50,045 nt of DNA from Candidatus Roizmanbacteria bacterium (lineage in GTDB: Bacteria; Patescibacteriota; Microgenomatia; UBA1406; GWC2-37-13), in contig JAAXWC010000011.1 in assembly GCA_013335175.1 (NCBI GenBank), positions 1-50,045 of the forward strand, written 5' to 3'. The translations under genes were made by a program, and so were the position numbers. The notes beneath the pieces were generated by a model, which was given only the letters and a program-made list of their open reading frames with translations, was not told the origin of the DNA and did no database searches. Below are positions 1 to 50,045 of this stretch, piece by piece. Each line of letters starts with the position of its first letter. The first letter of the stretch is position 1.

Positions 1-164
1 GAGAACAAAACACTTTATTATGAGTCTCAATTTCTTCTCTGAAATTCGGATCCGTTTTATTCCTTCCATACTAACTATCATAACGCGCTAAACATCACTA
101 TTTCTAGCGCTTATCTAGTCAGTACCCATACTACAAATAATTAAGCGGGTTTTGCACCTAAAGT

Positions 165-350
165 TCAAATGAATCTCCGGAGGCGTATTTTTTGCAAGAA
201 AACAGTGAGTAGAACATACTCAGTGCTGCCAGTATCCATAAGAATTTTGACACCGTTTAGTTCGATCAGTACCGAAAGACCCCATTCAGCAAGGCACAGT
301 TTGGAATTTTGTCGCCCGGCAGAGTTTTCATTGAGCAAAGTTATTTTCAT
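165..350 (-). pseudogene. N-terminal remnant of an MBL-fold metallo-hydrolase
   Basis: The 61-residue frame begins like the MBL-fold family related to ribofuranosylaminobenzene 5'-phosphate synthase: MKITLLNENSAG, then LAEWGLSVLIELNG and KILMDTG, the first beta strands of that fold. After the DTG motif the similarity stops (STEYVLLTVFLQ) and the frame ends within about 20 residues. The HxHxDH metal site and everything after it are absent, and no continuation is visible in the other minus-strand frames down to position 1. I call it a decayed gene. A possible minus-strand TTGACA lies at 373-378. A very short functional protein is unlikely. Confidence 0.6.
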
Positions 351-452
351 ATACTGAAACTATTTTACTTGATTGTCAACCGTTTTGTGAACGGTACCAC
401 GATTTTTCAACCTGGCGGAGAGGGTGTGACGATCCTGGGATTATGCGATAGA

Positions 453-1004
453 TTACCCTTTATAATTATCGGTTTCTTCGTAATAATACGACTGTTCGAT
501 ACCTTTCATGAACACTTCTCGGTCACTTATTTTGTCAGTGAGGCCGGTGCGTAGCAATTCACGAATTTCCAAGTCATTTACGTGGCTACGAATCATGGCA
601 CTAAGATAGTCGTTTTTGTCTATTTTTTGCCAATCTATGCATTTCCCAATGTTTTTTTTCAGCATGAGGTCTAACCATATACGCATGCTACGACCGTTCC
701 CTTCCATAAAAGGGTGAGCAATATTCATTTCAACATATTTCGTTATAATCTCTTCAAAAGTGCTTTCTTTCAAAGAGTCGATTTTTTTCAACACATCTGA
801 CAAATATAAGCTATTTGCAAAACGAAAATCATCTTTACTAATATTTTTTTCGCGGATTTGTCCAGCAAAGTCATAAAGGCCATTAAATAAATAGGTATGA
901 ATCTGCTGTAAACCTCTTGTGGTTCCTATTTCGAAAGAAGCAAGGTCAGAGTTGTCAAATAATTTCAGAGCTCGTTGTTTACTGATTTCATCGACGTTTT
1001 GCAT
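453..1004 (-). CDS. fic: Fic family AMP-transferase, class III (NmFic-like)
   Basis: The 183-residue protein carries the full Fic motif [12 protein letters not shown] (residues 97-108), with the catalytic His97 and the anion-hole and ATP-binding residues of adenylyltransferases. The layout matches Neisseria NmFic closely: [10 protein letters not shown] near residue 43, then [11 protein letters not shown], and a C-terminal helix [10 protein letters not shown]. In NmFic this helix carries the inhibitory S-x-x-x-E motif; here it is Ser172 to Glu176. The residue after the Glu is Glu instead of the usual Gly/Asn. By family knowledge it would AMPylate a protein target and be controlled by oligomerisation and self-inhibition. 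TATACT (minus strand, 1011-1016) lies 6 nt before the ATG, which suggests a leaderless mRNA. No antitoxin gene is adjacent. Confidence 0.9.
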
Positions 1005-1132
1005 ACCAATAGTATATCATCATATGAATCGTTATTTGTGTGCCTGAACTTAAAGACGGACTATATGCTACAAAATTCTGCGGACTTTGTCTCGCCGTAG
1101 CTCGCCTTCGCCTAAAAGGCTATAGCGAGCGA

Positions 1133-1220
<88 letters not shown>

Positions 1221-1256
1221 ATGTTCTCTAATTTTCAAACACCCTTTTTTTCTCAA

Positions 1257-1440
1257 GGGCTATCGTCGTCATCCTCGCGTACGTGGGGATCCAACGTAAC
1301 AATCTCTACCTTGGATCCTGAATCTCGGTTCAGGATGACATTCCAACGGGATTGCTTCGTTGCTTCGCCAGTTTCGTACGGTGCCTGGCTTCGCGCCTCG
1401 CAATGATATACAAACAACGATTCCCGACAAGCGGGAATGA
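1257..1440. repeat. Cluster of REP-like palindromes between two tRNA genes
   Basis: The stretch between tRNA-Ser and tRNA-Cys holds several imperfect palindromes. One at 1267-1292 reads, on the minus strand, GGATCCCCACGTACGCGAGG followed by ATGACG. A second is at 1313-1340 (GGATCCTGAATC...GTTCAGGATGACA). A larger one at about 1345-1410 has nested arms with GATTGCTTCG and CGAGGCGCGAAGCC. A fourth is at 1420-1438 (ATTCCCG/CGGGAAT). The GGATCCTGA/TCAGGATGACA type recurs at 48023-48048 and in a variant at 47966-47993. No credible gene is seen here. Confidence 0.75.
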
Positions 1441-1487
1441 CCATGCACGTTCTCTATAACTATAAGCTAAATGCTCATAGCTTCCAG

Positions 1488-1560
1488 AGGCGCGTGCCAG
1501 AATCGGACTGGCGCAATAGAAGTTTTGCAGACTCCCGCGTTTCCACTTCGCCAACGCGCC
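1488..1560 (-). tRNA. tRNA-Cys (GCA anticodon)
   Basis: On the minus strand GGCGCGT (1554-1560) pairs with ACGCGCC (1489-1495), with discriminator T at 1488, as usual for tRNA-Cys. The D arm is GCG/CGC, the anticodon stem GGAGT/ACTTC with loop CTGCAAA gives anticodon GCA, and the T arm is GCCAG/CTGGC with loop TCCGATT. Length is 73 nt. CCA is not encoded (CTGG follows), so it would be added by the tRNA nucleotidyltransferase found at 31442-32785. Confidence 0.93.
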
Positions 1561-1666
1561 TAATTATTTGTTCTGAATTTTCTATTTTACCACTAATCAC
1601 TGATAAATTGAAGTCAATATGGAAAAATTCATCCTATGTTTTGTGGTACAATAAACCTATTCTTCT

Positions 1667-2140
1667 ATGTTTTATAACAGTCCTACGTATGGAAAAGTCC
1701 CATTAGAGAGGCTGAAGGATGTAGTCTTTGACTACATGTCCAAAGATACTACGTCTTCGTACAAAATCATTGTAGGGAGCGATTCTCAGAAAGTGGTTAA
1801 TAACGTTTATGATTTTGTAAATGCCATTGTAATACACCGTGTTGGAAGCGGGGGGATCTATTTTTGGCTTCGAACAGTGGTAACACAAACCATGAGCCTC
1901 AAAGAGCGCATGTACCGAGAAGCAACAATGTCTCTGGAAACTTCAGAAAAACTGGTAGAGCTTTTCAAAGAGAAGGGCATACTTCGGTACAATATTGAAA
2001 TTCATGTAGATATCGGGAACAATGGAAAAACGAGAGTTCTTATAAACGAACTGACTGCCATGATCCGCGGTTCCGGGTACGAAGTAAAAATAAAACCTGA
2101 TTCCTTTGGAGCATCCAAAGTAGCGGATAAATATACTTAA
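1667..2140 (+). CDS. DUF458 / YkuK-family RNase H-like protein
   Basis: The 157-residue protein matches the DUF458 (YkuK) family, which has an RNase H-like fold and unknown role. Visible family features are an N-terminal helix-rich lead, the strand IIVGSDSQKV (around residue 40) with the acidic SDSQ turn, VDIGNNGKTR near residue 118, and the C-terminal KPDSFGASKVADKYT. These acidic residues sit where a metal-dependent nuclease site would be, but activity is unproven. A TACAAT hexamer at 1647-1652 is the likely -10, 14 nt before the ATG. The gene is convergent with the Lon-like gene and overlaps its stop codon by 4 nt. Confidence 0.85.
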   Translation: MFYNSPTYGKVPLERLKDVVFDYMSKDTTSSYKIIVGSDSQKVVNNVYDFVNAIVIHRVGSGGIYFWLRTVVTQTMSLKERMYREATMSLETSEKLVELFKEKGILRYNIEIHVDIGNNGKTRVLINELTAMIRGSGYEVKIKPDSFGASKVADKYT

Positions 2141-3210
2141 AGAGGCACATACTCGCGCATGTTCGTTTCATTTATCGCAAACTGTGTCCCTTGACCACTC
2201 ACAATTTTAAATGCTATTTTTCGTACTAGGGTCTCGATAAGCCGTTCCAGACTTCGGATACCCGGTTCAAATCCAAGGGCCCGAATCAAAATGACCCAAA
2301 CAGAATCTTCAATTCGCACCATATCGGGAGTGAGTCCAACTTCTTTCAAATACTTTGGAAGAATATAATTCTTTCCGATATGAATTTTTTCTTCATCAGT
2401 ATACGACGGCATTTGAATCAGCTCTAAACGATCTAGTACTGCGGTTGCAACATTTGAGGTATTATTGGCCGTTGCGACAAAAATTACTTCAGATAGATCA
2501 AACGGATAATCAAGAAAATAGTCGGTAAAATTTCTATTCTGTCCAGGATCAAGCAGTTCAAGTAATACACCCATAACGCTCGTGCGAGTCTCTGGGGCAA
2601 CACGGTCTAATTCATCAAGCAAAATAACAGGGTTTCGCGAACCTACGCGTCGGAGTGCTTTGATTACCATTCCTGGTTCACTTTCAGGAGATAGTTTTGA
2701 TTGTCCACGCAGATCCAGCGCGGAAGATAGACCTCCAAACGGAATGCGAATAAATCGCCTTCCTAACGCCTCTGCGAGAGAGATAGCAAAGGTTGTTTTA
2801 CCGGTACCCGCAAGACCGACAAAAAATAACGATGGTGCGTGAAATAGTTCAGCATTCAAGCGTTGTTTTTGCATGATAAGAATAGACATGTATTCCATAA
2901 TGCGGCTTTTTATCTTTTCAAGACCAAAATGGTTCTTATCAAGCGTTTCTTTTACGCGGTTTATATCGAGAATGTCCTGAGTGCGGGCATTCCACGGAAG
3001 GTTGGTAATGAGATCAATGTATTTAGTTGTTACATCTAGCTGTGAAAGGTTCCCTCCATACTTCAAAGAGAGGTTAATACGTTCAATCTGTTCAACAGCT
3101 TTTTCCATCAGCTGCGCAGGCAACTGTACTGCGTCCAGTTTTGCTTTTAATTTATTTATTTCCGATAAGGCTGCTTGATTATCCATAAAATTAGCAGACA
3201 ACGAATCCAC
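2137..3210 (-). CDS. Lon-like AAA+ ATPase lacking the protease domain
   Basis: The 357-residue protein begins with the helical segment that precedes the Lon ATPase (LITNLPW at residue 67, then HFGLEKIKSRIMEYM). It continues through a complete AAA+ module: Walker A GLAGTGKT (residues 132-139), Walker B VILLDELDR, a sensor-like ATANN, and the small helical domain with EPGIRSLERLIETL. It ends at residue 357, where bacterial Lon proteins continue with the Ser-Lys protease domain, and the N-terminal substrate-binding LAN domain is also missing. Lon proteins are usually about 750-800 residues. The usual HRRTYVGA segment is replaced by ALDLRGQSKLSPESEPG. It lies divergently next to groES, so an unfolding or chaperone-like role is plausible inference. 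Confidence 0.85.
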   Translation of the reverse strand: MDSLSANFMDNQAALSEINKLKAKLDAVQLPAQLMEKAVEQIERINLSLKYGGNLSQLDVTTKYIDLITNLPWNARTQDILDINRVKETLDKNHFGLEKIKSRIMEYMSILIMQKQRLNAELFHAPSLFFVGLAGTGKTTFAISLAEALGRRFIRIPFGGLSSALDLRGQSKLSPESEPGMVIKALRRVGSRNPVILLDELDRVAPETRTSVMGVLLELLDPGQNRNFTDYFLDYPFDLSEVIFVATANNTSNVATAVLDRLELIQMPSYTDEEKIHIGKNYILPKYLKEVGLTPDMVRIEDSVWVILIRALGFEPGIRSLERLIETLVRKIAFKIVSGQGTQFAINETNMREYVPL

Positions 3211-3239
3211 TTGACAAAATCACGTTCATTGGATACAGT
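3211..3239 (+). promoter_or_regulatory. Sigma70-type promoter of groES-groEL
   Basis: TTGACA (3211-3216) and TACAGT (3234-3239) are separated by 17 nt, upstream of groES (ATG at 3288). This predicts a leader of about 40 nt. I saw no CIRCE operator (TTAGCACTC-N9-GAGTGCTAA), so HrcA control is not supported. Confidence 0.7.
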
Positions 3240-3287
3240 ATTAATGTCAAAAATTACTAATTATTACTAGTTTATATTTATAACTGT

Positions 3288-5263
<1,976 letters not shown>

Positions 5264-5279
5264 CAGAAACTAAAAATGA

Positions 5280-5310
5280 GGGAGGTATCGAAAGGTACCT
5301 CCCTTTTTTT
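5280..5310 (+). terminator. Intrinsic terminator after groEL
   Basis: GGGAGGTATC (5280-5289) pairs with GGTACCTCCC (5294-5303) around a GAAA loop, with one G-T pair, and is followed by seven T residues (5304-5310). A run of A on the other side (TAAAAATGAG) means it could also work in reverse for the convergent gene that ends at 5309. Confidence 0.9.
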
Positions 5311-6229
5311 ATATAGCGGGATGTAGTGTCCCTTTTCCCATTACCTCATATGATTTTGTATGAAGGTCGATTATTACACCGGTATGTTCGTCAAGTCCCC
5401 ACACCGGTTCTTCGAGAGGAAGTAAGTTCCGTAGAGCAGCAAAACGTTCTTTTCCCATAAAACAGTAAGAAGTATCGGTTTTCTTCCCACCCTCGGTATT
5501 GTTAAAATGGGGAATAATACTCAGTTCTTGAAAGAGTGATTGGTAAATATTCAAACCTGGTTCCCAATAAAGTGGAAGTCCTGCTTTATATATTTCGTAC
5601 ACAGGTAATACATGTTTGGAAAATGCGCAGGTTGCAGCGGACGCAAGAGAAAGGCTGGCTCCGCGTTTTGTTTCAGATAGTATTTTTGCTAACAATGGAG
5701 TGTTGGAGAGCTGTTTTGCCGCATAGGTAGGGCTTCCTGGTCCCGTAAAAATATAATCGACGTCGTCGAGGAGATGAATCTGGTTTTGATCGTAACAATC
5801 TTCTCGTGTGTTTGCACGTATATATGATAGAGAGGGGTGAAAATTTTGTAGTTTATTTACAAAGAAATCACCAATTTCCCGGTAGACGATATCTACATTG
5901 GGTTGGAAACCCGCAGGCGTGGTTAAAATAGCTATTTTGATAGAATCCTTACCGATTCGTTTAAATACTTCTTCATGCACCTGACGGCCTGTGGAGGATA
6001 TTTCGCCTGATCCAAAAAGAACCAGAAAATGACCTCCTGATTGAACCTTTTGTTCTAATTCTTTGTACAAATAAGTGTCTTCTCCTTCATCTATTAAGAT
6101 ATATTCATTTTGTTCAATTTGTTTACGCAATTCATCTGCTTTAGTGTATTCTTTTGCTTTTCTTAACAAATTTCTTTCATCTATAAGTTTTTTTTGCGTT
6201 TCAGATGGATCAATAGGCATTTGTGTCAT
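5309..6229 (-). CDS. S51-like peptidase / class I glutamine amidotransferase-like protein with CysS-like N-terminal helices
   Basis: Residues from about 65 onward (GGHFLVLFGSGEISSTG, IAILTTPAGFQPN, DDVDYIFTGPGSPTYA, LASAATCAF) fit the fold of peptidase family S51 and cyanophycinase. The nucleophile elbow reads ASAAT instead of the usual GTSAG. The first 55 residues form a separate unit, LIDERNLLRKAKEYTKADELRKQIEQ...DEGEDTYLY, which resembles the C-terminal helical tail of cysteinyl-tRNA synthetase. The minus-strand AGGAGT at 6232-6237 may serve as a ribosome binding site, with TATAAT 8 nt before the ATG. The substrate is unknown; the altered elbow leaves peptidase activity uncertain. Confidence 0.75.
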   Translation of the reverse strand: MTQMPIDPSETQKKLIDERNLLRKAKEYTKADELRKQIEQNEYILIDEGEDTYLYKELEQKVQSGGHFLVLFGSGEISSTGRQVHEEVFKRIGKDSIKIAILTTPAGFQPNVDIVYREIGDFFVNKLQNFHPSLSYIRANTREDCYDQNQIHLLDDVDYIFTGPGSPTYAAKQLSNTPLLAKILSETKRGASLSLASAATCAFSKHVLPVYEIYKAGLPLYWEPGLNIYQSLFQELSIIPHFNNTEGGKKTDTSYCFMGKERFAALRNLLPLEEPVWGLDEHTGVIIDLHTKSYEVMGKGTLHPAI

Positions 6230-6244
6230 AGACTCCTATTATAT

Positions 6245-7279
6245 CTATTTTGTTGTAGAAAGGATCTTCTTATATACTGCTTCGTATTTATCCACCATGG
6301 TAGTACTATTAAAATTTTCTAATGCATGACGTCGGCACTCTACTCGATTAATTTCTCCCAGTCGAGCAACAGCTTCGGTCATCTCTTCAATATCGCTTAC
6401 GACAAATCCAGTTTGTCCATCAATGATAATTTCCGGGACGGAGCCTCTATTGAATGCCACAACAGGGCAACCACATGCTAAGGCTTCGATCATTGTTAAC
6501 CCAAATGGTTCGCGAAACGTTATGGGATGAAGGACACAAAGTGCTTTGTCCATAAGATTATTCCTTTCATCTTCATTTACTTCTCCGATCCATCGAATGC
6601 GGTCGTCAGAAAGCTGGGGTTCAATAAAATCATCAAAATATTTTCGATCATTTTGATCGAGTTTAGCAGCAATAATCAGTGGTTTATCAACACTTAATGC
6701 CACTTCTATCGCATAGTGAAGCCCTTTATCCATAGAGATCCGTCCGACAAATAATAAATAATCTTCAGGGGTATCTGAAAATGGATAATCCTCCATGGGA
6801 AGTCCGTGATAGATTGTGTCTATGATATTGAGATCAAAAGAAGTACGAACCTGCGCTTTTGAAATGGAAACTAAATACGGATTGCGGAAGGTAGAGTACA
6901 TCCGTTTTTGGTTCAGGTTCAAGGGGCCATGGAGTGTGAAAACACTGGGGACAGAGGCTATGTTAGCGGTTTGAATACTTAAATATCCATTATGGTCATG
7001 GATAATATCGAAATTTTGTTGCATTTGGTATGCGTTCCCACTATTGTACAGCTGTAATTCATTGAACGCGTAGAGATCTTTTACCCGCGCTTCACGAAGA
7101 CCTCGTGGATAAATTGAAATGAGTTTACCCGAAGTTATCGAGTCCCCCGATGCAAAAAGTGTAACATCATGGCCCCGTTTCACCAACTCTTCGGTAAGCA
7201 CATGAACAATACGTTCCGTTCCACCATATTTTTTAGGAGGAACACGTTCAATTAATGGTGCAATTTGAGCAATTTTCAT
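6245..7279 (-). CDS. Glycosyltransferase family 4
   Basis: The 344-residue protein has the two-Rossmann GT-B layout. The N-terminal KYGGTERIVHVLTEELVKRGHDVTLF binds the acceptor side. The C-terminal half has LFVGRISMDKGLHYAIEVA and the donor-binding EPFGLTMIEALACGCPVVAFNRGSVPEII, with the E-x7-E pattern of retaining GT4 enzymes. No membrane segments are seen, so it is probably cytoplasmic and acts on a nucleotide-sugar, but donor and acceptor are not readable. It lies 15 bp downstream of the convergent-side neighbours only by position; the acyltransferase upstream on the same strand suggests a shared cell-surface sugar function (inference). Confidence 0.88.
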   Translation of the reverse strand: MKIAQIAPLIERVPPKKYGGTERIVHVLTEELVKRGHDVTLFASGDSITSGKLISIYPRGLREARVKDLYAFNELQLYNSGNAYQMQQNFDIIHDHNGYLSIQTANIASVPSVFTLHGPLNLNQKRMYSTFRNPYLVSISKAQVRTSFDLNIIDTIYHGLPMEDYPFSDTPEDYLLFVGRISMDKGLHYAIEVALSVDKPLIIAAKLDQNDRKYFDDFIEPQLSDDRIRWIGEVNEDERNNLMDKALCVLHPITFREPFGLTMIEALACGCPVVAFNRGSVPEIIIDGQTGFVVSDIEEMTEAVARLGEINRVECRRHALENFNSTTMVDKYEAVYKKILSTTK

Positions 7280-7363
7280 GAGTTTTAGGGGAAAGAAATA
7301 TAAGTAACAGTACTGGGTGAGTTTAATAACTCGGTGAAGACTTGGTAGTAGGTACGTAAAAGT

Positions 7364-8542
7364 TTAGTGATTTTTATTTGCTGGAGAAAAGAAAGCATAA
7401 AAACGTTCCGCGAGTACCATCCCGATATGCTCAACGAATCGATAGATGAAAAAGGATCCCAGAAAAACGAGAGGAAGAGAAATAACCATCATGAGGAGGT
7501 ACGAAGCTGTATATCCAAGGTGCGGATAAAATTGTAGAAACACGTAGCTACTGAAAGATAGGATAATTATGATATGGAAAATGTATAGCGAATAAGAAAT
7601 TTTTCCGAGAAACAGAAAAACTCGAAACTCCATAATCTTTTGAAATATCCGTGAAGAGATAAGGCTATAAAAGAGCAAAATGACGCCAAGGCAATGATAG
7701 GCATTGTATTCAAAAGGTGCCAGAATACGGGGTAAAAAGCCATACATAGTATCTTTTAACTGATCTGTCCCCGGGAAGGTTGGGTATGAACTGAAAAATA
7801 TGCCAATAATAAATGCAAAGAAGATCAATGCTTTATTTTTTAGGAGAAGAGGTTTTTCTCGCATAAACAGATCGCATAGTACCATGCCCAAAACGAACGG
7901 GTAATAGTTTGTAGGAAGGAGAACCATGAGAATTCCGTACAGGAGATATCTGTTTTTTAAAGTTCCAATAAGTGCAAGTGTCCCGGTTACGATAAAGGTT
8001 CCTAGGAAAAAATAGGGAATAGTCCACAGTGATGAATTAAAGGTTTTTGTAAATTCTACCCCTTTCACAAAAACATCTATAAATGATTGTTGAAAAAGGT
8101 TCCCGATGTTAAGTTGTACCTGACTCCAGTTTGGAGCTAGCCACCAGTATGATTTAGTAATGAGGGCAGCTTGTTGATTATAGTTGAAATGAAAATAAAG
8201 AATAATAAAGGTAAGAATATTGCAGAACACAATGGGAGGAAGAAGTCGAAAATAGCGTTTTATGGAAGTTTTTGTGAGAGAGCTTGTGTCATGTTTTGTG
8301 AAAAAAGGGATACTAATGGCAAATCCACTGAGAATAAAAAAGAGATTCACCGCAAAGTTACCGTTGGTAAAAATATTCAGCGGAGTGCTATAGATAAAAC
8401 GTTCTATCGAATAGGGAAGATGGCTATCAGATGCGGCATTGTTATAAATCGCGGGAAGGAATGCCATCATAAAATGGTGGAGTACTACGATAAGTGCAGC
8501 TGCCCCTCTGAATCCGTCAAAATACGTAATGCGTTTATGCAT
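7364..8542 (-). CDS. Acyltransferase 3 family integral membrane protein
   Basis: The protein has 392 residues and about ten predicted membrane helices. The N terminus MHKRITYFDGFRGAAALIVVLHHF is the classic start of acyltransferase family 3, with the conserved FDGFRG and the catalytic-type His-His pair, and RYFRLLPPI is the usual Arg-rich loop. Such proteins transfer acetyl or other acyl groups to surface sugars. TACAAT (minus strand, 8550-8555) lies 7 nt before the ATG, so the transcript is probably leaderless. It is followed downstream by the GT4 gene. Confidence 0.88.
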   Translation of the reverse strand: MHKRITYFDGFRGAAALIVVLHHFMMAFLPAIYNNAASDSHLPYSIERFIYSTPLNIFTNGNFAVNLFFILSGFAISIPFFTKHDTSSLTKTSIKRYFRLLPPIVFCNILTFIILYFHFNYNQQAALITKSYWWLAPNWSQVQLNIGNLFQQSFIDVFVKGVEFTKTFNSSLWTIPYFFLGTFIVTGTLALIGTLKNRYLLYGILMVLLPTNYYPFVLGMVLCDLFMREKPLLLKNKALIFFAFIIGIFFSSYPTFPGTDQLKDTMYGFLPRILAPFEYNAYHCLGVILLFYSLISSRIFQKIMEFRVFLFLGKISYSLYIFHIIIILSFSSYVFLQFYPHLGYTASYLLMMVISLPLVFLGSFFIYRFVEHIGMVLAERFYAFFSPANKNH

Positions 8543-8584
8543 GGTACTGATTGTATCAAATCTTGGACATCAAGCAATATGATA

Positions 8585-9025
8585 TCAACGGTATTTCTTA
8601 AAAAACTGTTTATATCTGTTCAAAGTATATTGAAATCCGGTATGGAGTGGCTGAGGGAGGTTCGCAAGGCGAAACCAGTCAATTTCTTCGAGTTTTTCGG
8701 GATCACCATTGATGACTTCTTTCGGATTTACGAGAATGAAAAAAGGAATCGCAAGCCAGTGGGTTAATTTTTCGTTGTGCGTACGAAGAACGGAGTGAGC
8801 AGGAAGCTGTTCTTGGATGCTGCCCGTGCAGCCATATTCTTCTTGCACTTCTCTCAACACGCTTTCTTCGAGTGTCTCACCAAATTCAACTTGGCCCCCT
8901 CCCATATCCCAAGCACCCTGTTCATCTCGGCAGTTTTGACTTCGCTTATGAAACAAAAAGTTGCCCTTTCCGTCATTACAGTAGAATGGTGTTGTGACTC
9001 CGATATAATCAATCCCCGGTTTCAT
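8585..9025 (-). CDS. Nudix hydrolase
   Basis: With the chosen start the protein has 146 residues. A complete Nudix box GGQVEFGETLEESVLREVQE followed by EYGC matches G-x5-E-x7-R-E-x2-E-E-x-G. The flanking strands (WDMGGG, EIDWFRLANLPQP) are typical of small NTP or NDP-sugar pyrophosphatases. The start is uncertain: MKPGIDYIG at 9025 follows the zinc-ribbon gene by 4 nt, while an in-frame ATG at 9046 would overlap it by 17 nt. The open frame continues to 9142 but that part lies inside the neighbour. The substrate is not readable. Confidence 0.85.
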   Translation of the reverse strand: MKPGIDYIGVTTPFYCNDGKGNFLFHKRSQNCRDEQGAWDMGGGQVEFGETLEESVLREVQEEYGCTGSIQEQLPAHSVLRTHNEKLTHWLAIPFFILVNPKEVINGDPEKLEEIDWFRLANLPQPLHTGFQYTLNRYKQFFKKYR

Positions 9026-9029
9026 AGTA

Positions 9030-9278
9030 TTATGATCTGAATGCATTCTTTTTTTTCCAACAAGGAAGTTGAGGCATAATATGGTCGGCCATTGCTTCAG
9101 CTTCTTCTCGGGTTTTGCCAAGAAGACGGATCGCAGCCTCAATACTCCCTTCGCGTACCTCTTCCATTGTTTTTAGTTTCCCTGTTTCCTGATTCTGGCA
9201 GAAGATACAGTATCGATTATCAAATCTGGAGGTCATACCCTCTTCAAGCGGCATTCCGCAGCATTCACATGGTTGCAT
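9030..9278 (-). CDS. Small zinc-ribbon protein (Zn_ribbon_2-like)
   Basis: The 82-residue protein starts MQPCECCGMPLEEG and continues with FDNRYCIFCQNQETG, giving a C-x2-C ... C-x2-C zinc ribbon like the putative zinc ribbon family PF12674. A helical tail MEEVREGSIEAAIRLLGKTREEAEAMADHIMPQLPCW follows. The frame runs upstream to 9428, but I chose 9278 because the family begins there. A minus-strand TATAAT at 9310-9315 would give a leader of about 25 nt. It is probably co-transcribed with the Nudix gene. Its function is unknown. Confidence 0.75.
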   Translation of the reverse strand: MQPCECCGMPLEEGMTSRFDNRYCIFCQNQETGKLKTMEEVREGSIEAAIRLLGKTREEAEAMADHIMPQLPCWKKKNAFRS

Positions 9279-9367
9279 ATGACAAGGTAGGGAATTATTA
9301 ATAATTGTTATTATACCGTTCATTGGAGGAGATGGTGAGGCATTTGCAAATACCGTATAATGCAGAT

Positions 9368-9748
9368 ATGGAGGAAAAAGCAGTAATTGGCGAAGAGCCG
9401 AAAAAAGATCTCGAACCGTACAAGGCATTGCTCGTATTAGATACTCAGGAACGGAGTATGAAAGCGAGGGAAGGGTATTTAAAGGCGTATATTTTAAGCG
9501 TGTTATTCCCTCCTATTGGTATTTATTATTTTGGGAAATATCTTTTTTTTGCCAATGGCACTCAGGAAGATGTAAAAGCGGCCTTTATTACTCTTGCAAT
9601 TACCGTGGTTGTACTCGTGTTAGGTATTGTCTCTTGCAACTTCCTTTTTTCTTCGGTAAATAAGGCCACAAATTCTAACTCGAATTCATTCCTCAAAGAG
9701 TTGACCGTGCCAGAAAATCAAAAAGAGTTACGGCAACTTATGCAATAA
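9368..9748 (+). CDS. Small membrane protein of unknown function
   Basis: The 126-residue protein has a charged cytoplasmic lead (MEEKAVIGEEPKKDLEPYKA), a helix around residues 38-62 (AYILSVLFPPIGIYYFGKYLFF) and a second membrane segment (AAFITLAITVVVLVLGIVSC). A Ser/Asn-rich linker and a short polar tail follow. The frame could begin at 9305, but TATAAT at 9356-9361 lies exactly 6 nt before the ATG at 9368, which favours a leaderless transcript from that start. I recognise no family. Confidence 0.65.
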   Translation: MEEKAVIGEEPKKDLEPYKALLVLDTQERSMKAREGYLKAYILSVLFPPIGIYYFGKYLFFANGTQEDVKAAFITLAITVVVLVLGIVSCNFLFSSVNKATNSNSNSFLKELTVPENQKELRQLMQ

Positions 9749-9783
9749 GGTCAATATTGAACTTATGTTATGATAATGGTTAT

Positions 9784-10370
9784 ATGATAGTACCTTCCAA
9801 ATTAAAATCCGGTGATACCGTTCGAGTTATTACTCCATTTTCAAAAACTGTCTGTTTCAAGAGAGTCCGTATGAAGTATTAGCCTCGAAGGAATGGATTG
9901 ATGACCGGTGGGCAGGAGATCAGGAGAATAGAGTTTTTCATAAGAATGAAGGATATCGAGTTATCAACGAAGGAGTCGCAGAAGGGGCCATTGTAGGCGG
10001 AAATTTGTGTACTTTAAACCTTCTGCAAGGAACGGAGTATATGCCAAGTTTAAAAAATACGATATTGTTCCTAGAAGATGATTCAATGTCTGAGCCGTTT
10101 ACTTTTGACCGCGATTTGCAGTCACTCATTCATCAGCCCGAATTTACTGAGGTTAAAGGTATTGTGTTTGGTAGATTTCAAACTGAGAGCCATATGACAA
10201 ATGAACTTCTCGTTAAAATTGTTGAAACAAAAAAAGAATTGGCAGGTCTTCCCATCATTTCGGGTGCAGATTTTGGACACACAACACCTATGATCACCAT
10301 TCCGATAGGTGGGACTGCTCGTATATCGGCCCGACAAGAGAATGTAACGATAGAGTTTCTAGCTCACTGA
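9784..10370 (+). pseudogene. LD-carboxypeptidase (S66/MccF-like) with internal deletion and frameshift
   Basis: The N terminus MIVPSKLKSGDTVRVITPFSKT is the start of an S66 LD-carboxypeptidase. The frame then stops at TAG about 33 codons in. From about 9849 another frame continues as the C-terminal part: LFQESPYEVLASKEWIDDRW, NEGYRVINEGVAEGAIVGGN, then TEYMPSLKNTILFLEDD. Some 130-170 residues are missing between the two, including the region with the catalytic Ser. GATAAT at 9772-9777 still sits 6 nt before the ATG. I read it as an inactivated peptidoglycan-recycling or microcin-immunity-type enzyme. Confidence 0.85.
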
Positions 10371-11140
10371 TTTTTTTTGTATTTGAGTAACGAAGTTATG
10401 AGTTGATGTAAGTGTTCGATGTTTTCTTTCACATCTCCGTCTCTCATAAATGCGTGGGGTAGTTGGGTGTCTTCAATATATTCTCCCCGATTTATGAGCG
10501 GGGTGTTGTCATAAAATTGTTTCACCATCAGATTATTTAGTCGAGCGAATAATGCTGGGGTATCACTCCCTCTTTCCTCAACGGGTGCGTAGCCGTGTGG
10601 CCCGTGATTTCGAAGCAAAAAGTTTATGACATCAACTTTTACGTGAGAATCAATCTCTTTCATTAAAGAACTCACTGTTGGGTTTGTTGGATTATAATTT
10701 TCAAAACCCGACCAGGTACCATCACCATCATCGGCATCAAGAGAATAATCAGCCGGATCAATAAATATAGTGCGAGCGATAATCTCTTTATATGTATTAT
10801 TGATAAGTAAGTGGGCAGTACTAAAAGCGCCCATACTCGTACAGACGAGTGTCAGAGGAAGATTATGATTTTTTTTTATCCATTCAACCACCTGTTCAAG
10901 ATCGTGTACCTGTTGTACCAGAGGAAACTCTCTATTTGTTTCAACGCCTCGATAGGAAAATGTAACATAAGAAAAACCAAAAAGCTTTTTGGAAAGAACA
11001 GAAATAAAATCGTGAAATGAATCTTTTGTGTCACCACTCCCGCCAACGATTATCAAAATATCCTTGTAATGAGAAGTTTCGTAGAAATTTAGTTTTAGAT
11101 TTTCACCGGTGTCATCGACAGGAAGAATAATCGATTTCAT
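10364..11140 (-). CDS. Alpha/beta-hydrolase-like protein
   Basis: The protein has 258 residues from the chosen start. IIVGGSGDTKDSFHDF near residue 35 fits the oxyanion strand of an alpha/beta hydrolase. LVCTSMGAFSTAHLL near residue 110 fits the nucleophile elbow, with CTSMG in place of the usual GxSxG. A late His in LPHAFM is a candidate for the triad. The frame runs to 11167, but TATACT (minus strand, 11147-11152) lies 6 nt before the ATG at 11140, which decides the start. It overlaps the 3' end of the S66 pseudogene by 7 nt. The substrate is unknown. Confidence 0.7.
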   Translation of the reverse strand: MKSIILPVDDTGENLKLNFYETSHYKDILIIVGGSGDTKDSFHDFISVLSKKLFGFSYVTFSYRGVETNREFPLVQQVHDLEQVVEWIKKNHNLPLTLVCTSMGAFSTAHLLINNTYKEIIARTIFIDPADYSLDADDGDGTWSGFENYNPTNPTVSSLMKEIDSHVKVDVINFLLRNHGPHGYAPVEERGSDTPALFARLNNLMVKQFYDNTPLINRGEYIEDTQLPHAFMRDGDVKENIEHLHQLITSLLKYKKNQ

Positions 11141-11196
11141 GATATTAGTATAGTAAATTGTACGCATACGCAGAGCCTCTCGTAATAAATAAAGGT

Positions 11197-12078
11197 TTAG
11201 GAATGGATATCTCCAATCTTCCAGATATTTTTTTCCAAAAAAGCCTCAATTGTTTGTCTATTTGCCTTATTAATCAGATTAGAATGAGACAATTTATGTT
11301 TTTTTGCATAATCATTCAGAGATAGTATTTCCTTGCCTTCCAGATATGCCAAGCGTTTAAAGTAACTATTGGTAAGGGCTTTACCAATAATCTCTTCCAT
11401 GGTACTAGTTATACCTTTTCCATCAAACTCTTTAAATGCTTCATAATATTTCTTGCGATCTATAAATTTAATATTGATAGGGACAAATCCTTCCCGTATA
11501 AGTAGATAATTATTAATAACTCTCCCTATACGTCCGTTACCATCAATAAACGGATGTATATTTTCAAAAGTAAGATGGAGTTTAGCGAGTCGTTTAATTA
11601 TATTTTCTTGGCTCGAAGAAAAATATTCCACCAGCATTCTGATAAGCAAACCAATCACCTTATCCGGGCCTGGCGCAATATGATTCCCTACACGCACAAA
11701 CTCATTCTTTTCTCTAAATCTTCCCGCAATTTCGTCACGGATATTTGAAACGAGCATTTTGTGAAGAGTGAGAATTATATCGAGATTTAATTCTTGTTCC
11801 TTGGCTTTTTTATCAATGTATGATACAACTCGAGCGAGATTTTTTGTTTCGAAGATTTCTCTTTCGGTGATGTATCGGTCTAGATCTATTTGAAGAAGTA
11901 TTCTTTCTGTTTCTTCCAGGGTAAGAGTACTGTTTTCGATAGCGTTAGAGTTGTATACTTGTTCAGCAACCTCTGTCTCGGAAATGAGGGCAAGAAGTGA
12001 CTCTTTTCCAACAGATGCCTTATAGTATCGTTCGCGAAGAAATTGGATTTTATTGAAAACACTTAGTGTCTTTGCCAT
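11197..12078 (-). CDS. Fic family AMP-transferase, class II
   Basis: The 293-residue protein has the N-terminal inhibitory motif Ser44-x-x-x-Glu48-Asn49 (SNAIEN), which defines class II Fic proteins. The Fic core HPFIDGNGRIGR is at residues 175-186 with catalytic His175. The flap strand is near residue 135. The last 50 residues (LSLNDYAKKHKLSHSNLINKANRQTIEAF) look like a winged-helix DNA-binding tail, as in many Fic-HTH proteins. By family knowledge it AMPylates a protein hydroxyl. TACAAT (minus strand, 12085-12090) lies 6 nt before the ATG. It is unlike the class III Fic at 453-1004 in length and control. Confidence 0.92.
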   Translation of the reverse strand: MAKTLSVFNKIQFLRERYYKASVGKESLLALISETEVAEQVYNSNAIENSTLTLEETERILLQIDLDRYITEREIFETKNLARVVSYIDKKAKEQELNLDIILTLHKMLVSNIRDEIAGRFREKNEFVRVGNHIAPGPDKVIGLLIRMLVEYFSSSQENIIKRLAKLHLTFENIHPFIDGNGRIGRVINNYLLIREGFVPINIKFIDRKKYYEAFKEFDGKGITSTMEEIIGKALTNSYFKRLAYLEGKEILSLNDYAKKHKLSHSNLINKANRQTIEAFLEKNIWKIGDIHS

Positions 12079-12351
12079 ATGTCTATTGTATCATATTTCA
12101 CTGTTTTATCAATATAATCGTGAAAATATGCTAAATAATATAGGGTATTCACGATTTATAATGGTTTATTAAAGCATTCGACCATTTTATACACAAGTTT
12201 AGTATAGTAGATTTTAGTTATAGATTTAATGACTATCTAAAGTCAATAGGGAAAAATCCTTTAAATGTAGGACTAATGGAGCAATATTTATTTCGTATCG
12301 GAAACTGCCAGTTGAGCGAACCTTTCGGTTCTCATCCTTTCACTCCAAAAA
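12079..12351. other. AT-rich intergenic region without a confident gene
   Basis: This holds the -10 element of the Fic gene at its left end and the flank of a terminator at its right end. A plus-strand frame is open from about 12163 to 12383, but its only ATG is at 12276 and it runs through the terminator, so I do not call it a gene. A short hairpin GAACC/GGTTC lies near 12320. Confidence 0.5.
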
Positions 12352-12382
12352 AAAAGACGGTGTGTCGACCGTCTTTTTTTTA
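12352..12382 (-). terminator. Intrinsic terminator after tRNA-Tyr, probably bidirectional
   Basis: GACGGT and ACCGTC pair around a GTGTCG loop. The stem is flanked by a run of A on one side and a run of T on the other, so it would stop transcripts in both directions. It lies immediately 3' of the minus-strand tRNA-Tyr. Confidence 0.85.
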
Positions 12383-12385
12383 GAG

Positions 12386-12468
12386 TCCAGAGGGAAGGAT
12401 TCGAACCTTCGAAGGGAAATCCCAGCAGATTTACAGTCTGCCCCCGTTGGCCGCTTGGGTACCTCTGG
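12386..12468 (-). tRNA. tRNA-Tyr (GUA anticodon)
   Basis: On the minus strand CCAGAGG (12462-12468) pairs with CCTCTGG (12387-12393), with discriminator A at 12386. The anticodon arm GCAGA-CTGTAAA-TCTGC gives anticodon GTA. A long variable arm and a T arm with GGTTCGAATCC follow. Length is 83 nt. CCA is not encoded (CTCT follows). Confidence 0.95.
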
Positions 12469-12541
12469 TTTCAACGAAAACACATTATATCATATTTATT
12501 TGTAGGAAAAAATACTGTATGCTAATTTATATCAAAAAAAT

Positions 12542-13588
12542 ATGACACTTACTGAACTTTCCTATTACAGCCGTCGTATGGCACCACTCGTTGGCATCTT
12601 TGTAGTGGCGTTTATCTTTATTTATATTTTTCTCCAGTTAACGATAACCTCTCTTTTGAACTCACGCACTGTCTCAATTGTTTACAACCCCTTATTTGGG
12701 AAATTGAAAACTCCCTATATAAATGTTGCCTCAAACTCTTCTCAATTAAGCTATGTATTGGATACAGTTGAAGGAGAACCTATTACTGCAACCCAGGCAG
12801 CGAAAGTATATTTCCTTCCACCAAAAACAGCCAATTTTGCATTCAGAGAAAAGATTTATCTCATGGCTAAAACATTTGGTTTTGACACAGAAGTGGTAAA
12901 GCATAAACTATCCGGGACAGAAGCAAGTTTTTCTGATGCAGTACAAAAACTAACGATAGACGTAACAAATTTTAATTTTACCTACGAGTATGGATTTAAA
13001 ACGGATGACCCCATTTTTACAAATACACGCATACCTACAGAAACAGAAATTCAAACGAAAGCGACAGATTTTCTAAACTCTGTGGGAACCTACCCTCCCG
13101 AACTTGCACAGGGAAAATTAAATATTATTTACTTAAAATACGATCTATCTACAAATTCAATGACGGTGGTTACGAAGCCACAAGACGCAAATGTAGTGGA
13201 GGTAGATATGTATCGTCCCAATATCGATGATGTCCCCATTGTTTCCCCTAAATTTTTCAACAGTCAAAACTATATTGTGATGGGTTTTAATGATTCTGGT
13301 TTTAAAATATTACGAGCCCAGGTACGCTTCTTCGAAAAATCTGATACCCAGATGGGACTGTATCCTGTTAAAACCGGTGAAATGGCGTGGAATCAATTAA
13401 AAAATGGCCAAGCGATTCTCGTTAGTGTGCCTCCAAACATTCCCTCAATCTCCATCAAAAAAATGTTTTTGGGGTATTTAGATCCTGATATCTATCAACA
13501 GTATTTACAACCGGTATATGTTTTTATTGGAGATAATAACTTTGTAGCCTATGTCCCGGCAATATCCGATCAATACCTTACCGAGTAG
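12542..13588 (+). CDS. Membrane-anchored extracytoplasmic protein of unknown function
   Basis: The 348-residue protein has one N-terminal membrane helix (residues 14-38, PLVGIFVVAFIFIYIFLQLTI) and a long outward domain. The fold repeats twice a pattern of strands and helices. The last part (YPVKTGEMAWNQLKNGQAIL, then FLGYLDPDIYQQYLQPVYVFIG) resembles in outline the C-terminal domain of YycH/YycI-type regulators, where a modified chain reports on the cell surface. That similarity is only by eye. No catalytic motif is visible. GCTAATTTATAT lies at 12521-12532 before the start. It is convergent with the DacA-like gene, 2 bp apart, and may serve the cell envelope. Confidence 0.7.
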   Translation: MTLTELSYYSRRMAPLVGIFVVAFIFIYIFLQLTITSLLNSRTVSIVYNPLFGKLKTPYINVASNSSQLSYVLDTVEGEPITATQAAKVYFLPPKTANFAFREKIYLMAKTFGFDTEVVKHKLSGTEASFSDAVQKLTIDVTNFNFTYEYGFKTDDPIFTNTRIPTETEIQTKATDFLNSVGTYPPELAQGKLNIIYLKYDLSTNSMTVVTKPQDANVVEVDMYRPNIDDVPIVSPKFFNSQNYIVMGFNDSGFKILRAQVRFFEKSDTQMGLYPVKTGEMAWNQLKNGQAILVSVPPNIPSISIKKMFLGYLDPDIYQQYLQPVYVFIGDNNFVAYVPAISDQYLTE

Positions 13589-13590
13589 CG

Positions 13591-14505
13591 TTACTGAAGA
13601 AGAGGCTTCATGTCTACGTATTCCACATTTCCATCTACCCAGCTGACCACGCTGCGGGTATCTGCAAAACGGTCTGTACTTTTCAGAATGACAATCAAAA
13701 ATTCATGACCATGTTTTTTGTAGAAGCTCACTAAATTTTCGCCTGCAGCCTCGGTATAACCAGTCTTCAATCCGCCAATTCCCTGTACTTCTCCCAGGAG
13801 CTTATTCACATTCTCTAATTTGTGAAAGATCTGAAAATCGACATCAGAAATGGTGATAGCCTTGGTTGAAACAATTTTTTTCAGTTCGGGGTTTTTAAGA
13901 AGCTCCCTTCCTGCAAGCGAGAGATCAAAAGGGGTTACCACCTGAGAATCATCATCAAGCCCTGCCGGATTTGCAAAATGGCTATCTTTCATGTGAAGCG
14001 CTTCTGCCTTTTTATTCATAAGAGATATAAACGCGTCATAGCCATAAAAATCAGCGAATGCATAGGCTGCATCGTTCCCGGAATGAACCAGAAGTCCATA
14101 CAGTAAATTTTCGACGGTAATTCGCTCCCCAGGGACCAATCCCATTGTCTGTCCTTCATTTTTCACCTGTTTGACCGTTATAACATCATCAAGTTTGAAG
14201 GAATCCATTACTACCAATGCGGTGATAATTTTCGTTGTAGATGCAGGATACAGATGAAGATGCTCGTTTTTTGCAAAAATTGGGGTGAATGAGGCAAGAT
14301 CTGTTATATAGACCCCTTCTGCAGACACAACAGGAGTAGAAGTAACCCTCAAAACAGGTACAAAAGAAGTAACAAGAGGGAGAGATGGCTCTTTTTGAAA
14401 ATTTTTTCGATGAAATGCAAATAACTGAAACGTAGGAGAATCACCAGGATAAAAGAGAAACAGCAAGGAAAAAAACACAAATAACGCATAATATTTCGGT
14501 CTCAT
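13591..14505 (-). CDS. D-alanyl-D-alanine carboxypeptidase (S11 family)
   Basis: The 304-residue protein carries all three penicillin-binding motifs: SxxK at Ser89-Thr-Thr-Lys92 (PASTTKIITA), SxN at Ser142-Gly-Asn144 (HSGND) and KTG at 246-248 (GLKTGYTEAAG). A single N-terminal hydrophobic stretch (residues 5-20) acts as signal or anchor. It trims the terminal D-Ala from peptidoglycan stem peptides outside the membrane. The family's C-terminal beta domain and amphipathic anchor helix are missing, so it is short. TACAAT (minus strand, 14512-14517) lies 6 nt before the ATG. Confidence 0.93.
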   Translation of the reverse strand: MRPKYYALFVFFSLLFLFYPGDSPTFQLFAFHRKNFQKEPSLPLVTSFVPVLRVTSTPVVSAEGVYITDLASFTPIFAKNEHLHLYPASTTKIITALVVMDSFKLDDVITVKQVKNEGQTMGLVPGERITVENLLYGLLVHSGNDAAYAFADFYGYDAFISLMNKKAEALHMKDSHFANPAGLDDDSQVVTPFDLSLAGRELLKNPELKKIVSTKAITISDVDFQIFHKLENVNKLLGEVQGIGGLKTGYTEAAGENLVSFYKKHGHEFLIVILKSTDRFADTRSVVSWVDGNVEYVDMKPLLQ

Positions 14506-14535
14506 GGTTTCATTGTACCTTATTTTTTTTGGGTA

Positions 14536-14563
14536 TTGACGTTACTTTCTCGTGTAGTATAAT
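14536..14563 (+). promoter_or_regulatory. Promoter of the aspS leader
   Basis: TTGACG (14536-14541) and TATAAT (14558-14563) are 16 nt apart. Transcription would start near 14570, about 220 nt before the aspS start codon, and so produce the structured leader described next. Confidence 0.8.
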
Positions 14564-14569
14564 CATGAT

Positions 14570-14767
14570 GAAATGCATTGACCCTGATTCGACACAGGAG
14601 AGCAAAGGAAAGAAATGCCATTCATTGGTAAAGTAGAATCCTTCGGGTAAGCCCGTAACAGCGATAACAAGACCATACCATTCGGTTGGTGAAGTAAGGT
14701 GGCACAGTCCTCAAAGGGCCCTTACAAGATTATCTTAACCAAGATAGTTTTGTAAGGGCTTTTTTTT
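14570..14767 (+). promoter_or_regulatory. T-box-like riboswitch controlling aspS
   Basis: The leader ends in two mutually exclusive structures. The antiterminator pairs GTAAGG (14694-14699) with CCTTAC (14720-14725). It encloses a 7-nt bulge TGGCACA (14700-14706) and a second helix GTCC/GGGC (14707-14710 with 14716-14719). This is the T-box arrangement, in which the bulge UGGN pairs with the uncharged tRNA end NCCA; N is C, which fits discriminator G of tRNA-Asp or tRNA-Asn. The 5' part can fold into a stem (about 14567-14579 with 14614-14627). Candidate Asp specifier codons GAC lie at 14580-14582 and 14591-14593. The class of stem I is not settled. Confidence 0.75.
14718..14767 (+). terminator. 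Regulated terminator of the aspS T-box leader
   Basis: GCCCTTACAA (14718-14727) pairs with TTGTAAGGGC (14750-14759), with inner pairing ATCTT/AAGAT, followed by eight T residues (14760-14767). CCTTAC is shared with the antiterminator helix, so the two forms compete. Confidence 0.92.
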
Positions 14768-14790
14768 AATTACTAATTTATATAGTTTCT

Positions 14791-16122
14791 ATGTCTCAAC
14801 CAACCTATTCTAAACGGATTTTATCAGCTGAAATTAAAAATTATATTGGAGAAAGAATTCAAGTCTCCGGCTGGCTTCATAAAAAAAGAGAGCTTGGCGG
14901 GATGACATTTCTCGTGCTTCGAGACAGAGAAGGACTTGTTCAAGTGCTCGATGAAAAATCGACTGAAGCAGAAAAATTAAAAGGGCTTCAGAATGGTACA
15001 ATTCTTACGATTGAGGGATTAGTGGTAGAAGAACCGCGCGCTGCTGGTGGGGCAGAGCTCCACGAACCAAATATAGTGGTTGATGTCCCGGTGACCGACG
15101 TGCCGGCTATCGAAGTAGACAAGCCAATTGATCATAAATCAGAAAATTTAGAAACCCTGTTTGAGAACAAGATTCTGAGTATGAGAAATCTTACGGAACG
15201 AGGAATTTGGAAGGTGCAGGCAGGAATTGGCGATGCAGTACGTGAATATTTAAAGTCTCAACAGTTTGTTGAATTTCATAGCCCCAAACTGATTGCAGGA
15301 GAAACAGAAGGTGGTGCCGAAGTTTTCAAACTCGACTATTTTGGGAAAACGGCATCGCTTGCTCAGTCTGCTCAATTCTATAAACAAATCATGGTCGGAA
15401 CTTTGGAACGAGTTTTCGAATTTGGAGCAACATATAGAGCAGAACCAAGTATGACTACCCGTCATATGACCGAGTTTATAACAGTCGACGTTGAAATGGG
15501 ATTTATTTCCGGATTGGAAGATATTCAAGCTGTCTTAAGCGGTCTTCTCAACTATGCGGCCACCCATGTCTGGGAACGCTATGAGTCAGAACTGGTTGCT
15601 TTGAAGGCAGTAAAGCCGACGCTTACCAAGGAGATCCCAAGTGTACCGCTCAAAAAGCTCCATGAATTATATTTTGCAGCAACAAAGGAAGATACTCGGA
15701 ATGAAAAAGATCCCACACCTGCGGAAGAACGTTGGATCTGTGAATATGCAAAGAAAGAATGGGGCACTGAAGCTGTATTTATAACAGAATTTCCTGCAAG
15801 TAATATGAAATTCTATCATTATCGAAGTGAAACAAATCCAGAGGTTGCAGAGCGAGCAGATTTACTGTTCCGCGGGGTTGAAATTGTCACCACAAGTCAG
15901 CGGGAACACCGATATTCCAAACTTCTCGAGCAACTGAAAGCAATGGGAGGAAATCCCGAAGATCCAGGATTTAAGTATTATTTACAAGCTTTTCAATATG
16001 GAATGCCTCCGCATGCAGGGTTTGGTATGGGACTAGAGCGTTTAACGCAGAAACTCATTGGACTCAATAATGTAAAAGAAGCAACCATTTTCCCACGCGA
16101 TATTAATCGTCTTGCGCCATAA
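14791..16122 (+). CDS. aspS: Aspartyl-tRNA synthetase, archaeal-type
   Basis: The 443-residue class IIb synthetase has an N-terminal OB anticodon-binding domain (IQVSGWLHKKRELGGMTFLVLRD). Motif 2 lies in FEFGATYRAEPSMTTRHMTEF, and motif 3 in PPHAGFGMGLERLTQKL with its ATP-binding Arg. Its length and the lack of the roughly 130-residue GAD insertion place it with the archaeal/eukaryotic-type AspRS (aspS2), which is often non-discriminating and charges both tRNA-Asp and tRNA-Asn. It lies behind the T-box-like leader. Its 3' end overlaps recJ by 20 nt in convergent orientation. TTACTAATTTATATA (14770-14784) precedes the ATG in place of a Shine-Dalgarno sequence. Confidence 0.94.
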   Translation: MSQPTYSKRILSAEIKNYIGERIQVSGWLHKKRELGGMTFLVLRDREGLVQVLDEKSTEAEKLKGLQNGTILTIEGLVVEEPRAAGGAELHEPNIVVDVPVTDVPAIEVDKPIDHKSENLETLFENKILSMRNLTERGIWKVQAGIGDAVREYLKSQQFVEFHSPKLIAGETEGGAEVFKLDYFGKTASLAQSAQFYKQIMVGTLERVFEFGATYRAEPSMTTRHMTEFITVDVEMGFISGLEDIQAVLSGLLNYAATHVWERYESELVALKAVKPTLTKEIPSVPLKKLHELYFAATKEDTRNEKDPTPAEERWICEYAKKEWGTEAVFITEFPASNMKFYHYRSETNPEVAERADLLFRGVEIVTTSQREHRYSKLLEQLKAMGGNPEDPGFKYYLQAFQYGMPPHAGFGMGLERLTQKLIGLNNVKEATIFPRDINRLAP

Positions 16123-17809
16123 GCGCAAGAAACCGTGCCTGAACTTTTTCTCGTCCATTCCAAGTGTTTATTTCTGGTTGGTACGCAATGGTAATTGTTT
16201 GACCTTTGGGTAAGGTATAGAATAAATCTGCCTTGCCAAATGCGATACATTCCAGTGGAGATCGTAATGTGTTGCCGGGCGTTTGAAAAAAAATCCGAAG
16301 GTGGTCATTTTTTTTGCCAAATAGTTTTGCATCGGTAATTACTGCTTCGCTGGAAAAAACAGGCTGAGGATTCCCGATTCCGAATGGTTGGAGAACTTGA
16401 ATCCCAGAGACAATTTTTTTTGAAATTACATTGAGGGGAATATGAATATCCGTCTCCATCTGAGGTATCAAATCGGCGGTTTTTAAGAGTAAGTTCCCTT
16501 GCTGTTCTACTGCTTGTATAAAAGCAGCGACGTTATCCTCATGGATGCTAAAGCCAGCTGCCTGCTTATGCCCTCCTGCATCTATGAGGTATTCTTTTTG
16601 AAGGCTTCTCAAAAAATTAGTAATATGAAATGTGCTAATAGAACGGGCAGAACCCTTATAGTATCCATCATTTTTTGTCATAATGATAACTGGTCTTGCG
16701 TATGCTTCCACTAGTTTTGACGCGATCAACCCCATAATCCCTTCATGCCACGAATCAGACTTCAAGATAAGAATGTGCGGTAACTCTCCTTGTGATTTCT
16801 TTGCTTCAACAGCTCCTTTCGCCTCAATGACCGCTTCTTTTACGAGATCTTGGCGTAGTGAGTTTTGTTCGCCGATTTTTGCTGCCAGTTGCTGAGCTCG
16901 ATCTTCACTTGTGGTACACAACAGTCTCAGTGCGTCCAACGCGTGTTCTAAACGCCCTACTGCATTAATACGTGGTGCAATCATGAATCCAACTTCAAAA
17001 GGAGTAATTGGTTTGCCTTCAATTCCGGCATCTTTTAAAAGCGCCGTTAGTCCTGGTCGCTTAAGGGTATTGAAAGCTTGAAGACCAAATGTTACCAACG
17101 ATCGCGATGCCCCCAAAAGAGGGACCAAATCAGCAATAGTGCCAATCGAGGCAATTGCGGTATAATCGCACCCAAAATTTTGCTTCAATTTTTCGTACTG
17201 AGGAGAATGAGGATCTCCGAACTTTTCAAAAACCATTTTAGAGAAAAAGTAAGCGACGCCTGAGCCGGAAAGTGCAGGGATATGGAAGATTGCTTGTGCC
17301 TGATCAGGAAGGATTTCAGGTGCTAAATGATGATCTGTTACGATCACATCAATACCAATTGATTTCGCATATGCTATTTTTTCGCGAGCGGTAATGCCAT
17401 GGTCAACACTAATAATAAGCGCGGGATCGAACTCTTTTTTTACTGTATCAATGCCTTTTTGGGAGAAACCATATCCTTCGTGTTTTCTGTGGGGGACGTA
17501 GGGCATTACATCAAATCCGAGAAGGTGAAGCGTTTCCCACAAGATGGTTCCACCGGTAATACCATCTGCGTCATAATCCGTATAGACAACAATTTTTTGT
17601 TTCTTTTTTTTAATTTCAGTCAAAAGCGAAACAGTTTGTTCAATCTCTTCTGAAAAGCCAAAATCTGCTATGGAAAGAGAAAAAGGATCGGGGGGAGCCA
17701 GAAAAGTTGCTTTGTCTTCGATGGCTCTGCTTTCGAGTAATTGCTCAACAATGCGTTCTTCGGTTAGATCGGGAATATTGGAAAGGTCGAGTTTCGATAC
17801 TATTTTCAT
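16103..17809 (-). CDS. recJ: Single-stranded-DNA-specific exonuclease RecJ
   Basis: The 568-residue protein has the DHH-family metal motifs in order: DYDADG (residues 78-83), SVDHG near 133, VTDHH near 155, RINAVGRL in the core, and the DHHA1 motif DAGGHKQAAGFS near 415. A C-terminal OB-like domain follows (LQPFGIGNPQPVF, ECIAFG). RecJ degrades single-stranded DNA 5' to 3' in recombination and mismatch repair. Length is typical. It is the last gene of a seven-gene minus-strand run. Confidence 0.95.
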   Translation of the reverse strand: MKIVSKLDLSNIPDLTEERIVEQLLESRAIEDKATFLAPPDPFSLSIADFGFSEEIEQTVSLLTEIKKKKQKIVVYTDYDADGITGGTILWETLHLLGFDVMPYVPHRKHEGYGFSQKGIDTVKKEFDPALIISVDHGITAREKIAYAKSIGIDVIVTDHHLAPEILPDQAQAIFHIPALSGSGVAYFFSKMVFEKFGDPHSPQYEKLKQNFGCDYTAIASIGTIADLVPLLGASRSLVTFGLQAFNTLKRPGLTALLKDAGIEGKPITPFEVGFMIAPRINAVGRLEHALDALRLLCTTSEDRAQQLAAKIGEQNSLRQDLVKEAVIEAKGAVEAKKSQGELPHILILKSDSWHEGIMGLIASKLVEAYARPVIIMTKNDGYYKGSARSISTFHITNFLRSLQKEYLIDAGGHKQAAGFSIHEDNVAAFIQAVEQQGNLLLKTADLIPQMETDIHIPLNVISKKIVSGIQVLQPFGIGNPQPVFSSEAVITDAKLFGKKNDHLRIFFQTPGNTLRSPLECIAFGKADLFYTLPKGQTITIAYQPEINTWNGREKVQARFLALMAQDD

Positions 17810-17833
17810 AGGAAAATAAGGATACCATATATT

Positions 17834-18820
17834 TTACTCAAGTAATGGGGCTTGTTTTGTTTCGCTATACAACAACGAGGTAGATTCAAGCTTTTGACCA
17901 AGCTGTCCGAACGATTTAGAAACCTGAGCAGACTGGTTGTAGGCGTTGGTAAGATGGCGATTCAGCAGTTGAATTGATTCATCGGTACGCGTATAGTCTT
18001 TTTTCATAGAACCCAAAAGTATCATAACCTCTTGAATCCTCGATTGAATTTTTTGTCCTTCAAATGACATGAGAATAGCTTTTAGATACGCATAAAAACT
18101 CATGGGGGAAACAGGTAAGATTCGTTTTTCCCCAGCAAAATCGTATAAATCTGAGTTATTTATTATTTCGTAATAAATAGCCTCGGCTGGAATATACATA
18201 AGCGCGTAATCCGTTGTTCCTTCATCCACCAATATATATTTTTTATGAATATCTACTATATGCTTTTTCACATCTTTTATAAATTCTCGTTTGTATAGCT
18301 CCTTCTCATCATTTTGCTCCATCATTTTTCGGAAATTTTCCATTGGAAATTTGGAATCGATAGGAATGAGCCCCTGAGATGTTTTGATAACCGCATCAAC
18401 TTTTTCTCCCGTTTTAAATGTGTGTTGGAGCATAAAGCTGTCTTGTGGGAGATACTGAAGAAGTAATTCTTTCAATATTTGTTCTCCAATATTGCCGCGG
18501 AGCTTTGGTGAAGATAGAAATTGTTGTAAATCCTTCATAGATCGTCCAATCTCGGAAAACTCGCCCATAGAGCGTTGCAGCTCTGCAATAACATATGCTG
18601 TCTTATCGAGCCTATTATTAAATACATCCATGTTTCGCGTTAGTTTTTCATCTACGGTCGCATTTGAGGTTTGCATTTGACGTCCGAGTTCCTTGAGCCA
18701 AAGCACGAGTTCATCGTTTACTGCTGTTTTTTTTTCAATTTTTGAAAACAAGCTGCGCACTATGAGAAGAAAGATTCCGAGTAACATTCCGGTACAAATA
18801 GCAATAAGAAGATATATCAC
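17834..18820 (-). CDS. rmuC: DNA recombination protein RmuC
   Basis: The 328-residue protein has an N-terminal membrane helix (residues 2-24), a coiled-coil region, then the RmuC nuclease-like core: LSSPKLRGNIGEQILKELLLQ, KVDAVIKTSQGLIPIDSKFPMENF (a PD-(D/E)xK-like pattern with D...SK), and ALMYIPAEAIYYEI. RmuC limits inversions at short repeats. The start codon is GTG, with TATACT (minus strand, 18828-18833) 7 nt before it. This suggests a promoter inside the run, separate from the infB-nusA part. Confidence 0.93.
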   Translation of the reverse strand: MIYLLIAICTGMLLGIFLLIVRSLFSKIEKKTAVNDELVLWLKELGRQMQTSNATVDEKLTRNMDVFNNRLDKTAYVIAELQRSMGEFSEIGRSMKDLQQFLSSPKLRGNIGEQILKELLLQYLPQDSFMLQHTFKTGEKVDAVIKTSQGLIPIDSKFPMENFRKMMEQNDEKELYKREFIKDVKKHIVDIHKKYILVDEGTTDYALMYIPAEAIYYEIINNSDLYDFAGEKRILPVSPMSFYAYLKAILMSFEGQKIQSRIQEVMILLGSMKKDYTRTDESIQLLNRHLTNAYNQSAQVSKSFGQLGQKLESTSLLYSETKQAPLLE

Positions 18821-18833
18821 ACCTTACAGTATA

Positions 18834-19769
18834 TCAGACAAGCCCAGTCCCGCGAAAGATTTTTGGTTTCAGCCATTCCTGAGGAGCTCCCTGTTTCTCT
18901 CCTTCTTCAGGTTCCTTCTCAACATCTTCGATAGGAGAAACGTCTTGGTTCTGTTTTATAGTTCGTGGTTGATTGGGCACTGCGAAGTTTCTTTGTGGTA
19001 GTTCAAATGGTGTTCTCCCTGGTTGCTTCTGATAAGCAGGCTTTTTTATGGCACCCGCTCGAAGAAGCATTGCTGCTGTTTCAAATGTTACTGCGTTTAC
19101 GGAATAGGAGGAGAAGTTGTTTGTTGCAGCAGTTATTCCTGCATATAGATTACTCGCGCTGTCGCGATCTAATTCAGGCTGTAACTTTGTTAAAACCTGC
19201 AACATAAGTTCTGAGGTAGAAGAAGCGGTTTTATTTACAAAATTAATCATACCGAAATTATCATTGATTAAGTGCCGATCTATATTGATAATAGTTTTTC
19301 CGGTGAATTCATTTTGGTTCTCTCGGTACATACTTCCTAAACTGTTTAAATTTGGTGCATCTACAACAAAAATAAAATCAATTTTTCCACCAGAATAGGT
19401 ATATTTAATCTTATCGGTTTCGAGCTTTGGCTGTCCCGGACGAGGGCTTATTACAAGATTAAAAAAACTATTTTGAATATTGTAATCAACCTTATCTATA
19501 GCTCCTTCAACGTACGGAAATGAAATCACTAAATTATCTCCATTTATTTCGAATGAGTTTTGAATTTTATCAATAGCAGTAAGATCGTATGAGGGGATAG
19601 TATCACAAACGATGGTAACCGTTTTGCCTAGTTGAGTTAAAACAAGATAAAGGGAGCTAGCAGCCGCAGCTGCATCTTGGGTGGGGTTCGAAGGAAGAGC
19701 AATTATTCCTGAGGAGTTTTTTGTGACAACCTCATGAATCTGGTTTAAAATATTATCGTTCTGATCCAT
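18834..19769 (-). CDS. Degenerate DHH-family (NrnA-like) protein
   Basis: The 311-residue protein follows the fold order of NrnA-type DHH phosphoesterases but has lost key residues. Where active members have HxNPDGDAxGS, it has SNPTQDAAAAAS (residues 26-37). The name-giving DHH is DRH in INIDRHLINDNFGMINFV. The VDAPN Asp (residue 138) and the TASSTSELM helix remain. The last 70 residues are a Pro/Gln/Glu-rich, probably disordered tail. It lies 1 bp after infB, where many bacteria carry rbfA then nrnA; no rbfA is seen here. It is probably a binding or scaffold protein rather than a nuclease. Confidence 0.75.
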   Translation of the reverse strand: MDQNDNILNQIHEVVTKNSSGIIALPSNPTQDAAAAASSLYLVLTQLGKTVTIVCDTIPSYDLTAIDKIQNSFEINGDNLVISFPYVEGAIDKVDYNIQNSFFNLVISPRPGQPKLETDKIKYTYSGGKIDFIFVVDAPNLNSLGSMYRENQNEFTGKTIINIDRHLINDNFGMINFVNKTASSTSELMLQVLTKLQPELDRDSASNLYAGITAATNNFSSYSVNAVTFETAAMLLRAGAIKKPAYQKQPGRTPFELPQRNFAVPNQPRTIKQNQDVSPIEDVEKEPEEGEKQGAPQEWLKPKIFRGTGLV

Positions 19770-19770
19770 A

Positions 19771-21222
19771 CTATAAGATAGATTTTACCACATCGCCTAT
19801 CTTTATGTCAAGCTGAGGGCTAAATATAGTCCCACCCTCTTGATCCTTTTTTATTTCTGAAACAGACTTTGCTCGTTGTTTTAAAGACACAAGTTTTGTT
19901 TTACCAATAAGCTTATCGTCTCGGTATAAGTCAATTGTATCAGCGAGATTAAGTTTTCCTTTCGTTACTTTTACACCAAAAACGGTTTCTCCTTCTATAA
20001 CGAATGTAGCTAATATTTTTGCTTCACCTTTTAGACTTCGTTCCTTTTCTTCTTTTTCTTTTATGATTTTAGAAACCTCTTCAAGTTCTTCAAATAGTTC
20101 ATAAATAATGTTATAGGTCTTTATAATTACCTTTTCTTGTTTTACAAGCTCTTTTACTTCATTTGCAATCTGTGCATTAAAACCGATAATAATTGAGTTC
20201 GTTGTTTTAGCTAAAAAAACATCTGAACGATGGATATCTCCGACGGCAGAAAGGTTGACGACGATATCAGGATTTTTTGCGAGAGTATTTACAATTGCAT
20301 CCAATGATCCCTGAGAGTCCGCTTTGATTACCAAAGCTAACCGTTTTTTTTCTTCCTGTGCTTCTGCCTCATACATAGCCCTAATGTCAAATTTACTTCT
20401 GTTTTGAGTGTAGGTAACCTCTTTCTTGTCCTCTGGCGGTGTGCGAGAAAGAAACACGCCAAGCTCAGGCATTTCTTCAAATCCAAGAATCTCGAATGGC
20501 ATACAGGGAATCACTTCGGTTACTGGCTTGCCAAGATCGTTAATCATGGATTTAATCTTTGCTTTTATGTGCCCAGCATAAACGGTTTCTCCAACTTTAA
20601 GTGATCCATCTTTAATAATGACACTGGGGATAATACCGCGTTTATCTTTTTTTGTTTCTATAATATACGCTTTGAGCTCATGAGAAGGATCACTCTCCAA
20701 ATTCATATCAGAAGCAAGAAGCAGAATATGCTCCAATAATTCTTCTACATTTTTTCCCGTTTTCGCAGAAATTTCGATAACAGGAACGGTTCCCCCTTTG
20801 TCTTCTGTGATAATTTCATGTTTCATGAGATCGGTTTTCACTTTGTTCGGGTTTGCGTCCGGGAGGTCTGTTTTGTTCAATGCAACAATAAAAGGAATTT
20901 TTGCATTTTTAATGTGATAAATAGATTCTACTGTTTGAGGTTTTAAGGAATCTTTTGCATCAATGATAAGAATTGCCAGATCAGCCACATTTGCTCCTCG
21001 AGAGCGAAGTTCAGAAAATGCTTCGTGTCCTGGAGTATCAATAAACGTAATTTTACTGGTGTGGTAGTCTTTGTACGATGTTTCGATCTCGTAAGCGCCA
21101 ATTTTTTGGGTTATACCGCCATATTCGCGGTCTGCAACATGACTTTTACGAATATAATCCAAAAGAGACGTCTTTCCGTGATCAACATGGCCTAAAATAG
21201 TGACTACTGGTGGTCGATACAT
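19771..21222 (-). CDS. infB: Translation initiation factor IF-2, short form
   Basis: The G domain is complete: G1 GHVDHGKT (residues 11-18), G2 with GGITQ, G3 DTPGHEAF, G4 NKTD, G5 SAKTG. It is followed by the domain II beta barrel, IF2 domain III (ADSQGSLDAIVNTL) and the fMet-tRNA-binding C2 domain. At 483 residues it starts only 10 residues before the P-loop, so the long N-terminal region of classical IF-2 is absent. It sits 22 bp after nusA in the conserved nusA-infB arrangement. Confidence 0.95.
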   Translation of the reverse strand: MYRPPVVTILGHVDHGKTSLLDYIRKSHVADREYGGITQKIGAYEIETSYKDYHTSKITFIDTPGHEAFSELRSRGANVADLAILIIDAKDSLKPQTVESIYHIKNAKIPFIVALNKTDLPDANPNKVKTDLMKHEIITEDKGGTVPVIEISAKTGKNVEELLEHILLLASDMNLESDPSHELKAYIIETKKDKRGIIPSVIIKDGSLKVGETVYAGHIKAKIKSMINDLGKPVTEVIPCMPFEILGFEEMPELGVFLSRTPPEDKKEVTYTQNRSKFDIRAMYEAEAQEEKKRLALVIKADSQGSLDAIVNTLAKNPDIVVNLSAVGDIHRSDVFLAKTTNSIIIGFNAQIANEVKELVKQEKVIIKTYNIIYELFEELEEVSKIIKEKEEKERSLKGEAKILATFVIEGETVFGVKVTKGKLNLADTIDLYRDDKLIGKTKLVSLKQRAKSVSEIKKDQEGGTIFSPQLDIKIGDVVKSIL

Positions 21223-21244
21223 AATAAAATGAATAGGAAAATGG

Positions 21245-22246
21245 TTAAGCTGATACCTCTTCTTCTTTCGCTTCTTCTGTAACAGGTTCAGCAGATGCTA
21301 TTTGCACAATATCAATTTGGTATTCAGCTAAACGAGAGGCAAGATTTACGTTAATACCATTTTTGCCAATGGCAAGGGGAGCCTGAGATTCATCGACAAC
21401 AACCTGAGCGGATCGAGTGGTTTCATTAATTTCAACATTATTAATTTTCGCTGGTGACAGTGCGGCTATTAAAAATATCTTAGAATCTTTGTTCCATTGA
21501 ATAATATCGATTTTTTCCTGTCCACCGAGCTCATCGGTTACGGTCTGGACTCGTACTCCTTTTTGACCGACACAGGCTCCTACGGGATCAACTCCTCCAT
21601 GACTTGAAAAAACGGCAATTTTTGCACGTTCTCCCGGTTCACGGACAATCTTTTTAATTTCCACGGTCCCGCTGCTAATTTCTGGTACTTCCCGTTTGAA
21701 CAATTCTGCAATAAGTTGACTATCGCTTCGAGAGAGCACGATACGTGTGTGTCCGAATTTATCTTCTGCAATATCTTTGAGGTAAAACAAGAGCGTATCA
21801 TTCACTGTATATTTTTCATTACGAATTTGTTCTTCCTTGGGCAATACAGCTTCAGCTTTTCCGATATCAACATAGGCGTTATAACCATCGTATCGAATAA
21901 TTCTTCCTTTAACCAAAGAAGCGACTTGTTCTTTGTAGTGAGAAATTACTGTCTTTTTTTCTGCCTCTCTAATTTTTTGAAGAATTACCTGCCGAGCGGT
22001 TTGCGCTGCGATTCGTCCAAAGCCGGGAGGTGTAATATCTTCCTCATTTTTTAGGATTTTAGTTTCTCCATTTGCTTTACTAATTTTGACAGTGATCTCT
22101 TCGTCCTCTGCCTGGTCAGGATATTCCTTATGAAACGCTGCAAGAATAGCTGCTTCAATAGAAACAACGACGTCATCTGGGGAAATTCCCCGTTCAGTTG
22201 CTACTTGGTTTAATGCGAGTGCGAATTCGCTTTTTACGATTGCCAT
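21245..22246 (-). CDS. nusA: Transcription termination/antitermination factor NusA
   Basis: The 333-residue protein has the N-terminal RNA polymerase-binding domain, the S1 domain (VKGRIIRYDGYNAYVDIGKAEAVLP near 113) and two KH domains, including VGACVGQKGVRVQTVTDELGGQEKIDI and a second with AIGKNGINVNLASRL. The C-terminal acidic repeats of gammaproteobacterial NusA are absent, and a short acidic tail (EEAKEEEVSA) ends the protein. TACAAT (minus strand, 22255-22260) lies 8 nt before the ATG, so nusA-infB probably have their own promoter. Confidence 0.95.
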   Translation of the reverse strand: MAIVKSEFALALNQVATERGISPDDVVVSIEAAILAAFHKEYPDQAEDEEITVKISKANGETKILKNEEDITPPGFGRIAAQTARQVILQKIREAEKKTVISHYKEQVASLVKGRIIRYDGYNAYVDIGKAEAVLPKEEQIRNEKYTVNDTLLFYLKDIAEDKFGHTRIVLSRSDSQLIAELFKREVPEISSGTVEIKKIVREPGERAKIAVFSSHGGVDPVGACVGQKGVRVQTVTDELGGQEKIDIIQWNKDSKIFLIAALSPAKINNVEINETTRSAQVVVDESQAPLAIGKNGINVNLASRLAEYQIDIVQIASAEPVTEEAKEEEVSA

Positions 22247-22308
22247 ATTTGGTTATTGTAACACAAATAGAAGGAAAATCAATGAAGAAAAAAATAGCTT
22301 CACAGCGA

Positions 22309-23001
22309 TTATTGCTCTGATGAAGTTGGCTCTTGAGCGGCACTTGCCGATTCAGATCCTTCTTCTCCTTCTACCACAGCTTCAGTCGCTTCTGCACCTT
22401 CTTCAGGTGTTGCTGCTGCAGTATCCGGGACTTCGCTTTGGACTTTGTGAGCGGTAACAGTTACGATAACTGTTTCAGGAAGATCTATAACAGTATAGTC
22501 TTCAGAAAGGGTTAAATCAGATATTTTTATTTCCTGTCCAAGTTCAGTAATAGAAGTAATATCTACTTCGATATGGGAAGGAATATCTTGAGGAAATGCC
22601 TCGATGGTAATATGATCATGCTGATTGAGAAGGACACCACCCAAGGTTTTTACCGCCTCAGATTCGCCAACAACCAAAACCGGGACCATAGTCTGAATTT
22701 TCTGCTTTAAGTTAACCCGTCTAAAATCAATATGAACTATTGCATGAGTAACCGGATCACGTTGTACATCGGTTATGAGTGTGGGGATAGAGGTCTTGTC
22801 TAACTCAATATGTACTACACCTGTTTCCCGCGCTACTTTGTAGACTGCTTTGAATTCAAGTTCTTTTAGAGAAATAGCCTGAGAGGTTTTTTTTATCCCA
22901 TAAATATTTCCGGGCAGAATGTTATTTTTCCGCAGCTGATTGACCTGTTTTCCGAATACAGTTCTTTCCTCAGCAGCAAGAGGAAGTTTTTGGTTTGACA
23001 T
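22309..23001 (-). CDS. rplY: 50S ribosomal protein L25 / Ctc
   Basis: The protein has 230 residues. The N-terminal L25 domain (LPLAAEERTVFGKQVNQLRKNNILPGNIYG, then VHIDFRRVN) binds 5S rRNA. The C-terminal TL5-type beta domain (GGVLLNQHDHITIEAFPQDIPSHIEVDI) is complete. The last 45 residues are Ala/Glu-rich and probably disordered. It is 1 bp downstream of the DUF4012 gene and probably co-transcribed with it. Confidence 0.94.
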   Translation of the reverse strand: MSNQKLPLAAEERTVFGKQVNQLRKNNILPGNIYGIKKTSQAISLKELEFKAVYKVARETGVVHIELDKTSIPTLITDVQRDPVTHAIVHIDFRRVNLKQKIQTMVPVLVVGESEAVKTLGGVLLNQHDHITIEAFPQDIPSHIEVDITSITELGQEIKISDLTLSEDYTVIDLPETVIVTVTAHKVQSEVPDTAAATPEEGAEATEAVVEGEEGSESASAAQEPTSSEQ

Positions 23002-23002
23002 A

Positions 23003-25297
23003 TTATTCTTTTAATAGTTCGAGAAAGAAAATTTTATCGTTAGTAATTGTTGTATTATAGATGATACTGTTTCCTTTGACAAGAGGAGAAAAATTTTGAT
23101 TCATAATGTAGGTTTTACTGGGGAGTGAAAAGGAAAAAGAGAATTCGGTATTAGCTGTCCCAATCTGCTTTTGCGTTATAAGTTGATATACATTCCCCCC
23201 TTTTTGCAACGGTTGACTAAGTTGGTATTCAACTGCAACAATAGATTTGCCTTGCGGTGGTATCTGCATGAGAAAACCAACAGATTGATAGTCGTTCTGA
23301 ACGACATTATCGTAGTTGGAGAGTATTGATTCGTCGAGAGAAACACGGGTAACGTGAGCATCTTTTGGTAAAAAGAGTTGAAAATAGTTTTTATAGGTTC
23401 CGCCTGGAAAAATGTTTTTAAGCGATTGATTCTGATAAAAAGCGGTGAACCGATTGGTAATCGTACCGCTTTCGTCTATAGATACGCGAGATTGGAGACT
23501 CCGCTGGATATAAAAATTGGTTTTGTTTACGCCCAAATTTGCATCTACCGGCATGAGATAATCAAGGACACAGTTTTGTTTTGAAGAAGAGCAGGTAGGA
23601 TGGATCGTTTGGCCTGACCAGTAGAGTGAGGTAATGGTTTTTTGCAGTTCGGGATCTTCAAATGCCATGACGATCTGTTTTTCATCAAGAGATGTTTTTA
23701 TTGCTTCTGCAAGCTTTGAGAAGGATACATCCTCTATTTGAATTAAGATTTGATCCAAGACCGCACCGAGGAATCGCTTTTTTTGCAGCGAGCCAGGAAA
23801 GAAATTTTTCTCTGCATACAATTGTGCTTTAAGGTAAAAATTATCTTTTGTTACCAGTTCTTTAAAATCGGGAATATATAAGGAATTGAATGCTGTAATG
23901 CTGTTTTGTATAGCCGTTGTGGTAATGAGAAAGGCCCCATCAAATGAAGTTAATTTCATTTCCTTTTTGAGGAATAATTTGGCTTGTTGATAGTTACTAT
24001 TAAAATCGGGAGAAAAAGCGGAATCTCTTAAGAACCAATCAGGTTGACTTAGATACAGGCGAATAGGAAGGGGAGGCTCTATATGGCTTTTTAGTTGCCC
24101 ATCAGCATCATATACGTCGTAAATGATAGGAGGATCAATGGTGTAATTGTGTACAGACACTACCCCAAAAGAACCAATAAATCCACCGCCTGGTCGTAGT
24201 TCCATGTTGTTGGCAAACAAAAATAGATACGTTTTTTTGGTATCTTTGGCAAAAAAAGTATCAAAATGGAACAAAAGTTTTTGACCAATTTCAAGATAGC
24301 TGAGTGCTTTTTTTATTTCTTCTTTTTTTTTCTTGAAAATCCAATCTGGTGCTTTTTGATATAAGAGATTTAGCGACTGGGAAAATTCGGCTTCATCACT
24401 CGTAATGGAATCTTTAAGTGTTTGAATCTGTGTAAAATCATTCTTGTCTTTATTTTGCTTTAAAATAAGTTTTAAGAGTGCTGTGGTATTTTGAGAAAGA
24501 GGAACAGATTTTGTTAAAACAGTGGTTGCTGCTTCATTTACTTGAAATATCCCGTCTGGAATAGAAACCAAAGATAAAATAAGGAAAGTTGGACGCACGA
24601 GGAGGTAAATTTTTTTGCTTACCTGACTTGTGGAGCGAGCTAACTCTGTTTGTTTTTTCACGGATACAATGTCTTTTGCTGTGAATGATTTTGTTGCGGA
24701 ATAAATAAAGAAAAAAGAAGTTAAAAGTGGAGGAATGAAAAGGAAGTGTATGATCAAAAAAAGTGATATCAACAAGAATGGAATGGTCTTTGGGTGAAAA
24801 ATTAGATGGAGTCTCCGGATAGTTTTATTAGTCTTAGCGGAAAGAGACGGGGCAATTTTATTTTTTGGAGGAGGAAGCGGATGATGAATATAGAGGAATG
24901 TTTCGTCACTTTTGGAAAAGGTAAACCATAAAATATTATCAATATCCTGTGGAGTCGCGTGGATCAATGAGGTAATACTTACAATTTTGATAGTTGCATC
25001 TCCTCGTTTCGCAATGGACTCTTTCATTTTTTCTGCCTGTTTGTGCGAAGAGGGAATAATTAAAATACATGGCGGATGTTTGGCATGAAGGGCCCTAAAA
25101 ATTTGGGGAGGTGGATCGATAAGAAAGCAAAGTGAAAAAGGGGAAAGACTTTGTGGAATCTGTGGAGAAACGTATATCTCATTTTCATATCTCTTCAATT
25201 CGTGTTTGAGCTGAGCAGATAAAGGTGTCATTCCTTTATCTACGATGAGTATTTTTTGAACGGTAGAATAGTACTCGGTCTTGAGCTTAATAGCCAT
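23003..25297 (-). CDS. DUF4012 membrane protein
   Basis: The 764-residue protein has an N-terminal cytoplasmic region of about 150 residues and a pair of membrane segments near residues 168-200 (PFLLISLFLIIHFLFIPPLL, then FFFIYSA). A long outward part carries the DUF4012 signature FANNMELRPGGGFIGSFGVV near residue 355. Beta-rich C-terminal sequence (YEYQLSQPLQKG-like strands) follows. DUF4012 proteins are widespread in Microgenomates and Actinobacteria, often near surface polymer genes, but their role is unknown. TATACT (minus strand, 25304-25309) lies 6 nt before the ATG and overlaps the -10 of the divergent gene. Confidence 0.88.
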   Translation of the reverse strand: MAIKLKTEYYSTVQKILIVDKGMTPLSAQLKHELKRYENEIYVSPQIPQSLSPFSLCFLIDPPPQIFRALHAKHPPCILIIPSSHKQAEKMKESIAKRGDATIKIVSITSLIHATPQDIDNILWFTFSKSDETFLYIHHPLPPPKNKIAPSLSAKTNKTIRRLHLIFHPKTIPFLLISLFLIIHFLFIPPLLTSFFFIYSATKSFTAKDIVSVKKQTELARSTSQVSKKIYLLVRPTFLILSLVSIPDGIFQVNEAATTVLTKSVPLSQNTTALLKLILKQNKDKNDFTQIQTLKDSITSDEAEFSQSLNLLYQKAPDWIFKKKKEEIKKALSYLEIGQKLLFHFDTFFAKDTKKTYLFLFANNMELRPGGGFIGSFGVVSVHNYTIDPPIIYDVYDADGQLKSHIEPPLPIRLYLSQPDWFLRDSAFSPDFNSNYQQAKLFLKKEMKLTSFDGAFLITTTAIQNSITAFNSLYIPDFKELVTKDNFYLKAQLYAEKNFFPGSLQKKRFLGAVLDQILIQIEDVSFSKLAEAIKTSLDEKQIVMAFEDPELQKTITSLYWSGQTIHPTCSSSKQNCVLDYLMPVDANLGVNKTNFYIQRSLQSRVSIDESGTITNRFTAFYQNQSLKNIFPGGTYKNYFQLFLPKDAHVTRVSLDESILSNYDNVVQNDYQSVGFLMQIPPQGKSIVAVEYQLSQPLQKGGNVYQLITQKQIGTANTEFSFSFSLPSKTYIMNQNFSPLVKGNSIIYNTTITNDKIFFLELLKE

Positions 25298-25303
25298 TTG
25301 TAT

Positions 25304-25311
25304 AGTATAAT
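25304..25311. promoter_or_regulatory. Overlapping divergent -10 elements
   Basis: Only 20 bp separate the two divergent start codons (25297 and 25318). Within them TATAAT (plus, 25306-25311) and TATACT (minus, 25304-25309) overlap by four bases, and each lies 6 nt before its start codon. The two promoters probably exclude each other, and both transcripts would be leaderless. Confidence 0.75.
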
Positions 25312-25317
25312 GTGTTT

Positions 25318-25809
25318 ATGAGACAAATTGCGAAAAAGAAAATTCTGACGCTTCAAGAGTATCGTTCTTTACAGCCCTACAAGGGGGTTAAAACGGTCTT
25401 GGTTGGCGGATGTTTTGATATTTTTCACTTTGGGCATCTTTCTTTTTTGCAAAAAGCAAAAAAACAGGGAGATCGCCTGATCATAGCTCTGGAGTCGGAT
25501 GAATTTATTATCGATTCAAAGAGAAGACCACCAGTTCATACCCATATGCAGCGGGCTCAGTTGCTGGCGGAGTTGCAAAGTGTAGATTTGGTGCTTTTAT
25601 TGCCCCATTTTACCTCGGAGCAACAGTATCCTGAGCTGGTTTCAGAAATTAAACCTGCATGTATTGCAGTGACAGAGGGAGATGTTAATCTCGAAAAAAA
25701 ACAACACCAAGCGAAGTCGATAGGAGCAAAGGTAATGATAGTAAGTGCTTTATTAGCTCCTTTTTCAACATCCCAAATTCTTGACTATGGCACTATTTAT
25801 AGGAATTGA
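25318..25809 (+). CDS. Cytidylyltransferase-like nucleotidyltransferase
   Basis: The 163-residue protein has the nucleotidyltransferase motif GCFDIFHFGHLSFLQKAKKQGD (near residues 33-54) with the HxGH box that binds the nucleotide phosphate, and a late FSTSQIL in place of the usual ISSTR signature. It is closest in outline to the RfaE-C/GlpF-type cytidylyltransferases that activate sugar or polyol phosphates. The substrate is uncertain. An in-frame GTG at 25312 exists, but TATAAT at 25306-25311 favours the ATG at 25318. It overlaps the next gene by 23 nt. Confidence 0.85.
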   Translation: MRQIAKKKILTLQEYRSLQPYKGVKTVLVGGCFDIFHFGHLSFLQKAKKQGDRLIIALESDEFIIDSKRRPPVHTHMQRAQLLAELQSVDLVLLLPHFTSEQQYPELVSEIKPACIAVTEGDVNLEKKQHQAKSIGAKVMIVSALLAPFSTSQILDYGTIYRN

Positions 25810-26317
25810 TCTCCCTGAAGAGACGAAAAAAATTATTTATAAAAAATTGGAACCGGTACGAAACGAACACCGCGATTTTTCGTGGCTTACGCCGGACGAT
25901 TACAACATTCCTCTCCTTTTCTTCCCAGAAAAGCAGGATGTATCTGATTTTGAGGCAAAAATGTACTCTGCATTGCAGTCTACAAATGCATTTGAACTGT
26001 ACTCACGCGAGGCAAACTTATACATTAAGAATAAACTTCATTATTACCTAGAATTTCATCGAGAACATAAACTAGAAGATTTGGTAGAAAATTTACAGTC
26101 GACCTTTGAAGTAAGTCCTCATGAAAAATTTGTTCCCCGTATCTCTTTAGGAAAATCTCGAATTCCATCGAAACAAATTTATTTTCTTCTGAAGAAGCAG
26201 ATGCAACTCCTAGATATACAAATCAATTTTCCCACCGATACCGTTTATCTTTACGAAAGCGTGTACGGTGGGAAAAAACCTGTATACCTCAAAAAGATAG
26301 CTTTTCAGCTTTCTTAA
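25787..26317 (+). CDS. Degenerate 2H (2'-5' RNA ligase/LigT-like) protein
   Basis: The 176-residue protein matches the two-lobed 2H phosphoesterase fold: MALFIGIDLPEETKKII, then WLTPDDYNIPLLFFPE, and FVPRISLGKSRIP in the second lobe. In active members these positions read HxT/S twice. Here the first is NIP and the second RIS, so both catalytic His residues are gone. It may bind RNA or a cyclic phosphate without cleaving it. It overlaps the upstream nucleotidyltransferase by 23 nt, which suggests translational coupling. The ATG at 25787 is chosen because the family begins MALFIGI. Confidence 0.7.
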   Translation: MALFIGIDLPEETKKIIYKKLEPVRNEHRDFSWLTPDDYNIPLLFFPEKQDVSDFEAKMYSALQSTNAFELYSREANLYIKNKLHYYLEFHREHKLEDLVENLQSTFEVSPHEKFVPRISLGKSRIPSKQIYFLLKKQMQLLDIQINFPTDTVYLYESVYGGKKPVYLKKIAFQLS

Positions 26318-26327
26318 GGCTTCAGGA

Positions 26328-26471
26328 TTATTTACTTGCTCCGATTTTGTAGGTTTTTGTCCCACAAACAGTACAAACAGCAGAAGTGGCTGGTTTGCCA
26401 TTTTTCATTTTTACTTCCTGAGCATCTTTAACATCCTGTTTTGCTCGACATTTGACGCAGTACATTTGCAT
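26328..26471 (-). CDS. DUF5679 zinc-ribbon small protein
   Basis: This 47-residue protein reads MQMYCVKCRAKQDVKDAQEV, then KNGKPATSAVCTVCGTKTYKIGASK. The C-x2-C ... C-x2-C pattern and the central KNGKPA match DUF5679, a small zinc-ribbon family common in CPR and Chloroflexi. It has a very strong Shine-Dalgarno sequence, AAAGGAGGTGAA (minus strand), just upstream, unlike most genes here. Its function is unknown; nucleic-acid binding is plausible. Confidence 0.9.
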   Translation of the reverse strand: MQMYCVKCRAKQDVKDAQEVKMKNGKPATSAVCTVCGTKTYKIGASK

Positions 26472-26519
26472 ATGAAATTCACCTCCTTTTCGTGATTATA
26501 AGATTCAATTAATAATGCT

Positions 26520-26690
26520 TCATAAAATTTTCAAGGCTGATAGTAAATGATATTTCATGGTAGCAAAATATAAAAGAAATTCAAGCATAATTATGATCGA
26601 TATAAAAATAAGGCTTCGTGACAGGTCTTTTATGAAATACTGTTTCAGGATTTCATCAGATTTGGTTTGATTTACTGTTTTTTTAGGCAT
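26520..26690 (-). CDS. Small single-span membrane protein (56 residues)
   Basis: The frame encodes MPKKTVNQTKSDEILKQYFI, then KDLSRSLIFISIIIMLEFLLYFATMKYHLLSALKIL. It has a basic N-terminal part, one membrane helix (about residues 26-43) and a short tail. Similar PKK...DLxxSL...LxxxLY small proteins are common in CPR genomes as I recall, but the function is unknown. It lies between two other genes with no frame competing on the same strand. Confidence 0.7.
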   Translation of the reverse strand: MPKKTVNQTKSDEILKQYFIKDLSRSLIFISIIIMLEFLLYFATMKYHLLSALKIL

Positions 26691-26795
26691 GGGTTTAATT
26701 GGCTAATTGTAATCATATTGACAGCTTTTTGTAAAGTGGTTAAAATGGGCTGTACCTAAAGACATTCCTAAACTTGTTACTAATTATATATTATT

Positions 26796-27971
26796 ATGCC
26801 TACAAAGTATGTTATTGGAGGAAGTTCCGTGGTTATTTTTTTACTTTCAACTTTTTTTTCGTATCGTTTTTTTGTGAATGCATCGAGTAATGGCGGTATC
26901 ATTGCGGGAAGCGGGACCTCGAAGAAGGTTGTACAGTCGTTGACAATTGCCGATTCGGATGCTGATTCAAAGGAACCGCGTACCGAAGCTTGCCCGTTGA
27001 ATGGCGGCCTGTACTCAAAAACTCAGATGCAAAAATGGGAAAAACGGAGGCCGCTTGGGGTAATGATTGAAAACCACACAGAGGCTCGTCCACAATCTGG
27101 ATTATCATCTGCGGACGTAGTGTACGAAGCGGTTGCTGAAGGCGGGATTACCCGTTTTTTATCCGTTTATTACTGTGAAGATGCAAAATTTGTAGGTCCC
27201 GTACGCTCTGCGCGTATGTATTTTCTTCAACTTCTAGAAGGGTACGGTAACAATCCGCTATACGCCCATGTAGGGGGTGCAAATACCCCGGGGGATGCGG
27301 ACGCCTTAGGTACAATCGAAGATTTGGGGTGGGCAGGGTATAACGATCTGAATCAGTTCTCTGTTCCGTTTCCATACTTTTGGCGAGATTATGATAGATT
27401 GCCAGATAGAGCAACGGAACACACGATGTATTCCGAAACTGCTAAATTGTGGGATTTCGCTAGCAAAAAGCGTGAACTTACAAATGTAGATGCAAAGGGA
27501 ATCGCGTGGAATGCAAATTTTACTCCTTGGACCTTTAAGGATGACGCTATAAATGCTGAACGCGGCACCGTAACCGATGTGAGTTTTGGCTTTTGGGACG
27601 CTTCGATTTCTTCCTACGGAGTAAAGTGGCATTACGATAAAACCAGCAACTCGTATAAGCGAGAAAATGGAGGAGCCCCTCATGTTGATAAGAATACGAA
27701 TAAGGCTATTGAAGTAAAAAATGTAATAGTAGTGTTTGCCAAGGAATCACCGGCAAACGACGGCTATGAGGGAGGTCATATTCTCTATAAAGTGGTAGGT
27801 AGTGGCGATGGTTTATTATTTCAGGACGGAACATCTCAAAAAATTAGTTGGTCAAAATCGAAAGCAACCAGTATGATGACCTTCTCTGACGCCGCCGGAA
27901 AGGATGTAAAACTGACACGAGGTAAACTATTTGTCGAAATACTACCGATTGGTAACAAAGTAACGTACTGA
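26796..27971 (+). CDS. DUF3048 (YerB-like) surface protein
   Basis: The 391-residue protein has an N-terminal membrane or signal segment (residues 6-26), a short Ser/Asp-rich linker, then the DUF3048 domain: RRPLGVMIENHTEARPQSGL near residue 85, SADVVYEAVAEGGITRFLSVY, GPVRSARMYF and AHVGGA. The C-terminal half has the second YerB domain. YerB is a lipoprotein of unknown role; no lipobox Cys is visible here. TTACTAATTATATATT (26777-26792) lies just before the ATG, like the pre-start element of aspS and groES. Confidence 0.9.
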   Translation: MPTKYVIGGSSVVIFLLSTFFSYRFFVNASSNGGIIAGSGTSKKVVQSLTIADSDADSKEPRTEACPLNGGLYSKTQMQKWEKRRPLGVMIENHTEARPQSGLSSADVVYEAVAEGGITRFLSVYYCEDAKFVGPVRSARMYFLQLLEGYGNNPLYAHVGGANTPGDADALGTIEDLGWAGYNDLNQFSVPFPYFWRDYDRLPDRATEHTMYSETAKLWDFASKKRELTNVDAKGIAWNANFTPWTFKDDAINAERGTVTDVSFGFWDASISSYGVKWHYDKTSNSYKRENGGAPHVDKNTNKAIEVKNVIVVFAKESPANDGYEGGHILYKVVGSGDGLLFQDGTSQKISWSKSKATSMMTFSDAAGKDVKLTRGKLFVEILPIGNKVTY

Positions 27972-27991
27972 TATGGTACTATCTTTAACGT

Positions 27992-28567
27992 ATGCTTGAA
28001 TCAATTATCCCGTCGAAAGCACGACGAAAAATTTTAGAGTTGTTTTTTCATCATCCACAGGAGAGCTATTATCTGCGTGGTATTGTTCGTAGTGTGGAGG
28101 AAGAAGTAAATGCAGTAAAACGCGAACTGGATATTTTAACTGAGGCAAAAGTTATTATTAGAGAGCCGCGATTGAATAAAGTTTTTTATTCTTTGAACAA
28201 GAATTACCTTTTTTACGATGAATTTTTGCGAATTTTTGCGAAAACAGCTCTCCTTTCTACGTCATTAGTTTCGAGTCTATCCCGTATTGGAAAGGTAAAG
28301 TATGCCGCTATTTCTATTAAGTTTGTGAAAAATACGCCGATAAAAGACGATGAAATTTACGTATTACTGGTTGGTACGATTGTCGTGCAGGAAATAGTAA
28401 AGTTAGTAACAGAAAGTGAGAAAGAATTTGGACGGGAAATCAATTATACTGTAATGCCAGAAGAGGAGTTTATCTTTCGCAAGAAGAATAACGACCCTTT
28501 CATCTGGCGTTTTTTGAAACAGCCAAAAGTTATGTTAATTGGTTCTGAAGAAGAACTTGTAAAATAA
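27992..28567 (+). CDS. Winged-helix protein with nucleotidyltransferase-like C-terminal half
   Basis: The first 75 residues form a winged helix: MLESIIPSKARRKILELFFHHPQESYYLRGIVRSVEEEVNAVKREL, followed by a wing ending KVFYSLN. The C-terminal half ends REINYTVMPEEEFIFRKKNNDPFIWRFLKQPKVMLIGSEEEL, the tail of many HTH plus MNT-type nucleotidyltransferase proteins. The catalytic GSxxxGxxxxDxD loop is not present, so it is probably a regulator. TACTAT at 27977-27982 lies 9 nt before the ATG. The stop overlaps the secD start (TAATG). Confidence 0.8.
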   Translation: MLESIIPSKARRKILELFFHHPQESYYLRGIVRSVEEEVNAVKRELDILTEAKVIIREPRLNKVFYSLNKNYLFYDEFLRIFAKTALLSTSLVSSLSRIGKVKYAAISIKFVKNTPIKDDEIYVLLVGTIVVQEIVKLVTESEKEFGREINYTVMPEEEFIFRKKNNDPFIWRFLKQPKVMLIGSEEELVK

Positions 28568-29946
28568 TGAAACCATTTCAATTTATCGCTATCCTTGGGG
28601 CTTTTTTTCTTCTGCTCTGGTTTAACATGCCGGAAAACATACATCTTCAAATTCCAAATGGAAAACATCCGTATAAAGTTACGTTAAATCCGCCTACCAT
28701 AGATCTCACTCAGTTTGGTATTAATTTTAAGCGTGAGTTTAAAACAAAATTGGGGCTTGATTTAAAAGGCGGAAGTCATCTTGTTTTTGACACAAATCTT
28801 ACGAAAGTTAAGAAAGAGGATGTCCAGGATGCCCTTGCTTCTACTCGCGATATTATTGAAAAGCGGGTTAATTTCTATGGGGTTTCAGAGCCAGTGGTGC
28901 AAACGATCAAGAATGGTCAGAATTTTAGAATCAGTGTCGATCTGCCAGGGATAGAGAACGTATCTGATGCGGTTCGGCTTATTGGGCAAACAGCACAGCT
29001 TACTTTTCAGGAAGTCGAAACGGTACCCGATAAGACCCAAGGGGCAACGCCAGCAGCGCGGTTAGTCCCAACGCAGTTGACTGGCAAAGAGGTAAAAAAA
29101 GCAAGCGTTACCTTTAATCAGCAAAATGGTCAGCCTGAAGTTGCCTTGCAGTTTACGGAAACGGGGAAAAAATTGTTTGGAGAAATTACAACACGCAATG
29201 TTGGAAAACCACTTGCTATTGTGGTGGATAACTTTATCCTGTCTACACCCACTGTTTCTCAGCCGATTCTTGAAGGGAATGCAGTAATAAATGGAAATTT
29301 CACCGTCGAAGCCGCTAAAAAATTGGCAATTTCCATTAATTCGGGGACTCTCCCTGTTCCTATTTCATTGGTACAGCAGCAAAATATCGGGCCATCTCTC
29401 GGCGCAACCGAAGTAAAACTGAGTTTATACGCAGGGATTGTAGGGCTAGGTATGGTTATGGCGTTTATGCTTTTTTATTATGGAAGGTTAGGATTGATCG
29501 CGTGTATGGCACTGATTATTTATGGCCTGATTTCTTTTGCTATTTTTAGAATTATACCGGTGGTGCTTACGCTCCCTGGGGTAGCAGGGTTTATTCTTTC
29601 AATCGGCATGGCAGTAGATGCAAATATTCTTATATTTGAGCGTATTAAAGAAGAACGGAGAAAGGGAAAGGATTATGCAACAGCAATTCGTTTAGGGTTT
29701 GGGCGCGCTATTGACGCCATTAAGGATGCCAACGTTACTACACTTATTGTTGCTTTTATCTTATTTAATCCGTTGAACTGGGACTTTTTACCGCAGTTTG
29801 GTCTCGTAAAAGGTTTTGCTTTGACGCTTGCGATAGGAGTAATTACGAGTTTATTTACCGGAGTAGTTATTACGAAACGGCTTATCAATATATTCTATAA
29901 ACCATACGTGTTAAAACTTGAACAAAAGAAATCTAAAACCCTATGA
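28567..29946 (+). CDS. secD: Protein translocase subunit SecD
   Basis: The 459-residue protein has an N-terminal membrane helix, the periplasmic P1 region (KLGLDLKGGSHLVFDT near residue 60, IEKRVNFYGVSEPVVQ) and the head (LTFQEVE..., SQPILEGNAVINGNF). Five further helices follow, with AVDANILIFERIKEE in the transmembrane part, the SecD signature. With SecF it uses the proton gradient to pull exported proteins through SecYEG. It overlaps secF by 4 nt (ATGA). Confidence 0.96.
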   Translation: MKPFQFIAILGAFFLLLWFNMPENIHLQIPNGKHPYKVTLNPPTIDLTQFGINFKREFKTKLGLDLKGGSHLVFDTNLTKVKKEDVQDALASTRDIIEKRVNFYGVSEPVVQTIKNGQNFRISVDLPGIENVSDAVRLIGQTAQLTFQEVETVPDKTQGATPAARLVPTQLTGKEVKKASVTFNQQNGQPEVALQFTETGKKLFGEITTRNVGKPLAIVVDNFILSTPTVSQPILEGNAVINGNFTVEAAKKLAISINSGTLPVPISLVQQQNIGPSLGATEVKLSLYAGIVGLGMVMAFMLFYYGRLGLIACMALIIYGLISFAIFRIIPVVLTLPGVAGFILSIGMAVDANILIFERIKEERRKGKDYATAIRLGFGRAIDAIKDANVTTLIVAFILFNPLNWDFLPQFGLVKGFALTLAIGVITSLFTGVVITKRLINIFYKPYVLKLEQKKSKTL

Positions 29947-30812
29947 TACCTTTTTTGAAATATCAGAAGCTCTATTTTCTAATATCCGGCTTGGTGATTG
30001 CTGCTGGGCTCTTATCGATTGTTACGTATGGGTTTCGATACGCTATCGATTTTACCGGAGGGACGACACTTGAGTATCGGTTCGATAAAGCAATTCCTTC
30101 ATCTTCGGTGAAGCAAATCTTAACCACTGAGAAAATAGAGAGTATAGAGTATCGGGGAACCAACACCGGATTTTACTTAAAAACAAAAGCACTTGATGAA
30201 AAAAAAGAAAAGGCTCTTCAGAACAAGCTAAGCTCGCAGCTCAATAGCAAGGTGACTGTGGTAAAGTCGGAAACGGTTGGGCCTACTTTGGGACGGGAAA
30301 CGCTGTATAAGACCATTACAGCTTCATTATTGGCGATAGGCGGAATTCTTCTCTACATGACGTTTGCTTTTAAGGGATTTAATTTTGCTCTGGCAGCAGT
30401 GCTTGCGATGATTCACGATTTTTTAGTTGTGGTTGGTTCGTACTCGCTCATTTCTCACTTTTTTGGCGCAGAGTTGGATACATTGTTTGTTACCGGAGTC
30501 TTGACCGCGATGTCTTTTTCGGTGCATGATACCATCATCGTTTTTGACAAAATTAGAGAATATAGTCGAATGTACGGAAAAGGGAACATCTCCGACTATG
30601 CCAACAAGGCATTAACCGAAACAATGGTTCGCTCGTTTAATAACTCAATGACGATTGTATTTATGCTATTAGCTTTGGTGCTTTTGGGCGGTTCAACAAT
30701 CCGTTTCTTTGCTTTAACTTTGTTAATAGGAACTATTTCTGGAACCTATTCATCCCCCTTTATTGCTACTCCGATTGTAGTTTGGCTTGAGAAGCGGAAG
30801 AAGAAAGCATAG
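29943..30812 (+). CDS. secF: Protein translocase subunit SecF
   Basis: The 289-residue protein has a first helix, the conserved YAIDFTGGTTLEYRF near residue 36, VGPTLGRETLYKTI before the second helix, and SVHDTIIVFDKIRE in the membrane core, with six helices in all. It is translationally coupled to secD. Length is normal for a separate SecF. Confidence 0.96.
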   Translation: MIPFLKYQKLYFLISGLVIAAGLLSIVTYGFRYAIDFTGGTTLEYRFDKAIPSSSVKQILTTEKIESIEYRGTNTGFYLKTKALDEKKEKALQNKLSSQLNSKVTVVKSETVGPTLGRETLYKTITASLLAIGGILLYMTFAFKGFNFALAAVLAMIHDFLVVVGSYSLISHFFGAELDTLFVTGVLTAMSFSVHDTIIVFDKIREYSRMYGKGNISDYANKALTETMVRSFNNSMTIVFMLLALVLLGGSTIRFFALTLLIGTISGTYSSPFIATPIVVWLEKRKKKA

Positions 30813-30820
30813 AATAAGGT

Positions 30821-31435
30821 ATGCAGGTTTTTTCATACCCGTTGGGTCAGTTGCAAGCAAATTGTTTTTTGCTTGTGAAAGATCATAAATGTTTTATTAT
30901 CGATCCTGGTGATTGCGCTGATTTTATTTTAGAGCAAGTAAACAGGCAAGCCTTGGATGTAGTCGGAATTTTGGCTACCCATGGGCATTTTGATCATATT
31001 TTAGCCGTGGGAGAACTGCAACTGTCGCTCGACGCCCCTTTATATATTCACCCCTCAGATGTGTTTCTGGTCGATCGTATGGAAAGTACCGCGCGCCGTT
31101 ATTTATCGTATGAATCGGCTGCCTTGAGCCCTTCTGATATTGAGCCTATCGCCCCGGGACCTTTGGACATACTCCCGTTTCATGTGGAAGTAATTCACAC
31201 TCCAGGGCATACACCAGGAAGTTGTTGCTACTTTTTTAAAGATGAAAATATAGTTTTTTCTGGTGATACACTTTTCTGTCAGGGAGTAGGGAGTTATGAT
31301 CATGCGTATAGTGATAAAATTGATCTTCAGGATTCTGTAGATAGACTGTTTGCCCTACCGGAAGAGACGCTCGTTTATCCAGGGCATGGAGAGGAGACCA
31401 CTATTGCATTTGAAAAAAAACATCCGATTCTCTAA
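30821..31435 (+). CDS. MBL-fold metallo-hydrolase (glyoxalase II-like)
   Basis: The 204-residue protein shows the full metal-site series: THGHFDHI (near residue 60), HTPGHTPGSCC, FSGDTLF and YPGHGEET. The start MQVFSYPLGQLQANCFLL is the usual N terminus of the YcbL-like glyoxalase II relatives, which hydrolyse thioesters. The C-terminal substrate domain of true GloB is missing, so the substrate is open. It lies 8 bp downstream of secF and is probably co-transcribed. Confidence 0.9.
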   Translation: MQVFSYPLGQLQANCFLLVKDHKCFIIDPGDCADFILEQVNRQALDVVGILATHGHFDHILAVGELQLSLDAPLYIHPSDVFLVDRMESTARRYLSYESAALSPSDIEPIAPGPLDILPFHVEVIHTPGHTPGSCCYFFKDENIVFSGDTLFCQGVGSYDHAYSDKIDLQDSVDRLFALPEETLVYPGHGEETTIAFEKKHPIL

Positions 31436-31441
31436 GGCTGT

Positions 31442-32785
31442 TTAGCTGTGCAATTCTTTGAGACGGGCGACTAGTGCCTCTTTTTCATTTTTTAAGATTC
31501 CTGCTTCGACTTCTTCAAATAATTTATTCAGGAGAATCCCGACCTGTGGGCCAGGATTGATTTTGGTAATCTGCATAACGTCGTTTCCAGTTATTTTGAG
31601 ATCAGTTACTTTGAAAGGTTCCTGTTGCACCTCTTCAAGTCGCTTTTTAAATAGTTCAAAACGCCATGAAGTAGGTGTTGCTCCCGAGCCGATACGGTCT
31701 CCGGTACGAAGAGCCATCATATCGTCTAAATATTCGATCCCAACCTCGCGGATAAATCGTCTGATCGCTTTATCAGTTTGTAATTCAGAAACAGTGAACT
31801 GATGGTATTTTACGAGACGAACAAATTTGTCGCTTTGTTCTTTTGACAGTCGAAAGCGTTTCGCAATTTCCTGAGCTTGGCGTGCTCCTACAACTTCATG
31901 GTTATAGAAGGTAATGAGGTCTGTATTTGGATCTTTTCGGAATGTTCTTGCTTTCCCAATGTCGTGAATAAGGGTGGCAAAACGGGTAATTGGATCGGTT
32001 GACGGACATGATTTGAGTGCCTGTACCAAATGTGTCCCTACATCGTAGATATGGTGGCGTTTTGGGCTTTTCTGAGGAACCTCAAAACAAACATCGAGTT
32101 CCGGCAGAATGAAGTGCAAAAGATGGGTATTGCGTAAGAAAAGAACCCCTTCCGATGGATGGGGGGAAGCAAGGATTTTCAAAAGCTCATCCCGAATCCG
32201 TTCCCAGGATATTCGGGTAATAAGCTCTGCATTTTTTTCAAGTGCTGCACGGGTGTTTGGCTCTATAAAAAAGCCAAACTGAGCAGCAAATCGGACTCCC
32301 CGCATGAGTCGAAGTGCGTCTTCCTGAAATCGGATGTTGGGATCGCCGACAGCAACAATGAGCTTTTGTTCAAGGTGTTCTCGTCCATGGAATTGATCGA
32401 TAAGCGTTTCGCCATCAAAGGCCATTGCGTTAATAGTAAAGTCGCGGCGCGCTAAATCTTCTTCCACCGTACTTGCCCATTCAATTTGAGAAGGATGGCG
32501 CCCATCGTGGTATTCCGCTTCCTTCCGAAAGGGAGTTACTTCAAACAGAAAATTTTCTTCCTGAATTTCCAGAGGGACGGTAACGGTACCATAGGTGTTG
32601 TGGTAAAAAGCATCGGGATAAAGTGCCAGTATGTGCTCTGGCGTCGCATTTGTTGTAAAGTCCCAGTTGTCGATAGGTAAACCAAGCAAAAGATTGCGGA
32701 CAGGCCCGCCGACCACATATATTTGGAACCCCTTCGCTCGAAAGAGTTGCATAAAATCCAGTACTGGTTGGGGCAATGTAAACAT
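31442..32785 (-). CDS. cca: CCA tRNA nucleotidyltransferase with HD domain
   Basis: The 447-residue protein has the class II nucleotidyltransferase head: VVGGPVRNLLLGLPIDNWDFTT with the catalytic Asp pair (GG...D-x-x-D), RRDFTINAMA, and EDALRLMRGVRFAAQFGF. An HD domain follows (THLVQAL, ATLIHDIGKA, YNHEVVGA). It adds or repairs CCA at tRNA ends, which is needed here since tRNA-Cys and tRNA-Tyr lack encoded CCA. TATAAT (minus strand, 32792-32797) lies 6 nt before the ATG. Confidence 0.94.
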   Translation of the reverse strand: MFTLPQPVLDFMQLFRAKGFQIYVVGGPVRNLLLGLPIDNWDFTTNATPEHILALYPDAFYHNTYGTVTVPLEIQEENFLFEVTPFRKEAEYHDGRHPSQIEWASTVEEDLARRDFTINAMAFDGETLIDQFHGREHLEQKLIVAVGDPNIRFQEDALRLMRGVRFAAQFGFFIEPNTRAALEKNAELITRISWERIRDELLKILASPHPSEGVLFLRNTHLLHFILPELDVCFEVPQKSPKRHHIYDVGTHLVQALKSCPSTDPITRFATLIHDIGKARTFRKDPNTDLITFYNHEVVGARQAQEIAKRFRLSKEQSDKFVRLVKYHQFTVSELQTDKAIRRFIREVGIEYLDDMMALRTGDRIGSGATPTSWRFELFKKRLEEVQQEPFKVTDLKITGNDVMQITKINPGPQVGILLNKLFEEVEAGILKNEKEALVARLKELHS

Positions 32786-32823
32786 GCTGTAATTATACTC
32801 AATTCGTGAAGAAGATGGCGGTC

Positions 32824-33358
32824 TTAATACCTATCCTGTAATTTTTTAAGGAACGGTAAATATTCGGGGGTACGCATTATTTTAAATGCATCTTCAAATG
32901 AAAACCAACCGGCATCGTAAAACTCCCCAGTATCAAAAATGAAGTTTTCTTTTTTATCCATGAATACCAAACTCCAAAAATCATAATGCATTTTACACGT
33001 GCTATTTCTCGTAATCGCAATTATAGAAATGTCAAAAATTTCGATTGGTTCCTTAGTAAGTTGGTAGGAGAGTTCTTCTTCAAATTCTCTTCGTACGGTA
33101 TCGATGATCGTTTCGTTCAGTTCCATATGGCCGCCGGGGGGGGATCCAATCATTTGCCTTAATATGATGGCCTAAATAGATAGAGTGCGATTGTTTGTGT
33201 ATCGGGATTAAAAAGGTATTGAAGTGGCTTCCGGCATTTTCTTTTTTCACTACTCCTGGTTCATTCTGTAGTCTCCGAACTGCTTTTTGAATTGCGTGCT
33301 TATCGGTATGGGGCAGGCGTTGCAATTGAGTAAGTTGTTCAAAAATATGGTGTTTCAT
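32824..33358 (-). pseudogene. Nudix hydrolase broken by a frameshift in a C8 run
   Basis: The N-terminal frame (from 33358) reads MKHHIFEQLTQLQRLPHTDK ... SIYLGHHIKANDWIPP. The C-terminal frame carries the complete Nudix box GGHMELNETIIDTVRREFEE followed by EL. The join lies in a run of eight G on the plus strand (33136-33143, C8 in the gene). With seven C the frame would read WIPPGGHMELNE and give one protein of about 177 residues. The frameshift may be real, a sequencing error or a phase-variable tract. It lies 3 bp after the endonuclease IV gene on the same strand. Confidence 0.85.
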
Positions 33359-33361
33359 ACG

Positions 33362-34222
33362 TTAGTTATTTTCACTATAAGATCTTAGGATATCTATATT
33401 TTCTTTATCTGGCCCTTCGTTTTTTATACCGGGCACTTCAAGAATAAAAGGGAGATTTTTCGTACGCGGATCATTGAGTACTAGTCTAAAAACGTCTGTT
33501 CCAACAGAACCATACCCAATATTTTCGTGTTTGTCATGGTACGATCCAAAGGGATCTTTACTGTCATTAACATGAAACACTTCAAGTCGGTCTAAACCGA
33601 TAAGCTGGTCAAATTTCTTTAAAAATGAGTCGAGTTTATCTTGAGTCGTTAGATCATAGCCTGCTGCATGGAGGTGGCAGGTGTCGAGGCAAATTTTTAC
33701 CCGCAGGGAATTTACCTTTTGCACAATTGTTCCAATTTCCTCAAGGGTGAGTCCGACTTTGCGATTCCCCGCATTTTCAATAATGAAGAGAGTAGACGGT
33801 GGCGTGTTTTGTAACACCTCTTGTATGTTCTGGATCATCCCTTCGTAATTTCGCTCAGGAGGGAAGAGAGAAGATGCAATTTGTTTACTGTCTTTGTATG
33901 AACCGAGATGAATAATACTTCCTCTCACATCCATCGCATGAGCTGTGTTGAGTTCAGCGGTAAGTACTTGTTTCGAAAGATGCCCGGTACTTCCTGAGTC
34001 TGCGAGGTTTATGAGATAGGACGCATGAAAATAAACGGGATCGATGCCGAGCTCCTGTTTTTTCTTCCGAAATTCGTACGCTGCATCCTCAGACACTACG
34101 GCACTATTCCATCCGCGTGGTGAAGTAGAAAAACACTGAAGGGCGGTCCCTCCCATTTGTGATAATTTTTCCAATGCCTTTGAAAATCCTCCTGCTGTTG
34201 AGACATGCGCACCAATATTCAT
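33362..34222 (-). CDS. nfo: Deoxyribonuclease IV (endonuclease IV)
   Basis: The 286-residue TIM-barrel enzyme starts MNIGAHVSTAGGFSKAL. The family signatures ENAGNRKVGLTLEEIG, ICLDTCHLHAAGYD (zinc ligands) and VFHVNDSKDPFGSYHDKHENIGYG are complete. It cuts DNA at abasic sites in base excision repair. The frame extends to 34249, but TATAAT (minus strand, 34229-34234) lies 6 nt before the ATG at 34222, and the family begins there. It is divergent from cas12a, 77 bp apart. Confidence 0.94.
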   Translation of the reverse strand: MNIGAHVSTAGGFSKALEKLSQMGGTALQCFSTSPRGWNSAVVSEDAAYEFRKKKQELGIDPVYFHASYLINLADSGSTGHLSKQVLTAELNTAHAMDVRGSIIHLGSYKDSKQIASSLFPPERNYEGMIQNIQEVLQNTPPSTLFIIENAGNRKVGLTLEEIGTIVQKVNSLRVKICLDTCHLHAAGYDLTTQDKLDSFLKKFDQLIGLDRLEVFHVNDSKDPFGSYHDKHENIGYGSVGTDVFRLVLNDPRTKNLPFILEVPGIKNEGPDKENIDILRSYSENN

Positions 34223-34299
34223 ATGTGTATTATAGTGGAAAATTGCCACGTGTCCCTATTAGATTTGCAATTTGAGAATGATCATACTATCATGAACAC

Positions 34300-37200
34300 A
34301 TGCTGTACTCGGCTTCATTTACGAATCTTTTTAGCTTGTCAAAAACCCTTCGTTTTGAATTAAAACCTGTCCCGGAGACTATAGAACTTCTCAAAAAGAA
34401 GAATATATTTGGCAAGACTCCTGTAGAAATAGATCAAGAAAAGGCTGAGCTGTATAACAAGGAATTAAAACCGATGTTTGATCAACTGCACGAGATGTTT
34501 ATAACTGAGTCGCTCAAAATAATTCAGTTCGACAGAGCTCAGCTAGAGCAGCTTGAACAACAATATCAAACATTAAAGGCTCTGAATAAGGACAAAAATA
34601 CAAATAGTGTCGCCATAGATCAACTCGTTAATCCCAAAACAGGTCTCATTGCACAACTCGAAACTAAACTTCGAGAAGTTGTGACTAATTCTTTTCTTCA
34701 AACGGGTGAAATATGGAAACAACAATATTCGGACATAAAGCTCAAAGATAATGGATATAAGATACTGACAGAAAAAAATGTATTAGAGCTTCTCAAAAAG
34801 ATTTTTCCTGAAAAAATAGAGTATATAAAAAAGTTTGATGGGTATTTTATGTATTTTAATGGCTATGGCCAAAACAGAGAAAACTACTATACTTCTGAAC
34901 TTAAATCAACTGCGATAGCGTCACGAATAATTAACGAAAATCTAAGAACGTTTATTGAAAACAGGCAGAATTATCAAATAATCAAAAATGTACCAGGTCT
35001 GGATAAATATGCAGAGCTCTTTGAATTGAAAAACTTCCAAAATTGCTTAACGCAGACTGATATAGATAAAGTAAATGAAGACGTTATCGGCGAGATTAAC
35101 AAACAGGTCAACCTTTATTGTCAGCACGAAAACAGTCGGACAGATAGGAAGGAAAATAAACTCCGCTATCCGATGCTTAAAAAACTATACAAACAAATTG
35201 GCTGTACGGTTACGTGTGATGATGTAGATATGTCACACGTATTTCCTTTCCTGGAAAAAGTCGGTATGGGTTTTAATATACGGAAAGATAGTACAGGTAA
35301 GTATCAAATTTGGGATGCACTTGAAAGCCTCGCCACACAGCTTCAGCCAAAGATAGATAAGATATTTGCTAACTACAGTAGCTTTTTTACTGATCCTTCG
35401 CACTATCAACTTGATCAAATATGGTTTCGCAAGGAAGCTCTTAATACACTTTCAGCACGTTGGTTTGGTGGAGAGAACTGGGCATCGATTGAGCGGGCGC
35501 TACTCTACTCTGGAGTAGGTAAAAAAGAAAAAGAAGAGTACCGTATTCCACCTTTTGTGAGTCTAGCTGAAATAAAGGCGGCTTTTGATGCACTGGAACA
35601 AGGAGTTAACCTCAATTTGAATAAAAAAAGAGCAAAAGAAAACAAGGAAAGTGAAGAAAATAGTGTGCAACTATTCACATATGAGCCTAGTAATCTTTTT
35701 AAAGTTAGTTACCAGCCTCATTTTAAGGACAGGCTCTTTGACACATTTATATCAATTTGGAAATACGAACTAGAAGAAACAAAAAAAGTACTTAACGATA
35801 AATTGTCACTGTTCAATAAAAGTAAGTCTGTGGATTTTGATAAAAACATAAAAGATAAACAGGAGAATTCCATCCATCTTACTCTTGTTAAAGATCTGAT
35901 CGAAGATGGTTATCTGCGCCTTTATCAGCTCACCCAATATCACAATCTTATAAAAAAAGGTGAGTTAGTTGCACTACCTACCGACTCCGTTTTTTACAAT
36001 TGCTTGGAAGAGTATTGGCTTGAAAACCCAACGATCACATATCATAAAGCCTTTCAATCGACACTTACCAAGAAACCCTATTGTGAGGATAAAATAAAGC
36101 TAAACTTCGAATGTGGTACTTTATTAGAAGGCTGGTCCGCTTCATATGAGAGCTCTGGAGCATTAATATTTTCCCAAAACGATAGATATTATCTTGGGTT
36201 GATCAATGGCACAAAGCTTAATAAAGAAGAGGTTGATTCGTTATATCAAGATTTTTCTGAAGAGAACAAAGGCGCTAGGTTAGTTTATCTAACTCAAAAG
36301 GTGGACAACAAAAACCCGCCGAGATGGTTTATCCGTTCTAAAAAGACAGCGTTTTCGCCCATGGTGAGACAGGGTTTATTAGACCCAACACCCATATTAG
36401 ACATCTATGATAATCGATTATTTTCAAAGACAGAAAATAAAGATAACTACCGTCAATACTTGCCAAAACTAATTGCCTATTTCAAAGAGGGATTCTTAAA
36501 ACATCAGGACTTCAAGTTGTTTCAATCTGAATTCAAATGGAAGAATGATAATGAATATGATTCTATAGCAGAATTTTACGAAGATACTGCTGATATGTGC
36601 TATAAGATAGAATGGGAAAAGATAAATTTCACTTCATTGATTAATCTAGTCATAAAAGAAAAAATGTATTTATTCCAAATTTATAACAAAGATTTTGAAT
36701 TAAACCAAAGCGTAGGTATGAAAAAATATGGTGAGAATTTTCATATGAAAAGCTCTCAAGGTCTACCGAATCTTCACACGATGCTTCTTAGAATGTTGTT
36801 AAAACCAGAAAATATTCATAGCTTAAAGTTGCTTGGTGGAGGTGAATTATTTTTTCGAGCAAAAAGCAAAGTGAAGGAAGTTAAGTTAGATAAATCGGGC
36901 AGAGAAGTGTTGTCGGCACCAAGATATTATGAAGATAAGTATTTTTTACACTTCCCAATTGAAATTAAAGGTCGAAAATTAAAATACGGTCTTAATCAAT
37001 ATCTAAATAATTTCATTATAGATAGCCAACATTCACCATTAGTTATCGGTATTGATCGTGGAGAAAAAAATCTACTTTACTACTCTATTATTGATATTGA
37101 TGGCAATATTCTGAAACAGGGAAGCTTGAACACGATAAAAGGTACCGATTATAATGATAAGCTGCAGACCAAACAGGAAGCCCGAAAGCAGAGACGACTT

Positions 37201-38235
37201 GATTGGGAAGAGATTGGGAATATTAAAAATTTTAAAGAAGGATATTTGTCTCAGGCAGTTCACGAGATATATCAATTGATGATCGAGTATCAGGCAGTTG
37301 TAGTCCTCGAAGACTTGAACGCTGAGTTTAAAGCAAAGAGAGCTGCACAAGTTGAAAAATCGGTTTATAAAAAATTTGAGCTAGCCCTCGCTAAAAAGCT
37401 TAATCATTTAATCTTAAAAGACAAAAAACCGGAAGAGTTGGGCGGTGTGCTCAATGCCTATCAACTTACGCCAGCAATCTCCGCAGGAGACGTGGGCAAA
37501 TTTGAACGGGCAAACCAATGGGGGGTAATGTATTACGTCAGGGCAAATTATACTTCTACAACGGATCCTATGTCTGGCTGGCGTAAACACTTGTACATCT
37601 CTAACTCCGAGACAGAAACAAAAATCAGAGAATTTTTTAATCCATTAACTGGTGTGCAAATTAACTATGAAAAAGGTAGTGACGCCTACTCGTTCTCTTA
37701 TGAATATAAAGGGAGGCGATGGAAGCTTTATGCTCATTCTCGACTACATCGATACTGTTGGAATAATCGTGAACGGAAATTGGAATATTACAGCATTCAT
37801 TCTCTGTTGGGCCAGTTATTTGCCCGCTTTGATAAGAACAAGAATATCAACACGCAATTATTGGCCGACGCAAATTTCTCCGGACAGTCGTGGAAAGATC
37901 TCGTTTTTTACTGGAACTTACTGAATCAGATTCGCAACACCGATCCTGAAAAAGTTGGGGATGCGGCTGATTTTCTCCAATCACCTGCGATTCCTTTTTA
38001 TGATAGCAGAGATTACGCCGGGAAAGATAATCCCAAACTTCCTACAGGAGCCGACGCCAATGGTGCATACAATATAGCAAGGAAAGGCGTAATGATATTG
38101 CAAAGAATCAGAAATTGTAAAGATGTGGCAAAATTTGGTGCAAAACAGGGAAATGTGGACAATGAAAATGGATACTATATACCAGATGAAGCATGGGACA
38201 ACTACGCAACGAAACAGGCTAAAAAATGGCAATAA
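34300..38235 (+). CDS. cas12a: CRISPR-associated endonuclease Cas12a (Cpf1)
   Basis: The 1311-residue protein begins with the Cas12a lead FTNLFSLSKTLRFELKPVPET. The split RuvC site is intact: Asp919 in VIGIDRGEKN, Glu1004 in VVVLEDLNAEF, and Asp1252 in PTGADANGAYN. The Nuc-domain Arg is Arg1212 (NQIRNTD). The bridge-helix region has NIKNFKEGYLSQAVHEI. By family knowledge it processes its own crRNA and makes a staggered cut in DNA next to a T-rich PAM. The WED-III processing loop (residues 849-887, GELFFRAKSKVKEVK...YYEDKYFLHFPI) is about 20 residues shorter than in Fn or Lb Cas12a and has no His before His884. TACTAT (34285-34290) lies 9 nt before the ATG. It is the first gene of the cas operon. 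Confidence 0.97.
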   Translation: MLYSASFTNLFSLSKTLRFELKPVPETIELLKKKNIFGKTPVEIDQEKAELYNKELKPMFDQLHEMFITESLKIIQFDRAQLEQLEQQYQTLKALNKDKNTNSVAIDQLVNPKTGLIAQLETKLREVVTNSFLQTGEIWKQQYSDIKLKDNGYKILTEKNVLELLKKIFPEKIEYIKKFDGYFMYFNGYGQNRENYYTSELKSTAIASRIINENLRTFIENRQNYQIIKNVPGLDKYAELFELKNFQNCLTQTDIDKVNEDVIGEINKQVNLYCQHENSRTDRKENKLRYPMLKKLYKQIGCTVTCDDVDMSHVFPFLEKVGMGFNIRKDSTGKYQIWDALESLATQLQPKIDKIFANYSSFFTDPSHYQLDQIWFRKEALNTLSARWFGGENWASIERALLYSGVGKKEKEEYRIPPFVSLAEIKAAFDALEQGVNLNLNKKRAKENKESEENSVQLFTYEPSNLFKVSYQPHFKDRLFDTFISIWKYELEETKKVLNDKLSLFNKSKSVDFDKNIKDKQENSIHLTLVKDLIEDGYLRLYQLTQYHNLIKKGELVALPTDSVFYNCLEEYWLENPTITYHKAFQSTLTKKPYCEDKIKLNFECGTLLEGWSASYESSGALIFSQNDRYYLGLINGTKLNKEEVDSLYQDFSEENKGARLVYLTQKVDNKNPPRWFIRSKKTAFSPMVRQGLLDPTPILDIYDNRLFSKTENKDNYRQYLPKLIAYFKEGFLKHQDFKLFQSEFKWKNDNEYDSIAEFYEDTADMCYKIEWEKINFTSLINLVIKEKMYLFQIYNKDFELNQSVGMKKYGENFHMKSSQGLPNLHTMLLRMLLKPENIHSLKLLGGGELFFRAKSKVKEVKLDKSGREVLSAPRYYEDKYFLHFPIEIKGRKLKYGLNQYLNNFIIDSQHSPLVIGIDRGEKNLLYYSIIDIDGNILKQGSLNTIKGTDYNDKLQTKQEARKQRRLDWEEIGNIKNFKEGYLSQAVHEIYQLMIEYQAVVVLEDLNAEFKAKRAAQVEKSVYKKFELALAKKLNHLILKDKKPEELGGVLNAYQLTPAISAGDVGKFERANQWGVMYYVRANYTSTTDPMSGWRKHLYISNSETETKIREFFNPLTGVQINYEKGSDAYSFSYEYKGRRWKLYAHSRLHRYCWNNRERKLEYYSIHSLLGQLFARFDKNKNINTQLLADANFSGQSWKDLVFYWNLLNQIRNTDPEKVGDAADFLQSPAIPFYDSRDYAGKDNPKLPTGADANGAYNIARKGVMILQRIRNCKDVAKFGAKQGNVDNENGYYIPDEAWDNYATKQAKKWQ

Positions 38236-38262
38236 CGACACCTATATGATATACTATAGGTT

Positions 38263-38802
38263 ATGGAATCTGCGATACCTATTTCGACGATAAATGATTT
38301 CCTCTATTGCCCAAAATCACTTTATCTGCACGGCATATATTCTGCTTTTGATACTTCTGTTTATCACGATACGCCACAGATAAAAGGTAGCATCATTCAT
38401 GAAAATATAGAAGAGGGTCGATATTCAACTTCAAAGTATATGCTACAAGCCCTTTCTATCTATAGCGTTCGGCTCGGATTAAAGGGGAAAATAGATGTAT
38501 ATGATTCAAAGAAGCATGAATTAATCGAGCGAAAATACCGGGTAAAACAGTTGTATAAGGGGTTTATATTTCAGTTATATGCTCAGATGTATTGTATGCA
38601 GGAGATGGGCTATGTGGTGGACAACCTCTATATTCAGTCGCTTTCCGATAATAAACGGTATCAAATAGATCTTCCTTCTGAAGAACAAAGAGAAGAGTTT
38701 GAAAAAACAATACAGCAAATGAAGTCATTTGGTTCAGAAGACCTTATTATGCACACTTGCAATCATTGTAATAATAACATTTATGATTTACTTAATTGGT
38801 AA
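38263..38802 (+). CDS. cas4: CRISPR-associated exonuclease Cas4
   Basis: The 179-residue protein has the N-terminal Cys16 in FLYCPKSLY, a His in GSIIHEN, Asp in GKIDVYD, E-x-K in LIERKYR and Q-x3-Y in QLYAQMY, which together make the RecB-type nuclease site. The C-terminal pair Cys166-x-x-Cys169 is present, but a fourth cluster Cys is not visible after it (NNNIYDLLNW). Cas4 trims prespacers and helps select the PAM during adaptation. TATACT (38250-38255) lies 7 nt before the ATG, so cas4-cas1-cas2 may also be transcribed from their own leaderless promoter. Confidence 0.94.
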   Translation: MESAIPISTINDFLYCPKSLYLHGIYSAFDTSVYHDTPQIKGSIIHENIEEGRYSTSKYMLQALSIYSVRLGLKGKIDVYDSKKHELIERKYRVKQLYKGFIFQLYAQMYCMQEMGYVVDNLYIQSLSDNKRYQIDLPSEEQREEFEKTIQQMKSFGSEDLIMHTCNHCNNNIYDLLNW

Positions 38803-38805
38803 CTT

Positions 38806-39759
38806 ATGCTTACGCTACCCGACTTTAAAGAAAAAAAGATCTTGCTGGTTAATGTTGAATATGGTCACCACAGTTTACTTCAATTAGTTACTGATAATAT
38901 TCGATTCCTTCGAGATGGCGAAGTGGTAAACCAAATATCTACCCATATTGTATTTGCTATTTTCATTGTCGGAGACATAACTATCACCTCCTCGTTGCTT
39001 AAAAAGCTAACTGCTCAAGGTATATCAGTATTTTTCCTCAATCACAATCTTGCAACGAAAGCGACAGTCATGGCAGAAGCAGAGGGAAACTTTCTCCTCC
39101 GTCAGAAGCAATACGCCGAAGAGAATACGTTAACTGTCGCTCAAATGATTGTGAAGAATAAAATTACTAATCAAGTCGCAACGCTAAAGAAAGCAAAAAT
39201 GGAATACCCGGAAAAAGTATTTTCTTATAATATTGCATTATCGGAAACGGCAGACACGCACCAAGAGTTATTAGGTGCTGAGGGTAATGCGTCAAAATCA
39301 TATTTTCAAACCCTGTTTGCGGACATTGAGTGGGTACGACGAGCACCCCAAACTAAAGAAGATGTTAACAATCTTTTATTAGATATTGGTTATACATACC
39401 TATTTAATTACTGTGATGCACTTCTTCGACTTTTCGGCTTTGATGTTTATAAAGGCGTTTATCACCAGTTGTTCTTTCAAAGAAAATCCTTGGTATGTGA
39501 TATCATGGAGCCAATTCGACCAATCATTGATTATCAGCTTTTGAAAAGTCATCGCCTTAAGCAAATACACAAAAAAGACTTTGTTTTTATAAAAGGCCGT
39601 TATGAGTTTAAGGAGGGATTTACAACACATAAAACATACAGCTCATTGTTTCTTGACGCAATTAATGAAAATAAGGAGCAAATTTATAATTACATTCTGG
39701 GGTATTATCGCTATACGATGAATCATGTGAAATACCCCTTTCCACAGTTTACGATCTAA
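38806..39759 (+). CDS. cas1: CRISPR-associated integrase Cas1
   Basis: The 317-residue protein has an N-terminal beta domain and a helical C-terminal domain. The catalytic residues are in place: Glu159 in GAEGNASKSYF, His220 in GVYHQLFFQRKSLV, and Asp232 with Glu235 in CDIMEPIRP. With Cas2 it forms the complex that inserts new spacers at the leader end of the array. It starts 3 bp after cas4 and ends 2 bp before cas2. Confidence 0.96.
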   Translation: MLTLPDFKEKKILLVNVEYGHHSLLQLVTDNIRFLRDGEVVNQISTHIVFAIFIVGDITITSSLLKKLTAQGISVFFLNHNLATKATVMAEAEGNFLLRQKQYAEENTLTVAQMIVKNKITNQVATLKKAKMEYPEKVFSYNIALSETADTHQELLGAEGNASKSYFQTLFADIEWVRRAPQTKEDVNNLLLDIGYTYLFNYCDALLRLFGFDVYKGVYHQLFFQRKSLVCDIMEPIRPIIDYQLLKSHRLKQIHKKDFVFIKGRYEFKEGFTTHKTYSSLFLDAINENKEQIYNYILGYYRYTMNHVKYPFPQFTI

Positions 39760-39761
39760 TT

Positions 39762-40043
39762 ATGTTAATAGTCTCATATGATTTTGCAAACGACAAGATG
39801 AGAACACGGTTTTCTAAGTTCCTCAAGCAGTATGGATGGCGGATGCAGTACTCAGTGTTTGTAATAGCTAATAGTCCCCGGGTATTACGAAATATCCTTG
39901 CCGAAATAGATACACGCTATAAAAAACAGTTTAAGGATACTGATAGTATCGTACTTTTTCCAACATGCCAAGGCTGCAAAGCTAAGATTGTGAGATACGG
40001 CTCAGCAAGACATGAGATAGAAGATGTGGTATGCTTTAGTTAA
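39762..40043 (+). CDS. cas2: CRISPR-associated protein Cas2
   Basis: The 93-residue ferredoxin-like protein starts MLIVSYDFANDKMRTRFSKF, with the conserved Asp7, and continues with YGWRMQYSVFVI. It is the structural core of the Cas1-Cas2 spacer integrase. A Cys pair (CQGCKAKI) occurs near the C terminus. It is the last cas gene, 168 bp before the array. Confidence 0.95.
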   Translation: MLIVSYDFANDKMRTRFSKFLKQYGWRMQYSVFVIANSPRVLRNILAEIDTRYKKQFKDTDSIVLFPTCQGCKAKIVRYGSARHEIEDVVCFS

Positions 40044-40211
40044 GCACATTTATAATTCGCAAACAAAAAGTACAAGTGAAATTATTACTATTTGAAAGCA
40101 TAAAAAACCTTAGTCTTTATGAGCCTGTTTTTTGACAAATTGAACTCAAAGTCCTTGTTGCAGACTATCTGCCAAGTTGCATCTTTAGATTGTTCTGACA
40201 ACAAACAGGCT
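40044..40211 (+). promoter_or_regulatory. CRISPR leader with a long inverted repeat
   Basis: This AT-rich region lies between cas2 and the first repeat. GAGCCTGTTTTTTG (40121-40134) and CAACAAACAGGCTC (40199-40212) are inverted copies that match at 13 of 14 positions. The right arm ends on the first base of repeat 1. TTGACA occurs at 40132-40137 but has no good -10 at the usual distance. By family knowledge the leader directs spacer insertion and array transcription. Confidence 0.65.
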
Positions 40212-41869
40212 CTCAAATACTGATAGTACATTTCTACTTTTGTAGATGCGCAGTACAAAGCACAGGATCAACACTCAAATACTGATAGTACATTTCTACT
40301 TTTGTAGATCCTTTACCATTATGAAGTATTTATTTTTCTCAAATACTGATAGTACATTTCTACTTTTGTAGATACCTAAATATATGCAACCAGAAATTGC
40401 TCAAATACTGATAGTACATTTCTACTTTTGTAGATAACCTGGAAAGCATATTTCAATTCAACTCAAATACTGATAGTACATTTCTACTTTTGTAGATTTA
40501 TTTCCATATTTTTGTTTGTTTTCTCAAATACTGATAGTACATTTCTACTTTTGTAGATTCAGCTTGAACTTTTAATGCTTTAGCACTCAAATACTGATAG
40601 TACATTTCTACTTTTGTAGATCAATACTCCAAACTGCAACTATACACTCAAATACTGATAGTACATTTCTACTTTTGTAGATCAATACTCCAAACTGCAA
40701 CTATACACTCAAATACTGATAGTACATTTCTACTTTTGTAGATCCAATGTAACTCGTGCATATCCAGTCCTCAAATACTGATAGTACATTTCTACTTTTG
40801 TAGATACCGCTGCAAGTTTGCGCTTCGCCTCCTCAAATACTGATAGTACATTTCTACTTTTGTAGATTTACTACGTCTTTTCTAAAATCATCTTTCTCAA
40901 ATACTGATAGTACATTTCTACTTTTGTAGATGACTATCAGCCGCTGGCTACATAGTCTCAAATACTGATAGTACATTTCTACTTTTGTAGATGTCCATGC
41001 ACTTGAGCTATTCTTATCTCAAATACTGATAGTACATTTCTACTTTTGTAGATTCCATAAGCTTCTTTAATACGTCCTGCTCAAATACTGATAGTACATT
41101 TCTACTTTTGTAGATAAAATGGTAACTCTCCAACCCAGCCGCTCAAATACTGATAGTACATTTCTACTTTTGTAGATCAACGAACGCATATTCCAATATT
41201 AGTACTCAAATACTGATAGTACATTTCTACTTTTGTAGATATTATGATGATACCGGTATGAATTGTCTCAAATACTGATAGTACATTTCTACTTTTGTAG
41301 ATAAAAGTCAAGTACGTAAATCACTTGTCTCAAATACTGATAGTACATTTCTACTTTTGTAGATCAACCAGAGTGGCGTTTATGACCTCTTCTGCTCAAA
41401 TACTGATAGTACATTTCTACTTTTGTAGATAGTGAGGAGAGTGCTCTAAATACGTTACTCAAATACTGATAGTACATTTCTACTTTTGTAGATGATATGC
41501 TCTAGGAAGAAAAACATACTCAAATACTGATAGTACATTTCTACTTTTGTAGATCATCTCTTCTTTTGTAGGTTTTTTCCAGCTCAAATACTGATAGTAC
41601 ATTTCTACTTTTGTAGATCTTGATCTTGCTCGTATTTTGAATGACGCTCAAATACTGATAGTACATTTCTACTTTTGTAGATCTAGAGCAGAAGAAGAAG
41701 GATATAAACTCAAATACTGATAGTACATTTCTACTTTTGTAGATAATAACTTAATAATTCCCCAACCCAACTCAAATACTGATAGTACATTTCTACTTTT
41801 GTAGATAATCCCGGAGCGTATTTCCTCGAAGTTCTCAAATACTGATAGTACATTTCTACTTTTGTATAT
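40212..41869 (+). CRISPR. Type V-A CRISPR array, 27 repeats and 26 spacers
   Basis: The 36-nt repeat begins CTCAAATACTGATAGTACAT and ends TTCTACTTTTGTAGAT. The 3' end forms the Cas12a crRNA hairpin TCTAC-TTTT-GTAGA, which sets the reading direction as plus. Repeats start at 40212, 40274, 40338, 40400, 40462, 40523, 40586, 40647, 40708, 40770 and so on to 41834. Spacers are about 24-30 nt. All repeats look identical except the last (41834-41869), whose end is GTATAT instead of GTAGAT; this marks the old, leader-distal end. Spacers 7 (40622-40646) and 8 (40683-40707) are identical. Confidence 0.98.
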
Positions 41870-41934
41870 ACGGCGCCTTTTTCTATTTAAGTGTGTTGAA
41901 TGAGGATGAGCGGTTCAAAATAGTACAGAGGTTA

Positions 41935-42579
41935 TTACTTGATCTTCAGATACGAATCCCCTACTGCTTTCAGGAAGTCAAAGGTCGCGTGACATTCAAA
42001 ATGGGTTTTAAAGTTGAGTGACATTTCCTGACCAGCCCTTACATGCATGACTCCCTGAATTAGACGCTCATCTTCTTTTGTGGCAATCACCATCTTACTT
42101 CCATTGGGGTCGGCTTTCATTCCTTTTTCCACACAGTAATCTTCTTCAAATCCCCCTAAAAATGTGTAGATTACGATAAAAGCCATAAGAAGAGGTAAGG
42201 CAATTTTCCACTTTGGTAGCAGCCACTTACTGAGAAAAAAATTAGCTGCTATACATATGATGGCAACTACCCAGAATAGGATGGAAGTGGCAAAAGTGTA
42301 GCCCACAAACATAAAAAGTATCCATAAGATGGGTAAGAATGTGACTATACTATGAGCAACAAGAGATATTCTTTTTTTCCTCATGAGTGCGACAAGCGGA
42401 ATAACTTCCATAAGTATCGCAGTTAAGGTCAGTATGATGGTTCCCAGAGATCCGAAATTTATACTAAACCTGTTTCCATTTGAGAAGGTCAGTGAAATAA
42501 AATAGAAGGCAATCGCGGAAGCTAAGTATATATTTATAGCTACGAGTACAGTTGTGAAAAGAATAGAGGTATATTTCAT
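41935..42579 (-). CDS. Integral membrane protein of unknown function
   Basis: From the chosen ATG the protein has 214 residues and about five membrane helices (MKYTSILFTTVLVAINIYLA, LGTIILTLTAILMEVIPLVAL, VTFLPILWILFMFVGYTFA, FWVVAIICIAANFFL, ALPLLMAFIVIYTFLGG). A C-terminal outward domain of about 60 residues follows (EDYCVEKGMKADPNGSKMVI). The frame extends to 42819 but that part is antisense to the Cas4-like gene, so I do not include it. It resembles no family I can name. It faces the CRISPR array. Confidence 0.7.
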   Translation of the reverse strand: MKYTSILFTTVLVAINIYLASAIAFYFISLTFSNGNRFSINFGSLGTIILTLTAILMEVIPLVALMRKKRISLVAHSIVTFLPILWILFMFVGYTFATSILFWVVAIICIAANFFLSKWLLPKWKIALPLLMAFIVIYTFLGGFEEDYCVEKGMKADPNGSKMVIATKEDERLIQGVMHVRAGQEMSLNFKTHFECHATFDFLKAVGDSYLKIK

Positions 42580-42658
42580 TATCTTCTTGCGGAGTTTTTT
42601 ATGTAGCACAGAGCAAATTATATAGTATATGGGTCTTCGGAGTATAATGAAGATAGAT

Positions 42659-42910
42659 ATGAAGCAGATAAATATGGTATCGGCGAGCGAGATAGGAGAC
42701 TTCGTATTTTGTAAACGAGGCTGGTGGTTGAGATTTAATGAAAAACTTCCGAAAGATACGGAAGAAATGGCGGCAGGTAGAGCTGAACATGAATCCCTTG
42801 CGCGACGTGTAGATTTCACTCAACGTGTCAGGCTTTTTACGATTGTTTTGCTATCGGCAGGTATATTGCTTGGTCTTCTGTTACTTATCATCCAGTGGTT
42901 TTTACAATGA
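42659..42910 (+). CDS. N-terminal half of a split Cas4-like membrane nuclease
   Basis: The 83-residue protein reads MVSASEIGDFVFCKRGWWLRF near its start. This is the Cas4/RecB-like lead with its iron-sulfur-type Cys, followed by GRAEHESLARRV with the conserved G-x-x-x-H. It ends in a membrane helix (LFTIVLLSAGILLGLLLLII). In single-chain CPR relatives the protein continues through a second helix into the nuclease core; here that part is the next gene, overlapping by ATGA. TATAAT is at 42643-42648. The exact start among ATGs at 42647, 42659 and 42674 is uncertain. Confidence 0.75.
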   Translation: MKQINMVSASEIGDFVFCKRGWWLRFNEKLPKDTEEMAAGRAEHESLARRVDFTQRVRLFTIVLLSAGILLGLLLLIIQWFLQ

Positions 42911-43377
42911 TCCTCATAGTTATACTTCTTGTACTTATTGGCGGATTGCTGCTTTGGCTCTACGTTCAGGTACAGGGGCGGAAATTAGGGAGTCTTTTTA
43001 AGCCATCCATCTCTGTCGACCGGGAAGAAAACCCGGGTATTACGCTCGTGGGAAAATCAGTGCCACTTGTCGGAAGACCCGACTATCTCATTCGGGAAAA
43101 AGGGGCTATTATACCCGTTGAAGTAAAGACGGGCAAAACTCCCCGGACACCTCATACAAACCATACGATGCAACTTATGGCCTATTGTCTTCTCATTGAA
43201 GAGGTTTATGGACAACTGCCACCAGGTGGGTATCTTCGGTATCCGGAAAAGGAGTTCAAAATAGCATATACTGAAGAAGCACGAAAATCTGTGCTTGATC
43301 TTATTTCTGAGATTACAGAGTGTAAAAGAAAAAACCAAGAATTTACCTGCAAACACCCATATCACAATACTACGTAA
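42907..43377 (+). CDS. C-terminal half of a split Cas4-like membrane nuclease
   Basis: The 156-residue protein starts with a membrane helix (MILIVILLVLIGGLLLWLYV). It then carries the PD-(D/E)xK core: VGRPDYLIREKGAIIPVEVKTGK (Asp, then E-x-K) and MQLMAYCLLIEEVYGQLPPGGYLRYP (Q-x3-Y). A Cys in CKHPY near the end pairs with the N-terminal Cys of the preceding gene as in Cas4. By fold it is a RecB/Cas4-type DNA nuclease facing the cytoplasm. It needs the 42659-42910 product for the full site. It lies about 1 kb past the array and on the same strand as the cas genes. Confidence 0.8.
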   Translation: MILIVILLVLIGGLLLWLYVQVQGRKLGSLFKPSISVDREENPGITLVGKSVPLVGRPDYLIREKGAIIPVEVKTGKTPRTPHTNHTMQLMAYCLLIEEVYGQLPPGGYLRYPEKEFKIAYTEEARKSVLDLISEITECKRKNQEFTCKHPYHNTT

Positions 43378-43406
43378 CTCAACTTTTCTACTATAATACA
43401 CTATAT

Positions 43407-44282
43407 ATGTCTCATTCGAGGGTATTTTTGTTAATTGTGGCGGCTATCATTTGTGCTTTAGCATTGCAACGGGTCATAACGAGACGCCTTGAACCCGAAC
43501 ACAATCCGGTTGTTGAATCACCCAAGACGGAGATGCACAAACTCCCCTCTGAAGTCGAAAGGCAAGCCACTGTTTCTACCTCTTCTGCAACATTTCGGGT
43601 ACCAATCCTCATGTATCATTATGTTGAAAATATTACTGACAAGCAGGATACTATACGCCAGTCCCTAAATGTTCCTCCCAATGTATTTGATGCACAGGTT
43701 TCTACTTTAAAGAATGCCGGGTATACGTTTATGACTGCTGGTGAACTCGCTGACGTGATTGACGGCAAAATAAAACTCCCCGATAAGCCGGTACTCCTTA
43801 CCTTTGACGACGGGCACTGGGATGTTGATACGGTAATACTCCCCATCCTTAAAAAATACCAAGCGAAGGCAACTTCATATATCATCACGGGGTTCACCGG
43901 AGGATCGGATTTTATGACTCAAAGTCAAATACAAGAGGTGATTAGTAGTGGCCTTGTTGAGATCGGGGCACACACGGTACACCATATTTCTCTTAAGGGG
44001 CAACGGGCGACAGTGGTGAAAAAAGAGTTGGCAGATAGTAAAAACGCCCTCGAAACTCTGTATCATATTCCAGTTGTGTCGTTTGCTTATCCCAATGGAT
44101 CGTTTGATAAACAGGCGGTTGATGCAGTGCATGACGCAGGCTATACCAATGCAGTATCTACTCTTCCGGGGATTGAGGCGAACAATACGAATCGCTTCTA
44201 TATTCCGCGCATTCGACCGGGAAGGAGAACTGGTGCTTCCCTTCTCACGTTGCTAGAAAACACTACTTTCAAGAATCGCTAA
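43407..44282 (+). CDS. Membrane-anchored polysaccharide deacetylase
   Basis: The 291-residue protein has an N-terminal helix (residues 6-22), a linker, and a NodB domain (carbohydrate esterase 4): LMYHYVEN, LLTFDDGHWD with the catalytic and metal Asp, GAHTVHH with the metal His pair, and FAYPNGSFD. It removes acetyl groups from N-acetylated surface or cell-wall sugars outside the membrane. TATAAT (43392-43397) lies 9 nt before the ATG. Confidence 0.92.
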   Translation: MSHSRVFLLIVAAIICALALQRVITRRLEPEHNPVVESPKTEMHKLPSEVERQATVSTSSATFRVPILMYHYVENITDKQDTIRQSLNVPPNVFDAQVSTLKNAGYTFMTAGELADVIDGKIKLPDKPVLLTFDDGHWDVDTVILPILKKYQAKATSYIITGFTGGSDFMTQSQIQEVISSGLVEIGAHTVHHISLKGQRATVVKKELADSKNALETLYHIPVVSFAYPNGSFDKQAVDAVHDAGYTNAVSTLPGIEANNTNRFYIPRIRPGRRTGASLLTLLENTTFKNR

Positions 44283-44375
44283 AGTTATTGTATCATTACC
44301 CCCCTTAAGTGTTAATAACGCGAATATTTCGAGGCTACGTCACCCTTCAGGCGTAAAAATGACAATGCAGTTGAG

Positions 44376-44400
44376 CTCAGGACACCCTTAGGGTGTCCAA
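44376..44400. repeat. Dispersed palindrome, copy 1
   Basis: GGACACCCTTAGGGTGTCC (44380-44398) is a perfect palindrome with a 3-nt loop. The 25 bp around it (44376-44400) recur unchanged at 47934-47958. Related GGTGTC/GACACC pieces follow up to about 44445, with TCACCCTTCAGGCG upstream. The stretch 44283-44491 holds no other gene. Confidence 0.8.
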
Positions 44401-44491
44401 GTGTCCAATTAGGGTGCCTAAGTGTAAAACTTCGGGTGTCACACAATTAGTCTGGGATGAAATATTGAATGTGAGGTGGTAATATTTTCTT

Positions 44492-45730
44492 ATGAATGAA
44501 CAAGATTCTCGAAAGCCACCATTTGAGTCTCCAAAACAGCCTTCTTCACCCGAGCGACAAACAATAGGTGGATTTTTCAAAGGAAAGTTTGAAAAAATTA
44601 CACGTGCATTTAAGAAAAGCGATCCTGAAGCGGGAAGGGATGCACTTTCTTCAATCTCTGGCGAAAGTGGTGAAAAGTCTGCCGCTTCCTCCCATCCTTC
44701 ATCGGTATTGGTCAATGGTCGAGAGATGACATATGAGGAATATAAAAACGTGAAAGGTATCTGCAATCATTTAATTATGTCTGTCGACATTGGCTTTAAT
44801 CTTACCCCACTCGATGAAGCGGCCGATAAGCCAGCTGTCAATTTTATAAATACCGATCCTTTTATTGTTCAACAAGTTGACTTTGTTTTGCAGGGGCTGG
44901 AAGCTGCACAAAAAGAAAAGTTAGATGGGAAACCACTAACCCCTCAAGAGAGAAAAATAGTGATGAGGAAGCTTGTTGAAAAAGTACTACGGGAGACTAT
45001 AGATTGGGAAGCTGCAAAAAAAACGATTGAAGAAGTAAAACGAGCTGAAGAGAAACAGGAAGGTGGGACTTTGGCTGTTCGCGACCCAGCTGCTATTGAG
45101 CGTGCACAGAAGATGGTGGACAGTACGCCAACTACAGTTGATGAGATACCCATGATAGATCATATAGATGATATGGGACAATTTCCTGTTGGTACACTAT
45201 TACGTACGAAGGCCGGCAATTATTTGAGGTTTGTTGAGGCCCCAGATGGTCATCGCTATATAGTTTCAACAAAACTGGAAACGAAAACGGGATCGGCTAA
45301 TACCCAATTAGATGAGGAGATTGTGAATCCACAAACGGGAAAAGCTGCTCTCAATCATGAAAGGTCGATTGAAGTCGGTATAGCAGAAAAAGGAAAAGAT
45401 GGAAGCTATTATGATGTACAAATACATGATAGTATTCCTACTGACAATGAATTCACATTATTCAATGACTTTCTTGATCAAAAGTTAGGAATTGATGTGG
45501 ACAAAATAACACCGAAGGATTTGATAGATCTCAACAACCTTTATTCCACTCTCCTCACTATCGATGCGAAACCACAAGAGATTTACGATACAATTAAGAA
45601 TACTTATTACCCGAGCAACCCGAAAGATACTACTGATACGTCTAGCCTCGCATCGTCTGTAATAGGTGAGAAAATTCGGGGATTTTTGTCTTCACCTCAA
45701 AATTTTCCAGGTACCGAAAAGACTGAGTAA
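44492..45730 (+). CDS. Hydrophilic protein of unknown function (412 residues)
   Basis: I recognise no family. The first 80 residues are Ser/Pro/Lys-rich and probably disordered, followed by helical sequence around residues 85-200 with charged Lys/Glu runs. A beta-rich segment then has FPVGTLLRTKAGNYLRFVEA and HRYIVSTKLETKTG. No membrane helix or signal peptide is seen, so it is probably cytoplasmic. TAATAT (44480-44485) lies 6 nt before the ATG. Its neighbours do not suggest a role. Confidence 0.7.
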   Translation: MNEQDSRKPPFESPKQPSSPERQTIGGFFKGKFEKITRAFKKSDPEAGRDALSSISGESGEKSAASSHPSSVLVNGREMTYEEYKNVKGICNHLIMSVDIGFNLTPLDEAADKPAVNFINTDPFIVQQVDFVLQGLEAAQKEKLDGKPLTPQERKIVMRKLVEKVLRETIDWEAAKKTIEEVKRAEEKQEGGTLAVRDPAAIERAQKMVDSTPTTVDEIPMIDHIDDMGQFPVGTLLRTKAGNYLRFVEAPDGHRYIVSTKLETKTGSANTQLDEEIVNPQTGKAALNHERSIEVGIAEKGKDGSYYDVQIHDSIPTDNEFTLFNDFLDQKLGIDVDKITPKDLIDLNNLYSTLLTIDAKPQEIYDTIKNTYYPSNPKDTTDTSSLASSVIGEKIRGFLSSPQNFPGTEKTE

Positions 45731-45757
45731 ATACACTTCTCGTGTATACTGATCTTT

Positions 45758-46471
45758 ATGAATCTTAAAGATAAAATAGTAGTTGTGACGGGGGGTTCGC
45801 GAGGAATTGGGAGGGCGATTGTCGAACGCTTTCTCAAAGAGGGGGTAAATGTCATTGTACTGGGAGTCCATAAGCCGGATTTTAAGGTGAAATTCATCCC
45901 CTGTGATGTATCAAAAGAAAGCGATGTCGCAGCAGCTTTTCAAAAAATTCCTCAGCTCGATATTCTTGTCAATAACGCGGGCGTCTATTTTCAATCGGAT
46001 ATCGAGAATACTTATATAGATCAACTCGACAAAATGATCGATATTAATGTGAAGGGAACAGTTCTCGTGTGCAAACATGCCCTTCCACTCTTAAAGCAGT
46101 CAAAAGGCACGATTATAAACATTGCTTCTTCTCTGGGAATGGTGCCGGAACCGGAAGCACCTGTTTACTGTGCGACAAAGGCAGCAATAGTAATGCTGAC
46201 AAAGGCTATGTCGCAGTCATATGCTCAAGCGGGCATGCGAGTGAACGCCGTGCTGCCGGGCCCGATAGACACTCCCCTTCTCGATCCATTTTTTAAGTCT
46301 CCAGAAGAAAAGCAAAAATACTTTAGCAAAAAACCAATGGGGCGCATCGGAAAACCGGAAGAAGTAGCAAATGTTGTAGCATTCCTCGCATCGGACGAGG
46401 CAAGTTTTGTGACAGGCGGATTGTATGCAGTTGATGGCGGCGAGACAGCCTCAAGTTTGTACACGAAATAA
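45758..46471 (+). CDS. SDR family NAD(P)-dependent oxidoreductase
   Basis: The 237-residue protein is a classical short-chain dehydrogenase: VVTGGSRGIGRAI binds the cofactor, DILVNNAGVYF follows, and the catalytic Ser (NIASSLG), Tyr and Lys (VYCATKAA) are present. The C-terminal GGLYAVDGGE is typical of the FabG-like group. The substrate is unknown. TATACT (45745-45750) lies 7 nt before the ATG. Confidence 0.93.
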   Translation: MNLKDKIVVVTGGSRGIGRAIVERFLKEGVNVIVLGVHKPDFKVKFIPCDVSKESDVAAAFQKIPQLDILVNNAGVYFQSDIENTYIDQLDKMIDINVKGTVLVCKHALPLLKQSKGTIINIASSLGMVPEPEAPVYCATKAAIVMLTKAMSQSYAQAGMRVNAVLPGPIDTPLLDPFFKSPEEKQKYFSKKPMGRIGKPEEVANVVAFLASDEASFVTGGLYAVDGGETASSLYTK

Positions 46472-46511
46472 CAAGAGTATAATAAGAGCATATTACAATA
46501 TTCACAAAACT

Positions 46512-47006
46512 ATGAGTAAACTTCTGGTAGTGTACTCGGTCGTGTTGACAGCCGTTGTTATTGCCGGTGGAGCTTACTATTTTGGTACTCACCATAACAC
46601 TCTCTCTCCGGTTACTTCTCAGCCTACCTCACCAACAGGATTATATTCTCCTACCGCGATGGTTCTTCCGACCGAACTTCCCTCTCCTCAACCGACACTA
46701 CCCGATTCTGATGACAAAATAAAAGCCGATATCAAGACAGCGCTTGTCGCCAAACACGGAGCTTCTGCAAATAGTTTAGTTATATCTGTTTCAAAACGAC
46801 AGGGCGACTATGCAACCGGTGGGGCGAAGGAAGAGGTTGGAGGCGGTGGTATGTGGCTTGGCGCGAAACGAAATGGTGTATGGCAGCTCGTGTGGGATGG
46901 AAACGGGATAATGGAATGTTCGGCGTTCACCAGTTACCCTGACTTCCCCACTGCCTATGCTCCTGAGTGCTGGGACGTAAAGGCAGATAAGTTGGTGAAG
47001 AGATGA
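46512..47006 (+). CDS. Exported or anchored protein of unknown function
   Basis: The 164-residue protein has an N-terminal membrane helix (residues 4-24), a Ser/Thr/Pro linker, and a compact domain: KADIKTALVAKHG, ISVSKRQGDYATGG, GGGMWLGAKRNGVWQLVWDG, then CSAFTSYPDFPTAYAPECWD. The last part has two Cys residues that may form a disulfide. I recall similar domains in other CPR hypothetical proteins. The frame opens at 46425, but that part overlaps the SDR gene, so the ATG at 46512 is chosen. It ends 3 bp before the next gene. Confidence 0.75.
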   Translation: MSKLLVVYSVVLTAVVIAGGAYYFGTHHNTLSPVTSQPTSPTGLYSPTAMVLPTELPSPQPTLPDSDDKIKADIKTALVAKHGASANSLVISVSKRQGDYATGGAKEEVGGGGMWLGAKRNGVWQLVWDGNGIMECSAFTSYPDFPTAYAPECWDVKADKLVKR

Positions 47007-47009
47007 TAT

Positions 47010-47750
47010 ATGATAAAAACTACATCGTTTGAATTAGGCATTTATGAGAAAGGGGCAGAAAATACTGAGAAGCTTGCGCTGGTTTTGCCTGGATTCTTAG
47101 ATACGAAAGATTATCCGCATATGCGAGAACTCGTCGATATGCTTGCCGCATCGGGATTTCATGCGCTCTCATTTGACCCACCTGGTACGTGGGAAAGTTC
47201 GGGAGAAATCGCCCTTTATACAATGAGCAACTATTTGCAGGCGATTGATGAGCTGGTTGCATATTTCGGTAATCCGCCGACTTTTGCTGTCGGGCACAGC
47301 CGGGGTGGAAGTATGGCCATGATTGCCGGAGTTCGTAATCCCCATATTACTGTATTTGCCTCTATTATGTCGTTTTACTCATTTGATGCTTCTTCTCCAG
47401 GCCCGCACACCAATTCTGCTTGGAAAGAAACTGGCTTTCGGGAATCAAAGCGGGATATTCCGGGCTCTCCTGATTTTAAGCAGTTTCGGCTTCCCTACTC
47501 CCATTACTTAGACTCATTGCAATACAATGTACTCGAGGATCTTAAGTCGTGTACTAAGCCAAAACTTTTTGTCTATGGCTCTCGTGATACAACGGTGAAT
47601 CCGGAGATTGTCCAAACTGCCTACGAAGCAGCAGCTTCGCCGAAAGAACTGCATAGCATTGAGTCTGACCATGATTATCGACATGATACAGAAAGTATTC
47701 GGGAGGTAAACAATATTGTAACTTCGTTTGCCAATAGATATTTTGTTTAA
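47010..47750 (+). CDS. Alpha/beta hydrolase
   Basis: The 246-residue protein shows LVLPGFLDTKDYPHM (oxyanion strand), the nucleophile elbow VGHSRGGSMAM, the acid in YGSRDTTVNPE, and the His in SDHDYRHD, a complete triad of Ser, Asp and His. It resembles the serine aminopeptidase S33/dienelactone hydrolase-type group. No signal peptide is present. It is probably co-transcribed with the gene 3 bp upstream. The substrate is unknown. Confidence 0.88.
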   Translation: MIKTTSFELGIYEKGAENTEKLALVLPGFLDTKDYPHMRELVDMLAASGFHALSFDPPGTWESSGEIALYTMSNYLQAIDELVAYFGNPPTFAVGHSRGGSMAMIAGVRNPHITVFASIMSFYSFDASSPGPHTNSAWKETGFRESKRDIPGSPDFKQFRLPYSHYLDSLQYNVLEDLKSCTKPKLFVYGSRDTTVNPEIVQTAYEAAASPKELHSIESDHDYRHDTESIREVNNIVTSFANRYFV

Positions 47751-47828
47751 ACTTTTGTTCACGTTTCTTAATGTTAGGATGCGGGTGCGGACAGGACGGT
47801 GAAGATGTACTAGTTATCTAATATATAA

Positions 47829-48104
47829 ATGTCTGAAAAAGAAGTCCAAAGGAGTATGTCAAGGAGAAAATTTTTGAAGATGGGGAGCACAGTTATTGTA
47901 GCCGAAAGCGCTGATCAGGTTTTTATTAATGAACTCAGGACACCCTTAGGGTGTCCAAATTTGATGGATCCCGGATCAGAGTCCGGGATGACAGACAAGG
48001 TTGGGTTCACACCGTTGGAAAAGATCCTGAAACAAGTTCAGGATGACACACAAGAGATGGTGAACATGGTCGAACCTTTCAGGATGACTTCGTTGGCAGT
48101 GTGA
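47829..48104 (+). pseudogene. Tat-signal remnant continued by REP palindromes
   Basis: The first 28 residues (MSEKEVQRSMSRRKFLKMGS, then TVIVA) carry a twin-arginine motif SRRKFLK, typical of the start of an exported Tat substrate. Beyond about residue 30 the frame is only the translation of repeat DNA (palindromes at 47938-47956, 47966-47993 and 48023-48048), and no enzyme domain follows. It looks like a gene start whose body has been lost and replaced by repeats. Confidence 0.65.
47934..48089. repeat. Cluster of REP-like palindromes, second site
   Basis: The cluster holds the copy of the GGACACCC palindrome (47938-47956), GGATCCCGGATC...GTCCGGGATGACA (47966-47993), GATCCTGAAACAAGTTCAGG followed by ATGACA (48023-48048), and a half site TTTCAGGATGAC near 48075. 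The same family occurs at 1257-1440. The rest of 47751-48152 contains no gene apart from the Tat remnant. Confidence 0.8.
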
Positions 48105-48152
48105 TACGATGGGGTGGATGACGAACTGTGGGTTTTCTGGTAAGATAATGGC

Positions 48153-49601
48153 ATGAAACTATGGCAAAAGATAGTAGGAATGTTTGGCATTGCGTTCCTC
48201 ATCCGTCTTATTGGACTTGATCAGTCGTTGTGGTTGGATGAGGCGACATCGGCCCAGGTGGCAAAGATTTATTCCTTCGGTGATATCATTACGAAGTTTT
48301 CACCTGCGGATTTTCATCCCCCGCTCTATTACCTTACCTTAAAACTCTGGACTTTCATCGGCGGCACATCTGAGATCTGGCTGCGGATGTTGTCTGTTAT
48401 GTGCTCCTTACTGGCGGGTTACTTTGTATACCTGATCGGTAGAAAAATAAAAAATGAATCAACAGGGTTGTGGGCAGCTGCGTATTTTCTCTTTAATCCA
48501 CTTATTATTTATTACTCTCAGGAGGCGCGGATGTATATGATGGTGACGGCGCTTTTGACCGGGCTCACCTACTTTACTCTCGCCTATCCTAAAAACAAAT
48601 ACTCCCTTATCGCAATTCCTGTTTTGAGTTTGCTCAGTATATTTACGTTTTATGGTTCGTTGCTATATATCGTTACACTTGGCATGTTATTGGTTCTAAG
48701 AAGAAAGTGGGCGCTCGCGCTGGGTGTGGGAGCGACGCTGGTTACAGGACTCATTATCGTATCACCTCTATTGTTTCAACAGTTAAATCATGCTCACATT
48801 ATGCTTGCCCAGGTTAAAAACTGGAGCCTTGTATTGGGAAAAGCAGAGCTGAAAAACGTACTCATGTTCCCGATGAAGTTTACCTCGGGAAGAATCAGTT
48901 TCACTCCAAAGGCGCTTTACTATGCGCTCAGTTTTGGATGGATCACTGTTTTGTTGTGGCCGATTGTAAAAGGGGCGCGGAAGCAGCTGTTTTTATTGGG
49001 TGTTTTTTTGCTGCCGATCGTATTGGGATACGTACTTTCATTTTTCACTCCGATGATGCAGTATTTCCGGTTTCAATACGTTATCCCGATGTTAGCTTTG
49101 TTACTTACATGCGGTGTTTCCGGCAAATTATACCGGAGTATATTATTGGGGGGATTTTTGATGTGGTCGGGTGTTTATTTGTTCGTGCCTGCCTTTCATC
49201 GGGAGGATTGGAAAGCTCTCAGTCGTATACTCCCCTCCAGTATACCGACCTATATGGTATTATCCTCTTCTGATCCGTTGAAATATTATCACACAGAAGC
49301 AAGGCTGAGGGAACTTTCGTCACTGGAACACGTATCATTATCCTCTGAATTGGCCGTGATCCCCTATACTGCCGACATTCATGGAATAAATTACAGCAAG
49401 ATTTTGACAGATAAGGGGTATGTAAAGAGCAAGATTGTCAGCGTAAGGCAGTTGAGCTATGAGGTATGGGAAAACTCAAATAAAACTCAAGTAGGAAAAT
49501 CAGAAAGCGGTTTGCCCGGCTCGATAAGTTATATAAACGAGGGGTCTTCTGGTCATCGGGATACTTTTCTTCAACCATTGGACTCAATAAACAGCAAATA
49601 A
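48153..49601 (+). CDS. Glycosyltransferase family 39 membrane protein
   Basis: The 482-residue protein has about ten membrane helices. The first outward loop carries the family signature DQSLWLDEATSAQVA (with the catalytic-type Asp-Glu) and FHPPLYYLTLKLW. Such GT-C enzymes move a sugar from a polyprenyl-phosphate donor to an acceptor on the outer face of the membrane. The C-terminal part is outward and beta-rich. The exact sugar is unknown. GATAAT at 48144-48149 is close to the start. Confidence 0.9.
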   Translation: MKLWQKIVGMFGIAFLIRLIGLDQSLWLDEATSAQVAKIYSFGDIITKFSPADFHPPLYYLTLKLWTFIGGTSEIWLRMLSVMCSLLAGYFVYLIGRKIKNESTGLWAAAYFLFNPLIIYYSQEARMYMMVTALLTGLTYFTLAYPKNKYSLIAIPVLSLLSIFTFYGSLLYIVTLGMLLVLRRKWALALGVGATLVTGLIIVSPLLFQQLNHAHIMLAQVKNWSLVLGKAELKNVLMFPMKFTSGRISFTPKALYYALSFGWITVLLWPIVKGARKQLFLLGVFLLPIVLGYVLSFFTPMMQYFRFQYVIPMLALLLTCGVSGKLYRSILLGGFLMWSGVYLFVPAFHREDWKALSRILPSSIPTYMVLSSSDPLKYYHTEARLRELSSLEHVSLSSELAVIPYTADIHGINYSKILTDKGYVKSKIVSVRQLSYEVWENSNKTQVGKSESGLPGSISYINEGSSGHRDTFLQPLDSINSK

Positions 49602-49681
49602 TGAAATACGTAGAGTTCCAGGAAAAGGTAGATATTGATAAATTGTTGAGTTTTTTGTATGCTAATGTCATCAATTGGTAA
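49601..49681 (+). CDS. Possible short ORF coupled to the GT39 gene
   Basis: This 26-residue frame (MKYVEFQEKVDIDKLLSFLY, then ANVINW) starts at the GT39 stop codon (TAATG). No family is recognised. It may be a remnant or chance, and it is listed because of the tight overlap. Confidence 0.25.
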   Translation: MKYVEFQEKVDIDKLLSFLYANVINW

Positions 49682-49694
49682 GTAATGTACTTTT

Positions 49695-49862
49695 ATGGAC
49701 AAATTACTCAAACTCAAAGAAGCAGCGGAACTATTGAATGTACATCCCAATACCCTTCGTCTGTGGGATCGTAAGGGTATTTTGATAGCTGTGCGGATCG
49801 GTGAGAAGAAGATTCGGCGCTATCACCTGGAGGATATTAAGAAGTTTATTAAGAAAAAATAA
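49695..49862 (+). CDS. MerR/excisionase-type helix-turn-helix protein
   Basis: The 55-residue protein reads LLKLKEAAELLNVHPNTLRL, then WDRKGILIAVRIGEKKIRRYH. This is the winged helix-turn-helix of the MerR/excisionase (HTH_17) type, with the recognition helix HPNTLRLWDRKG and the wing RIGEKKIRRYH. It has no effector or recombinase domain. Similar units head IS607-type resolvases, but no recombinase follows. It may regulate the next gene, 9 bp downstream. Confidence 0.85.
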   Translation: MDKLLKLKEAAELLNVHPNTLRLWDRKGILIAVRIGEKKIRRYHLEDIKKFIKKK

Positions 49863-49871
49863 TATACAACA

Positions 49872-50045
49872 ATGATCAATTCAGAAGGCAAATTACTTAT
49901 AGCCAAGTCGGGAATAGAAGTGTTTTTAAATCCTCGTATGGCCAACCGGCATGGCTTGATAGCTGGTGCAACCGGAACCGGGAAAACCGTTTCTCTCCAG
50001 GTTATGGCTGAAGCATTCAGTTCAATAGGTGTTCCGGTATTTATG
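49872..50045 (+). CDS. HerA/DUF853-like ATPase, 5' part only
   Basis: The frame runs off the window after 58 codons. [20 protein letters not shown] contains the Walker A motif GATGTGKT, and [15 protein letters not shown] before it and [10 protein letters not shown] after it match the start of DUF853, the HerA-like helicase group. These are predicted DNA-translocating or DNA-processing ATPases. Being cut, nothing further can be said. Confidence 0.85.

What the first reader, a model, noticed from the sequence alone, without database searches (positions are those of the whole stretch)
34300..41869. Complete compact type V-A CRISPR-Cas12a locus in a CPR-like genome
The sequence shows cas12a, cas4, cas1 and cas2 in one direction with gaps of 2-27 bp, then a leader and 27 repeats with the Cas12a-type 3' hairpin. 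All RuvC residues (Asp919, Glu1004, Asp1252), Arg1212 and the Cas1 catalytic set are present, so the system appears able to interfere and adapt. Cas12a itself is a known family; this ortholog and its 26 spacers may be new.
Basis: partly seen in the sequence, partly recalled or inferred. Interest (0 to 1): 0.85.

Follow-up and report, generated by a model that had tools for sequence, protein, structure and literature searches.

The report
Cas12a CRISPR locus, processing site missing
This is a real, complete CRISPR-Cas12a immune system in a small-genome bacterium; its Cas12a belongs to a branch that lacks the known site with which Cas12a cuts its own guide RNAs, and most loci of that branch carry a folded element, absent from the RNA-family library, just before the CRISPR array.

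Summary
cas12a-cas4-cas1-cas2 lie on one strand with gaps of 27, 3 and 2 bp, then 27 repeats and 26 spacers (25 distinct). RuvC D919/E1004/D1252, R1212 and the Cas1/Cas2/Cas4 catalytic residues are present. By profile, fold and tree it is type V-A. The nearest ortholog found is 54% identical. No protospacer or self-target was found, so the PAM is unknown.

(1) The window lies in a CPR-dominated Cas12a clade lacking the wedge-domain loop with the known pre-crRNA-processing residues (FnCas12a H843/K852; K869 is Ser here). The PAM-contact lysines are Tyr616 and Arg675. (2) The 90 nt before repeat 1 form a hairpin with a conserved asymmetric internal loop and covarying stems. It occurs in 22 of 26 visible leaders of loop-lacking loci, in 0 of 33 of loop-bearing loci, and in no Rfam family. 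(3) Effector and adaptation module have different histories.

How crRNA is matured here, and what the hairpin does, is not shown. Locus layout and interference are ordinary; the loop loss with its leader hairpin is not. New variant of a known kind.

The parts
34300..38235 (+). cas12a, 1311 aa; RuvC D919, E1004, D1252 and R1212 present
   Evidence: TIGR04330 584 bits; alignment to FnCas12a
36145..36147 (+). Tyr616, at the place of the PAM-contact lysine FnCas12a K613
   Evidence: Alignment of 75 orthologs: K 54, Y 13
36322..36324 (+). Arg675, at the place of FnCas12a K671
   Evidence: Alignment of 75 orthologs: K 51, R 18
36856..36927 (+). Short wedge-domain loop, residues 853-876, without counterparts of FnCas12a H843 and K852; K869 is Ser872
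   Evidence: modelled as a short beta hairpin
38263..38802 (+). cas4, 179 aa
   Evidence: TIGR04328 197 bits; C16, D78, E89, K91
38806..39759 (+). cas1, 317 aa
   Evidence: TIGR00287 126 bits, TIGR04329 286 bits; E159, H220, D232
39762..40043 (+). cas2, 93 aa
   Evidence: TIGR01573 52 bits; D7
40105..40120 (+). Leader element AAAACCTTAGTCTTTAT-like, shared with leaders of both Cas12a clades
40121..40212 (+). Leader hairpin: outer stem 40121 on / up to 40212, AAAG 40148-40151, UC 40152-40153, inner hairpin, UUGCAU 40177-40182, CUUU 40183-40186
   Evidence: Fold z -3.3; arm-swap test 0 of 10,000; covariance model from other leaders hits 40140-40199, E 0.0021 in the window
40212..41869 (+). CRISPR array: 27 repeats CTCAAATACTGATAGTACATTTCTACTTTTGTAGAT, 26 spacers (7 = 8)
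41834..41869 (+). Terminal repeat with G to T in the stem (GTATAT)
   Evidence: compare PMC6610086

Best explanation
A type V-A CRISPR-Cas12a immune system. Shown: intact Cas12a nuclease residues, intact Cas1, Cas2 and Cas4 residues, and a 27-repeat array with Cas12a-type repeats. From family knowledge: Cas4-Cas1-Cas2 insert new spacers at the leader end, and Cas12a with a crRNA cuts matching DNA with RuvC. Shown: the clade of this Cas12a lacks the wedge loop with the known pre-crRNA ribonuclease residues, and most of its loci with a visible leader carry one conserved hairpin ending at or near repeat 1. Inferred: pre-crRNA is not cut by the FnCas12a triad here; another site or a host nuclease matures it. 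Inferred: the hairpin is a structured 5' part of the array transcript, recognised through its conserved asymmetric internal loop (UC / UUGYAU), and helps make or protect crRNA. The PAM is probably not plain TTTV, because both lysines that contact it in FnCas12a are changed.
For: Residues and families. H843 kept in 49 of 75 orthologs, K852 as K/R in 54, K869 in 56, none in the window. The tree without the loop gives 51 loop-bearing rows against a 27-row CPR-dominated clade with only three longer loops. Hairpin: own arms -17.8 against swapped -7.7 kcal/mol, 0 of 10,000 permutations; 15 of 21 pairs with changes on both sides, 0 of 500 shuffles; a model without the window finds the window leader first; 22 of 26 leaders of loop-lacking and 0 of 33 of loop-bearing loci. 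G-U outnumber A-C cells 15 to 8. FnCas12a mechanism: PMC11127173.
Against: No expression or biochemical data. Absence of the known residues does not prove absence of activity. Cas1 lineage and loop type go together, so the hairpin could belong to adaptation. Antisense stems are nearly as stable (-17.1), so DNA or the other strand is not excluded. Four loop-lacking leaders lack the motif (L032 and L086 have a hairpin of other sequence, L144 and L151 none seen).
Confidence: 0.45

Rival explanations
1. Ordinary self-processing Cas12a: the short-loop clade cuts pre-crRNA with other residues of the wedge domain, or with RuvC as Cas12j does, and the leader hairpin is unrelated to maturation.
For: The repeat keeps the Cas12a handle UCUAC-UUUU-GUAGAU and its broken terminal copy, which suggests the handle is still recognised. 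Lysines remain in the short loop. RuvC RNA processing is known for Cas12j (cited in PMC8986864).
Against: No His is conserved in the short loop; the window also has Pro where 73 of 75 have K or R (Fn K871). No known catalytic replacement.
Confidence: 0.3
2. The hairpin is an adaptation element: a DNA palindrome or leader structure used by Cas4-Cas1-Cas2 or a host protein to mark the leader-repeat junction.
For: It ends at or near repeat 1; in the window its last pair uses the first base of repeat 1. The four loci with the most similar Cas1 share the outer stem although their Cas12a differ. Cas1 and Cas2 act at this junction.
Against: Type V-A integration in vitro needs no more than three leader nucleotides in F. 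novicida (PMC13034035), though that system lies outside this clade. Variable stems with a conserved internal loop fit a folded single strand better than duplex DNA. L028 has the motif although its Cas1 falls outside the group, at 81% support.
Confidence: 0.35
3. The locus is decaying or inactive.
For: The nearest relative L015 has a broken cas1 and no cas4. No protospacer was found. Two neighbouring spacers are identical.
Against: All four cas genes of the window are open and keep their catalytic residues; 26 of 27 repeats are identical. The loop-lacking clade is diverse, spread over many CPR groups, with RuvC intact.
Confidence: 0.07

Closest known systems
Type V-A CRISPR-Cas12a of Francisella novicida (FnCas12a)
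   Same: RuvC residues, cas4-cas1-cas2 order, 36-nt repeat with the UCUAC-N4-GUAGAU handle, fold.
   Different: About 30% identical; no H843/K852 loop, K869 is Ser, K613 is Tyr, K671 is Arg.
L015, Cas12a of Patescibacteria KR11_N2.mb.17 (JAHIGH010000199.1)
   Same: Closest ortholog, 54% over 1315 columns; short loop, Tyr and Arg at the PAM sites, same leader hairpin and a similar repeat.
   Different: cas4 not found and cas1 interrupted.
Published CPR Cas12a groups of Roizmanbacteria (PMC6509639), Cas12a-M families (PMC7757703)
   Same: CPR Cas12a systems were known. The PADLOC profile Cas12a_M58 has the short loop by its span; M13, M26, M28 and M29 do not.
   Different: Neither text mentions the processing residues or a leader hairpin in the passages found. 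Active M enzymes were tested with trimmed guides, so processing was not tested.
Leader-repeat hairpin of Cas13b systems (PMC13187072)
   Same: A conserved folded leader RNA directly before the array.
   Different: There the leader pairs with repeat 1 to block an extraneous crRNA in guide-repeat systems; VI-A, a repeat-guide system, lacks it. Here the leader folds on itself and shows no special pairing with its repeat.
scoutRNA-dependent type V-C / V-D systems (from knowledge; mentioned in PMC11127173)
   Same: Type V effectors of CPR bacteria without the Cas12a wedge ribonuclease; an RNA element near the array would be comparable.
   Different: No anti-repeat was found here; the effector is Cas12a.

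Membership tests
Type V-A CRISPR-Cas (by effector, repeat and locus) | Cas12a effector by curated profile | tested here: met
   TIGR04330 584 bits, cut-off 300; structure search gives Cas12a first
Type V-A CRISPR-Cas (by effector, repeat and locus) | RuvC D, E, D catalytic residues | tested here: met
   D919, E1004, D1252
Type V-A CRISPR-Cas (by effector, repeat and locus) | Repeat with 3' handle UCUAC-N-GUAGAU | tested here: met
   27 repeats
Type V-A CRISPR-Cas (by effector, repeat and locus) | cas4-cas1-cas2 of the V-A kind next to the effector | tested here: met
   TIGR04328 above its cut-off; TIGR04329 (V-A Cas1) best Cas1 model at 286 bits, just under its cut-off of 300
Type V-A CRISPR-Cas (by effector, repeat and locus) | No tracrRNA | tested here: inconclusive
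   No anti-repeat beyond 11 nt in the window; the leader hairpin is of unknown role
Self-processing Cas12a (FnCas12a-like; a property of studied enzymes, not a classification rule) | Wedge ribonuclease residues H843, K852, K869 | tested here: not met
   Gap, gap, Ser
Self-processing Cas12a (FnCas12a-like; a property of studied enzymes, not a classification rule) | Pre-crRNA cleavage by the purified protein | not testable with these tools
   Needs a biochemical assay
TTTV-PAM Cas12a | PAM-contact lysines (Fn K613, K671; GWxxxK) | tested here: not met
   Y616, R675, GWSASY
TTTV-PAM Cas12a | TTTV next to protospacers | tested here: inconclusive
   No protospacer found
scoutRNA/tracrRNA-dependent type V | Small RNA near the array with an anti-repeat segment | tested here: inconclusive
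   Leader pairs with its own repeat no better than with others' (-10.9 against -10.7; shuffled leader -11.3 kcal/mol); pairing of only 3-5 nt, as in scoutRNAs, could escape this test

The most novel reading that the evidence does not exclude
A whole clade of CPR Cas12a lost, or never had, self-processing and instead depends on a leader-encoded structured RNA, recognised through a conserved UC/UUGYAU internal loop, for crRNA maturation or loading: an RNA-cofactor-dependent form of type V-A.
Probability: 0.15. Interest if true: 0.85.

Novelty: new variant of a known kind. Interest (0 to 1): 0.6.

Why it matters
Self-processing of pre-crRNA is taken as a hallmark of Cas12a and underlies its use with multi-guide arrays. 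A natural clade without the known catalytic loop makes it testable whether that activity is ancestral or was gained in the branch in common use, and how crRNAs are made without it. The leader hairpin is a defined, covarying element with no Rfam entry whose presence follows that clade. Loci with similar adaptation modules but very different Cas12a show that V-A effectors are exchanged as modules. With its changed PAM contacts the ortholog may also read a different PAM.

Tried and rejected
Protospacers: all spacers against phage records (one 25-nt hit, E 0.8), plasmids (none), the own genome (nothing beyond chance), 72 family and 373 class genomes. Exact 18-20-nt seeds of six spacers against IMG/VR: none. 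The spacer-5 hit in G063 was dropped: AT-rich, and beside prfB/ftsE/ftsX-like chromosomal genes. tracrRNA-like anti-repeat: none convincing. Rfam: chance matches only. Intrinsic-terminator reading of the hairpin: none predicted. Sigma-70 promoter in the leader: no more than chance. The alignment of all 22 leaders misregisters the AAAG anchor by one column, so RNAalifold saw only nine pairs; I used 11 leaders that align cleanly and kept the window out of the model. One folding survey was spoiled by a naming clash (found) and is not used. The model hit in G394 is a simple perfect inverted repeat. Literature searches for loop-lacking Cas12a and for V-A leader structure found no report, within the open-access library only.

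Full report
OBSERVATION. The locus is as described. cas12a (34300-38235), cas4, cas1 and cas2 follow each other on + with gaps of 27, 3 and 2 bp. 27 repeats of 36 nt stand at 40212-41869 with 26 spacers of 25-30 nt; spacers 7 and 8 are identical and the last repeat has a broken stem. The RuvC residues and R1212 are at the stated positions. The proteins pass the curated cut-offs of TIGR04330, TIGR04328, TIGR00287 and TIGR01573. Cas1 E159/H220/D232, Cas2 D7 and Cas4 D78/E89/K91 are invariant among relatives and present. An AF2 model of residues 520-1311 (pLDDT 71.7, pTM 0.52) matches Cas12a structures first; global TM-scores are low (0.40-0.45), so it supports the fold, not domain placement.

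WHERE IT IS. The genome has 1.45 Mb in 46 contigs. A same-family genome, G055, carries the same 31,461-bp contig as Candidatus Roizmanbacteria GW2011_GWA2_37_7, so this is a CPR genome. 12 of 373 sampled genomes of the class match the window's Cas12a at E <= 0.001, one of them (G003) through a Cas12e.

RELATIVES. Among 84,980 species genomes the nearest Cas12a is 54% identical (L015, JAHIGH010000199.1), then 41% (L016, Falkowbacteria, interrupted in the standard code), then 34% or less over full length. It is a new ortholog within these collections.

PROCESSING LOOP. In FnCas12a pre-crRNA is cut by H843, K852 and K869 of the wedge domain (PMC11127173). I aligned 75 orthologs with the FnCas12a residues printed; the numbering checks. 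H843 is kept in 49 of 75, K852 as K or R in 54, K869 in 56. The window has only 21 residues between R853 and R875, no His, and Ser at the K869 position. Loop lengths fall into two main groups: about 20-31 residues without the His/Lys pair, and 32-77 residues, most with it. A tree built without the loop separates 51 rows, all loop-bearing, from a clade of 27 dominated by CPR genomes, in which only three Bacteroidota/Spirochaetota rows have a longer loop. L032, L036 and L038, whose genes read only with TGA as Gly, are also loop-lacking. The window goes further: where 73 of 75 have K or R (Fn K871) it has Pro874. This shows that the known site is absent, not that the activity is absent.

PAM RESIDUES. 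FnCas12a K613 and K671 are Y616 and R675 here, and the GWxxxK motif described in PMC7757703 reads GWSASY. Engineered changes at these places alter the PAM (the As RR and RVR variants, from knowledge; structures listed). No protospacer was found from which to read the PAM.

LEADER HAIRPIN. Comparing leaders showed a shared element: an outer stem leads to AAAG, then UC, an inner hairpin, UUGYAU, CUUU and the other half of the outer stem. AAGTC lies 74-82 nt before the stem of repeat 1. In the window it spans 40121-40212 and its last pair uses the first base of repeat 1. Folding z-scores in ten leaders run from -1.9 to -7.9, -3.3 in the window. Own outer arms pair at -17.8 kcal/mol on average, arms swapped between loci at -7.7, and no permutation of 10,000 reaches the native total. 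In 11 cleanly aligned leaders 15 of 21 pairs have changes on both sides, 0 of 500 shuffles. A covariance model built from those 11, without the window, was run on 90 loci (1.34 Mb): all hits with E below 0.5 lie at leaders of loop-lacking loci, including leaders not in the model (L029 1.4e-7, L036 4.6e-6, L013 1.1e-5, L019 0.012, window 0.057). In the window alone, unfiltered, the leader is the top hit at E 0.0021, the next 1.9. In 373 genomes the hits at E <= 0.01 are four V-A leaders and one simple inverted repeat. No Rfam family fits. Counting looser matches (L010, L012, L036), 22 of 26 visible leaders of loop-lacking loci have it. Of the other four, L032 and L086 have a hairpin of similar build with other loop sequences, L144 and L151 none that I could see. 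None of 33 leaders of loop-bearing loci has it. The loci share ancestry, so the Fisher value (2e-12) overstates the case.

WHAT THE HAIRPIN IS NOT. It does not pair specially with its own repeat and no terminator is predicted there. Blocking an extraneous crRNA, the role of leader-repeat hairpins in Cas13b systems (PMC13187072), is not expected in a repeat-guide system; there the last repeat is altered instead (PMC6610086), as here. RNA or DNA is undecided: G-U cells outnumber A-C cells 15 to 8, which leans towards a + strand RNA, but antisense stems are almost as stable.

MODULE EXCHANGE. Cas1 of the window groups with L011 (= L031), L019 and L017 at 100%, identity 59-67%, and these loci share the outer stem and a similar repeat. 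Their Cas12a proteins are only 29-34% identical to the window's, and the Cas12a data reject the four as one clade (p-AU 2.9e-60; the group was chosen after seeing the Cas1 tree). So Cas12a was exchanged against a related adaptation module and array.

MECHANISM. Shown: parts and residues. From family knowledge: Cas4-Cas1-Cas2 insert spacers at the leader end; Cas12a with crRNA cuts DNA by RuvC. Inferred: pre-crRNA is matured by a route other than the FnCas12a triad; the hairpin is a structured leader RNA read through its internal loop. Its link to maturation rather than to adaptation is the weakest step: Cas1 lineage and effector type are confounded. L028 points to the effector; the shared outer stems of the window group point to the adaptation module.

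VERDICT. Membership: type V-A, new ortholog. Variant: loop-lacking, changed PAM contacts, leader hairpin. I found no report of loop-lacking Cas12a or of this hairpin in the open-access library; subscription papers were not searched.

Noticed in passing
window 42629-42910 and 42895-43377 (+): A second Cas4-like nuclease right of the array, split over two overlapping frames that match complementary halves of the Cas4 profile, with hydrophobic segments at the junction. In 57 relatives only weak matches; partial copies at the ends of contigs C9 and C19 of the own genome.
   Followed up: partly
window 40105-40120; leaders of many V-A loci: A short leader element (AAACCTnrGTCTTwAT) about 92-136 nt before repeat 1 in both Cas12a clades, just after cas2; role unknown.
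   Followed up: partly
L012:1-1995, L013:3-1988: Cas12a-type C-terminus; in L012 with CPHC and CPKC zinc-ribbon motifs where other Cas12a have the Nuc region. Possibly Cas12a2-like; both cut off by the contig end.
   Followed up: no
L010:9764-12934, L012:3299-6544: A second, 1056-1081 aa type V effector between Cas12a and cas4; the L010 locus is the published two-Cas12a Roizmanbacteria locus (PMC6509639); compare Cas12l in PMC7757703. An ATPase-like gene lies between the two effectors.
   Followed up: partly
L014:6202-8715 (-): Cas12e (CasX), 837 aa, with cas4, cas1 and a repeat array in G003, a genome of the window's own family.
   Followed up: partly
L032, L036, L038: Cas12a genes open only with TGA read as Gly (code 25): type V-A systems in recoded genomes.
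   Followed up: partly
L015:4321-5786: In the nearest relative cas4 is not found and cas1 is interrupted.
   Followed up: no
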